64,000 nucleotides of DNA, taken from Linnemannia hyalina. Its lineage: Eukaryota > Mortierellomycota > Mortierellomycetes > Mortierellales > Mortierellaceae. Below, piece by piece: positions 1 to 64,000 of this stretch; positions within the stretch are counted from its first letter, which is position 1, and each line of letters begins with the position of its first letter. The notes beneath the pieces are model-generated. The model was not told the DNA's origin and searched no databases. It worked only from the letters and a program-made list of their open reading frames with translations. The stretch is from positions 620,001 to 684,000 of the forward strand of contig JAHRHY010000018.1 of NCBI GenBank assembly GCA_019671135.1, in the 5' to 3' direction. Made by a program: the position numbers and the translations under genes.

Positions 1-2176
1 GATACCATAAGAAAGGGTGAAGAAAAAGGGTAAGAACCTTTTATATTCTTCTCGTTGTCGCGATTCTTCCTTCTTGATCCCTTCTACTGTACTTACTTCC
101 AACAAATGTGAAACCGCGCATACGCGCTTTTTTGCTTATGGCAGGCAGAATCTTGCCCTTCGCTGTTGGACACATCTTCAGTCACTCTTTTACTCTTCCC
201 CCCTCGAAGAACTCCTTTCTCATATCATCATCGGCAGAGTCGTGCTCTTTCCCCTCGCTCTCTTTTGTCGTTCATCATCTACTTTTCTTCTTCCTTCTCT
301 TTTTTCAGCCCGAGTAGACACACGTCCGATCATAGGATAATGTCGCATGGGGTTATTGCATGCTGTGTCCAAGTGTCACATCACACACGCCAGGGGTTGT
401 CCATTTGGACATTCAGGACAAACACACCATACACACCGTGTCACCTCTGCATTTTTTACAAGAAGAGCGTCAGATCGGGCAGGGGAAAGGACATCAAGGA
501 ATTGACAAAGGGCAAGGGAAGGTATCTAGCCCTGAATACATAAATCTCATCACGAGGGTAAAGTAACCTTGGTTTGGTCACCACCATCATCATCAACATC
601 ATCCTGCTGCTTGATGACATGATTTCTGTCCCTTTGTCTGTTTAAAAAGATATTTTGGTGGCACGCATCCGTTTCCCTCGTGTTTGCCTCACTCGACAGC
701 CCTTTCTTTCTCTCAAATAGACAAACAAACAGACCCCTGCCACTCTCGACTGATCCCCCCCTCCCCCTACCTCCTGTCTCTTTCTCCCGCCCATTCTCCT
801 TTCCTATCCACAACTCTTCGCTTCGCAGAACAAGAAAAAAAACCAAATGGGCGTAGTATTGCGCAGGAGGGAAATTGGGACAATAAGAGATGACACATAC
901 AAGGGGTGGGGTGGGGGGGGGGGACATATATTAGAAAAAATGGATCAATGGTGGCGGGTTAAGTAAAAATCGGACAAAATGTATGAACATGGCCATAAGC
1001 TCACGGCCATGGTCGGAACGTGGAAGTTGCAAAAGGTTGATGTAACGGACAAAAAAGATAAGAGTAGCAGCTAGCTAACCCCTATTGGCAATGGTGCTCT
1101 TCACAAAATAAAATAGCTTCTTGTTTCATATTGTGAAAGGTAAAATTGGGCGAGTCGGAGTAAAATCGTGAAGATTGCAGTGCAAGAGACAGGTGAGCAA
1201 GAGGTGAAGAAAGGAAAGAGAGATAGCGTGAAGTGAAGATAACAATGCCCCCTTTGCGGATACAAATGTGCATGTAGTCTCGACTCCGATCTGTGTTGAC
1301 GTTGAAAAGGGGTGAGGAATAGGCTGAGTGCCAAAATGGTATATGCTTGATGCTCATCCATTGTATCTCCGTTTTGGTGGGTTGAGGGTAGAATAATAAG
1401 CGAGAGGGGCAAGGATTGCGTGATGATATGCTGTTGTTGGCGTTTGAGAGTTGGGTGATAAGGTGAATTGGCGGAGGATTATTGTTATCTGCCGTTGTGT
1501 TGGGTACCTGACTGTTCTTGAATGAAGTGAAAGGCTGAAGTGAAAGGAGTGAAAGTGAAGTGAAAGTGAGGTAGTGTCGATGGATCAGCAGTTGTGACCG
1601 TTGGTGCCAGTGTGAGGTTAAGAATGGTCAATGCGACTTTGTGTGAAAGAACGAAAGCAAGAAAGAAGGAAGGGAGAGTGAAGGTATGTGAAAAGAGAAT
1701 AAGTGGGTGTGAATATGACGAGGAGGAGAAAAGGAAGAGGTGAAGAAGAAAGTCAGGAACAGAGTGAAGAAAGAAAAAGACGAAACGAAAAGAGAAGGCG
1801 ATGATGACAGGGTTTAAAACCCTGAATGCATGGACCACCCAACCACGCCTTTTTTTTCCTTCTCAAATACACAGTCACCTTGCCACTCGCAATGACATCA
1901 ACAGTGGTAACACACGGGCGGAACAAAAATGGCAAACGACGAGACACGACACCTAAAAGGGGATCAATTTGGGTGGAATGGAAAGAGGTCCTGCTCCCTG
2001 CCTTGCCTTGACAGGTCCACGGAAACACGATTTCCCGAACGCGACATTTGTCCTCCGTCCACTTTCTAGCCTCTCTTGTATCTTTGCATACATGTGTGAA
2101 AGAGGTGGGGGTTTTGGTTATGCGGAAAGTTGTATTAGATTTCTTTTTATGTGTGTATACTGTACAAAAGGACTCC
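1..2176. other. Intergenic region, no gene recognised
   Basis: I see no convincing gene here. The reading frames present are short and low in complexity (Ser, Phe, Leu, Pro from CT-rich sequence) with no recognisable domain and no consistent exon pattern. The minus strand from about 1,840 to 1,450 is strongly pyrimidine-rich, like the 5' leaders of other genes in this window, so it could be the leader of a minus-strand gene whose body lies outside the window. A G-run interrupts 905-925. Confidence 0.5.
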
Positions 2177-5100
2177 CTACATAAGGACACCTTGGTTACG
2201 CTCGGGATCGTGTAGGCGATGGACACGAACATCTGGACCAGGGTTGACACTGCTGGCATCCTGGGGCGTAATCAGAATGAACTGCACTCCGTCAGCTTCC
2301 CGTGCTGCATCAATCAGCATACTCATACTAATTCGACGGTTCACAGCATCCATGAACACATCAAACTCGTCCAAACTATTCGTTCGAGTAGAAAAAAAAA
2401 ACATTAGTAAGCATGACAAAGGCTTGGCCTGTCAGGCACGCACTGACAATAGAAAGAGACCAAAAAAATGTCGAGACTCACCAGCGAATGGTACTGGCCA
2501 TCGAGTTCCAGAGGGCCAAAAGGAAACAGATGGTCGAAAACGACTTTTCTCCTCCAGACAACGACTTGGGATCCTTGTCTCTCGAGACACCCGCCTGGGC
2601 AGAGTTTGGATCATCCGTCTCAACCTATTAAAGCAAAGATATGTCGTTACTCCCCTATTCTGTAGTAGCCCGCCAAAAATGACAAGATATGAACAACCTT
2701 GCTCTTACCTTGATGGTCAGTTCCTTCTCCGGGTGCTTAAACTGGAGCTCGCCAGAATACTTGCGAAAAGCAAGCAAGAGACTAAAGTTGATCGCAGAAC
2801 GAAGAGACATTTGATTCCGGAATTCGCGCCAGCGCGAAATTCTGTGATGCAGAGTCGGTTTAAGATGCTATCATACGTTGCAAAAAAAAGTGAAAAAAGG
2901 AGGAATAGTAAAACGAGGGTCAGTAATGGAAAGACAAGGTACACATGACCCTTGACCGTACTCAAACATCTACCACAACAAAGAAAATAATGAAAAGGCA
3001 ACACTGAACTTACGTCGATAAATTGGTTCATGTGGTTAATGCTGTCCCTGGCTGTCTTGTACTCGTCCTGCTTGCGTTGCATGTCAAGGACAATCTCCTC
3101 CACAGTGGCGCCACGCGCTTTCTCTTGCGCTAGTAGTTTCGCCTGCATCGCTTTGATCTTCGTTTCCAGATCCTTCTTCGATTTAGTGACCTCGACTCGC
3201 TCACAGTATTCCAGTGCTTGCTCGGTCGAAACTTCCAATTTTTGGATGCTAGCTTGCAATTCCTTCTCGCTTTGCGCGATAATAGCTCGTTCCCGATCCA
3301 GTTTTTTATCCCAGTGCTGGATCCTTGTGAGATATTCTTCACGCTTTTGATTGAGAGTCTCGAGGTCATCCTACAAACGTCAAAAGTTACGCGCGGAATC
3401 TTGTCAGTCAATCGAGATACGTACAAATCGATACCGACTGTGTTCTAATACAAAATATCACAAAAACAAACGACGTACCTGAAGCCTGTTCGCCTTGGAT
3501 TCCTGGGACTGGATGGACTCGTTCAGCTCGACCACCTGTTGCTGGAGGGCTCTCATACTGTCCTTGATGACTTGCTTCTGGGCAAGAATAGGCTCATACT
3601 GCTTCTTCATGGTCTCCATCTCCTCCACATCCTTCTGCTTCGACTCCTCGTACATTTGAATGTTGACAGGCTCGTCCTCTTCCAAGCCCACCTTCAACTC
3701 GTCAATGGCCTTGGTCTTGAGTTTTAACTCTTTCTCCATGTTCGCCAACTGCCTCTTAGTCTGGATGCGCTCCCTATCCGTAGTTTCAACCTCCTTGCCA
3801 AGTTCGTTGAATTCCTTCATCCGATAGCGAAGAGTCTCTTCAAGGCGTCGGCCATTGCCCTCCAATTGCTGCGCTTCCTGCTCCACGTTCACGGCGAGAC
3901 GAGGAGGTCCACGGTATCTGTTCACCGACGAACTGGAGGCACCACCTGCCCGGTCTCCGACACGCCACATGTCCATCGAAAAACATGCACTAACATTGGT
4001 AGGGAACCGACCACCCGGACCTGAGCTGGTCACAACATCACCCTCGCGACGGGTCGCGACTAGAATGGTAGACTCGATGGCGTTCTTGTCAATCATCAGG
4101 CGTCGAACCCACTCATCGTCAAACTCCAGGGCTCTATTGATCGTGAGATACCGGTCCGATGGCTCCTTGTCTCTGTAGTCAAAGATGACCTTTCTGGTCA
4201 GGATGATGTCCGATTGACTAGTAGAATGACCAACAAGAAGGTCGCATTAATATGAGATTATCGCCTACCAACATGTTGAATATAAAAAAAAATCGCTTTT
4301 GTGAACAGAAATGTACCATTTGTTTCTCCTGAGGATGTTCAGAAGAGTAGATCTGTCCTGGTCATGCGTCACAGCGAAAGCGTTCATAACTGGGCTGAGC
4401 ACCGCCTCAATAATGTCCTTGTAGGCCTTCTCCTTCAACTTGACATGACGACCGAGGGGTCCTGTAGGAGGCTCGCCTCTCCATCCTCTCCGCTTGGTCA
4501 CCTCGTCGATATCTCGCAGAACATCGGGAATATACTGTCCAAATGCTCTGAGCGAATTCTGCTTCTGACTCATGAGTTGTTGGATTCGCTCGTTGTTATC
4601 CTTCCGCTCCCTCTGCGCTCGAGCCACAAGGGAGTTGGCCTGCTCGGATCGATTGTTAAGATCTTCCTGTTTCTGCTCCAGCAAAGCGAGGTTTTCCTTG
4701 GTCTCTGCATACCTCCGCTTGCCAACCTCCATCTCGTCCTCAAGCTGCTTGATGTTGTTCTCGATCTCGGCCTTGCGTGGTTGGCCATTCGACTGGAGCT
4801 TCTTTAATTCCTGCTCGATTGTTTGTTCGTAGCCGCGGATCCGATCCTTCAGAACCTTAATCTCATCATTGACCGTCTTCTCCTCCTCGTGCAGCGTCTT
4901 GAGCTCTTCCCGTTTCTCGCGCATCTTCAACTCCAAACCCCTTTTCTCCTCCTGAAATGGCGCCGTCGAGTCTGTTTGCTCCCTGGCAGTCAGCTCAAGA
5001 GCGCGAACTTCCTCGTCAAGTGTGGCCAGCTTTTGCTCCTCTCCTGTGCGTCTGTTTTCGATGGCAGGAACTCGGGCCTCGTGACCCTCCAGCTCCTTCC

Positions 5101-6515
5101 TCAACTCAGTCACTATCCCTTCCAAATCCTCGATCTGAACCCATACAATTTCCTTCTTCATCTCCTCGACTTTGAGCTCCAATGTCGCCGCCTGCTGACT
5201 GTCCTTGAACCGAGCCTGGGCCTCCTTGGCAAGGTGGAGGAGTTCAGGAAGAGCCTCGTTTTTTTTCTTCATGGTCGTCTGCATCATGTCGATACAGTCG
5301 CGGATGTGCTCATAGTCCTGGCTCAGTTGGTGGAGCTGAGTTCCCTTGTTGAAGGAGATGTACTTGTCTGCGGGGGTGGAAGATTGGAGAAACTGACGAG
5401 CCGAGTCCTGTGAGAGAACGTTGATGGGGTTGTCGACCTGGATGTTCATGTGGTCGAGGATAGCAGCTAGATCATCGCGCTTGGTCGAAATTGTCTTGCC
5501 CTTGGCGTTCTTGATCTTGTAGCTCGAGCCTCCGTCCAGAGAAATGCGGCGCTCAACAATGATACTCTCTCCGTAGATATCTGGTTTGTATCCGTCGTTG
5601 CCTCTGTTCCGAAGCTGCAGCCGAACGTCCGTCTGGGTGGCACCCTCACGAATAAGGGCCTTAAGACTGTGACCACGGTTGGTGACGGATGCTTTTCCTC
5701 CAAGGCAGACCATGATAGCGGTCAAAATAGCACTCTTTCCACCTATGTATTCAAATGATTAAGTGGTAATTTTGTTAGTTCCAATCCAGGCACAGAAAAG
5801 TAGCAACGTACTTCCTGTGTAGGCCATGCCACTTACTTCCGTTATGTCCGATAATGAAGTTGATTTTGGGTCCGAATGGCACCTTGAGATGACGATGGCA
5901 CATAAAGTCATGCATTTCAATCATTTCAATGACACCCATCTCTGCAACGGCCTATGATAACGATAGAAGGATTATCGGTTAAGTTCTGCAAGAGACAGTG
6001 AACTTTAAGCCCTTGCCCTACAAGTACAACAGCAAACATACACCATGGCGGCCGGGGGTGGTCTTTGAGGTCTCAAAATCACGGTTCGCCTTTTCGAGCC
6101 ACTCCAAATCATCGGCATTCTTCTCGTGAGTATCCTCGACATCATGCCAGCCCTCAGGTTCCTCTCGACCGACTTCATCGTCATCCTCCTCTTCTTCCTC
6201 GAGCTCTTCCGGGCTTTCTTCTACCGCCACCTCCTTGTGCTTTGCTCTCTTGGGTGCCTAATATACAACAATATTAATTGATTGTTAGCAAAAACATTAT
6301 CCCTGCAACATTCTCAAACGTTCGAGATGGAGGTTTTCGCCGAGATTGGTGAAGTTGTCATTTTGGTGGCAAAGGGTTCAAATCAACAAAAGGAGTCTTT
6401 TTGGACTCACCTTCTCCTTTGCTGACTTTGTTCCATTGCTCGGGGTTCTCTTGGCGACATATTCCTCTTCCTCCTCTTCCTCCTCAATCATCCGCCTCTT
6501 TCTTGGTTCGGGCAT
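2177..6515 (-). CDS. SMC6: Structural maintenance of chromosomes protein 6 (SMC5/6 complex)
   Basis: SMC6 is the ATPase arm that pairs with SMC5 in the nuclear SMC5/6 complex, which resolves recombination intermediates and stalled forks. I read nine exons: 6515-6411, 6257-6042, 5951-5837, 5742-4317, 4217-3479, 3370-3014, 2867-2709, 2624-2482 and 2375-2177. They keep phase throughout and give about 1,152 residues, normal for the family. The Walker A motif GHNGSGKS (about residue 142) is rebuilt across an intron. Then come the SMC6-typical NPINVLSQD stretch, a long coiled coil, a hinge around 540-700, a second coiled coil, the signature LSGGEKS (about 1,060) and the Walker B/D-loop RCLDEFDVFMD. 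The start is the ATG before MPEPRKRR; the acidic N-terminus is typical. It faces the ZNF830-like gene across 242 bp. I see no break. Confidence 0.95.
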
Positions 6516-6757
6516 GGCGTCCTGTTTCTTTTTTTTTTTGTTTGTTGGGTGATGTAAAAAGAAGAGATGGTGCCGTTTGTGCATTTGTCGCGTTGGGCAA
6601 AGAGGGTCAAACTATCCAGGGAAAACAACGTTATTTTTCACGTGACTCAAACGACTGCTTTTTTCGGTACAAACTTGTTGAATAACTCACAGTTGATCGC
6701 CTCTCTCTCTCTTCCCACCTCCCTTCACACCCTTTCGCCATTCCACCTTCCTTACAC
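6516..6757. promoter_or_regulatory. Compact divergent promoter of SMC6 and the ZNF830-like gene
   Basis: The two start codons are 242 bp apart and point away from each other, so both promoters must lie mainly in this segment. It contains a long T-run near 6530 and a CT-rich stretch (6690-6755) just before the plus-strand ATG. I see no clear TATA box on either strand. The shared promoter is inferred from geometry only. Confidence 0.5.
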
Positions 6758-8164
6758 ATGTCAAAGGACGTCCGCCGGTTGTTCGCCGCCCAGAAGGCAG
6801 CCAAAGCAGGAGCAGCAGCAGCCGCCTCACCATCTTCTTCTTCGCCATCTTCACTCTCAGCCTCAGTCTCAAAGCGGGTCACCCACCCCTTGGCCAAATA
6901 CGACCCCAAGACCTTTCGCCTGACATGTGCCATTTGTGGGCCAGCCGTGCCCATCAAGTCCGACAGTCTCTGGAACGCCCATTTGGTCTCCAAGGCTCAT
7001 CAGGAAGCCGTCGCCAAGCTGCGAGCCGTCAAGGAGCAGATGCAACGGAAAGAGGCCGAGGCTGCAGAACAACGGAAACTTTGGCAGCAACAACAACAAC
7101 AGCAGCAGGCTCAGGCTCAGGCACAGGGACAAGGCGTCAAGAGGAAAGCTGCTGGAGGACTGGTCGCCTATGCGGACGACAGTGAGAGCGATAGTGATGA
7201 CGAAGAGACTGGATCGGCAGCACCAGCGCCTGCAACAAACAGCCAATCCGCAGTGACCTCAGATTTCAAACGTGTCAAAATCGACGATGAGGCACCAGAG
7301 CAGGAGGACCACCGACGGGAACAGGAGCAGGATATTGAGGACGAAGAGGAAACTATGGCTGGTCTACCCGCTGGGTTCTTTGACGCAGCGCCATTACAAT
7401 CAGAGGCAACACAAGATAGCATACCCCAGGAGGAGGAGGAGCCAGAGCCAGAGCCAGAGAACATGGAGGGTGTGCTGCCTGCAGGGTTCTTTGATAACCC
7501 AGAGGAGGATGCGAGGGTTCGCGTTGAAGTTGGAGGCGCGACGGCAGATCAGCAGCAACGTCAGGTCGATGTGGAGTTCAAGGCTCTGGAGGCCGAGCTG
7601 GCTCGGGATTTGGAGCGTCAGGAGAGGCAGGATGCTCAGATTCGAGCTGGTCAGGCAGTGGAAACGAAACACATCACGACTGCGAATAGTGCGTCCAGCG
7701 AACACATTCCTTATGAGGAGAAAGTGGAACTGGAAGAACAGGAGCTGGAGGAGAGTATCATGGCGCGTTCGGAGGAAGAGTACCTGCTCTTTGTGGAGAT
7801 GCAGGAGAGACTGGACGCGTTGCGGGAAAAGAAGAACCGTCTCCTTGTACTCCAAAAGTCACCCAGTGTAGCAACAACAGCAGCAGTCGGAGCATCATCA
7901 TCACCTTCGGGAATTTCGTCTAGCACAAAGAGCAAACCGAGGAAGGCCAAAGGCAAGTCGATTTTGGACCTTGTCAGAGAGCAGGAACTCGCCAAGAAGG
8001 AAAAGGAGCGTCAAGCGGCTGCAGCGTTCGCTAAGGCGAATGCGGATCGAGGAGACAGCAAAATGGGCGGTGGCGATGATAACTCGAATGGCGACGAGGA
8101 TGAGAGTGATGAGGACGACGAGGACATTGAAGCCATGATGGACTGGAGAGCAAGGCGAGTGTAA
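6758..8164 (+). CDS. ZNF830/CCDC16-like U1-type zinc-finger protein
   Basis: This single-exon gene encodes 468 residues. Near residues 45-80 lies one zinc finger of the U1/matrin type (CAIC...NAHLVSKAH, a C-x2-C...H-x5-H arrangement) that usually binds structured RNA. Two copies of a GFFD motif follow (LPAGFFDAAP and LPAGFFDNPEEDARVRVEV). The second is the diagnostic stretch of ZNF830/CCDC16, a nuclear protein linked to pre-mRNA splicing and early S-phase genome stability. A charged coiled-coil segment (about 325-365) and an acidic tail ending MMDWRARRV complete it. Poly-Ala, poly-Gln and Asp/Glu runs lie between. An AATAAA polyadenylation signal follows about 20 bp after the stop. It converges with the LRR gene, 223 bp separating the stops. 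The family assignment is firm; the splicing role is inferred from homologues. Confidence 0.85.
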   Translation: MSKDVRRLFAAQKAAKAGAAAAASPSSSSPSSLSASVSKRVTHPLAKYDPKTFRLTCAICGPAVPIKSDSLWNAHLVSKAHQEAVAKLRAVKEQMQRKEAEAAEQRKLWQQQQQQQQAQAQAQGQGVKRKAAGGLVAYADDSESDSDDEETGSAAPAPATNSQSAVTSDFKRVKIDDEAPEQEDHRREQEQDIEDEEETMAGLPAGFFDAAPLQSEATQDSIPQEEEEPEPEPENMEGVLPAGFFDNPEEDARVRVEVGGATADQQQRQVDVEFKALEAELARDLERQERQDAQIRAGQAVETKHITTANSASSEHIPYEEKVELEEQELEESIMARSEEEYLLFVEMQERLDALREKKNRLLVLQKSPSVATTAAVGASSSPSGISSSTKSKPRKAKGKSILDLVREQELAKKEKERQAAAAFAKANADRGDSKMGGGDDNSNGDEDESDEDDEDIEAMMDWRARRV

Positions 8165-8387
8165 ACCCTCACCCATGTCTGCAATAAAAATAATAGACAA
8201 TACCACGGCAAGACGTTTAACGATCGAGCATTATTTTGGCGAGCAGAAACGTCGCATTTTAATCATTCAACAATTGAAAGCACTGAAAAGAAAGGAGAAA
8301 AAAACTAAAAGAACCAGAACAATTTTTTTTTTCTTTTTTCATAATATCATAACAAAAAGGGACGGGAAACAGTTAAGAAAAACAGCA

Positions 8388-11300
8388 TCAATGCTCAGCA
8401 TTACGACCAATGACTCGCATAGTCCAAGGGTCAATCCCAGTCAGGACCAGATCCTCGACCTTGGCAGCAGCACCAGCGTTTCTGCGCCACAGATCCCGGT
8501 TGCGATCAATGTAGCGCTGCAGAACATGGGTATCGATAGCATCGTAATAGCCCTTGTCAAACTCCCACTCAAGGTCGAGGAGCGTCTGGTTCTGCTTCAA
8601 ACACTGGCTTAGGTGCTCCAACGACGGCTCGTTGTCACAGACCCTGGCGCGCTTGACGGACAGACGCAAGAGGGTGTTGTGGCTCGACCGGAGGAAATCT
8701 CCAAAGGCGAGGATATCGTCGGCAGCATCTCCGTCCAGAGCATGTACCTCGATCGACAGCAGCTTGCTAGCGTTCCGATTCAGACCCATGGTGAGTTCCC
8801 GGAGGTTCACATGTGAGACTGAGAGGCGAGCTAGGGTGCGGTTCGCCTCGAGGAATCGCTGGACTGCGGGGCCCATGCTTCCAAGCTGGGTGAAGGAAGG
8901 ACTTTCCATCCGAAGGGCGCACAGGGTCGGATGGTAGACGAGGCAGTCGAGAAGCTTGCTTCCTCCTTGGGCGGTCATCTCGTTGTCAGAGACGTCTAGA
9001 GACTTGAGACGACTGAGGGAACTTGTCTCCTCGAGGGCCTTGCAGAGAACCGAGACCACCTGGTCGTTCATACAGGTGCCCTTCAGGTGGAGGATCGACA
9101 AGTGGGAACAGAAACTCGTGAATACTCCCTGAAGGTCACCAGGGATGAGGACAGCCTTGTTGAAGAGCATGGAGCCATTGAAGGACACCTTGGCATGTGG
9201 ACAGTCAATCAGCGACCTGGCAAATACTTGTGCTCCTGCAAAGGTAGCACGGCGCAAATCGACTTCGAACCACGACAGCGCGCTGCAGCGCCCGTCTGGT
9301 TGAGAGAACAGACTCGCAAGGGCTTCTGCGGTCAGGTCACCGCATCCTCCGTTCTGTAGTTCCAGGTGCTCCAGTTTGCCTGTATCGATCGCACGAACCA
9401 TCCTAGAGCAAGGTTCGTCCGACGGCCAGGCAGTCCTAGGCAAAATCAACTCGGTACAGGAGAGTCGACTCACAAGATGGATAGTCCTCTCCATCGCCTC
9501 CAGGTCCAGCTCGTTCTCGGACTCGGAAATATCCAATCTCCTGAGGTTCTTCCCGCTGATGGCCCGATCCAATGCCATGGCCGACTCATTTCCGAATCCA
9601 GAGGAAGGCAGAGCAAGCCTTTCAAGACGATCACCGACGGCTTCGATAATGGCACAACATCCCGCATCGTCCAAGTAGTTGTGACCAAGGTCGAGCTCCT
9701 TCAACGATGCGTACCGTTCAAGGTGGCATGCAAGGATCGCTGAATGGGCCTCTGAGATGTCACAGTTGCGAAGCGACAAAACGGTCAATTGCCGGCAACC
9801 AAGGAGACCCTTTAACACCGAGACCAGGCGGGTGGACTTGAGGGAGATGTCGGTCAAGCGCAAGATCGACAAGTTGGTACACACACTCAACAAGTCACCA
9901 AGCAGCTCATGACCGTCCTTAAGCGAGACCTCGGTCAGTTCCAGGGATCGAACATACGGCAGCTCCTTGGGGATGGTCAGACCACGACTGGGGATCAGGT
10001 CCTTGATATCCTTGAAGTGAAAGTACCTCACTTTCCCTGCGGTCATCATCCGGAGGATCCCGAGGAGCTTCTTCTTGCCCATGGATGCAATCTCGCGGTA
10101 CTCGTGACAGGTCAGGGTCAACTTTGAGATATTGGTCTTCTTGAGGGACTCGGCCAACATCTTGAGTTCCTGATACGAATAGTTCCGGAGGTTGATTTCT
10201 AACTCGTTGAAAGCTCCAGCCCGAGTCATCGCGCCCATGAATCGGTCAAAGGCCTCGCCAGAGGACAGCGTGATTTTGACAATTCCCAGGTGTTTGTCGT
10301 AGACGCCCCGGTTTAACGTGATCTCGTTCTCAAACTCGCGGTCCTGTCGTTGGTGGTAGGTCGCGCGGTAGTGGTCGAGACAGATCCAGCGGACATGGCC
10401 CTGTGCGTCCACAGTTCGGAAGAGGTTGCCGTGAGCGCCATCCTGATCCTTACGTTTCAAGAACGACTGGAGACGACGAAGATCAGCGCCTTCCATCTGG
10501 ATAAAGGACTCCTGAAAGAGTGCGTCGATGACGGTTTGACTTCCGTCGGTGGCGGGGACGGAACTCGCCAGCTGGCTCACATTGACCTTATTGGTGAGAC
10601 CACCACCATTGTCCATACCGGGGGCATTCTTGTCGAGACCGCTTTGATACTGATCGAGGTAACGGATTGAGTCGGTCACTCGAGCGTCCAAATCCTTGAG
10701 TATGCCGCCAGGAAGATCAATGGCAGCAATAGTCTTCAAGGCAGGGATGACCATCCCGGCAACAGTTAATCCACCCTTGAGGATCCGGAGCATCTGCAAG
10801 GTTCGGTGTCCATACTTGCGGAAGAACTCGTTAGGGCGGGTGATCTCATACCCTTCATGGCGAGCGACATGGACATAGTTCGCCTGGTTAGGTCCTGTTG
10901 GGTGCGTATGAAGTCCGCACTCACAGAGAAAGTACAACCGGAACTTTTGATGGGTATGGCTCGAAAGGATCGACAATGGGTTGTTGCCCTGGTAGTCAAC
11001 CTCGGGCAGGACAATAAACAACCGCGGGGACGAGTACTCGTGCAACTCGTACGACTGTGTGAAAACCGCATGGACCTGTTGTTGAAGGGCGACCAGGTGG
11101 TCTAAGGTCAGGGTCTGGACCTCGTTCAAGCGGTTGACGAGTACATGGAGCGTGCTGTGGAGATCGAAGATTTGCTGGAGCAGTTCGGCGTTCTTGGCGT
11201 TGGAAGCGAGGAGGGCGTGCTCCATCTGATCGAGCTTGACCTGGATAGAGTGAACCTCTGCCTTGAGGATGACGGTGTGCATGTCCTGGTCCTGGTGCAC

Positions 11301-11968
11301 GCGGTCGAACATGCTGACGAGGACTTCTTCGGTGACGGGGCTGACACTGCGTGTCATCATCAAAGGAGTCTGCAGCGGCGAGGGAGCGAGGGCGGCGGTG
11401 TTGGAGGGAGACATGGTCAAGAGCTGGCCCGGGTGGTAGGCAATCCGCCTTGGAGAGTGTCTATGAGTGATGTAGTTACGGATAATAAAACGACAGATTA
11501 GTATCGAAGGGAAACAGACTTGCAATTTCATTTTCAGGTACAATCAGCTCTATCGAATATCAGAGGGCCACAAGAAACAAACCTTTGTCGATGGCGGTCC
11601 AGGAGGTACGGCACAGGCTGGCCATCAAGCAGGAAGTCCTCTCCATAGGCAGAAAACGCATCGAGGATGTCCTCCACAAGAACATAAGGGAGGCCATCAT
11701 CGTCTTCTCGGACAGGGACATCCTTGACCTCATCCCTCATCTGCACCGCCTGGAAGCAATGTGCTATGTCCGGTCGGATACGCTTGTTCAACTCAGGCTC
11801 GTCGAACAGCGACCGCTTACGCGTCAGAGCCGTAAGCGGAAGAGTCGGTACGGGAGGAGGAGAGCAAGTGTCGCGGAGTAGAGGAGATGAAGTCGGTGTT
11901 GGGAGAGAAGGAGCAGGGTCGCCGTGAAGTCGTGGTTGTAAAGTGTGTATGTCTGAGGTAGGATGCAT
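8388..11968 (-). CDS. Leucine-rich-repeat (RNI-like) protein with Mortierellaceae-type N-terminal domain
   Basis: Two exons (11968-11583 and 11460-8388, intron 122 bp, phase kept) give about 1,152 residues. The N-terminal 130 residues are Pro/Ser/Thr-rich with a KR-type basic patch and then a SMART-like 'LVEDILDAF' segment. A coiled coil follows (about 160-230). Next is a conserved block with FRLYFLCECG and HEGYEITRPNEFFRKYG, which I associate with a large Mortierellomycotina/Glomeromycotina protein family found next to LRR, kinase or GTPase modules. From about residue 420 on there are leucine-rich repeats of the ribonuclease-inhibitor type (for example CRQLTVLSLRNCDIS, LKELDLGHNYLDDAG). No F-box, signal peptide or NACHT ATPase is visible. 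The role is unknown; ligand or protein binding through the LRRs is an inference. It is transcribed away from GLO3 across 1.1 kb. Confidence 0.85.
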
Positions 11969-13056
11969 TAAGTGTTTCTAAGGGTTGTTGATTCTGAGGT
12001 GGTTGCCCTTGCTCGACGTTCCTTTCGTTAACGGCACTCAGTCCTCGGCTGTTCTTGAAGTTGGTTCCCCTTGTCTCCGACAGATATAGAGGGGAGAAAA
12101 AAAAGAGGGAAAGCAAGCGAAAAATACTATCCGACTACACCTTTAAGTCCAAGTGTCTTTTCCTGCCGCTGGCTTCTTTTGCCTTTTTGTGTGAAGGAGC
12201 AATAACAAGAAAGGGTTGGCGGTGCAAAGAAGAGCGAGAAAGAAGGGAAAGAACCTTGGAGGTGCAGAAGGACGTAAAAGAGGCAGGCTTATTGCCCTTT
12301 CCTTCCTTTTAATCTGAAGGGGTGGTGGTAAGGGGAATCAGAGCAGCAGTTGGCGAGGACGAGACAGTTGAAAAGAAGTTTTGGGGGGGGTCAGAAGGGG
12401 GTCAAGAAAAGCAAGAGAAAGAGCAGAAAACTTCCCCAGAACACTCACCATTTTATAGCGAGAGAAAGTGGCGATGATGTGGCAAAACAGCCGAATGACT
12501 GACCGTGAGAGCTGCAGGAATGAATCGAAAAGGACCGATGGTTTGTGTTTGTGATTCCACACTCCAAAGCATTTTAGACCAAGCTGCAAGCAAGAAACTA
12601 TTTTTGACGGTGGCAATTGGGAAGAACACTTTCGATCGCCAAAGGGCGAACAGAGCGGCGGCGGACCGGGTCCTCTTAGTTCAGGGGCAAAGCATAAAGT
12701 AAGAGATACAGCCATGTCATTTATCGCACAAAGGACACTGATTTGCCAGCAAAGAGAAGAGGATTGTATGTTGTCAGCACAAACGTGCTTTCTTGTTTTA
12801 CTTTTGTTCTCTTGCCCTGAAAGAATAGAGTTTCTCGCCCTGGTATTGGTGCTTCCTCTTCCAGCCTTGAAGGTGAGAGGGCTGTCGGAGGTTGACAAGG
12901 CTCTCGTTCACTCTTTCTGAATGCAATTTCGCCTTTCGTATTCATTCATTCATTATCTACACGTGACTCCTATGTGAAGTCTCTTCAGTGCCGGCTTGCC
13001 GCTCCTTTCTTCCTCTTTTTTCTTCTTCATCCCTCTTCTCAACCAACCAACCGACC
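11969..13056. other. Divergent intergenic region between the LRR gene and GLO3
   Basis: This segment must hold the promoters of both neighbours. A 186-codon minus-strand reading frame (12,338-12,898) is present but has no recognisable domain and an implausible composition. The last 60 bp before the GLO3 ATG are CT-rich, like other leaders here. I see no other gene or repeat. Confidence 0.5.
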
Positions 13057-15261
13057 ATGCCCACCATGACCATCTCTGAACCCACAAAACAAGAAACAAC
13101 CGACTTCTTCAAGCGCCTCAAAGCCCAGCATGCTAACAAGGCAAGCTACCTTCCACTTTTTTTTTAATTCTTTTTTTCTTATCGACTCAACGAACAGGAC
13201 AGGCACCGAAGGACAGCAGAACAGGAAACAATACCTTTGGCAGTGCCAGAATTTCTCGAACGACAAAAGGCGAAGAATAACCAATACGATAAAAGCGTCA
13301 AAGCGTTACAAAGGACAGAGGGCCAACCAAAAACCTGTCGTTTGAATGCAGCACACTTGTCTCCTGATCAGTTTATGTCGCAATGACGGACCGGAAGAAC
13401 GAGATTCCTTCAACAAACGCACCTCCTTATTTGTCTCGCGACCAACTGGAGGCTGATGACAGGACTCCAAGGAACTTCTATTCATCTTCAGATGAACTTT
13501 TAAAGAAGACGAAAGACTAATGCTAGTTTTTGAAATAACGATGTCCGTTTTTTAAAATAGATGTGTGCGGACTGCAACTCCAAGAACCCCGACTGGTGCA
13601 GTATCCCCTTTGGTATCTTCCTCTGCTATGACTGCAGTTCAGTCCACCGCAACTTGGGCGTCCACATCTCCTTTGTCCGGTAAGTGTGCAAGGTGATATC
13701 TTTTTTGTTTGATTGATATCCTTGTGCAACAATTCACTTTCTAGAGCGATGAAAGGTGAATAACTAACCACTCTCTCTCTCTCTCTCTCGGTTGCTGTCA
13801 ATTGATAGTTCTTCCGTGTTGGACTCGTGGTCATGGGATCAGCTCCGTACGATGAAGGTTGGAGGCAATGCGGCATTGAATGAGTTCTTCAGCAAGTCGC
13901 CGTTGAGCAGCAGCAAGGACGCCAAGACAAAGTATACCTCCAAGGTTGCCGTTACGTACAAGGAGAAGCTGGAGCAGCGCAAGGTTGAGGATGCAGCCAG
14001 GTATGCACATTTCCATTAAGAAATCAGAATCAGGGGCGATCCAGAACATTTTTATTTTTATTACTGTGCCATAATGATCATGCAGGGTGGCCGTTTGGTT
14101 GTGTTTTTGATCAGATCTCACATCACCTAACCAACACATTATTCGTCTCACTTCAATTTCCAGCAACCCTGGCCGTATGATCCCAGAGGCAGCCAAGCCC
14201 GCCGCCGCCACTGCTGCCGACGAGGACGACTTCTTCAACACCTGGAACGAGCCCAAGAAGCCTACATCTGGAACGTCGACCCCAACATCTTCCTCCACTC
14301 CTCCTCCAGTCTTGGGTATGGCTGGAACTGCTTCTCCTCGCGCCGGATTGGTCCGTCCCGCACGTTCGACCTTGACCCCCAAGAAGACAACCCTCGGAGC
14401 CACCAAGCCCATGAAGCTCGGTGTCAAGAAGGTTGCTGGTGTCAGCTTTGAGGAGGCTGAGGCCAGAGCCAAGGCTGAGGCTGATCGCATTGCCACCCTG
14501 GGTGCTGAGGCTGCCGAGCAGGAGAGGTTGGAGAAGAAGGCTGCTGCCGAAAGAGCTTCACAAAGAGTTGCTGATCAGGAAAACGCCAGAAACCAGCCCA
14601 AGACTGCACCACAACTTACCAACTACTACCAGGCCAACGGTGCAGGAAACGCCAACACCAGGGCTAACGAGGATGGTCTTGCTCGTCTTGGCATGGGAAT
14701 GGGTCGTATGGGATTCGGAGCTGCCCCCAGCGCACGCCCCGCCAACACTTACGCACCACAAGGTAGCCTTCAAATTCGATGGTTGGTGAGAACGTGAGTT
14801 GTACGTTGCCGAAGACAGTAACTAATTCGCTTCTTTTTCACTTTTACTATCAATTGCCAATAGTTGAATCTACGACCGCTCGTGACAAGTTTAGTGGACA
14901 GAAGGCCATCTCCTCTGACCAGTACTTTGGTCGCAACAATTACGATTCCAAGGCCCAGTCCGAGGCTAACCAGCGCCTCCAATCATTCTCAGGAGCTACG
15001 TCTATCAGCAGCAGCCAATACTTTGGCCGTGACGAGTCTGCACCTCAAGATGAAGAAGGTACATCATCCCTCTCTTTTCAGTCTGCTGTATCGTTGACAT
15101 AAAAACTCGTGCATTTATTAACGTTGATTTTTTTGATATTTCTCGTTTATCTAGTTGATCAACTTAGCGCTGACTTTGCTGCCATTGGAAACGCAGTGAT
15201 GAAGGGAGCAGATCTTCTCAACGACATGCTGAACGACATGTCCTCACACTACAATTACTAA
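13057..15261 (+). CDS. GLO3: ADP-ribosylation factor GTPase-activating protein, Glo3/ArfGAP2-3 type
   Basis: Glo3 stimulates GTP hydrolysis by Arf1 on COPI vesicles at the Golgi. I read six exons: 13057-13140, 13561-13679, 13809-14000, 14164-14762, 14864-15058 and 15155-15261, giving 431 residues in phase. The ArfGAP zinc finger is intact (CADC...CYDC, C-x2-C-x16-C-x2-C) and is followed by [14 protein letters not shown] with the catalytic arginine. The tail carries two ISSxQYFGR motifs ([20 protein letters not shown]), the Glo3 signature that separates it from Gcs1/Age2. The first intron is odd: 420 bp, and the only donor that keeps the frame is GC (AAG|GCAAGC) with an AG acceptor, joining ...QHANK to MCADC. 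An undetected small exon inside it is the alternative. The start ATG has the second ATG nine bases later as a possible substitute. Confidence 0.92.
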
Positions 15262-15524
15262 AAGCCATACCTCAAGCCATACGGCTTCACTGTCACTACC
15301 ACCACCCCACTCAGAGCTCGTTTAGACTGGTCATTCCTCCACAGATAGACGCACCTTCCTTTTTCTATACTACAAAATGTAATTAATCTTTGAATACCAT
15401 GATACCATCACGGCGCACCTACTTGCAATTGACAAAAGATGTGCCATGTTATAGTTTTTAACGTTATAGATTTACTGCTTTAATGTTGGGATATTTTGGT
15501 TTGTTGTTGCTGGATGAGTATGTT

Positions 15525-16360
15525 TTATGCCTTGACCGGTGCTGCTGGGACGTGCTCCACTGATGGGGTGTACTTGGTCCAGTTCCACTTCAATCCTCCA
15601 CGAATCTCGACGGGGTTGCCCTCGTTCAAGACCTTGCCCTTCCAGACCTCGACTCCGTATGCCTTGCCGTGGTTCAACTCGGGCCCGCGGAGCTTGACCG
15701 AGGTCACCTTATAGTAGCAGTCTGTGAATCCCTTGTTCAAGAGCTTTGTCGTTGTCTAATGTTTGGCGAGAGAGGTAGTAAGGGGGACCGGGTTAGAGGT
15801 CTGTGAGATATGGGGGCTCCTGACCAATTGCTGTGCGTGTTTTTTTTTGATCCTGATCCCATGCTGTATCCTGTCACATTGATTGTGAGCATTTGCGAGA
15901 GGCGGTGGCGCTTCGGTGGTGGTGATAGATACGTATTGACTCCCCCCTGAAGAGTTCCGGGACGTTCCCGAAGAGTTCCTGAAGCGTTCCTGAACACATT
16001 GGCCTGAGGATTTACAAGAAATGCGCCTTCGATACCACTCCTTGTCCTATAGTTGCCTCCTTTCGACGAATTCCTGCCGGCAAACAAGGCAACTATAAGA
16101 CCTCCAACGCTTTGTTATTGTGTGCTGATAACGCTGAGTCGCCCTGTCCTCCGATATTAAGCACTTGAGTGTACTGCAAGTTGTCGACTGTGTTGTAAGG
16201 CGAGAGAGAGAGGGAGAGCGGAACTTACAACAGCCTCTCCGACGCCGTTGCTGTCCATGACCTTGAGAGCCCTGTAGAGGCTCTTGGGCTGAGTGGACTT
16301 TGTGATGATGGGGAGGGCATTGCCGGTCTTAATGAGGACCTCCTTGGCGATGGCGGACAT
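15525..16360 (-). CDS. Mitochondrial small-subunit ribosomal protein mS34
   Basis: Two exons (16360-16229 and 15755-15525) give 120 residues. The protein has no bacterial counterpart. The stretch CYYKVTSVKLRGPELNHGK followed by AYGVEVWKGK aligns with the central part of animal MRPS34 (CYWRLTRVRPDY...LDHGKAWG...FKGK), and TKSTQPKSLYRALKVMDSNG resembles its preceding segment. It would therefore sit in the mitochondrial 37S/28S ribosomal small subunit. No clear cleavable presequence is visible, but the N-terminus (MSAIAKEVLIKTGNALP) is short and mildly basic. The intron is long for this gene set (473 bp) and contains an 11-bp repeat. It is divergent with MAD1, start to start 224 bp. The family call rests on a short conserved block, so it is good but not certain. 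Confidence 0.78.
15965..15994. repeat. Three tandem TTCnnGAA palindromes, 11-bp period
   Basis: TTCccGAA, TTCctGAA and TTCctGAA start at 15965, 15976 and 15987, separated by 3 bp. Degenerate units extend left to about 15,950. The unit resembles a heat-shock element half, but true elements use a 10-bp period. It lies in the mS34 intron, about 600 bp upstream of MAD1. Confidence 0.6.
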
Positions 16361-16584
16361 GGTTGTTGTAAGTGTTGGTTGCTGTGAGTGGTTAGAGTTG
16401 TGTTCAGAGTGATATCCGGGGGTGGAATATGTGGTGCAGTTTGTTTACTCGATTTGCTTAAGGGGTCAAGCATCTTGGTCATCTCCAAACAGTCACGACT
16501 TCATTCATGAACTTTCACAACGCCTTCTCTCTTCCATCCCCTCGACCTTCAACTCCACAGACATACACACACATCCATACTACG

Positions 16585-19500
16585 ATGAGTTCACCAACCA
16601 GCGACCCAGACCTGGTGCGTCGCTTCATGAACAGACCTCAGCACTCACCATTCACAGGGAACTCAAACACAGCAGCACCAGGCTCTGCAGAAGTCAGGAC
16701 ACCCTTTAGCGAGAAACGACCTACGCCTTCTGCCACACCCCCGACCCCTTCTCGACTCGGTCCTGGAAGCTCATTTCAGCCTTTGTGGTCAGGGTCAGAG
16801 AATGCAAGCCCTGCTATGGTATTATTTTTTGCTTTTCTACGTAATAAGTGGTTTGCATCAGACCTGTCCAGGTGCCATTCCTCCTTCGCGAACACTCAAT
16901 TCATACTATGACCTTTTTTTCATGGTGTTCACAATAGAGTATTTTTGGACAATACACGAACGCGTCAAACAGATCCCCGGCAGCAGCAGCAGGAGAACAG
17001 GATCAAGAGAATCAATACCCACCGTCAAGGATAAGAACCCGTACCGTTGAGCCTGATGGTATGAGCCGACTTTAGCTTGTGATTCCAACGGTCCGCGTCC
17101 CTTTCACCCCATCACCCCCAAATCGAAAACAACGGCAAGATTAATTGACAAGCAGCCATTTTTCGTTGGATCATTGTTTTGCAATAGAGTACGAGTCGAC
17201 GCGGAAAAAGTTGAGGGACACACAGTACGAATTGTCAAGCACCAAGACAGAACTGGAGCGAAAGATCGTCACCATGGAGCAGGCTGCGCGTGAATCCGAC
17301 ATTCTGAAGCGGAAGCTGATGGCTAGAGTCGACTCGTTGGAGAGCGATCGTCGGTTCTTGTACGAGCAGGAGAGGAGTCTTACCAAGAAGGTCCAAGCTC
17401 TTGAGGAGGACTCGATACAGTCCAAGGTAAAAAAATAATAATAAGCGCTTGCATCGCATTTGTACACTCAGGAGACTTTTCAAGTTGACGACAAATCCTG
17501 ACCATCATTGTTTTTTCTCGTGTTATTTTAGATGGCATCAAATGAGATTATCAAGGATCTGCGGGATGAGAACATGAGCATTAAGGATCGCCTTTCGCAA
17601 ACACAGGAGGAGAGTCGCGAGAAGCAAAGTGAATTGACCCAACGAGTCCGGACTCTCGCCGCATCCCTAACACATCAACAACAGACGCTCGCAGAGACTC
17701 AGGACAGTAGTCATTCCCAGAGCAGCCTTGTCGCAGAAAAACACCAAAAGCTGGTCGAGGCTCTTGACAGGATTATGGAACTGGAAGACCAAAACAGACA
17801 ACTGAAGCTCAATACCCAAGGGATGGAGGATGTCGTACGAGTCCAGAAGGAGCTTCAGAACCAGGTCGCCTATATCAAGCAGCTCGAAGGCACCAACCGG
17901 CAATTGACAACAGAATGCAAGCACTTGAAGGACACGTACAGGAATGTTGAGGTGCTCAAGGAGGAGAAATTGAGTTTGGAACAGAAGCTGAAGTTGATGG
18001 ACGACCTTCGTATCAAGTGCGGGAAATATGAGGTGCAGAACGGCGTTCTTCTCAAGGAAAAAGAGCAATGGTAAAGCAGCACGCCATCTGGAAAAATTCG
18101 GCAGTTGTCGTACTCAAGGAAAGAATATCTGCAAATATGAGTGCTCTAACGCATATTTGATTACTGATGAATAGGACTGCATTCTTGGAAAAGTCGGACA
18201 AGACGGATTACAACTCGCCTTATGAACTTGCCAAGATGATTGCGACTCTGCGCGGAGACAAGGCGGCATTGGTGGAGGTCAGGGATGAGTTTCAGGAGGC
18301 CCTCAAGGCACGCGACGCGTACATTGAGCAGTTGGAGCAGCAACTTTCAGAACTCAAGACGAAACTGGTTGAACAAGAGGAGTTCTGTGCGAAACTGAGC
18401 TCTATCGCGCGTCGACACGAGATGACCAAGGATTTCGCTCTTCGTCAAGTCGAGAGTCTGAAGGAACAGCTGGTATGTGGATAACAAAATTATCATGGCG
18501 CAAGAACCTATAATTTTCATTTGCGAAGTATGAAGCTGACCGACTTGTGTTTTAATCTTTCATGCAACGTAGAAATCGTATGATACGGAGGAGGTTCAGT
18601 TGATGGGAGGCTCGTACGATAACCAAAAGAATATCAGGATTGAACAACTGGAAAAACTAGTTCAGGAGTGCCAAGCTAAGTTGGAGAGCATGGCTGCCAG
18701 CGCCAACAGCGCGGCCGAGGAGTCATCTGCAGGATCAGCTGCTACGCTAGCATTCTTGCAAACAATTCAAAACCAGAGTTCTGTCACCTTCAGCAAGCTT
18801 TGTGCCGAGAAACAATCCCTTGTGGAATGTAAGTCACGTACAACTTGCACGCGGGAGGCGCTGAGATGAAAGGTCTCATACGATTGCTAATACCGTATTC
18901 ATTTTCACCCTCATTAGCCAAGCTGGCGATTCAAAGCGAGTTGGAGTTATTGCGCAAGGAGAACTCTTCATTGGATGCCAAGATTCTGGAGCACGAGATC
19001 GCCATTGGAGCAGGAGCCTTCAACCCAGCAATATCCCGAGTCTTGGAAATCAAAGATAGTCCTGCAGCTAGACACCAGGCCGTCCGACAGCAGATGCTTG
19101 ATGCCCTGAAGGAGGAGAATGCAGCTCTCTTGCAGTCCCTCACTGGCCTGCAACAACAACAACAGTCAGCTGGACACCTACTTGGACTACAGCAGGAAGC
19201 CTTTGGTGATCAGGAGGTTGCCCTTCAAGACAAGAATGTTGTCCCCGCTGCCAGCTACAATCGTCTCTTGGGAGACTTTAAGCTGTTACAGGAGGAATTC
19301 GCTGATAATGACAAACGCTCCAAACGTCTCAAGCAGGTAATGCTTTGATTACTTGTCTTTCGCCTTTCTCGTGCGTGTATTGATTCGAACCGCGTAAACA
19401 ACTAACACGCGCTTGCTATATTTTCCTTTCAACAGTCGTGGACACTCAAGGCAGACGAATTCTTGGATGCGGTTCGGTCGCTTTTGGGCTACAAGGTCAA

Positions 19501-19849
19501 CTTTTTGGACAACGGACGGGTAGAATTGATCTCAGTCTACAATGCTGAAGAGCAACAATCGTTTGTGTTTACGTCTGGTCAAAACGACGAGGGCACGATG
19601 CAACTGATCGGATCCGGAAGCCAAAAGTATATGGAGGAGCACAAGGAGTCGTTTGACCATTGGGTGAACCAACTGGGAAGCATCCCTGCGTTCTTGAGTC
19701 GAGTGACCTTGGATCTGGTGGAGCAGCAGGCACATCAACTGCGGGTACAGGAACAACAGCTACAACAACATCCGCATTATCGGCCCTTCCAGTCCTTAGT
19801 GGAGGACGATGATGATACTCAAAACTCGGACATGATGGTTGACCCCTAA
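16585..19849 (+). CDS. MAD1: Spindle assembly checkpoint protein MAD1
   Basis: MAD1 anchors MAD2 at unattached kinetochores and nuclear pores and so helps hold back anaphase. Eight exons (16585-16818, 16938-17058, 17188-17426, 17532-18070, 18175-18472, 18573-18828, 18918-19336, 19436-19849) keep phase and give 839 residues. Nearly all of residues 120-700 is coiled coil. The C-terminus contains the RLK motif (KRLKQSW), then KADEFLDAVRSLLGYKVNFL and GTMQLIGSGSQKYM, the globular Mad1 C-terminal fold. A segment 'FNPAISRVLEIKDSPAARH' matches the conserved block that precedes it. The N-terminus is Pro/Ser-rich. I chose the ATG before SSPTSDPDLVRR; an upstream in-frame ATG at 16,507 would add 26 residues. 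An AATAAA lies just after the stop. Confidence 0.93.
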
Positions 19850-20012
19850 ACTATGACGAATAAAAAACACTTGTACCATAAGGCACCCCCTTTTACCCGT
19901 GTAACAAACTAACACTCCAAACGATAGCAAAACAACTTCGCCCATTATTTCTGAACACGAGGGTGTTTCTCAATAACGGTCGCCCGCATTCCCAATCACC
20001 CGACCCGTGCAT

Positions 20013-20040
20013 CAACACACACACACACACACACACACAC
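20013..20040. repeat. (CA)n microsatellite
   Basis: About 14 CA dinucleotides lie between the MAD1 and RPL17 3' ends. Confidence 0.9.
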
Positions 20041-20208
20041 GTTTTTTTCCTCCATATGAATCCTTTGAATACGTTCACAAAGCGTCAAAAAGCAAAATGA
20101 AAAGAACTGTTTCTGAGTGATATCTGCTTGGTTTTTAATCAAAGAAAAGGACAACGGCAGGAGGGTGGTGTAGTTTATTGCAATGAATGGGAGACTTCAT
20201 CAAATCGC

Positions 20209-21403
20209 TTAAGCACGGCGAGCACGGGCAGCGAGCTGGCGAGCGTTGAGCTTGGGCTTCTTGGCCTCAACCTCGCGCTTGACGCCCTCGTTCTCCTCAG
20301 CGAGGATGATCTCGATGTGGCAGGGGGACGACATGTAGGGGTTGATGCGACCGTGAGCACGGTAGGTGCGGCGACGCTGGCGAGGGGCCTGGTTGACCTG
20401 GATGTGCTTGATAACAAGAGCCTCCTGCTCCAAGCCCTTGACCTGTTATTTTTGGAATATAGAAGTGGGAAAGAAATGTTAATTCCTGGAACGTTGAAAG
20501 GGAGGTTTTGTTGAACGGAAAGGTGTTTGTTTGGGCCATGTTTTGATAGAGTATCCTGTCATGCGTCGCTTGGAGATGTCGGTATGTTGAAAAAGTGCCG
20601 AGAAGACGGACTACTTGTGATACTCCAATGTGCAATGAACAAGCGTGCTCTCGAGTCGATGTGATCCTGCCGAATTTCGTAGAGTGCGGCGTGTGCTTTT
20701 GGAAACGGTGGATAATAACTCCTCTTCTGGGGCGCGGAATAGCAATTGACATCCCACAGACGAACAACGTTTACGTCGCCCGAATGTGAGTCGTTTAGCC
20801 ACATCGTCGTGTTGACTTTCCCGATTTTCGTTTCCTCTTTGTTGCTCCTGATGCTCCCGTTTGTATGTCCGCTCAACTGAAAGGAGAAAAATGTACCTCG
20901 GCGTTGGACTCAGCGTTCTTGAGCAAGTCCAAAACGAACTCGCAAGACTTGGCGGGCCAGCGGGCCATGGTCATGCCGAAGGGCTTGGCCTGGGCAGTGC
21001 GACCGATACCGCCGTGGAAGCGACGGAAAGGGATGGCCTGCTTGTGCTCCTTGACGTCCTCGAGGTAGGTGAGGGCCTTCTTCAACTTCATACCGGAGAT
21101 GGCAGCAGCGACCTCACGGGTGTTCTTGAAGTGAACGCGGAGGTACGAACCGCGCGACAAAGCAGCTATTGGGGTTGATGGGAGGGGGTATTGGTGGGGG
21201 ATCGATTAGAGATCTGATTGACTTTGAGAGGTGGGTGTGTGTGTCCAGTTTGAATCGAGTTGATGTTGGGTTCATCCTTCCTGCTGCTGTGTTCTTCCAG
21301 CCAAAAGACAAAAACAAGATTCCTGCTCCTGATCAGATTGTCTTCCTGGGTCGGTTTACTTACTCTTGGAGCTGTTGGCTGGGGTGGCAGCGTATCTCAC
21401 CAT
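20209..21403 (-). CDS. RPL17: 60S ribosomal protein L17 (uL22)
   Basis: uL22 lines the nascent-peptide exit tunnel of the cytosolic large ribosomal subunit. Three exons (21403-21364, 21165-20897, 20442-20209) give 180 residues, the usual length. The protein reads [13 protein letters not shown], then [16 protein letters not shown] [16 protein letters not shown], and [16 protein letters not shown] with the conserved basic core. [20 protein letters not shown] and ARRA complete the tail. The tiny first exon ending soon after the start is typical of fungal ribosomal protein genes. Intron 2 is long (454 bp); I looked for C/D boxes in both introns on the sense strand and found no convincing snoRNA. 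A reverse-complement AATAAA lies about 30 bp past the stop. Confidence 0.96.
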
Positions 21404-22318
21404 ATTGTCCTACAAACACAGAAAGAAGCAAAGGTCGAGCAGTTCGATTAGAGGTCTGTCCAGTTTGACGATGGTTGATGGGATCCTGTAGTGCTGCGGG
21501 GGGTATCCGCCGTCCTTCCTGAAGCCTCCACCCTTCACTCTGAACCGTCGAAGCGGTTGTTATCCACCACTGCCTCCTGCATCATAGATTCACCGTTCAC
21601 TTCAACTGATGTCTGTGCTGACGGAAGTTGGTGGCCACTTGTGTTTCCTGTGGAGACAAGAGAATCGGTGTTGACGGGTTGATGCTGTACCACCTAACGG
21701 ATACTCCACCAACAAAGCTCCCCGATCGGTTCTCCATCAACTCCCCTCCCCGTCAGACAGAATGTAAGACGCCTCCCATCTCACACCTTGCCTCCAACCG
21801 CCATGGAAAACTCATGAAGTCCTCTGTCCCAAAAATCGGGTGCATATGTTCCCGATGGGTTGGCTGATGACGGCTCCTGCAGGGATGATGAGTATCGATG
21901 GATAGATGGCTAGTATGGTCGATGGATGGTCGTGGTCCTCCTGCGTGTGTATGATGCGCCCCTTCCTCCAATGGATCCGTCCGCCCAAGAGGCCTTCTGT
22001 GACTGTCTTTTGAAGGTCTCTACCTTTGGAATAAGAGATAGAGGAAAGGAGGCTCCAATTCGTCCCCGCCTCAAATCAGTTTTATCCCTCCTCCTCCCCT
22101 CTCACACCACTTACTCCTATTCCATACATTAATTTGGTGGCGTCGTTCGTTCTTTCTCTTGTGCATCCGCAACGTCTTTTTTTTTTTTTTTTTTTTTCTC
22201 TCCGCTCTTCATAACATCATCACCTACTCACTACCAAAGTAACCCTGTCTACAGCGTCTCTCTTGTCTTCCACGCACAACCCTTGTTGCTTCCCTGTCGA
22301 CTGTGTTCACAATTAGCC
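21404..22318. other. Divergent promoter region of RPL17 and SPRTN
   Basis: Start codons are 915 bp apart. The sequence has GATGG-rich short repeats (21,880-21,930), a CT-rich leader and a T-run of about 19 at 22,176-22,197 before SPRTN. No open frame here shows a recognisable domain. Confidence 0.5.
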
Positions 22319-24239
22319 ATGGAGCAGTCAGACGAAGAATTGGCTCGTTTGCTCCAGTCTCAGGAATACGAGGCTGCCGGTGCTCAGGGGTCGTCTTCAA
22401 GCACCCCTATTGCCATCAGCAACGACATCGACTTTGCTGACAACAACGATTCGCTTGCCTTCCAGACTGACGCACCATTCAAGGATCTTCACGGCCTCTT
22501 CCTTGCCTTCAACGACCTCTACTTTGAATCAAAACTGAGCGCCTGCGAAGTCCGGTGGAGTCCTCGCATGACCGTCTGGTACACTTAATTTGACTTTGCC
22601 CAGCGCAGCATTGTTCTCCTCCAGGGGGGGCGTTCCTCTCCTCGCATAAAAAAATGTCAATCAACTAAGAGCCATATTTCTTTTCGTGTACTGGGCAATG
22701 TAGCGCAGGACTATGCGTGTACCAGTCGGCAGCCCAGTACTGTTCGATTCGACTGTCGGAGCCTTTACTCAAGTTTCGGCCAGAGTCTGACTACATCGAT
22801 ACTCTGCTGCATGAGATGATCCAGTGAGTATCTCTTCTCTTTTGCCTCTTGTTGCGCTGTCATGGTGGGGAGTTGGTATTGGAAGCGAGCGATCCGACTT
22901 CAAGCTTCATTGAATTAATTTGCCACCAAATTTTTTGATAGCGCGTACCTTTTCGTCACCCAAGCGATCCAGGACCATGACGGGCATGGAGCTGATGTAA
23001 GTGTGCTTACAGGGACTCTTGGTCGCCCTCCCATATCATACTGTGATATTCGCGCAGCAAGCTAACCACTGCATGTTTTCTTGGTTTTGTTGCTTGTATG
23101 TCTCGTAGTTTCAACGTCACATGAACAGGATCAATACGATTGCAGGGACGACCATCACAATTTACCATACTTTTCATGATGAGGTTCGGTATTACAAGAC
23201 CCATGTCTGGAAGTGCGACGGGCCTTGTCTACACCGCCCGCCGTATTATGGAATCGTAAAGCGATCTATGAACAGGTAATTCCTTTTGCCGCTTTTCATT
23301 CCGTATTAGTATGTCGTAGCTCTTGACAGTACTGCCAGCTGGATATTGACTCATTTTATGTTACTTGGGCATAGGCCACCACAGCCAGCAGACAGATGGT
23401 ACGCGGAGCACCAGGAATCGTGCGGTGGTACGTACACAAAGATCTCGGAACCAGACCCGACTCCCAAAAAGAAATCGACAAAGACGACAAAAGATGCGAC
23501 GACAGAACCCAAAGTAAAACCGAAACCGAAACCACGGACGATGCTCGACAACTTTCTGGTCCCCCAGATGGGGCCAGGGACGACATCTTCGTCATCCCCT
23601 TCGACGTCAACATCATCTTCCTCAACACCATCGACTCCTCGGACGTCGTCGCCGTCAATCTCGGCTTTAGAGGACCACTTGAAAGCGACAGGCCTTTGGA
23701 ATGGTGTTCACGGAAAGTCATTATCAGTAGAGAATGGGCAAGACGACAAAAAGGAACTCTCCGAGTCTTCACCAGGAACGAGCCACCACATCTCGCCAAA
23801 GGAGGCTGCTGCAGCTGCTGCACTAGCTCGATTCGAGCGCCACCTCGCCTCAAACAACCAAACCAGTGGCCCGTCGACATCACGCTCTTCGCCGTCGACC
23901 ACTGCTATACCAACGACGCCAACAACACCAACAGCACCGACGATAGCGACCGCGCAAATTAAGCGCAAGCAGTTGGAACGAGCCTTGTCATTAGACAGCG
24001 ATGACGACACTGACAGTTGGAAGAAAATGAAGTCTGACAACAAGAACAATGACGAGGATGACGTGATATTTATTAACGCAACCTCCCCTCCCCCACCACA
24101 CCAAAAGTCATCTTCTGAACAAGACAAATCTCCAGTGTCAATGGTAGCATGCCCAGTCTGTGCTCAACAGGTCGAAGAAGCGACAATCAACGACCATGTC
24201 GACCTCTGCATCTGGCGCACGAGTGGCGGTGACGCTTGA
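22319..24239 (+). CDS. SPRTN: SPRTN/Spartan-type DNA-protein crosslink metalloprotease
   Basis: SPRTN cleaves proteins covalently trapped on DNA during replication. Five exons (22319-22578, 22704-22823, 22942-22996, 23109-23275, 23375-24239) give 488 residues. The SprT zinc-protease core is complete: the catalytic HEMIH (residues 123-127) and the third zinc ligand in DGHGADFQRHM. The zinc-binding/ssDNA region KCDGPCLHRPPYYG...RSMNRPP...WYAEHQESCGGTYTKI matches animal SPRTN closely. The C-terminal half is low-complexity Ser/Thr/Pro but keeps a possible PCNA-interacting stretch (RTMLDNFLVP) and, near the end, a UBZ4 ubiquitin-binding finger (CPVCAQQVEEATINDHVDLC). This is the architecture of metazoan SPRTN rather than of the shorter yeast Wss1. 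It converges with the DUF4112 gene. Confidence 0.95.
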
Positions 24240-24575
24240 ATAGGGCGACAAGAATTTTGGGCTGTTTCTCATCTGAGACAGAACGCCCTCAATGATCCCA
24301 TAGCAGATATCTCTCGCGTCTCATACCTCTTTTTATTATTATTATTTTCCTTTCATTGCCACGACTTTCTCTTTCTCTTTTGTACGATACTTCCTCCCTC
24401 CCTTTCCTTGTAAATAAAAAAAAAACGAACGACCTGTACACAGTATCCATGTGGAAAAATGATTCTTTTATTACAATGAGGAACTAGATTAAAATGGGGA
24501 AGGTAGATGACTTTGGACAAGATGGGGTGTGGTATAAAACAATAAAGAGGTTTGCAGAAAGTAGTGACATCTATT
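24240..24575. other. 3'-to-3' intergenic spacer
   Basis: Convergent 3' ends of SPRTN and the DUF4112 gene. It holds AATAAA on the plus strand near 24,413 and TTTATT (minus-strand AATAAA) near 24,467. No gene is seen. Confidence 0.6.
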
Positions 24576-25721
24576 CTACTTGACGACGTGGCCGGCAGGA
24601 GAACCCATCTCAATAACAGTATCCTTGCCGCCACCACGCGAGAACCAGCCCTTCTTTGCAGGCTGCTGTTGCTGCTGTTGTTGCTGATGGGCCGATGGTC
24701 CTCCATTCACTCCGTTAAAGTTGGCGAGAGCTTGTTGATGTAACTGTTGGTGGCGGAGGTTGGCTGCTGCTTGAAGTTCGGCCTCGGCGGCCTGTTCAGC
24801 TGCACGCTCGTACAAGTAATCCTCGAACAGCTTGGCGTTCCTCCGGTTCGCCTTGAACAGGAAATCTGCGAAATCTCCTACCACTGGAACCAGACCCATC
24901 TAATTCGTTCCAACGGAAAGGGTTTAGAAAAGTGAGAAAAGGAGGGTGAAAAGGCATGCGTTAGCGTATGTCTCTTGTTCCAATGAAATCAAATGTTCGG
25001 GTATTATTTCCAATGCAATCAAGCGAAAAGCAAAACGAGGGGGGATTTCGTAACAAAAACCGAAATGAGAATGTCAATACTCCTAAGCAAGAACAAGCAA
25101 AGACGTTTCAAGAGGAAACTTACGCCAAAGTCAATGAGCACATTGAAGTACATCTGGTGAGAGAGCGACTTGGGGATATCTGCCTTTTGGGCAGTGTGAA
25201 TCAAGCGCATGGCAATCATCAAGGTGATGCCATCTCCTGCAACGGGGATCAGACCTACGTGAAGGAAGGTTTGCATGAATTTTTGGATTGCTTTCGGTTA
25301 GTGAAAAGGCAAGCACATATTGTAACGGTAAAGAAGAAAAAAGAAAAGAAAACCAAGGATTGGAGAGATTGAGGGAGAGATCTGTGAAGCAAGAAAAAAG
25401 AAAGGAGGGAGGACAAAAACAGAGACTGAGGGTGAAATCCGCAAAAAAAAAAAAAAAAAAGAGAGAAAAAGGAGAGTGGGTAGTATTTCCCTTTCGTTCA
25501 GACTTACCAAGGATGGGATCCAATCCAATCTTCGCAAATCCCAAGTTAATGGCGGTATCAAGGACCTTGGCCCTCTTCTTGACCTGTGCCAAAATCTCAG
25601 CATCACGGGCCGAGAGGACAATCTGTTTCTTCTTGTTTCCGCCGGTGAAGAAGCTCTTGAATTTTGAGCCCTTGGGTTCGACTTGAGCGGGGTGGGAGAT
25701 TTGGTGTTGTGTGGTTGCCAT
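24576..25721 (-). CDS. DUF4112 domain membrane protein
   Basis: Three exons (25721-25508, 25254-25124, 24899-24576) give 222 residues. The DUF4112 core is complete: a basic N-terminal helix ahead of GLDPILGLIPVAGDGITLMI, then ADIPKSLSHQMYFNVLIDF, then GLVPVVGDFADFLFKANRRN. The two G-D/L-x-P-V-x-G-D repeats form two membrane hairpins. Fungal members are small integral membrane proteins of unknown function. The tail has a polyglutamine run (about nine) and ends GHVVK. Exon 1 stays open in frame for another 86 codons upstream to 25,979, but that stretch looks like a translated CT-rich leader, so I chose the ATG before ATTQHQISHPAQ. Confidence 0.88.
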
Positions 25722-26647
25722 GGTTATGGGAGTGGGAGTGGTTGTTGGGAGAGGGGTGTAGGTGTGGGATGAGGAAGTAGGGGAAGAAGAGGAAGAGGAA
25801 GGGGTTGTGAGGAATGAGGGCCAACTATGGACAGGGGTAAGTGAGTGTGCGAATGTGTGGAGGGAGAAGAGGTGTGTGTGTGTGAGTGTGGAGATGAGAG
25901 AGGAATGAGCGAGAGGAAAGAGGAGGAGAGAAAGTGAAGAAGAAGAAAAGAGGAGGGGAATAGAAAAGAGTTTGGTCAATATATAGCTTTGCTTTGCTTT
26001 GCTTTGCCTTGCCTTGCCTTGCTTTTATTTGTTTGAGAGTGTTGCACACTCTTACAACACAATTTCCAGGGTGCAGGAATGCCTTGCTTTGAATTCCTTC
26101 TGCTCTCCCACTGGCTACATCTGGACTAGACTCTCCCTTGCCCCTGTCATTTCCAGTGTCGCATTTCCCGCTATACCATACTTACGTCAAGGTGACCATG
26201 AAAGCATACGAGAAAGGCTAGATCAATAGGAATAGAGCACCCTTTTTTTGGTCAAAAGGTCTATGTCACAGTTGTCGTTTGTTTGGAGATGAACTGTTGG
26301 TTCAAGTTAGATCAATTAGACTGTGATGAGGAATGGAAAGGAAAAGAAAAAAGAAAAAAAAGATGGCCGTGATGAGAAAGCAAAGAGTGCCAAGGGTTAC
26401 GATGGAAGCTCCCAACCAAAGTCCAAGAAAATACAAAAGAAAGGGTGAGGGGGGGAGCACAGAAATAGTTTGCTTTTGGAGTTTTGGGGGAGCCTACATC
26501 TGAGACTTCCCTCCATTCCTTCTTTTCCCACTCTTTTTTTTTTTTTCTTTCACTTTAGAGGGAGTTCAAACCACGAACGACTGCTGGCATGTGTCACAAG
26601 AGGAAAAGGAAAAAGAAGAAAATCTATTTTTTAAACACCCTTCCGCT
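25722..26647. other. Intergenic region
   Basis: It contains the GA-rich (sense CT-rich) leader of the DUF4112 gene, a pentamer run of GCTTT/GCCTT near 25,987-26,024, and A/T-rich sequence leading to the ABCC transporter stop. No gene is recognised. Confidence 0.5.
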
Positions 26648-31952
<5,305 letters not shown>

Positions 31953-33223
31953 GGATAAAGGAGAGAGTAAGGAGAAACTTATGCCATGGAAAGCAGTGCG
32001 TGCTGGAGTGTCCTTGAAGACCGGAAGCAGGAGTGAGAGTGAGAGAAGGGAGATTAGGTCTTTACGAGAAAGGAGAGGTGCGTCCGAAAGTTGGGAATGA
32101 GGAATGAGAAAAGAGAAGAGAGAGAGAGATGGACAAGCTCCTTTTATTTTGAGTGTGGCGAGTGTGACAGTTTCGATGCCTTAATTGCTCCTCACCCGCC
32201 GTCCCTCTGTCCCTTTCACCCTCTGCTTTTCCCTTCGTTTGTTGGTTCATTCACGGATTAAGTTCTGCGGGATAGCATTAGAGTCGATCAGAGACGGCGT
32301 GGTTCTCCCTGGGAAGGAGTCAGCCAATAGTACCCATTCGTTATCATCCTCTTTCTTTGCACGGACTTTGGTTCTCACAACGACTTGCTGTCGTATCTCA
32401 CCTTTCTCTCTGTGTCATCGCTTTTCTCAACAAACATTCGCTCGAGTCATGGTCATAAAAAAAAATGAATGTTTTGACACACGGGTGACTCCACAACTTT
32501 TGTCTGCTGAACACAAGTTCACACGAACAAAAGAAAAGGCAATGCTGCGGGCGAGCGGCGGATATGAACAAACGCCGAGACTATCAACACCTTGAGTCAC
32601 ACAACAAACAGCAACAATGCATCCTACAGCTTTCTTTCTAAATATGGTGAAGTCCTTGATGTGAACGCCGCGTCTCTGTGTGCTCAATTCTACTCTACTT
32701 TGACATCATGAATACGAGATAAACGCTTCCTTGAAGTTGAATTAAGACACCCATGCTATACGCAGCAGGGGTCATGATTCAGAAGGGTATGCATTCTTGG
32801 GCGTTCATGAATCATAATAATCATAACACATTTCAAACTATTCTTTGATTTCTTTGACACTTTGTTTATTTTTTCCTTCAACTACTGTACAAACATTGGC
32901 GACAAATGAGGGAAAGAGGAGGAAGAAAGAGAGGGGAAGGGATATCGAACTTCTCGTAGACGACATCGGTAAATAGATAGTTACCGTGCGTGAGTAAAGG
33001 TGCTTTTAATCTTTGCCGTGAAAAAAAAATAGCCTGCGATGGTATCTACAACGTTGTAGACCGCTGGTCATTAGAGTATCGGCATGGTGTGTGTGTGTGT
33101 GTGTGTGTGTGGGAAGGGAATGGAAAGGGGAGACAAGACATTACCATAATGAGAGAAATACCTGGAAAAGTCCTAATTTATTCATTTCTCGAACCGATGA
33201 TGGGTCTACAATAAGGCACTTAC
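31953..33223. other. Upstream region of the ABCC gene; 3' flank of the snoRNA host
   Basis: No gene is recognised. There is a (GT)n run at about 33,086-33,111. A minus-strand AATAAA-like signal (plus TTTATT, about 33,177) lies just past the last splice-like site of the snoRNA host and could mark its 3' end. Confidence 0.45.
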
Positions 33224-33759
33224 CTAAGAAACAAGTTCAAAGAGAATGAGAAAAAAACGTTAGAAAACGATTCAAAAACAAAAAAACGCTCAACCGTTCA
33301 CAAGAAGTAGTGTTCAATATGAAGGAGTCAGGAGCTAGTTTTAATCTTTAGATGCATAGAAAAGTCAATCCACCGCCAGAACCCAGGACAACCATCTTAA
33401 CTGTCAACGACCCAAAAGAGAAAAAAGCCCTTCCCTTCCATGCTAAAATCAAACGATACCAAGATCCGCTTTTAACGCATCGAAGCAGGTCTAGAGACCC
33501 ACTAATGCCCACTCAATCTCTCAGAAGAGAGAAAAAGATGAACACCCACTGCACTTGACGAGGAACTACTGTTCCCCCAGAGAGCACAGCCCCAACACTC
33601 ACGAAATCAAGTTCCGCAAATCATAACACGAAAAAGAAGAACCTCCTCCACTTCAAATGGCCACCAACAACGACGATCGAGAGGAAAACTGACAATGAAA
33701 AGACTCCCACCTCCCCATCACATGAGCCAACGCATCAGTCAAGAAAACCTCGAAAGAAT

Positions 33760-33830
33760 TGCCAACCCACGATCAGAAAGAAATGTAGCGTCTTCGTAGA
33801 ATGGATTTAACTAGTTTTCATCATTTGGCA
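33760..33830 (-). ncRNA. Box C/D snoRNA, target unassigned
   Basis: C box ATGATGA (plus 33818-33824) and D box CTGA (33773-33776) lie 41 nt apart. They are enclosed by a perfect 6-bp terminal stem, TGCCAA with TTGGCA. The sequence before the D box, complementary to AAAGAAATGTAGCG, has no rRNA target I can recall. An internal segment is complementary to GAATGGATT, found in a conserved 25S helix, with a bulge beyond it. It lies in the last intron of the host. Confidence 0.65.
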
Positions 33831-34042
33831 TATTGATGTTGAAAGGAATGGGGAATAAGATGGAAGAAAAGAATGGAGACAATGCATACCTTGTATAATA
33901 ATGGAGACCAGACAGATCGAAGCTTGACTTCACATGCCATTGGAGAACAATCTAAAGTCGAGATGATAACAGACAGAACTGGTTAGATACGCGACTCGAG
34001 AAACATCATGAAATGCAAATACAATAGCTGTATGCGGATGTG

Positions 34043-34123
34043 AAGGGTATCAGAGATCAAGTTTGTCTTCTCAATTGAGTCAGATGAAACACGGATGATC
34101 GAATTAGACATCATATTGCCCTT
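34043..34123 (-). ncRNA. Box C/D snoRNA, snR39/snR59/U32-like (25S Am807)
   Basis: C box ATGATGT (34108-34114), D' box CTGA (34080-34083) and D box CTGA (34050-34053) are closed by the stem AAGGG/CCCTT. Upstream of D' the guide is complementary to TGAAACACGGA (34085-34095), a conserved 25S/28S sequence. The fifth nucleotide falls on the second A of TGAA, which I place at yeast A807, the site served by snR39 and snR59. The D-box guide is unassigned. Confidence 0.82.
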
Positions 34124-34320
34124 CCATAACATGGTGTTGCGAGGATGGAGATATGGACACTTACAAAAGTTGTTCAACATGGCAACACGCTTGACGAACG
34201 CGAGCAGACAGACACTAAAGAGGCTAGCATATGATAGACTGGAAGAAGAGAGAAAATACGTTAATGATCAGATCCAAAGCATCAACGCATCGTATTACTT
34301 TGAATGCCATGAGAAGCTTT

Positions 34321-34421
34321 CGAGTAAATGGATCAGAATAGTTTTGGTATAAAAGGGTTATCCACCACGGTCTCAGGTCGGAAGCAGAACTGAATAATTG
34401 TGTCATCACTTTAGATACTCG
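34321..34421 (-). ncRNA. Box C/D snoRNA, snR61/U38-like (25S Am1133), copy B
   Basis: C box GTGATGA (34403-34409) and D box CTGA (34333-34336) are closed by an external stem CGAGTA/TACTCG. A degenerate D' box CCGA (34378-34381) is preceded by a guide complementary to AAGCAGAACTG (34382-34392), conserved in 25S/28S rRNA. The fifth position falls on the A that snR61 and human U38 methylate. The D-side guide is complementary to TTTTGGTA, the rRNA segment directly upstream. Confidence 0.85.
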
Positions 34422-34659
34422 GGGAGCGCCAAGGGTAAGAGGAGGATGAAAGGGGATGGGATGACTTACGCTTTGTGTCTGCTTGACGCGGCATGCATGC
34501 GAATGACATATGCCAATTGAAGGTGTTGCTCAACCTGAAAGAAAATTTAAAAAAAATTGATGAAACTTCGTTAGAATATCATTCAAAAGAGCGCGCACTT
34601 ATTCAGTGAAAGTCGCTGGTTGCTCTCTTCTCTTCGTCGTCATTGAAAGGCGAACGAAT

Positions 34660-34755
34660 CGATAGATCAGAATATGTTTTGGTATAAAAGGGTTATCCAC
34701 CACGGTCTCAGGTCGGAAGCAGAACTGAATAAATTGTGTCATCACTTTAGACGAA
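34660..34755 (-). ncRNA. Box C/D snoRNA, snR61/U38-like (25S Am1133), copy A
   Basis: C box GTGATGA (34739-34745), D box CTGA (34667-34670), degenerate D' CCGA and the guide AAGCAGAACTG complement (34717-34727) are all as in copy B. The two copies are nearly identical over about 78 nt (two single-base indels) and differ outside it. The flanks still offer a short external stem (GGCGA/TCGCC), different in sequence from that of copy B. Confidence 0.85.
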
Positions 34756-34983
34756 CGGTCGCCAATGTCGAAGGAAAGAGAAAGAGTAGGTGGACGCGTT
34801 GGAAGGAGAAAACTTACAAATGACGATTGATATCGCTCACGACTTAATGTCAGACCCGATCAAATAGACGCCGATTGAAGTAACATCTGGAAGATAAAAA
34901 GATAGAAAAGAACGATGAGGGTTAACATCTCTTTTCTTGCACTGTTGAATAGGTTCAATGTTACCACAACAAGAGTTGAAGGT

Positions 34984-35074
34984 CAATTGATGAATCGTCA
35001 GATGGTAGTGCATGTTTCATTTGCTCAGGTGCTCACTAGGAAACGGTATGGAGATATCCTCATTCGAATCAATG
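34984..35074 (-). ncRNA. Box C/D snoRNA, snR55/U33-like (18S Um1269)
   Basis: D box CTGA (34998-35001) is preceded by the guide CATGCACTACCAT, the same string I remember before the D box of human U33 (SNORD33). It pairs with the conserved 18S segment GGTGGTGCATG with one G-U pair. The fifth nucleotide (35006) faces the U that is yeast Um1269. The C box is imperfect (ATGAGGA, 35057-35063). A TTGAT/ATCAA stem closes the element. Confidence 0.82.
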
Positions 35075-35346
35075 ATCCTCGTTGTTGAGAAGGGTGAAGG
35101 GAAGAGAGTGGGTTGGTTGACTTACCAAAAGAGAAAACTGATCGAAGATCAGAACTGAATCAAGATCCATTCCTTTTTCTTTCCAGATTCCGATCAAGTG
35201 AATTCCGTTCCATGGCGAAATGAAAAACAGCTCGAGTCGAGATCTACATTCAGCAAAGAACAAAAAGCAAAAAGTCGCGTTAGGAGACTGAAGTTTTGAC
35301 CGCGAATATGTAGTTCCTTCCTCTTTGCAAAGAGGAGTATGAGAGG

Positions 35347-35467
35347 GTGTTTTGACTTTTGAGTGGTCAGAAACGAGGAATTCCATTTGTTTACGAAAGA
35401 TCCACATCGTGTATTCGGGGTATCATTTTACGTACAACTTTTCATCAGATGAAGCCGATCAAAACAC
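35347..35467 (-). ncRNA. Box C/D snoRNA, snR57-like (18S Gm1572)
   Basis: C box CTGATGA (35442-35448) and D box CTGA (35367-35370) are closed by a 9-bp external stem, GTGTTTTGA with TCAAAACAC. The D-box guide is complementary to AACGAGGAATTCC (35372-35384), a universally conserved 18S sequence. The fifth nucleotide (35375) is the G I place at yeast G1572, methylated under snR57. It lies in the first host intron. Confidence 0.84.
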
Positions 35468-35609
35468 GCGCGCACGCACTCTTGTAAAGATGAGGATGGA
35501 AGATAGGGGTCACTGACTACTTACCAAGAAAAAAGAAGAGGTAATGGTGTGGGGGAGTGGGTTGAAGAAGAGAAGAAGAGAAAAGAAAACAACCACGAGA
35601 AAATTTTTT

Positions 35610-35615
35610 TTTATA
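35610..35615 (-). promoter_or_regulatory. TATA box of the snoRNA host gene
   Basis: TATAAA on the minus strand inside ACATATAAAAAAAAAT. A pyrimidine-rich first exon begins about 25-35 bp downstream, where a start site would be expected. Confidence 0.6.
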
Positions 35616-35903
35616 TGTGTTGATATGTGACCACTATTCGAAGCTCCCATTATCGCCGCTGCTGTGTGCACTCACTCAAAGTCAAACTCAGCACTGGAAC
35701 ACGACCGAGACCTGAACTCCGTCAGACGCGAGTCGCTCCTTTGTCGTGGTATCTCCCCATTCCTGCTGGCGCTCCAACGGTGCCTCATATGATGAGTTCC
35801 TTGTCTCCTCACTATACATCGAGATTGTCAGCTTCTCTAACCAAGATAAAACCGATTTAAAAATGTTCTCCTCAAATTCCTCCGGCTTATCATCCTGATA
35901 ACA

Positions 35904-37312
35904 CTAAAAGATCTCGATCGTCTCCAGCCAGGGTCCGGTGGACTCTTCTTGCAGACAGTGAGACCATGCCTGGCTTGGACCCCATTCGTTAGTAGAGCGA
36001 GGCATTCCTGTCCCTGTTTTGACCCGTCCTAACCCTTCGAAAACCTCAAATCCAAGCAAAGGCGTGCGAACGACAAGGTGCTTGAGGCGAGGTTTGGACT
36101 TCAGCATGGGGTTAAATTTGATAGCGCTCTCCTCGGACATGGGTTTACTGAAGTTTGGTCTTAATAACTCCAAGTTCGAGAGTGCTCAGGGAAATGGATG
36201 GATGAGGTGAGACGTTTCCTGGCGCAAAATTCAGAAACGCCCATGCGGAGTGGCACTTGAGCGTCAGGCATTCGAGATCTTGGAGACACTTGGCTCGAAG
36301 ACGCGCGATCATTTCCATCTGCTTCATAATACCGTGTTTCAGCTCTGTGAAAGTAAACTGCTTTGAATCGATTCCGTCCTGCAATCTTTGAAAACCCGTC
36401 AACGAGATCAGTGGGTGACCCTCGACTCAGATCCAGCAAGATCAAGTACCATCAACGGGAGGAGTACCAACAAATCGTCTACAGTTCCAAAGTGGAGCGC
36501 GAACGACTTGACAGAGAGGGGGGTCGCAACAAAGTCAGTATTTTGTTGATCCGACAATGGCTCTGTAAGGTTCCGTCCTCCAACAGTCAGCCTCTCGAGG
36601 TTTGGGAAATATCTGTTGAGTCGACAGATCACCTCCAACGACAGACGCATGTCCGCAAGGTCGAGGTGCGTCAGCTTTGTCGAGGTAACGCCATCGATCA
36701 CAAACCCACCACCCTCCAACTCAGGGATGTCATCGAACGTGTTATCGTTACTCGATATGATGCCGGGAAAGGCCAGCCGCTCCAAGCTTGGGAAGATGTC
36801 GCGCACGAGATTGGCGATGGTAGACCATCAAACTATAGTCTGTCCATGTTATCAATTGGTCTGACATGAAGGGAGGTGACTTGAGAAAAGGCGGTTCTCT
36901 CGCTGCTGTCTGGCTCTCGATGAGTTCCTGTCAGGAACCAAGGGTCCCACTCCTGGCGCTCCTCTGTCATAACAGTGAGAGTTAGCTGGTTGAATCGGTG
37001 CTCGAGTGCGTACCCAATGCTGAAAATTGCGTCAAGGTTCATGTGTGAGTATGCAGCCATATGAGGCTTGGTGGTGCGGGAGTAGGAGACATAGATGTCC
37101 AGGTGTTCGAGTGCAGTAAAAGTCGATTGGATGACGGAACAGTACTTGGCGTCGTGTTGGGCGACTCGGACAGACCACATTATGTCCTGGAGCGTCGGAG
37201 ATCTCTGACCCCTATGCGAACAGAGTTGTCGGGGTATAAGGGGGAAGTAAGGATGGCAGACCTTGACAGAGATGAGTCGATTAAAAAAGAGAAATTGCAG
37301 TCTTATTTTCAC
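35904..37312 (-). pseudogene. Decayed F-box/LRR-type gene
   Basis: Four consecutive minus-strand segments in different frames read as parts of one leucine-rich-repeat protein: about 37312-36833 (ALEHLDIYVSYSR, FNQLTLTVMTEE), 36830-36408 (IFPSLERLAFPG, LTHLDLADMRLSLEVICRL), 36440-36150 (CLQDLECLTLKCHSAW) and 36173-35904 (KPRLKHLVVRTPLLGFEVFEG, then WLETIEIF at the stop). The joins are separated by a few bases with no room for introns, so at least three frameshifts or stops are present. The style matches the C-terminal part of the F-box protein family common in Mortierellaceae. No intact F-box is visible upstream. It is read in the same direction as the snoRNA host and ends about 300 bp before its promoter. 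Confidence 0.75.
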
Positions 37313-39115
37313 GATGGTGATAGTTGCTTTTGGACGTCAAATCCAATTGACGTTCAGTCCATGCAAGGCGGCGATGAGAGCACGTTGTGCTACAGGGATA
37401 GATAAAAACGGAAGAGTGACACGCGTCTTTCTATTAGTGTACTGACCCAACCCGTTTTTATTAGGCGTAGCTATGCTTGGTGTTGGTGTGCCTGGTTCCT
37501 TCTCGCGTACAAGGGCGTGATCTTGAGCAAGTACGGGTGCTTTTACATATCTGTTTCTTCCTCCACAGGAATCACTGGTAGCTGTTTACGTCCCTAGGAG
37601 CACAGACAGAGCAGGTGGAGAACAAAGCATCTCTCGGCTGAATCAACCACACCCAACCAAAAGCAAGTATGTCAACGTTTCTCTCTTCCCCTTTCCTATT
37701 CAGGTACCAATATTCACGTTTCCACTCGTTTTCTATTTTTCCATTTGCCCATCATGCACTCCTCAGGACTAAGGCGATATCTGGTAACGGATGTGAACAA
37801 TAAGTAACAAAAAAAAGGAGAGCACGCGTTGTGGTCACTGACTGACCTTACCCCTTCTTTTTTTTATTTTTTATTTTTCTGTTCTTCTCTCTTGTCCTCT
37901 TCTCGGTGAACGAACAGTAGGAGGTAACAGATGATCGACCTTGTGACAACAGTGGGCGTGGAGGAAGAGTAAAATGGAGCGGAGCAGGGTAAAAGGGGTT
38001 GAAGAAGGGAGGATCAGAACTCAGGGACGGAATACATGAATACATGTGCCTGGATGATGATGAGCGTGCATGCATACAAATGCGATGCACTGACATAAAG
38101 TACATACCTCTTCAATCTCTTGGGCTGTCCGTGTGAATGAAAAAAAAATCAACAAACGGGAACAGGGAACATGAACATGAACAAGAAACGAGAGGCGAGG
38201 TGGCCACTTGAACATCTCTCCTGACCTAAAGAAGTTCAAAATAAACTTTACTCTTCTTTCTTGCCTTCTCCTCCTTCGCTACTACTGTTAAATGGATGAT
38301 GGACTGGAGGTTAGCAACATAGGGGTCAGAAACAAAAAGGACGACATGCATCTCGTTCAATCTACGCCAAATAAGAAACAAGCAGGCATGCCCTCCTTGA
38401 TGGTCGAGGAGGTGTTCTATTGTCAATTGGTCAAGCCATTGTCGTTGTGGGTGACGAAGACGAGAGGGATTGTATTTGCCCTGGCACTCACTCTTTCTAC
38501 CAGCCAGTACACTAGTCGACTAAAAGTGAGCTGATGAAATAACAGTAACAATGGGACAATAACAAACAGAAATGGGCATTGGACACGGTGGAGGTCATGT
38601 CTGTCCGAGGGAAGCCCCTTTGTTGTCTCCTTCCCCTTCCTCATCCCCGTGGTCCCCTCATCCCCCCCCCCCCCTTCTTCCCCTTTCAAACTGCATGTCC
38701 CTATTTCTTGCCTTCTTTCTAACTGCAGTTGGGCGCTTTGTTTAAAAGGCGAGCGATCAAGGCGCGAAATAGTTTCACTAACAGTCAAAAAAGTTCATCC
38801 TTTCCTCCTCTTCTCCCCTTACTCCCTGTCTTTCTTTCTTTCTCACTGACCATTTAATCTTCCAACCCTCAATTACTTCACGTTCTTTCTCCTTTGCTGA
38901 AACGTATAACAAAAAAAAAACTACTGCCAGAGCACTCTTTACTATCCTCTCAGCAGATCAACGGAAAATCATTTCTCTCTCTCTCCACAGTTCTTAGCAC
39001 TTTCTCTATACAAACCTCACCTTTCCCTTCTCTTCTTCTCCCCACTTACGAAGTCAACAAAAAAAACCATCCCCCCTCTCTTCAACCACCACCACCGACA
39101 CATTACTTTTCAGCC
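37313..39115. other. Intergenic region
   Basis: No gene is recognised. A C-run (about 38,659-38,675) and CT-rich sequence lead into the PH-domain gene. The frame of that gene remains open upstream to 38,894, but the residues are those of a translated pyrimidine-rich leader. Confidence 0.5.
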
Positions 39116-41403
39116 ATGACCAAGAACGAGGAAGTCGCCGCCACCGAGGCACCTGTTGCTGATGCCGCCTCCGCTGCCTCCCCTGCTGCCTCCCACACCG
39201 AGGAAGAAGAAGACTTGGATATTGACATTGACGGCGGTTACCTCCAAAAGAAGGGATCCAATCCCATCAACCCCTGGAACAAGCGCTACTTTGCCTTTGG
39301 AACAGAGCCCGTCAGTCTGAGTAACCTCCAGACCGTTCACAAGCGTAACGAGCGTCGTGTCAAGGCTGCCCCCAAGGCCGCTGCACCTGTCGCCGCTGCC
39401 CCTGCTACTACCGAGGTTGCTGCCGTCCCTACCTCTGAGGTTGCTGCTGGAAAGGTCCCTGATAAGGAGACCCCCGCCGCCGCCGCTGCTGCTGCTCCAG
39501 CTGAACCACCCAAGACGGTCCAGGAGATCTACGAGGAGGCCAACCATGACCTTCTGGTGAATGTCGCGCAGGCCAACGCCAGCGGAAAGGGTTTGTTGTA
39601 CTATCACAAATCGGACGATTCTCTGAGCCGCCAGAACGTGTTGGGAATTATTAACCTGCGGGATGTCAACTCTGTGGAGCATGTTGAGAAGTCGACCAAG
39701 AACCGATCGTTCAAGGTCAGCACCAAGAACCGCGATTATCACTTCTCGGCAGAGTCACCCCAGAAGGCCAAAGTGTGGGTCAAGGCGATCAAGGAGAAGT
39801 CGGATGAAGCCAAGGCAGAGCCTGATCCTTACTCCAACGCTGCATTCCAGGATGTCTACAAGAAGCTTGGTAAGAGTAGCAAAAAATCAACAAAAGGGCG
39901 TGGCGGTGGTGGTGTGATCCGAAAAATAGGGGCTTCTCTTTTCTCATTTCTATTGTGCCATCCATACTTTGCCCAATTTCACTAACAACAACAACAACAA
40001 CAACCATTGTGTACCCCCCCTTTTTCTTCTCACATAGTTGCTCGCGAGGCATTCGATCACGCCAAAAACGCGGCAAGCATCATCTCCGACAACGAGATCA
40101 ACTCAGACGGCGAGCCCGACGACATCGAGGTCGAGAACGGCACCCCCGTCGTCAAGAAGCGCAAGTCCTTCTTTGGCTTCTCCGCCGTCGCCACCTCCCA
40201 CGAGAAGAAAAAAGCCGACGGAATCACCACCGAGGTCTCGACCGAGCAAAAGAAGGACCTCACCCACGTCCAGGAAGGAGATGTCGATGCCCTCAAGACC
40301 CACGAGTCCGAGAACGCCGTCTCCCATACCACTGACGCTGTCACCCCTCCTGCTGCTCCAGAGTCTCCCAAGTCTCCCAAGGCCAAGAGCGGAGGATTCA
40401 AGTTGTTTGGAAAGAAGCCTGTCAAGGAGGAACCTGCTCCCCCACCAGCTCCAGCTCCTCACCCCTTGACTGTTGACGAAGCCAAGGATCAAGCCCTCAA
40501 GGCTGTTGATGATGCTATTGCTGCTAGCAAGGCCAAGGAGGCCGAGGCCAAGAAAGAGACCCCACCTGCTCCTCCCACTCCCGAGAAGAAGCCCGGTTTC
40601 CTTGCCGGCCTCTTTGGCAAGAAACCTGTACGTTCTCCCTCTCTCTTTGTCACCTTCGCCTTTTCTCTTCCTCCTGTTGTTTGTTCTTCTTTATTCGTGA
40701 TCGTCTTCCATTTTCGCATCATGCATTTATTCTACTTGAATGCTAATCCACTTCATCCTCGCTCTCTCCAATCAATAGGTACCCGCACCAGCCCCACCAC
40801 CAGTGGCGAACGAAGAGACTGTAGTCATCTCATCCGAAAAGACCCTCTCAGATGTAGTCACCGCCGAAGGAGAAGTTACCTCCCAATCCTCGGGCGGCTT
40901 CTTCTCCAGAGTGACCAAGGGCAAGGACAAGAACGAGGTAGAAGTCAAGTCGGGCGAGGTTAGCTCGGAGGATGTGATCACGGCCGAAAATATCACGCAT
41001 GAGCAGCACATTGAGGGCACTGATGCCAGCATTGCTATCTCTGATGGCGAGCAGCGTGTTGACCTCTCGACAACCGATGAGACGCTTTCGACAGAGGAGA
41101 AAATTGAACGCAAGCCTTCTCTTCTCAAGCGGTAAGTTTTGTTTACTGTTGAATGGTTTTTTTTGCCACCAATTTTTTTTTATTTATGCTTTCTCTGAAA
41201 CTAACGTTCTTACATTCTTTCATTCATCGATCTACAGATTGAGTGGAGTGGTGCGCGCGACGCTGGCTGCGACCGAGGAGGTCAAGGTCGAGGAGACGGT
41301 TACCGAGGAGGAAGTCATTGCTGAAGAGACGACGACGACTACCGAGACTGAGGTCGCAGTCGAGGAGACCAAGGTCGCAGTCGCTATCGAGGTCGCTGCC
41401 TAA
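39116..41403 (+). CDS. PH-domain protein, Meu6-like
   Basis: Four exons (39116-39869, 40038-40627, 40779-41131, 41238-41403) give 620 residues. After an acidic start (EEEEDLDIDIDGG) a pleckstrin-homology domain begins (GYLQKKGSNPINPWNKRYFAF) and ends at about residue 228 (YHFSAESPQKAKVWVKAIKE). Between its early and late strands is an Ala/Pro-rich insertion of about 70 residues. The rest is disordered and charged, with repeated Gly-Phe motifs in basic context (FKLFGKKP, GFLAGLFGKKP, GFFSRVTKGK) and a C-terminus of Glu/Thr/Val repeats. The PH fold resembles the fungal Meu6-type family; phosphoinositide binding at a membrane is an inference. An AATAAA-rich stretch follows the stop. Confidence 0.75.
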
Positions 41404-41849
41404 AAAAACAACAACAGATTAGGACTACACCACCTTTTCCTTCTTTCTTTACTCTTTCTTATCGACAAATAATAAAAAATAACGCGATTTCTATTTAAAC
41501 AATTCCTTCTGGTTCCTTCTCGTTGTTTTTAACGTGGGATCTTGCTGTTGGCTGCTGGGTGTCATCATGTGGAGGCACAGTCAAAAAGGACGCTGAGTCG
41601 TGGTAACGGACAGCATGAGGAGAGAGAGAGAGAGAGTTGTAAAGGGTCAAGAGAGGGTGGAAGAGTGAAGGATCGGCGAAAGAGAAGGGTGCCAAGGATG
41701 GCCTTGAGTGGTATATGTTGCAGAAGAGAGAAAGGGGGGTATGACGAGGAAAGAGAAGAGAAGAGTGAAAAGAGGTCCCATGGCTACCTCGCAAAGAAGC
41801 TTTCTAGCATTTTCTACCGTGGGATCGAGCTCTCCGAAAAAAAAGTGTC

Positions 41850-42012
41850 TTCTGGAAATCTCCCTCCCCAATCATGCAGTGACTGTTGTGAGCGGAGTGA
41901 GAATTTTGCGAGACATGCGTCGGGGGGACTGGAGCGCCATGGGTTCACTCGCTCTTTTTCATTCTTGTTCTCATTCCCTTCAACCCAAACACCCCCATTC
42001 AACAACTATAAA
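41850..42012 (+). promoter_or_regulatory. Probable HSP78 promoter: heat-shock-like element and TATA box
   Basis: TTCtgGAAatCTC at 41850-41862 fits two perfect units and one imperfect unit of a heat-shock element. TATAAA lies at 42007-42012, 118 bp before the ATG. The remainder of the 41,404-42,129 gap is GA-rich then CT-rich and shows no gene. Confidence 0.45.
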
Positions 42013-42129
42013 GACAGTTGGCTTGTCTATCCACTTTTACGCTTGCCCCTCCGCAGCAGCAGCAGCAATTAACACACACACAACTTTTTCAACCACAAGA
42101 AACTTTACAGAACCACTATACAAAACAAC

Positions 42130-45100
42130 ATGTTTTCGTCACTCACAACGCGCTCGACTGCAGTTCGCGTGGTCAGGTCACCCTTTACCGCCACCACCGC
42201 TGCGTTTCGACGAGCCTCCAACAAGAGAACTCTTACAACAACAGGCTCTGCCAACAACAATTACACGACGGCTATCTCGACAGCTCCCAGACATGGTCTT
42301 TTGGTCACCGCGTACGCCCTCCAAGGATCCCGATCTGTGCCAAAGATGGCTTCCCGTTTGGGTGCTATCCGCCTGTACGCGCAAGGTAAGCCAAAAGTTT
42401 TCTTTTTTAAAGTTTTCATGTGTTGTGAAGGATAGTGTCCATACCGTTGTCAAAAGGGAGTGAGTGGGGATACTTACTATATGATAATCTGTTAATGCAA
42501 CAAAATATATATTAGGAGGGCCACAGGGATTTCGGATTCAGCCTACTCCCCAGCAGAGTGAGAAGGGCAAGGCCCTTGAACAGTTCGTAAGTCGATCTCT
42601 CATCACTCTGACATAATGAATGAAGTAAAAAGATATGATAATGAGATTATGGGATATTGATCCACATTTATTTCGTCGACGCATTGACCCCCCCATGTAG
42701 GGTACCGATCTGACAAAGCTCGCCAGTGAAGGCAAGCTCGATCCCGTCATTGGACGCGAAGAAGAGATTCGTCGAACCATTCAAGGTAAAAAAAAAATAA
42801 AATGGCCCACCCCATTTTCTTCAGCAGAAAGTTATGTTCTGCTGCAAAAGACAGTTGCTGGTTGGATCAGAGTGCCTAACCATCGTCCTGGTGTTTCTTA
42901 ATGTGGATAGTGTTGTCGCGTCGTACAAAGAACAACCCGGTGCTGATCGGAGAGGCTGGTGTGGGAAAGACCAGTATTGCAGAGGGTCTCGCTCAGAGAA
43001 TCGTCAATGGCGAAGTCCCCGAGTCGATCAAGGACAAACGAGTCATCTCGCTGGATTTGGGTGCGTTGGTTGCTGGAGCCAAATACAGGTAAAGCCGGTG
43101 TTATGTTCAAATGTAATGAATGTGCTATGCATTTATTTTGTTGTTGGGAATAACAATTCCCAATCGTCCGTACCATTCCCAAATCATTTTAGGGGCGAGT
43201 TTGAGGAGAGATTGAAAGCGGTGTTGCAGGATGTGACGGAACAGGAGGGTAAGATCATTTTGTTTATTGATGAGCTGCACACTTTGTTGGGACTGGGAAA
43301 GTCTGAAGGAGCGATGGATGCAGGAAACATGCTCAAGCCCGCGTTGGCCAGAGGGACTCTGCACTGCTGTGGAGCCACGACCATTGATGAGTACCGCAAG
43401 TATATCGAGAAGGACCCCGCATTGGCCCGTCGATTCCAGTCCGTCATGGTCACCGAGCCCTCTGTCGAGGATACTATCTCGATTCTGCGTGGATTGAAGG
43501 AACGGTATGAAGTTCATCACGGAGTCCGAATTGCGGATTCTGCTCTTGTTGCGGCTGCAGTTCAAAGTCACCGATATATCACGGACCGGTTCTTGCCCGA
43601 TAAAGCGATCGATCTGGTGGATGAGGCCTGCTCCAAGCTTAGACTGCAGCAGGAGAGCAAGCCTGATGTGATTGAGAGTTTGGACCGTGGTATTGTGACC
43701 ATGGAGATTGAGCTCGAGAGTTTGAAGAAGGAGACTGATCCACTTTCGGTCTCGAGACGCAACAAGCTGGAGGATGATCTGACCAAGAGGAAACAAGAGT
43801 CCCAGCGATTGACGCAAATCTGGAAGGAGGAGAGGTAAGGACATGCAAAAAATGAGTTGTAATTAATATGTTGACTAGAGGAGTTGCGAGACAAATTATC
43901 TGACATTGTCTATTTGTTATTTAACTCTACTACTAGAGAGAAGCTGGACAAGATCAAGAGCACCAAGGCGGAATTGGAGCAGGCCCGTATTGATTTGGAG
44001 GCAGCTCAGCGCAAGGGAGACTTTACGCGCGCTTCAGAGCTTCGTTATGGAGTCATCCCCACATTGGAAGCCAAGCTGCCTAAGGAGGAGACGGTCCCTA
44101 TGGAGGCCATTGAGGGAGCATTGAATGACACCGAGGCGCCTGAACAGCCTATGCGACCCTTGGGAACTCAGGAGGAAGTCGAGAGTTTGATCCACGAGCG
44201 TGTTACCGCCGACGATATCTCGCGCGTCGTTGCTCGCATGACTGGCATTCCTGTCCAGGTACGAATCTCGTTTTTATTTGAACGATCACTTGGTTGATGT
44301 TGCTGATATGAGTACTAACTATGTGCGTTGTGTATTCTCTTTCGTTCCTTTGTAGAACTTGTTGAAAGGCGAGAAGGAGCGCTTGTTGGGCATGGAGTCG
44401 GCGCTGGCAGAGCGTGTGGTTGGTCAGGATGAGGCCATCTCTGCGGTTGCCGAGGCTGTGCGCTTGAGCCGTGCTGGACTCTCTAGCCCTACTCGTCCCA
44501 TTGCCTCATTCCTCTTCCTCGGACCTACCGGTGTCGGAAAGGTAAAGAAATATGTCATCTCTATGGTCTTCTTTTTTCTTCCGCTACGTGGATGTCTTGT
44601 AATGCATAGATACCAGTACTTACCATATTCTCATATATATATATATTATGAATGACGCCTGCTAATAGACGGAATTGTGCAAGGCGATTGCCAAGTTCTT
44701 GTTCGACACCGAGAATGCGATCGTACGAATCGACATGTCGGAGTATATGGAAAAGTTCTCGACCTCTCGTCTCATTGGCGCCCCGCCCGGATACGTCGGT
44801 CATGAGGAAGGTGGTGAACTGACCGAGGCGATCCGTCGTAAACCCTACTCGGTCATTCTTTTCGATGAGATGGAAAAGGCCAACAAGGATGTTTTCAACT
44901 TGATGCTCCAGGTCTTGGACGACGGTCGGTTGACGGATTCGCAGGGCCGGACCATCAATTTCAGGAATACGATTATTATCATGACATCCAACTTGGGAGC
45001 CGATATGCTGGCCCTCGCTGAGGATGATGCCTCAGCCAGGACGCCTTCCTTGGCCGGTAAGCTGGCCAAGAGGACGCACGGGTCGGCCGATGATGAGGGT

Positions 45101-45496
45101 AAGGTGACAGAGGAGGAGAAGGAGGCCGTCATGCAGGTCGTCCGTCGCCATTTCGCGCCCGAGTTTGTGAACCGTATCGACGACATGGTGGTCTTCAACC
45201 GCCTCTCCCACAGTGCGATCCGGGATATTGTCGATGTTCGTCTGAAGGAAGTCCAGGCCCGTGTGGAGGACCGTCGGATCTCGATTGAGGCTGACCCCGA
45301 GGCCAAGGAATGGTTGGCCAACCGGGGTTATTCTTCTGCATATGGTGCACGTCCTCTGAACCGTGTGATCCAGAAGCAGTTGTTGCAGCCATTGGCAAAG
45401 TTGATTATTGAGGGCAAGGTCAAGGTTGGAGAGCAAGTCGATGTCAAGGTCGAGAACGATCAACTCAAGGTCTGCCCCCATCCTCTTCGCAAGTAA
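42130..45496 (+). CDS. HSP78: Mitochondrial ClpB-type disaggregase HSP78
   Basis: HSP78 is the mitochondrial Hsp100 that, with mtHsp70, dissolves aggregated matrix proteins. Eight exons (42130-42385, 42516-42586, 42701-42785, 42911-43088, 43193-43834, 43937-44258, 44356-44541, 44669-45496) keep phase and give 855 residues. The N-terminus is basic, Ser/Thr/Arg-rich and lacks acidic residues, as a matrix presequence should. As in yeast Hsp78, the ClpB N-domain is missing and the first AAA domain starts at once ([20 protein letters not shown]). AAA-1 has GEAGVGKTS and ILFIDELHT. The coiled-coil middle domain ([10 protein letters not shown]...[13 protein letters not shown]) follows. AAA-2 has GPTGVGKT, rebuilt across an intron, [10 protein letters not shown] and the pore loop GYVGHEEGG. 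Only the tail of the middle domain is spread over several exons. It converges with the acyl-CoA dehydrogenase gene (223 bp between stops). Confidence 0.95.
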
Positions 45497-45719
45497 AAAA
45501 GCACGATCACTCTTTCGATAGCCACCAGCAGTTGTTCCCTTTTCTTCAGCATTCAGTACTTTTTAACACAAAAGCAAACAGAAAAACGACGTGTACATAC
45601 TTTCAAAACAACACCATGAAAAAGCAATAAAAACAGGTATTTTGCAAAAAAAAAAACGATTGGTTTTCATTGGCGTTCTAGAGGATATACAAGTTGAGAG
45701 ATGGTAGAGAAAGAGACAC

Positions 45720-47894
45720 TTAAGAAGAGTACTGCTTCTCGACGATCTTGGCGATGGTCTGGAGCTGAATGTTGCTGGTTCTATTGTTCGGAAAAAAAGA
45801 AAGAAACCATGGTTAGCCGGTACTCCTCAAGTCAAAAAAAAGGAGCTATTGCGATCAAGCCAGAGCAAAGAGAAAGAAGAAAAGTGAAATTACCCCTCGT
45901 AGATGGCACCGATCTTGCAGTCACGGTAGAACTTCTCGATGGGGAAGTCACGAGTGAAGCCGATTCCACCGGCCCACTCGATGCAGCGGGAGGCGGTCTT
46001 CTCGGCGACCTGGGAAGCATAGAGCTTAGCCATGGCAGCCTCCTTGACGAAAGGCTTGCCCTCCTCCTTGAGACGAGCAGCGTTGTAGGTCAAGAGACGA
46101 GCAGCCTCGATCTCCATAGCAACCTGGGCATACTGGTGCTGCATACCCTGGAAGGAACCAATGTTCTGACCGAACTGCTTGCGCTGGAAGAGGTAAGGGA
46201 GAGTGGCATCGAAGGCGCCCTGGGCAAGACCCAACATCTGGGCAGCAATACCGATACGACCCTCGTTCAAGATCTCAATAGCATACTTGTAACCCTTTCC
46301 GACCTCTCCGAGGACGTTGGCGGCGGGGACAACAATGTCGTCAAAGTTGAGGGTGCAGGTTGACGAGGCGCGGATTCCGAGCTTGGACTCCTTCTTGTTG
46401 ACCTTGACACCCATCGACTTGTCGACGACAAAGCAAGTGATGCCCTTGTAGCCCTTCTCGGGGGCAACGTTGGCAAAAACGAGGAAGATCTCGGCCTCAC
46501 CAGAGTTGGTGATCCACATCTTGGTGCCGTTGAGGATGTAGTTATCGCCGTCCTTGACTGCGCGGGTCTGGAGGGCAAAGGCATCAGAGCCGGATCCGGC
46601 CTCGGACAAGCAGAAGCATCCGACGGTGTCGGTGGCGAGGCGGGGCAAGTATCTCTCCTTGATATCATCCGAGGCGTACTTACGGAACAAGGTGTTGACC
46701 AGGGTGTTCTAATAAGATGTCGGCGTGCATTAGTACTCCTTCTTTTCTTCGACATGGTCCCGGGTGACATGCAGGGTGCATGAATATGTAAACAAAAAAA
46801 AACAGGAAAAGCAATAAAAAGAATCAAGGTACCTGGACGTCGCAAAGAACGGAGATGGAGGGATCGACCTTGGCGAGCTCCTCGATGGTCAAGATGGCGG
46901 ACATGAAAGAGGACTCGGAACCATCGTACTTGGCATCAGTCTCAATACCCATCAACTAGTTATTGGTGTGGGAAGAGAGGGGGATAAAGGTCAGTTATTT
47001 GGTGCGATCGTCGGAACATAAAATACTCAGGGCCACACTCACCCGAGGTGTCCCTCAATATGAATATGCGTGGGAAAACAAAAATAATTTCCTCGGTTCT
47101 CCGATCCACAAGTAAGGAAATGCAAACTTACACCCTGCTCGAACAAGCCCTTGAGGACATCAGCATCGACCTTCTCGGCCTCGTCCATCTGCTGGACCTT
47201 GGGCAAAAGCTGCTCCTGAGCAAAGCGAGCAACTAATTGGTGAAAAGTCGTTCAGAGTTGAAAGGTCGATCGAGATGAGTACAGAGAAACCCAGTGTGGC
47301 AAACAGAACCAAAAACAGGGATGGTCAAATCATCGATAACAGCGTGTCCGGGTTGATCTCTTGTTTTAGTCAGAACTTACCGGACTCCTTCAAGAGTGTC
47401 TCATCCTCGGTCAAGGTGTGGAGCGAGGCAATGTTGGAGCGAGCAACGGCAGCCTGGGAGAAGAATCTATGAGGTTATAAGAGTAAAGAGTGTCAGATCT
47501 CTGCAGTAGCCTTTTCCTTCTGTCACTTCTCTTCCGTCACGTCTCTTCAGCAATGAAACCAACGTATGTATTTCATGTAGAGTCTTGTTGTGCGTATGTG
47601 TGTGAAACGTCCACTTGTGGTTTGTTCTGTTTATTTCCTGTTGTGAAGTAGACTCTCATGGAAGCTGATCAGTCCCGTATATGTTTTTTTTCCTCTGATG
47701 TTCGCCCATTCCTTGGTGAGTTGATCCCGTTCATCTCTGTTTGCTTTCGTATGTCGCGGGAGAGTCGCGAATGGCGCTGAGTATGATATTTTATTTTGAA
47801 AGTAGTGTTGGTGTTGTTACCTGGGGCGGACGGCGTTCAAGACGGCGGGCTTGGCGACGACGGAGGCGAGGCGGGGACGGATGGCGGCGAACAT
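45720..47894 (-). CDS. Short/branched-chain acyl-CoA dehydrogenase (ACADSB-like), mitochondrial
   Basis: This flavoenzyme introduces the alpha,beta double bond into 2-methylbutyryl-CoA, isobutyryl-CoA or short acyl-CoAs in the matrix, passing electrons to ETF. Six exons (47894-47821, 47466-47381, 47232-47132, 46955-46833, 46708-45894, 45780-45720) keep phase and give 419 residues. The first exon encodes an Arg/Ala-rich presequence ([18 protein letters not shown]). FAD/substrate motifs are intact: [25 protein letters not shown] and the C-terminal [22 protein letters not shown]. The catalytic base is the Glu of IYEGTSNIQ, whose GTS codons are split by the last intron. Overall it looks closest to ACADSB; isobutyryl-CoA or short-chain dehydrogenase remains possible. 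Confidence 0.9.
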
Positions 47895-49019
47895 TGTTGA
47901 TTGAAGAGTGGGGAGTGAGTGATGGATGAATGGGAAAAAGAAGAAAGGGAAAAGAGAGGAGAGCGGAAGGGGTTATTTCGAATGATTTGTTGTCCGTGGA
48001 AGAGGTGGAGAGGTGAGGAGCGAACCTTACTGCAGGCCCAGCCAGTCAGATTCAAGGGCGACGGGACAAAGTGAGGGAGGGGCGGGTGGGGACTGCTTTT
48101 CTGCCGCCTTGGATCTTGAAGGTTTCACGTGCGAAAAATGGAATGCGTTCCTGGAGGATGACAGGATGACATGGCCATCCGTCCATGTTTGTGTTCACCT
48201 CTGTCAGTGGTCCACTGACTCCCCCACTGGCTGCCCTTGTATTATTGTGTGCAGTTCACACTACATGTACCGGTACATTACTAAAAGGGAAACATGGGGG
48301 CATACACCCATATGTACACTCTGCTCCAGTGAGCAATCGCTCCACGCGGCTTATTATTCTCCGTCACTCATATCCAATGGGCTTCTTCATAAACAAGCGC
48401 TGCCAATCGATTCTTCTTGGAAATACCGGCACTGGATTCCAGGTTCTATTATTTGATGTCATCATGGGTTGCCCATCCCTTCTCGTTGTTGGTGGGCGTA
48501 GCACACCTTCAATCCGTCCAACCAACATGAATAAAGCAGTAACATATATATAAAAAGATACCTCGTTGAATTGGCAAGGTGGGCTAATGAAGAGTTGGAT
48601 GTCATGTCCCCCACACTATACCAGCCAATGATTACCTTGTCCCTCGAAATACAAACGCAAAAATAAACAACAGTTGACAGCCCAAGTAAACAAAACCACT
48701 CGTCAGTCTGTGTGTGTTTCTCTTTGTGTCCGTGGGCAACGTTGCATATTTCCATTGTTTCTTTCCGATGGTGATCGGTATGGAAGGTATCCTTGGGAGT
48801 TGAAGAGAGATCAAAGGATGGTTTCAAAGACGCAGGAAGGAACCAAAACGAAGTGCGTTTTCTTGAGGGAGGAGATGGCAGGATGAGTTGGTTGGTTTCA
48901 TTAGGAACAGCCATAGGCAGAGTCGAAGGTTCAAAGGTAGACGGGCATGCGAGGGGAGTAGTCAATCCGATGCATCGATCACAATAGTAGGGATAATAAT
49001 GAGGTGACTCAGGCGAGCA

Positions 49020-49050
<31 letters not shown>

Positions 49051-49620
49051 AAACAAACAAACAAACAAACATGGACAGATGGACAACAACAACAAGAAGA
49101 AGAAGAAGAAGAAGAAGAAGAAGCACAACAGTCGACCGACATGTCTGCCCGTGTGAGCGATGTCCGTCCGTCAGGGTGACATCGACCAGGGACAAGTGGT
49201 CCCTGAAAACATAAAATATCTAGATTTCGGGCTGTCCCGAAATGGGTGTCACCCCTCACTCTCTTGTCTTTGTCCTCAAAAAGAGACCTGGTTCTCATTC
49301 ATCTTTTCTCTCTTCTTCTTTCTTTCTTTCCTTCATTCACTCCCATCATCTCATCGACTTGCCACCATACAGTCCGCCCCACTCCTACTCTTCCTGCCCT
49401 TTCAACTCTTCACCCTCCTTGCATACAAACACAACGCAACTTCTCCTTCCGCCGAACCGAAAATTAACTTGTTACTCCATCAACTACCACTGCTCTCTCA
49501 ACTGATCAGCTCTCGACTCCAAGGTCACTTAACTCATCAACAACCTCCCTCGCCCTTCATCACACTTCCGCTCTTCCTCTACTCTTACCTCCTCCTTCTT
49601 TCAGCCCAACCAACAAAAGA
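47895..49620. other. Divergent intergenic region with simple repeats
   Basis: It separates the acyl-CoA dehydrogenase and carrier start codons. It holds a poly-A/(AAAC)n tract and an (AAG)n tract, described separately, and a long CT-rich leader (49,270-49,615) before the carrier. No gene is recognised. Confidence 0.5.
49019..49125. repeat. Poly-A, (AAAC)n and (AAG)n simple repeats
   Basis: An A-run of more than 20 at 49,020 is followed by about five AAAC units. (AAC) and about nine AAG units lie at 49,085-49,122. Confidence 0.9.
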
Positions 49621-50109
49621 ATGAATACGTTTACGACAAAAAGTACCCCGTTGTTGGGTCGCTCCAATTCCTCCGACAACCTCCACGACTTGGCCGACAA
49701 CAACAGCAAAGTAACCTCGCCCAATACTAGCCTGGAGAACAAGGTCGCCGTCAAGAAGGAATTGACTCAGCTAGAGAACTTTGGCGTGTCTGCCCTGGCT
49801 CCCTCCATAGCCGTCCTCTTCACCAACCCCTTCGACACCGTCAAGGTCCGCCTCCAGCTCCAAGGCGAGTTTGTCAAGACAAGGGAGCCCGGCCGCAATG
49901 GCAAAGAAGTCGTCAGAGTGTCTGAGAAGGTAATCATCGAGTGACTCTTATGGACAAAAGAGAGAGATGGATGTGAGAGCCAAAAGAAAGTGAGAGTTGT
50001 GTGAGGAGGAGCAAACACGCGGGAAGAGATTTTACCCCGCACCATCACACACCATAATCGGGGTCTTTTTTGTGTTTCCACTTTCTTGTTTTCTTTGGCC
50101 CATTTGAAC

Positions 50110-50140
<31 letters not shown>

Positions 50141-52073
50141 ACACTCCTCGTGAGGGTGAGGAGGAAAATGAAGTGTGAGCACATAATTACAATCGACAGA
50201 ACAACAACGATACATCACACACATACACAACACATGCATACAAGGGGCACACACGACCACCACCAACCTCGCAGCACGACATTGACTTGAAGAAGGATCG
50301 GGATCTTGTTTATTGAATCGCATGCCAATTGGACAAGGAATGCATGTCAACCACATTCAACATTGCCTATACTGCCCAATATATCATTCTCCCAACATGC
50401 ACCCTCAAACAGAAACAACAAACAAACAGCCTATGTACGCATAGACATTCTCAGTCGCAACTCAAAAAATACCATCGGCAACATGTCTCACAAAGACACA
50501 GAAAGCAATTGAAACAGCATGAGGGACAACAATATCTACAACAGTAACATCTATAACAACATCAACAGCAACATGGACAACAGGAACGGGGCACCTTCCT
50601 GACCCTTTGTCAATGCGTCTGAGTATGGACAAGTCGTGCAAATGAGATATTTTTATTTTTTGTTGGGGGATCGATCGGAAGAGGACAAATAGGAAGGTGA
50701 AGAGAGGTGGATATAAAAAACAATGGCCAAGTGGAGTCCAGGTGGAGTTGCAACTTTCCTCGACCCTTTTTTTTTTTTTTTCTTCGTTTGTGTGCACACG
50801 GACGCACGGAAGTGCACTTTGTCGATAATGCCACCCCCTGCAACAAATGAGAGTCAGGGGAGGGAACGATAAAGGCATGTATTTCTCCCACGGGTGTCAA
50901 AGACTGACACTGTTGGAGTGTGGTATTGGTTGCGCTTTTCATTCATTCCTTTCCGAATATGACATCTCGCCCCTTGGAGACAACAACACCCTTCATCGTT
51001 TTCTTTTCTTTTCTCATCCACTGACCTCCTTCCTATTCATTTTAAAATCAACAATAGGTCTATAAATCTTCTCTCGACTGCCTGCAAAAGACCTTTCGAC
51101 ACGAGGGAATCCGTGGTCTGCAAAAGGGTCTCTTCCCTGCCATTCTCAAGGAGTCATCGAAAAACATTTTCCGACTTGGACTCTACGACCCCATCCTCAA
51201 CGCAATGCACCCACTGAACTACCCCGGAGAGGCAAGCACTGCTCCAGCATGGAAACGGATGATCGCGGGAGCGGCCTGTGGTGCAATGGGAGCTATCAGT
51301 GCGAACCCCTTTGAGCTCATCAAGACCCGACTCCAGTCCCATTCCACCGGAGGACTTGCTGTCGGGAACCAATACGCCTACACTGGCACTTTCTCTGCAC
51401 TCCGGACCATTATCGTGAACGACGGAGCAATGACCCTCTACCGTGGATCTGTGATCTCGATCGCTCGGTCGATGCTTGGAAGTGCTGCCAACTTGACGAC
51501 CTATTCACTCCTCAAGGACCATGCCAGGAACAATTGGGGCGCAAAGGACGGAATCATGCTGGATATGGCTAGCTCCCTCGTCAGCGCCTTTATCAGTGTT
51601 GTCGTCATGAACCCCATGGATGTTGTGTAAGTCGTCGTAGTGTTGTTTTTTTCTTCACTTCTCAGCTGAGCCCGCTTTTGTAATTCTGGCAAGCCAGTGA
51701 CTAATGTCACCCTTCTTTCGTTATTGTAACCTTTAGTCGCATCCGCCTCTACAACCGATCGTCGCAGTCTTCATCGCAGACGACTATGCAGTCAGTTCGC
51801 CACATCCTGACGACCGAAGGCCCCATGGCGTTCTACAAGGGCTTCTCGACACACTTTATGCGTATCGGACCCCATTTCACCCTGACATTTGTCTTCTTGG
51901 GCATGTTGAAGCGTCAACTCATCGAGGGCTCAGGCCCAGTCGAGGCCACCAAATCATCCTCCCACACCCTCCACCCCAGGGACGAAAGCACTTCCTCCTC
52001 TTCGTCCCCCTCGTCGTCATCGACGTCCTCAATAACCACCGGCGTGATCGCAAGACGCGAAGAACAGATCTAG
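49621..52073 (+). CDS. Mitochondrial carrier, OAC1/SLC25A34-35-like
   Basis: An inner-membrane solute carrier of about 404 residues in three exons (49621-49929, 51058-51626, 51737-52073). The three repeats each show the carrier signature: NPFDTVKVRLQLQG, NPFELIKTRLQS and NPMDVVRIRLYN. The second and third are those of the oxaloacetate/sulfate carrier group (yeast Oac1, animal SLC25A34/35), as are GAACGAMGAISANPFELIK and FYKGFSTHFMRIGPH. The N-terminal 50 residues and the Ser-rich tail of about 45 residues lie outside the carrier fold. Intron 1 is unusually long (1,128 bp) and includes a T-run of about 31. An AATAAA lies near 52,436. The exact substrate cannot be read from sequence. Confidence 0.88.
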
Positions 52074-52834
52074 AAAAGCGTCGATGCTTTTCAGTTTTGC
52101 TTTTCAGTCTTGATTTTTTTCCCCCTTCGAATTGTACAATGTAAAAACCCTTTCATTTCTTTTTACTTTCATATCACCTCTCTTTTTCTTCCTGTACAGT
52201 ACTTTTCTTCATAGAAGGCACTCCTCTCATACACATCGTATCATCTCTTTCTCAACTTTCTCACTTGCCCACTTACTCCTTGCTTCTCCCTTTCTGAGCC
52301 TCTAATGGCCACACCTCCCTACTCTTCATTTTGTGAAGCCCAAAACCCAATACCTCGTTTTATGTCTTTTGCTTTTACTTTCCATGTCTTTGTTTGGCCA
52401 TTGGACAACAGTAAGCAAAAACACCTTGTACACTAATAAACAAAATCTTTAATACACAACATCCTGACTTTTCTGGTCGCTGGTTAAAATGCAAACGAAT
52501 CGAGTTCATTGAATAGCCCGATCTGGAGGTGCTTGATAGGGGCGACTGACCGACGCGATAGGACAGGTGAAGCCAGCATTGTCACGGCCCGAAATGAAGA
52601 CTTTCAGTTCCTGGTCCCCCGATTCCTGGTTCACGCGTGCAGATCCTGTCACTTTTGCATTATGATTGTTTCTCCTGAGAGCAGAGCTGGGTGAATCCGG
52701 GGCTGTGCTGGTTGGAAGAAGAAAGGGGGGAGGGGGTAGGTCGATTATGTGCAGCATCCCGACTGAATCAGCGAGTTTCTACACATCCTGAGCAAAAAGC
52801 GGAATCAAAACAAAAATGTTTTCTTTTTTTTTCC
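52074..52834. other. 3' intergenic region
   Basis: 3' flanks of the carrier and the LYR gene (convergent). Plus-strand AATAAA lies near 52,436. No gene is recognised. Confidence 0.5.
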
Positions 52835-52919
52835 TCAATGCTTGTGGTTCTTGCAAACGTGTCCTGGAGACCCATGTCGTGGGTTGTCCGCCTTCTGTGT
52901 CTGTGGTTGCTGCTGCTGC

Positions 52920-52963
<44 letters not shown>

Positions 52964-53477
52964 GGCTTTATCCTTTGCTTCCTGAGCGGCTTTCCGTTCC
53001 CAGCTGAGAGGCGGTCCACGCATGAACCTCGAGATCCTTGGTTTAGCGTTCTTGTGGATGTCGACTGGGATGATTAGGTTTGGGTTCTTTGACAGTTCCG
53101 TCAAGTGGTCTCTTTGGATCTATAAAATGCACATATCCGCGATCCGCAGAAGAAGAAAAAAAAACGCGTGTCGTTAATAACTTTAGTCAAAATCGACCCC
53201 ACTTTTCTCCTTTTCCTCATCAATGCTAATTAATAGTAACAAAAAAAAACTAACTTACTTCAAGGTTATCGACCTGGAGTTCTGCCAATTGGATCATGCC
53301 TTCAATCTCCTGGAGGTCCTTTTCGGCAGCGTTGGCACGGAAGTCGCCCTTGACGCGGGAGAGGACGAGGGCTTGCCGGGTCTCGGTCGGCATGGCTTTT
53401 CCGATTTTAAGGAGCTTCCTGTAAAGGCCTAGGACCTTTTGTGTCTGTTGTAGAGAGGTCGTGCTTGTTGATGACAT
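52835..53477 (-). CDS. Complex1_LYR (LYR-motif) protein with polyglutamine tail
   Basis: Two exons (53477-53259, 53119-52835) give 167 residues. Residues 1-100 form a small three-helix LYR domain: the motif is VLGLYRKLLKIGKAMP, followed by conserved Arg and Phe in RVKGDFRAN. LYR proteins act in mitochondria, either as Fe-S delivery/assembly factors (SDHAF1/3, MZM1, ISD11) or as respiratory complex subunits, usually with acyl carrier protein. Which member this is cannot be settled; the LIIPV end of the domain does not match a subtype I can name. A basic linker (SRFMRGPPLSWERKAAQEAK) leads to about 19 glutamines encoded mostly by CAA/CAG and a short histidine-containing end. No other LYR protein I know carries such a tail. 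It is divergent with SWC5 (260 bp between starts). Confidence 0.75.
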
Positions 53478-53737
53478 TCTCCTTGCTGTGATGTGGGGTT
53501 TCGGTGGTGAATGGAAGTATTAAAGGATTGTGTGAAAGGAAAAGAGAGATCAGTTTTGGGGGGTGGTCCAGGAACGAACAAATTGCGGGGGTGAGTGGTA
53601 CAAGCCACAGTCAAAGTTTAGCCACCAATAATTTAGAAACCTTGATCAACTCACTCACTGACTTTCTCTCTTCATTACATCAAACACTACAGACACCCCA
53701 CACACGCATCAACAAACAAGGACGAGCAAAGGCAGGA

Positions 53738-54927
53738 ATGGCAAAACCAAAAGTACCAGAGAAACCACCAAAACCAGACGAGATGGAATCAGATTCGGAC
53801 GATGAGAGCGACGACGAGGATTACGCTCCCGATGGTAATAACCAACCCAACCCCCTCTTTTCCGCCTTCTGCTTCGAACAACCCAACTTTTCTCATAAAC
53901 TAACATGCCCCTCCTTTTCTTAATTATAATAGAGAAGGACTTTCAGAGTGACGGAGAGGACTTGGGCGACGGCAGTGACGATGACGAAAATCATACAAAC
54001 GACGCAGACACGCCAACATCTACATCACGATCCGGTAAACGGCGTGCCGGCGCCGACGCCTCCTCCTCTTCACACAAAAAACCCAAACCTCAACAGGACC
54101 CAACACCCCAGGAACAAGCCGAAGCCACCAACAAAAAGTCTCATCTTGACGCCCTCTGGGCAGAGATGAACGCTCCTGCCTCAAAACCACCACTTTCTAC
54201 ACGGCGACTTGAACTTTCAGGCCTTGGAACATCATCATCAGATAAGGCAGCAGGAGCGGGAGGAACGGGGGGGTCGGGAAGGTTGGTGACGATTACGACG
54301 ACATATGATTTTGCGGGCGAGACGGTTACGGTGACCAAGGATGTTCCCGAGGACTCGAAGGAGGCAAAGGAGTATGCGGCCAAGAACGGCAAAGCCCCTG
54401 TTGGCGCTAATTCGTCTGGTTCTGGATCTGGATCTGGTACAACGACGAGCGCACCAACGACAACAGCAACAACAACGGACTCAATAATATCAACAGCACA
54501 AAACCTCGACACCACAAGCATTACATCATCGTCATCATCATCAGCAACATCTAGCATAGAACCCTCAGAAGCCTCAGATGCATCATCAATACCAAGATCA
54601 AATCCAGCACCAGGAGGCCCCAAAATCACAACCCGCCCCTCAATCCTCGACTCGCTCGCGACAAAGACAAAAGCCCCCGTTCGCTACATCCGCAAGAAAT
54701 CCAACCTCGACGAACTTGCGGCCACCTACGGTGTCAAGAAACCACCCAAACTCAACACGCTCGAGAAATCAAAACTCGACTGGAAGAACTTTGTGGGCAA
54801 AGAAGGCATTGAGGATGAATTGAAGCATCATAACAAGGATGGTTACATGGAAAAGGTGGCCTTCTTGCAGCGCACAGATGAGCGGAGGGACCAGGAGTAC
54901 CAGGAGCTCAAGAAGAATCGGCGGTAG
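53738..54927 (+). CDS. SWC5: SWR1 complex subunit Swc5 / CFDP1 (BCNT-C domain)
   Basis: Swc5 is needed by the SWR1 remodeller to exchange H2A for H2A.Z in chromatin. Two exons (53738-53834, 53933-54927) give 363 residues. The N-terminal 60 residues are highly acidic (DEMESDSDDESDDEDYAPDG, then FQSDGEDLGDGSDDDE), the histone-binding DEF/Y region of the family. The middle is Ser/Thr-rich and disordered. The last 80 residues are the BCNT-C domain: RKKSNLDELAATYGVKKPPK, then SKLDWKNFVGKEGIEDEL, then NKDGYMEKVAFLQRTDERR. An AATAAA follows 30 bp after the stop. Start chosen at the ATG of MAKPKVPEKPPKP, which begins the acidic region. Confidence 0.93.
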
Positions 54928-55282
54928 AGAACAACCGACAGTGCCCTGCCTATGTTGAGCTAATAAAATCGATATCCTTTTTTTTTTGGAATTGTATGCT
55001 GGACTTTGAACAGGACAGGGTGTGGCCGACGTACTTTGGGGTGCAAAGAACGACGCGCTGGGTATTGCAGTATTCATATCCGTATCCATGTTGGCAGCTT
55101 GCCTGACAGGTATTCTACTGGTCCTGGCAACCCTTTGAAGTGCTAGACATTTGCCCTTTTCACCGACTACAAACGAATGCGACAGCACAGGGTTCAAAAC
55201 GCTTTTTTTTATTACAGAATAAAACTAAAGGAGTATCAAACAAGTAGGGGAGGGGTTACTACTGCAGATACCCATAAAGTGA
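54928..55282. other. 3'-to-3' intergenic spacer
   Basis: Convergent ends of SWC5 and the F-box gene. It has AATAAA on the plus strand at about 54,962 and TTTATT (minus AATAAA) near 55,207. No gene is seen. Confidence 0.6.
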
Positions 55283-57199
55283 TTATGCTTGGTTGTCCTT
55301 GCCCCTGTCACTAAACCATTGGAACGGCGCTGTAATATGCTTCCTGTGCGTGAGAAACTTCGCCTTCACCAGTCGCGGCCAGTGCATGTCCATCCAACGG
55401 ACCTCATCCCATCCGATCGTGACCTTGGCCTCCTCCTCGTCCAGGCAGACAGACCCATTAAGTATCTCCAGCTTGGACAGCCCAGCTAGTTGGTTCAAAA
55501 ACCCTGGTCGACCTGCCTCGGCGTCTCCGAGACTTAGCATAGCATGAAACACCCACTCGCTGTCCAGTCTGGTGCCGCGGTGACTTTGTCCGATACGAGT
55601 TACCATCCTTAGATCCAACTCTCGCAATTCTGTCAACGCCCCAATCCGCTGGTAGAGGGAACCTAATCGGGCAAAATGCCGCGTCTCGTCCGCGCTAAGT
55701 GCTATGGGGGTAGGACGAGAGTAGTACGGCTTTACGCCCGCCTCCACAGGAAGCCCACATTCGCTAATGCTGACTTTAAGCTGCCTCAACTTTAAACAGT
55801 TCCAAGGGCCATCGATCGCATCCGACAGCTCGATAAAGCAGCCTATACAGCCGAGGCATTCGATTAAGAGGCTCTCCAGGTTGTTGCACTCTCTGAAAAC
55901 GCTGGCAATAGATATCCTAGAAATGCTCCCAGTGCGATGGAGAGCGAGTTGCTGTAGCGTGTCGAAATGCCGAGCAAGCCGTGGGAAGTTGTCGGAGAGC
56001 GTCGTAGCCTCTGCAAAACGCCCATAGCACCGAACCTCCCGGAGCTGCTGAGCGGGTAGCGCATCCATGATCCTGAAAGGCAAAGAGTCGTTCGCCGCTG
56101 AGTCATATCTGGAACCGTAACTGAGCGACTCGATCCTGGGACACATTTTTCCGATATACTCTCCAATGACATCAACCTCGTGATACCCAGCCAAGGAGAA
56201 GATCGACAGCTCCTCGATGTTGGGGCAATGCGCGAAAACTGATAGGATGTCCGACGTCGAATCCTGAGCTCCAATGGCCCACAACTTTAGCATCTCCAGA
56301 TTACTCAACGGTTCCTGTCTCCTCGGCAAAGGCACCAAATCTCGGACCTTGTGACTGTCTTTCCTTGATCTGCTCTGGTACTCCTGCTGACCTTCTTTGT
56401 CCGATTCGGTGCCATCGTCTCCATCGTCCTCTTCCTCCACCTCGTCATCCTCCTCGCCACCCTCAAACACATGTATCATCAAGTGCCGAATCGACGGGCG
56501 GCAAGAGAAGAAAACATCTAAGCCTGTCTGGAAAATATCGACCTCCCGGGTCTCGAAAGAGACATCCAACTCCCTCAACTCTGTCAATTCTGAGATGGCT
56601 CTGCAAAGATCCCGAAACTCGCCTTCGCGAACGCCATACTTTGGGATGTCAGCTATACTAAGGTTGACGAGATTGCGGTGGTTGAGGGATATCATCCACG
56701 AGAGTTGTGCCACCATTGCTCGGTGGTCAAGGCTGCTTGGAAGCTTGTAGGGGTTGTTGGCTGTGTCGAACGTAAAGAAAAAGTCCTGCAGGTTGGTCAA
56801 TGGTGGGAGGGGGACCAATTCGTGTTGGAGGGGATCTGCTGGAGGCAACCACTTGGGTCGTTGCTGCGGAGGATACATGTCAGTGGGTTGGTGGAACTGG
56901 AGCTTCTCAAATGCCAGGACGCAATTGTAGTAGTATGCTTGCTCCTCTACTCCAAAGAATGCCTTCCTGACATGCTGAATGTTCCGTGCGAGGGCAGCCA
57001 TGCCGGTTTTTGAGTTGAAGACGTTGAGTTTTCCGTTTCTCACAACAATGCTCAGCTCCTTGTAAAGCGCCGGGGTGCAGCACGTGTAGATAGTCCGGCT
57101 GGTGCGGGCGAGCCTCGAGAGGTCCAGCTGAGTGAGAAAAGACGTGAGGATGTCGACTAGCTCCTGAATGCCGAAGAACTGTTCGCATTGTGTTGCCAT
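55283..57199 (-). CDS. F-box/LRR protein
   Basis: A single-exon gene of 638 residues. The first 50 residues are an F-box-like helix set (FFGIQELVDILTSFLTQLDLSRLARTSRTI shape: IQELVDILTSFL, LDLSRLARTSR, PALYKEL), which would bind Skp1 and make the protein an SCF ubiquitin-ligase receptor. The remainder is irregular leucine-rich repeats (LRELDVSFETREVDIF, LEMLKLWAIGAQ, LKLRQLKVSISE, LRELDLRMVTRIG). An acidic loop (EDDEVEEEDDGDDGTESD, about 255-275) interrupts them. The family is very large in Mortierellaceae and its substrates are unknown. The frameshifted pseudogene at 35.9-37.3 kb is of the same style. TTTATT after the stop gives a polyadenylation signal. Confidence 0.85.
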   Translation of the reverse strand: MATQCEQFFGIQELVDILTSFLTQLDLSRLARTSRTIYTCCTPALYKELSIVVRNGKLNVFNSKTGMAALARNIQHVRKAFFGVEEQAYYYNCVLAFEKLQFHQPTDMYPPQQRPKWLPPADPLQHELVPLPPLTNLQDFFFTFDTANNPYKLPSSLDHRAMVAQLSWMISLNHRNLVNLSIADIPKYGVREGEFRDLCRAISELTELRELDVSFETREVDIFQTGLDVFFSCRPSIRHLMIHVFEGGEEDDEVEEEDDGDDGTESDKEGQQEYQSRSRKDSHKVRDLVPLPRRQEPLSNLEMLKLWAIGAQDSTSDILSVFAHCPNIEELSIFSLAGYHEVDVIGEYIGKMCPRIESLSYGSRYDSAANDSLPFRIMDALPAQQLREVRCYGRFAEATTLSDNFPRLARHFDTLQQLALHRTGSISRISIASVFRECNNLESLLIECLGCIGCFIELSDAIDGPWNCLKLRQLKVSISECGLPVEAGVKPYYSRPTPIALSADETRHFARLGSLYQRIGALTELRELDLRMVTRIGQSHRGTRLDSEWVFHAMLSLGDAEAGRPGFLNQLAGLSKLEILNGSVCLDEEEAKVTIGWDEVRWMDMHWPRLVKAKFLTHRKHITAPFQWFSDRGKDNQA

Positions 57200-58080
57200 G
57201 GTGAGTGAATGTACTTGTTGATGGATGAAAGAGAAGAGAAGGTCCGCTCAAAAAAATCCTTGTTCGTTTTCAATTTGAAGAAGTTGTTCGTAACCTTGAT
57301 TTGGAATTTTTTCAATTTATATTTTATATGTGCTAAACGAATGTCAGTTTACATAGGTTATTTTGGGCGAACAGTTGCTCAGCCTACAGACACGCGAGCG
57401 TGATATGAGTAGTTGCACTGGATAGATGCTCGTCAGGGCTCTCTTCTGGTGACGAGAAAGACCTACGATTCACACATAACCATTAAACAGAGGAATCTTA
57501 CCGAAGAAAATGTTGGTCATGGATAGGGCTCTCCATGGCACAGTGCCAGTGCCGACGAGTCGTGGGCGACGTGTTGTTTTTGTAGAATGCATTCCACTTC
57601 CTGTGGGTGCAAGTGTGACCTCAAATACATCCTTCGTACTGTTCATACAGGCCATGACCTTGACGAATACCGAAGACGTAGGAGATAAAACTAATTACAA
57701 TGGCGGAGGGAACGGAAGAGACACAAGCACATCCGCAGAGCTGGCCCAAGAAGAGCGTATTCTTGCTCCTTTCTCATTCGATCATCTGTCATGGATCCAT
57801 AGTCCGTTGTCATATCCATGCTCGATCCATCCGTGTAAAATGTCACTCTTCATCGACACCAAAAGAACCATTGCCTAGAAGATGGGTCTGGAAAGGTCTG
57901 TAAAGGGCAAAAAAAAAAAGGTGTAATGGTTAGCAAATAGAAGAGACAAACACGATGGCACAGCTATTAACCCGCATAAATACGGTGGTCCCAGTCACCC
58001 AACGGTGAAAACAACCGCTGCTGGGCAAAGACTTCTGTTCTCTATAGCTGTCCTCAAGAGGACGGCATCGGCTGCAGCAC
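57200..58080. other. Start of accessory island, no gene recognised
   Basis: The reading frames here (57,470-57,655 minus, 57,510-57,878 plus) overlap each other, lack recognisable domains and have no splice context I trust. The sequence differs from the flanking housekeeping DNA in having no CT-rich leader pattern. Confidence 0.4.
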
Positions 58081-58659
58081 CACCAAGTGAACCGCGGCTT
58101 TTGACACCTTGGTTACTTGGAGAGGTCATATGGAAAGACAAGCCAGCGCCCACGCCTAGCCTATGCGCCTTTCATGGACCCAAGGAGCAACCAACACGCA
58201 ACAGCTCGTGACCAGCAGCACCATCATGAACCAAGGAATGGTTCATGGAGAGGTCATAGCAAGAAGCAGTCCAGCGCCCACGCCTAGCCTATAGCTTCTC
58301 ATGGACCCAAGGAACTGGCCATTCACTGTTGCGATACAGATCCCTGCTCTTCCCAGAGAGAAGCGGACTCGAGAACGGATGGGGTCGTATGGAGGAAATC
58401 TCCTTCATCCTCTATCCTCATGTACCCACGAGTCTGATGGAGAACAAACTGATTGAAATGCAGCACCACCATGGCTGGAGATAACCCCAGCCACGGAGAG
58501 GTCATAGTAAGGGAGCAGTCCAGCGCCCACGCCTAGCCTATAGCTCCCCATGGACCCAAGGAGCAATCCCAAGCAGCCGCTCAAATCGCAGCCATACGCC
58601 CGAGGAGAGGTCATAGCAAGAGGCGCGCCTAGCCTATGTGCCTCTCATGGACCCACGGA
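58081..58659. repeat. Four copies of a stem-variable double-hairpin element
   Basis: Copies run about 58,081-58,186, 58,217-58,313, 58,461-58,562 and 58,571-58,659. Each has a GCAGCACCA-like lead, a first hairpin, the constant link GGAGAGGTCATA, a second hairpin around CGCCTAGCCTAT, and the constant end CATGGACCC(A)AGGA. Stem 1 is CCAAGT.AACC, ATGAACC and TGGCTGG with their complements in copies 1-3; it is weak in copy 4. Stem 2 is GAAAG, AGAAGC, GGGAGC and AGAGGC with their complements. The loops and links are conserved while the stems change in concert. Copy 4 lacks 14 bases of the second loop. No coding frame explains the conservation. Confidence 0.8.
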
Positions 58660-58885
58660 GGACCCTGCTCGCATCCATCCACCAAATCCGTTCAACACGC
58701 CATGCTTGACCTTCTAAGAGACTACCATTACCTTCTTGATTATTGCCGTTGTTTTCATCGTCGTTGACGTTCTTGTCCAAATCGGCGCGCGATACTTGTT
58801 GCTGCAGAATAGTGTTGATGGTGAGTATTGCTGAAGATGGGAACGTTATCCATTATCATCTTGTGCTCATGACTGAAAAGATTCT

Positions 58886-58950
58886 AGGACAATGGGCGCG
58901 AAAATTACGTCACCGAAATGGTACGACGTAATTTTCGCGCCCATTGTCCT
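58886..58950. repeat. Perfect 26-bp inverted repeat with 13-bp loop
   Basis: Arm 58886-58911 (AGGACAATGGGCGCG...) is the exact reverse complement of arm 58925-58950. The loop can pair further (ACC with GGT). It could be a foldback element, the two ends of a transposon left after loss of its middle, or a cruciform-forming site. No flanking target-site duplication is obvious. Confidence 0.9.
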
Positions 58951-59339
58951 GTATGAGAGTTACATTGATCCAGCCGATGCTGAATGCATGAACGCTCATC
59001 AGAGCGCAACTCATATCCGCGCGGTAAGGCTCCAACATCCTGAATTTGCTATGAACCAGTACGACATCCATAAGTCATCAACAATATCAATTAACTAACC
59101 AATCAACTTGTGAATTTGATAAACAGATCAACAACATCCAACAATGTCAAAGCACGCTTTGGATCCATCAGCCGCGATGTAATAGGGAGTCTTAAACCTT
59201 GACGTTTGACGTGTAAGTAAATGCGCTGTCAAGGAAACCCGCCATGGAATAACGTTTCCTCGATGGCTGATGTATTTCAAATACGCCATTGAAATATGCT
59301 TCGATTCGAATGTGGGCATGTCAACGTTTGAAACCCTTA

Positions 59340-60215
59340 ATAAGGCCCCAGACAAGCAAGATAGGCTGCTGGCACTCGGGCAATGGGTGCTGAGCTGGAC
59401 GAGAAGCCGACAGAGGAGTTTTGTCGTGCGACCCATGAGTGCATGTGGGCTATCCTGACGGCGTATCGACAGGTGGACTTTTCCCTGCCGCGTGGATCCA
59501 GCGAGTCGTGGTTTAACCACCGGCTCTGGTGGTTTCTGAGTCTTGCACTCTTCAGCCCGCACTGAGCCAGGCGAGATAGTACCGCAAGCGTCGCAGCATC
59601 ACCGCAACGACGGTCGTGCACTGGATTTAAAGCAGGTTACTGGCCTAAAAGCCGACGGCCTCGTCTATGGCACCGCCAAGGGTCTGGAGTACTGCGTGCT
59701 GGAAATGGCCAAGAAGGATCAGGGGCAGTTCACCACCAAGGCCTTGAAAGACACTCGCAAACTCGCCAAGATGATGAAAGACATAGGAGATGAGATCCGC
59801 AAGCTTGCCATGGTGAATTTCCGCGATTGCTTGGTCGTGTATGGTATGCGCATCGCGGGACCCACCGCCACCTTTTTATACTCTGCGCCAGAGGCCAGGT
59901 TGGTTCAGCCAGCTCCGCGATGAAGGGCTTATCTCGCTTCCGGCTTCGTGGACGGATGTGACCATGGCAAAGTCATTGCTGGCCGTCCTGGCCGGGTTCT
60001 GGCGATGCGCAAGGCCATCGTGGCTATAGCAGGTCGGGTTCTTGACTGGACTGCTCTGCCCCTTGACGGTAGTGCCCCTGAAGACAGCGACAACGGCAAC
60101 TGGATTGCTGCAACACTCATATCGCCCCCCTACACCTCCACAAGCCAGCCTACCACCTCAATCGAGGACATTCCTCCGCTTGTTCTCGATGCAACCACCA
60201 ACTCGCTCTCCTTGT
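59340..60215 (+). pseudogene. Broken PD-(D/E)XK nuclease-like gene of Mucoromycota type
   Basis: Plus-strand segments in shifting frames look like one protein. 59383-59565 reads EFCRATHECMWAIL then SESWFNHRLWWFLSLAL. 59600-59860 reads LKADGLVYGTAKGLEYCVLEM, KKDQGQFTTKALKDTRKLAK and MMKDIGDEIRK. About 59,915-60,030 reads GLISLPASWTDVTMAKSLLA. The D...E-x-K arrangement (ADGLVY...LEMAKKD) followed by a conserved K-x-K-M-x-K-D helix is what I recall from an expanded family of hypothetical proteins in Mortierella and Rhizopus relatives. I know no function for that family; a PD-(D/E)XK nuclease fold is an inference. At least two frame changes occur without intron-like junctions, so it is called a pseudogene. 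Confidence 0.6.
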
Positions 60216-60436
60216 AGAAGGAATGGTCATGTTATTTATCTCGTCTGCGCACCTCGGCCACTGTAGCATATCTGTATATTTTTATCTTTCACTAGCACGA
60301 CGGTGCATGCCATTCCCTCTCCATTCCCTTCCTCCTACTTAAATAAAACGTTGGTAACTCTCACCAAAGCGAAGAAAAAAAATTGGTCCGCAACGCGTTT
60401 CCCTTTCTATTTCATCTGTACATTTCGCTATTGGCT

Positions 60437-61282
60437 TTAGCGTCTCACACAGATATGTGAGGATAAATACCCTTGTGTCACGACAAACGCGATCGTCTTT
60501 TGTAGGAGGACAATGTCATCATTGTTTGCCACATAACCTTCGTGTAAGGAGCCGTCCATGTTGGAATGATTGATATGCACCATCGCATTCCCAGCGCCGT
60601 CCCTGGTTTTCTTCTCATCTGTCATTGGATGTTCCTGGACGCCAGGAGTAAATGCGAAGTGTGCCCTTGAGGTCGGAAGGAATGCCATTGTGTCCTCGCA
60701 GAAAGCAGCGACGAATATCGCTGGCAATCTTTTCCCCTCTGCGCTTGTTCTCTGCTGGAATGGGCCACTGTTCAGTGAGACAGTAAGAGAGCCAGCGTAC
60801 TGCTCATTAGAGAAGAACCAGAATCCATATGGAACCCTGCTGCCAGAATTTCGGAATAAGCATCTTGCCCAGAGAATGAACTTCGAGGAAGGCGAGATCG
60901 GTATTGGCGCCACGGTACTGTCCTCGTGTCTTACTTCGCTCTTGTATCGAAGCTTGCTGGCCGTGTTGGTGCGTTTGATATAAAAAGGCGGAGCTTTCGG
61001 CACCAAGGGAAGGGTGACGCCTTCGAGGAACGGAAGGTCCACCAGATGGGAACCGCTAAAGCGCCAAAGTGTCCGGCGGGAGTCAAGGATGTGAGGACTG
61101 GCTTCTCTGCGATTGACGGCGAAACGTGTAGATTGGCAGCAACCCGGTAAAGCCAATACAGATACTCGAGGCATACCGCGGCGGCGGAAACCCTCTTCAA
61201 GGAGGTTTTTTTGAATATATATCCAAAATTGGCTCAAAGGATACAAAGTAAAATCTTTACTCAAGAACATGTCTAAAATCAA
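60437..61282 (-). CDS. Uncharacterised open reading frame, 281 codons
   Basis: I do not recognise this protein. The frame is open for 281 codons. The second half has mixed, globular-looking composition (VPYGFWFFSNEQYAGSLTVS, GSLHEGYVANNDDIVLLQKT then IAFVVTQGYL). The first 90 residues are rich in Arg, Ser and Pro and may be untranslated or intronic. The ATG at the far end may not be the true start. It overlaps the next minus-strand frame by 26 bp in a different frame, and both could be exons of one gene or remains of one element. It sits among repeats and pseudogenes. Treat it as hypothetical. Confidence 0.35.
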   Translation of the reverse strand: MILDMFLSKDFTLYPLSQFWIYIQKNLLEEGFRRRGMPRVSVLALPGCCQSTRFAVNRREASPHILDSRRTLWRFSGSHLVDLPFLEGVTLPLVPKAPPFYIKRTNTASKLRYKSEVRHEDSTVAPIPISPSSKFILWARCLFRNSGSRVPYGFWFFSNEQYAGSLTVSLNSGPFQQRTSAEGKRLPAIFVAAFCEDTMAFLPTSRAHFAFTPGVQEHPMTDEKKTRDGAGNAMVHINHSNMDGSLHEGYVANNDDIVLLQKTIAFVVTQGYLSSHICVRR

Positions 61283-61763
61283 CTAATCGGATGATATTAT
61301 ATAGTACTTTTCTCCATCTTCTTGTTTTCTTGGAGTATTTCTTCTCTTTCAAACCACCCTTTCCTTCCACAATGAATCGTCTTGAGACCATACACAAATA
61401 CCTGTGGGGTTTATTGGCCAGAATATCAGCCAATAGATTTTTGACATCTTGGATACGTCTCTTCTCGCAATTTCTTGTTGAAAATTGTTCAGCTGTCTTT
61501 TTTGTTGAAACTTGAATTTTGTGGTCCGTGATACGCGAGGCCCAGTAATCCGCGCCTTCATTTCGACGCCATGACTCGTACTCTTTGGAAAACTTTGTCC
61601 TGGCTAACTGCGGTATTTCGCTTGAGCAAAGTGCGTGCGAGAGCGCTGTGTGGGCATCCTGCTCGTGTGTGTATCCAAAGTCCTTGGAAAATTCAGGCAT
61701 GCTTATTACCTCGTTTGAGGTCAACTTCTTCTTGAACCACGCCAAGGCTGCGGCTGGCCGCAA
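61257..61763 (-). pseudogene. Uncharacterised coding-like segment without ATG start
   Basis: About 168 codons with a globular, charged composition (FSKDFGYTHEQDAHTALSHA, KIQVSTKKTAEQF, KRRIQDVKNLL). The frame starts after a stop with TTG, so there is no proper start codon. It could be an internal exon, with an upstream hydrophobic leader frame at 61,918-61,780 (MWLIRSTSTS..., LTWLLVLIFLQAS) as a possible first exon, or a gene remnant. I recognise no domain. Confidence 0.35.
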
Positions 61764-61924
61764 ATTAATGTCGTCAAGGTTATTGATGTTATTTGTTGGA
61801 TGTCTTGGTCATGATGTCCTAATGATGCTTGCAAAAAGATTAAGACGAGCAGCCAAGTTAACTTCCAACCGTGAAATAATGAGACAATTGATGTTGATGT
61901 CGATCTAATAAGCCACACTCCACT

Positions 61925-62082
61925 TTCCGCCCTCCCGCCGCAGAGCTAAGCAGGAGCCAGCTAAGAAAGAACCAGTAGCGGTATGCTGTAACATTCTGAC
62001 ACCAAATAACGACCCCACTCAACCCCCACATTCCGCCCTCCCGCCGCGGAGCTAAGCAGGAGCCAGCTAAGAATGAGCCAGT
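61925..62082. repeat. Direct repeat of about 52 bp, 106 bp apart
   Basis: 61925-61976 and 62031-62082 share TTCCGCCCTCCCGCCGC, then GAGCTAAGCAGGAGCCAGCT and AAGAA with few differences. Each copy itself contains an imperfect repetition of GAGCTAAG/CAGCTAAG. Sequence between the copies is not repeated. Confidence 0.85.
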
Positions 62083-62518
62083 CTGTTATGACCAGGGTAT
62101 GTGTAATTGAGGTCTTCCTGCATGATCCGAAGCAAAATAAGATTCAGAGATCCTAGTAACAGTACCTTTGTGTGTGGGTGGGAGAGAGAGCGAGTGAGCG
62201 TGAGTGTGAGAGCGAAACAGCGAAGGCAGTGAAGAGTATGCAAGAGCGAGAGATAGAATGAGGAGATGGAAAAAAGAGTGAACGTGTTTGCATGAGAAGG
62301 TAAAGATGTAACAAAAAAAATATTAATGACATCAAATTCTTATTGGGTAGAGGACAATGGACGCCATAGTTCGCCTCTTGGCTGAAACTAGGCATGGGAA
62401 TTACCCATTTTTCAAGTTAGGGTAATACAAGCGCCACGAATACTATCCCCATCTCTTCTTCGTCTATAACCAACTTTGTACATGACCTCTGCTTTGACTC
62501 TCCTACCTTCTATCAGTC

Positions 62519-62746
62519 ATGGGGTGCCGATCCCTGTGGCGCTTTTTCACTAAGAAGAAACACAAACCTTCTCTCCGTTACGTTCGGTCACAACGACACG
62601 AAGGAACATCAAACAAGTTTCGTGTTGACATTCAAGCATGTCTCCTCTCGACGATCCAACACGCTTATACTGCTTGTCACTCCTTGGAAGCGGTCCATTT
62701 GGTTGTCGAAAAACGCATTTATTGCCAACCTGTTCCACCCCCCTGA
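62519..62746 (+). pseudogene. Truncated N-terminus of an XPG-like 'MGxxxLW' family protein
   Basis: The frame begins MGCRSLWRFFTKKKHKPSLR and continues FRVDIQACLLSTIQHAYTAC and SLEAVHLVVEKRI before ending at PPP-stop. Start and spacing resemble the N-terminus of an expanded Mucoromycota family built on the XPG/FEN1-like opening (MGVxGLWxFL...FRVDVLG...IRHAY). The body of the nuclease domain that should follow is missing within the next kilobase. An intron after codon 70 is possible but no continuation was found. The call is tentative. Confidence 0.4.
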
Positions 62747-63828
62747 CATAGCCAGGCTTGGCAACGGCAATGGGCGATGGTCTCTCCATTGCAAGCGCGT
62801 TGTTATCCGATAACCTAGTACTGGATGTGTGATATCTTTTGATTGCATTTAAGTTTGGAACCCAAACCCCCCGATGACCCTCCACTTGCCATATCCGAGA
62901 TTATTTTTTCTTCCTCCCACCTCTCGGTTCATGTATTGTCTTCAATTGCATCCGCCACAATGCGTAGACGTGCGTGCGTGTTCGGTATATGCGTGTCCTT
63001 TCCTACGCTTAGCGCCAGTCAACCAACAACGTCGTTCAGCGAGAAACATTGTTGATATCAAAGTGTCTATTCACACCCGCCTTGTCTAGGAAAAAGAAAA
63101 AGACCAAATAAAATCATTGGCGGTTGATAAGCCTACAAAACATCCGACGTTGTACCTTTTTTGCCAAGAGTGAACACAACAATAACAACATCCGAGGGTG
63201 TTTTGTGTCCATGACATGATTGATGATTTGATGACTGACCTGAATCCTCCTGGGTAGAACGGGTAACTGCTGCTTTGCAGTTGAATGTGTATGTGCCCTC
63301 TTCCGGTCAATGTCCCCTTCTCCCTCCCTCCGAGGGTGCTCATTGCTCTGGGGTATGTCTCAGTCGGTGCATTGGGAATTTGTAACTCGTTTTCCGAGAA
63401 AGGCAACGCGCTTTAATTCCGCTTACTCCATTCTTGCCCCTACAACATTTCTCTAATTGACAAACAGACAGACGCCACCAAAGCTAAAACGATCAAATAT
63501 TGTATGCAGCACAATCGCAATCATTATCCTCACCCAACAAAAAAATAAAAATAAAAAAACCTCGCCGTAAGACATATCCAATCGTGCCCAGCTGGTTCCT
63601 GGACCTTGACAAAGGCGTTCCTCTTTCATATAAAGATCCTCCATGCCCCCCTCAATTATTTGTTCTTTACTCTTTCTTGTTTCCTCCTCCTCCCAGACAC
63701 CTTTGAATTATTTTCTTACTTCTACTCTCCCTTACAGTAGAAGCAAAAAAAAAAAGTTCATTCCTCCTACCCTCTCTCCCACTTCCCGCCTTCCTCTTCC
63801 TTCACACGCACGCACCCCCTTTCACAAA
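62747..63828. other. Upstream region of the desaturase gene
   Basis: No gene is recognised. The last 200 bp are CT-rich and contain a TATA box. Confidence 0.5.
63629..63634 (+). promoter_or_regulatory. TATA box of the delta-9 desaturase gene
   Basis: TATAAA within CATATAAAGATCC, 195 bp before the ATG and ahead of a CT-rich leader. Confidence 0.55.
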
Positions 63829-64000
63829 ATGGCGACCCCTCTCCCCCCCTCATTCACCATCCCCGCCACCACCACAGAAACCCGTCGGGACCCTCTTCAA
63901 CACGGTGAACTGCCGCCACTCCTCGAAGGCGGCCTCACTGCCAAGAACGTCTGGAAGAACCTGGATTGGAAGCACGTCCTCGCCCTCGGACTCACCCCTC
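63829..64000 (+). CDS. OLE1: Acyl-CoA delta-9 (stearoyl-CoA) desaturase, N-terminal part
   Basis: Only the first 57 codons are in the window; the gene runs off the right edge. The start MATPLPPSFTIPATTTETRR, then DPLQHGELPPLLEGG and VWKNLDWKHVLALGLTP, is almost the N-terminus I remember for Mortierella alpina delta-9 desaturase (MATPLPPSF, PAT.TETRRDPLQH.ELPPL, LD.KHV..LGLTPL). The enzyme sits in the endoplasmic reticulum, uses cytochrome b5 (fused at its C-terminus in fungi) and makes oleoyl-CoA from stearoyl-CoA, the first step to the long polyunsaturated fats typical of these fungi. The His boxes lie beyond the window. No intron is seen in this part. Poly-pyrimidine leader and TATA box lie upstream. 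Confidence 0.9.
   Translation, partial: MATPLPPSFTIPATTTETRRDPLQHGELPPLLEGGLTAKNVWKNLDWKHVLALGLTP

Follow-up and report, generated by a model that had tools for sequence, protein, structure and literature searches.

Three clusters of C/D snoRNA genes are reported to occur in nearly all fungi analysed, and to be intronic in the Euascomycetes, the Basidiomycota and the Rhizopus oryzae studied, where their host genes are poorly conserved and lack long open reading frames (ORFs); the introns were lost in Saccharomyces, and snR57 was lost in Euascomycetes (PMC3596301). Splicing of one of these clusters, the snR57-snR55-snR61 group or cluster II, from a non-coding host has been described in Candida (PMC5033589), and Neurospora hosts were termed UHG-like in 2009 (PMC2780460). 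A sequence-only reading of the DNA analysed here had assumed that, in most cases, fungal snoRNA clusters form intergenic polycistrons or occupy introns of protein genes; for these C/D clusters the generalisation fails outside Saccharomyces and its close relatives, because cluster II is reported as intronic in non-coding hosts (PMC3596301; PMC5033589). The same reading had compared the locus with the animal UHG/GAS5 genes. The sequence supports this well, and we regard the locus as a spliced, non-coding host gene of that type with one C/D snoRNA per intron, but the novelty for fungi that had been attached to it does not hold (PMC3596301; PMC2780460).

The window, that is, the whole stretch of 64,000 nucleotides of Linnemannia hyalina DNA that was analysed, carries this host gene on its minus strand, from about 35585 to 33150 as judged from sequence signals, the start and end of the transcript being assumed positions (table 1). 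The locus is very probably the Mortierellaceae version of the conserved cluster II, with the mechanism of a snoRNA host, because its guides and its gene order equal those published: snR57, snR55 and snR61 follow one another on one strand (Rfam and guides; targets from PMC8307265), every snoRNA sits in an intron of its own with a predicted donor, branch point and acceptor, and the predicted spliced host RNA has no long ORF. Since gene type and core guides have been published from many fungi, the locus is an ordinary, slightly enlarged example, to which it adds the Mortierellaceae record, a second snR61 and two extra introns. Searches of its own genome (51.5 Mb, 50 contigs) with the DNA of the whole locus and with the snR61 family returned at least one place, this locus.

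Table 1. Features of the host gene (positions in the window) and of two snR107-U14 loci in the same genome (contig positions).
Feature	Position	Strand	Basis
TATA-like element TATAAAA	35609-35615	minus	sequence
Exon 1, pyrimidine-rich	35525-35585	minus	5' end assumed
Intron 1	35244-35524	minus	GTAAGT, CTAAC, AG
C/D RNA of intron 1, snR57-like, including 9-bp closing stem	35347-35467	minus	guide to 18S Gm1572
Exon 2	35126-35243	minus	splice model
Intron 2	34887-35125	minus	GTAAGT, TTAAC, AG
C/D RNA of intron 2, snR55/SNORD33, 6-bp stem	34986-35073	minus	RF00133 score; guide to 18S Um1269
Exon 3	34818-34886	minus	splice model
Intron 3	34535-34817	minus	GTAAGT, CTAAC, AG
snR61 copy 1, 5-bp outer stem GGCGA/TCGCC	34649-34763	minus	RF00476 at 34664-34750
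Exon 4	34470-34534	minus	splice model
Intron 4	34239-34469	minus	GTAAGT, TTAAC, AG
snR61 copy 2, 6-bp stem CGAGTA/TACTCG	34321-34421	minus	RF00476 at 34330-34414
Exon 5	34165-34238	minus	splice model
Intron 5	33952-34164	minus	GTAAGT, CTAAC, AG
C/D RNA of intron 5, 6-bp stem	34042-34124	minus	D' guide to U18 region of 25S
Exon 6	33890-33951	minus	splice model
Intron 6, 666 nt	33224-33889	minus	GTATGC, CTAAC, AG
C/D RNA of intron 6, putative orphan, 6-bp stem TGCCAA/TTGGCA	33760-33830	minus	sequence
GU-rich RNA rod within intron 6, 93 bp, three-hairpin head	33362-33706	minus	folding
Terminal exon, AATAAA at 33177-33182	33150-33223	minus	sequence; 3' end assumed
snR107-U14 locus (L039)	C50:1170000-1178500		Rfam, below cut-off
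snR107-U14 locus (L040)	C18:114500-123000		Rfam, below cut-off

The introns measure 281, 239, 283, 231, 213 and 666 nt from the first to the sixth, and the internal exons 118, 69, 65, 74 and 62 nt. The strong GTAAGT donors described by the sequence-only reading are found in introns 1-5, whereas intron 6 begins with GTATGC; a branch point of the form CTAAC or TTAAC is present in all six, with its A placed 36, 35, 36, 22, 31 and 36 nt from the AG. The pyrimidine run behind a TATA box is also there: the element reads TATAAAA on the minus strand (35615-35609), and the best 40 nt upstream of the first donor are 90% pyrimidine, a strength equalled by 3.4% of 4,000 random genomic 160-mers. All three host genes that we examined in this genome have a pyrimidine-rich stretch before the first donor (background 3.4%, 7% and 2%) and two of the three a TATAAAA element. 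The promoter region fits a putative TOP-like start. At the other end, a further recursive splice is possible, because the terminal exon opens with GTAAGT directly after the last acceptor AG (window 33223-33224); an AG occurs within this exon at 33162-33163, with no CTAAC-like branch point seen before it. Recursive splicing within the snR57-55-61 cluster has been described in Candida (PMC5033589). Just downstream of the gene, on the minus strand, lies the near-palindrome GGTCTACAACGTTGTAGATACC (window 33041-33062), and a run of T follows soon after. The downstream neighbour is an ABC transporter gene, and upstream there are ORFs, one of them with a sub-threshold leucine-rich-repeat match. An hsp78 exon in the window is 93% and 91% identical to proteins of Haplosporangium bisporale and Lobosporangium transversale, respectively (62-63% of the query), the best matches among those carrying an organism name; both species are Mortierellaceae, so that Mortierellomycota is very probably the correct phylum.

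Coordinates on the minus strand and comparison with shuffled sequences bear out that there are six C/D RNAs, one per intron between small exons, less firmly for intron 6. The perfect closing stems of 9, 6, 6 and 5 bp previously noticed in four of them are real, and all six RNAs have one (9, 6, 5, 6, 6 and 6 bp in introns 1-6). One C/D RNA is indeed recognisable in each intron, but the C box is not canonical in intron 1 (CTGATGA), intron 2 (ATGAGGA) or intron 5 (ATGATGT). Among 400 dinucleotide shuffles of each of introns 1-5, a C/D pair with a stem of at least 5 bp arose in 3, 3, 0, 2 and 5 cases, respectively. Under the same rule, a C/D pair of any kind occurred in 88 of 400 shuffles of intron 6, and in 14 of 400 a pair came with a stem of at least 5 bp; the real C-D spacing in this intron, 48 nt, falls under the rule's minimum of 50; a stricter rule (RTGATGA, spacing 45-130, stem of at least 6), which was fixed only after the real RNA had been seen, is matched by 3 of 1,000 shuffles. 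The support against a chance origin is weaker for this RNA than for those of introns 1-5.

Rfam recognised some of the RNAs. Both copies of snR61 exceed the gathering score of 45 for RF00476 (snosnR61), with 53.7 bits for copy 1 and 51.3 for copy 2; in a whole-genome search they scored lower, 40.9 and 39.1, and fell short of the cut-off. The snR55 candidate in intron 2 narrowly missed the threshold of 44 for RF00133 (SNORD33), with 43.4 bits and an E-value of 1e-5, and introns 1, 5 and 6 gave no acceptable match in Rfam. The cores of the two snR61 copies (introns 3 and 4) are 96.7% identical and their flanks 56.5% and 48.1%, values that are at chance level (202 and 255 of 500 dinucleotide shuffles); the closing stems pair in both copies with different letters (table 1).

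Target sites were sought outside the genome. Its own assembly yielded no match to the 18S-start motif with two mismatches allowed and one match to the LSU motif, in an isolated fragment; no intact rDNA unit having been found there, we therefore used ten other rDNA contigs, which come from bacterial records and each carry a eukaryotic 18S end. The isolated LSU-rRNA-like fragment lies on contig C1 at about 2529.5 kb (about 5040-5400 of stretch L004). The D guide of intron 1 pairs over 11-14 nt with 18S, 0-2 nt from box D, in seven of the ten contigs, a number equalled by none of 300 shuffled guides. That of intron 2 pairs over 13 nt (2 G-U) in four of the ten, 524-543 nt from the 18S end, and its recurrent matches, in five of the ten, were likewise equalled by 0 of 300 shuffled guides; contig L012 shows 10 nt with a 3-nt gap, contig L009 a match at another place, and in contigs L008, L010 and L014 the 18S portion is too short to include the site. 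The bases paired at D+5 in contig L013 sit 225+3 nt (intron 1) and 528+3 nt (intron 2) before the 18S end, which presumably converts to yeast 18S positions 1572 and 1269, given the yeast 18S length and 3' end as we take them to be. Gm1572 is assigned to snR57, Um1269 to snR55 and Am1133 to snR61 (PMC8307265). By guide and Rfam matches, the predicted RNA of intron 1 is snR57 (18S Gm1572), that of intron 2 is snR55 (18S Um1269), and snR61 (25S Am1133) is present twice, in introns 3 and 4.

The D' guide of snR61 (box CCGA) pairs with 10-12 nt of the AAGCAGRACTGG motif in seven of the ten contigs, its +5 base being the A of AAGC[A]. At the chosen score it is found in five of the ten, which 3 of 300 shuffled guides equalled, and its scores of 10.0-11.3 stand beside a chance match of 10.4 in non-rDNA (L004). 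In eight of the ten contigs (0 of 300 shuffled guides), the D' guide of intron 5 pairs over 10-12 nt with GAAACACGG, a stretch of 25S in the U18 region; the snR61 and U18 LSU motifs are absent from contigs L013 and L010. U18 (SNORD18) is defined by a methyl group at 25S A649, and for the intron 5 RNA the +5 rule gives instead an A 3 nt earlier, an offset that depends on the U18 box position and motif numbering as we assume them. For introns 5 and 6, the D guides matched none of the ten rDNA contigs at the chosen score; with one mismatch allowed, they gave weak scattered matches and one of 11.3 in L004, at a place that is not rDNA. Because its D guide matches none of the ten contigs, the C/D RNA of intron 6 appears to be an orphan and may lack function.

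Elsewhere in the genome, the search for U14 identified two loci, at 35 and 34 bits, both under the family cut-off of 64, and an snR107 adjoins each U14 (37.5 and 35.1 bits against an Rfam cut-off of 44, E-values of 5e-4 and 2e-3). The two loci look like paralogous host genes, with the snoRNAs in consecutive introns and an exon between them. The snR107 sequences are 98.2% identical and the U14 sequences 96.0%; identity in the two pairs of exons that were compared is 45.8% and 38.4%, the level of shuffled sequences, the limits of the second exon of the L040 copy being uncertain, and three flanks are 54-56% identical, exceeding mononucleotide shuffles. This duplicated gene provides a natural control: its snoRNAs have remained similar, and the exons that were compared have not. 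The stretch that follows U14 up to the next acceptor (193 and 201 nt) is 73.7% identical, above the other flanks, and further C/D-like motifs are visible in it by eye; that intron perhaps holds another RNA.

Alongside the observed layout, guides and lack of coding signal, we infer transcription, splicing, trimming and methylation as follows. RNA polymerase II would make a transcript whose tiny exons, which are non-coding, are joined by splicing, and the excised introns would be debranched and trimmed back to the C/D RNA protected by its proteins, the closing stem of each RNA aiding RNP assembly. The mature RNAs would guide 2'-O-methylation at 18S Gm1572 and Um1269, at 25S Am1133 and at a 25S site beside that of U18, one RNA being left with no target found, and the exons would be disposable. 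If the exons instead specified a small protein, in a coding gene with intronic snoRNAs, one would point to the frame of 86 codons that the spliced model leaves open from exon 3 through exon 7 and to the 60-aa ORF beginning with ATG. The latter is the longest spliced ORF, and an ORF of 60 aa or more occurs in 151 of 400 shuffles; moreover, stops close all three frames of exon 3, a word-level search of 5.8 billion proteins returned no homologue, and no Pfam match to any of four unspliced ORFs from the locus exceeded the cut-off. We consequently rejected a coding host, which is scarcely credible, and the non-coding nature claimed for the gene is upheld. Common ancestry of exons 3 and 4 was also rejected, their best local score being matched by 98 of 1,000 shuffles. 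As to possible hairpins at the exon junctions, the spliced RNA folds at -133, compared with -117 +/- 6 for 30 mononucleotide shuffles. It is highly improbable, too, that the locus is an unspliced polycistron of the Saccharomyces type, cut between the snoRNAs by RNase III and bearing splice signals as relics: S. cerevisiae does make its cluster II snoRNAs from an unspliced transcript (PMC3596301), but here six of six introns retain a regularly spaced set of donor, branch point and acceptor. As to the second snR61, the fact that likeness ends near the mature ends, with flanks at chance level against dinucleotide shuffles, would suit retroposition of a mature snoRNA into the neighbouring intron, or gene conversion, rather than duplication of a whole intron. 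We consider this unlikely, however, since the duplicated snR107-U14 host gene displays the same identity restricted to the core after what appears to be duplication of a whole gene, and neither an A-tail nor a target-site repeat is seen by eye.

The long tail of intron 6 raises a separate question. Its 501 nt fold with an energy of -172 kcal/mol, which none of 100 shuffles reaches (z -5.8), and the core of the rod (33702-33362, limits picked after the fold had been seen) reaches -134, against -96 +/- 4.9 for 600 dinucleotide shuffles and -47 for the plus strand. We lean slightly towards a functionless product of chance on a G/U-rich strand. Against a background of 264 kb, made up of the window plus 20 further stretches, each of 10 kb, the composition-adjusted energy ranks 24th of 2,968 strand-windows, and the strand asymmetry, the largest of 1,484 when raw, ranks 220th of 1,484 after G+T adjustment; the effect shrinks when windows are fixed at 350 nt (z -4.1, rank 7 of 728 in the window). 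The arms contain 50 Watson-Crick, 39 G-U and 1 A-C pairs, the wobble-like classes having been scored alike, a bias that would argue against chance, but base content by itself favours G-U over A-C about 5 to 1. What speaks against chance is that none of the 600 dinucleotide shuffles reaches the energy of the core and that the longest helix, 26 bp, compares with a maximum of 19 in 600 shuffles. Shuffling in blocks of three different sizes, 120 times for each, likewise never reached the real energy, with z between -7.4 and -8.5 for the core and between -4.9 and -6.8 for the tail. The rod thus beats shuffled sequences yet is not extreme against the genome background.

That the rod is an undescribed structured RNA under selection, which shortens the distance between snoRNA and branch point or serves as an RNase III site, is a doubtful proposal that we advance only tentatively. 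Box D and the branch point are 66-95 nt apart in introns 1-5. In intron 6 the chain between them is 512 nt long, a distance that drops to 167 nt with the rod collapsed and to 100 nt if the outer closure seen in the minimum-energy fold is counted; folding would shrink the intron to the size of its neighbours and bring the snoRNA near the usual distance. Alternatively, an RNase III site in the rod would free the last snoRNA by a second route: the 26-bp helix would satisfy Pac1, the RNase III of fission yeast, because the minimum stem of that enzyme is 20 bp (PMC12508059). We found no paper, in the literature searched, on intron folding that sets the distance from snoRNA to branch point, and the rod, if real, bears on how this distance is fixed. 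A known RNA family in the tail was rejected (seven matches up to an E-value of 10, all far below cut-off), as was a repeat or transposon origin, with at least one genome match, the rod itself, and no other among the matches listed; no DNA inverted repeat between the arms was detected at the settings used. Two other parts of the window, 58626-59150 and 49001-49350, fold beyond shuffles on both strands, the behaviour expected of inverted repeats in DNA, for example MITEs.

The locus places an intronic, non-coding cluster II in Mortierellaceae, consistent with this being the ancestral fungal state. No Mortierellomycota example was found in the literature searched, which covered few subscription papers, and the locus is perhaps, but not certainly, the first record for the taxon. 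A fungal non-coding host is likewise described for the snR107-U14 locus of fission yeasts, a different gene from cluster II, whose conservation is reported not to be evident beyond Schizosaccharomyces species (PMC12508059); the Linnemannia genome has two copies of it, and U14, exonic rather than intronic in S. pombe, is apparently intronic here. The UHG-like hosts of Neurospora crassa are also spliced, with short ORFs only and one C/D RNA per intron, and chromosome IV carries two of their RNAs in introns, CD34 (snR55) and CD38 (snR61) (PMC2780460); the transcripts were demonstrated there by RT-PCR, whereas the junctions are predicted here. Like animal UHG/GAS5, the gene would work through disposable exons and functional introns, and it has a pyrimidine-rich region near its assumed start; in those 5'TOP genes the transcript opens with a C and a pyrimidine tract, and the spliced RNA decays. 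The closest counterpart is the published cluster II (PMC3596301; in Candida, PMC5033589), in which these three guides follow one another in identical order, each in its own intron, between non-coding exons. The Linnemannia gene differs from it in having two copies of snR61, an intron with a guide to the U18 region, an orphan intron and a last intron of 666 nt with a long RNA stem, and it has kept the snR57 that Euascomycetes are reported to have lost.
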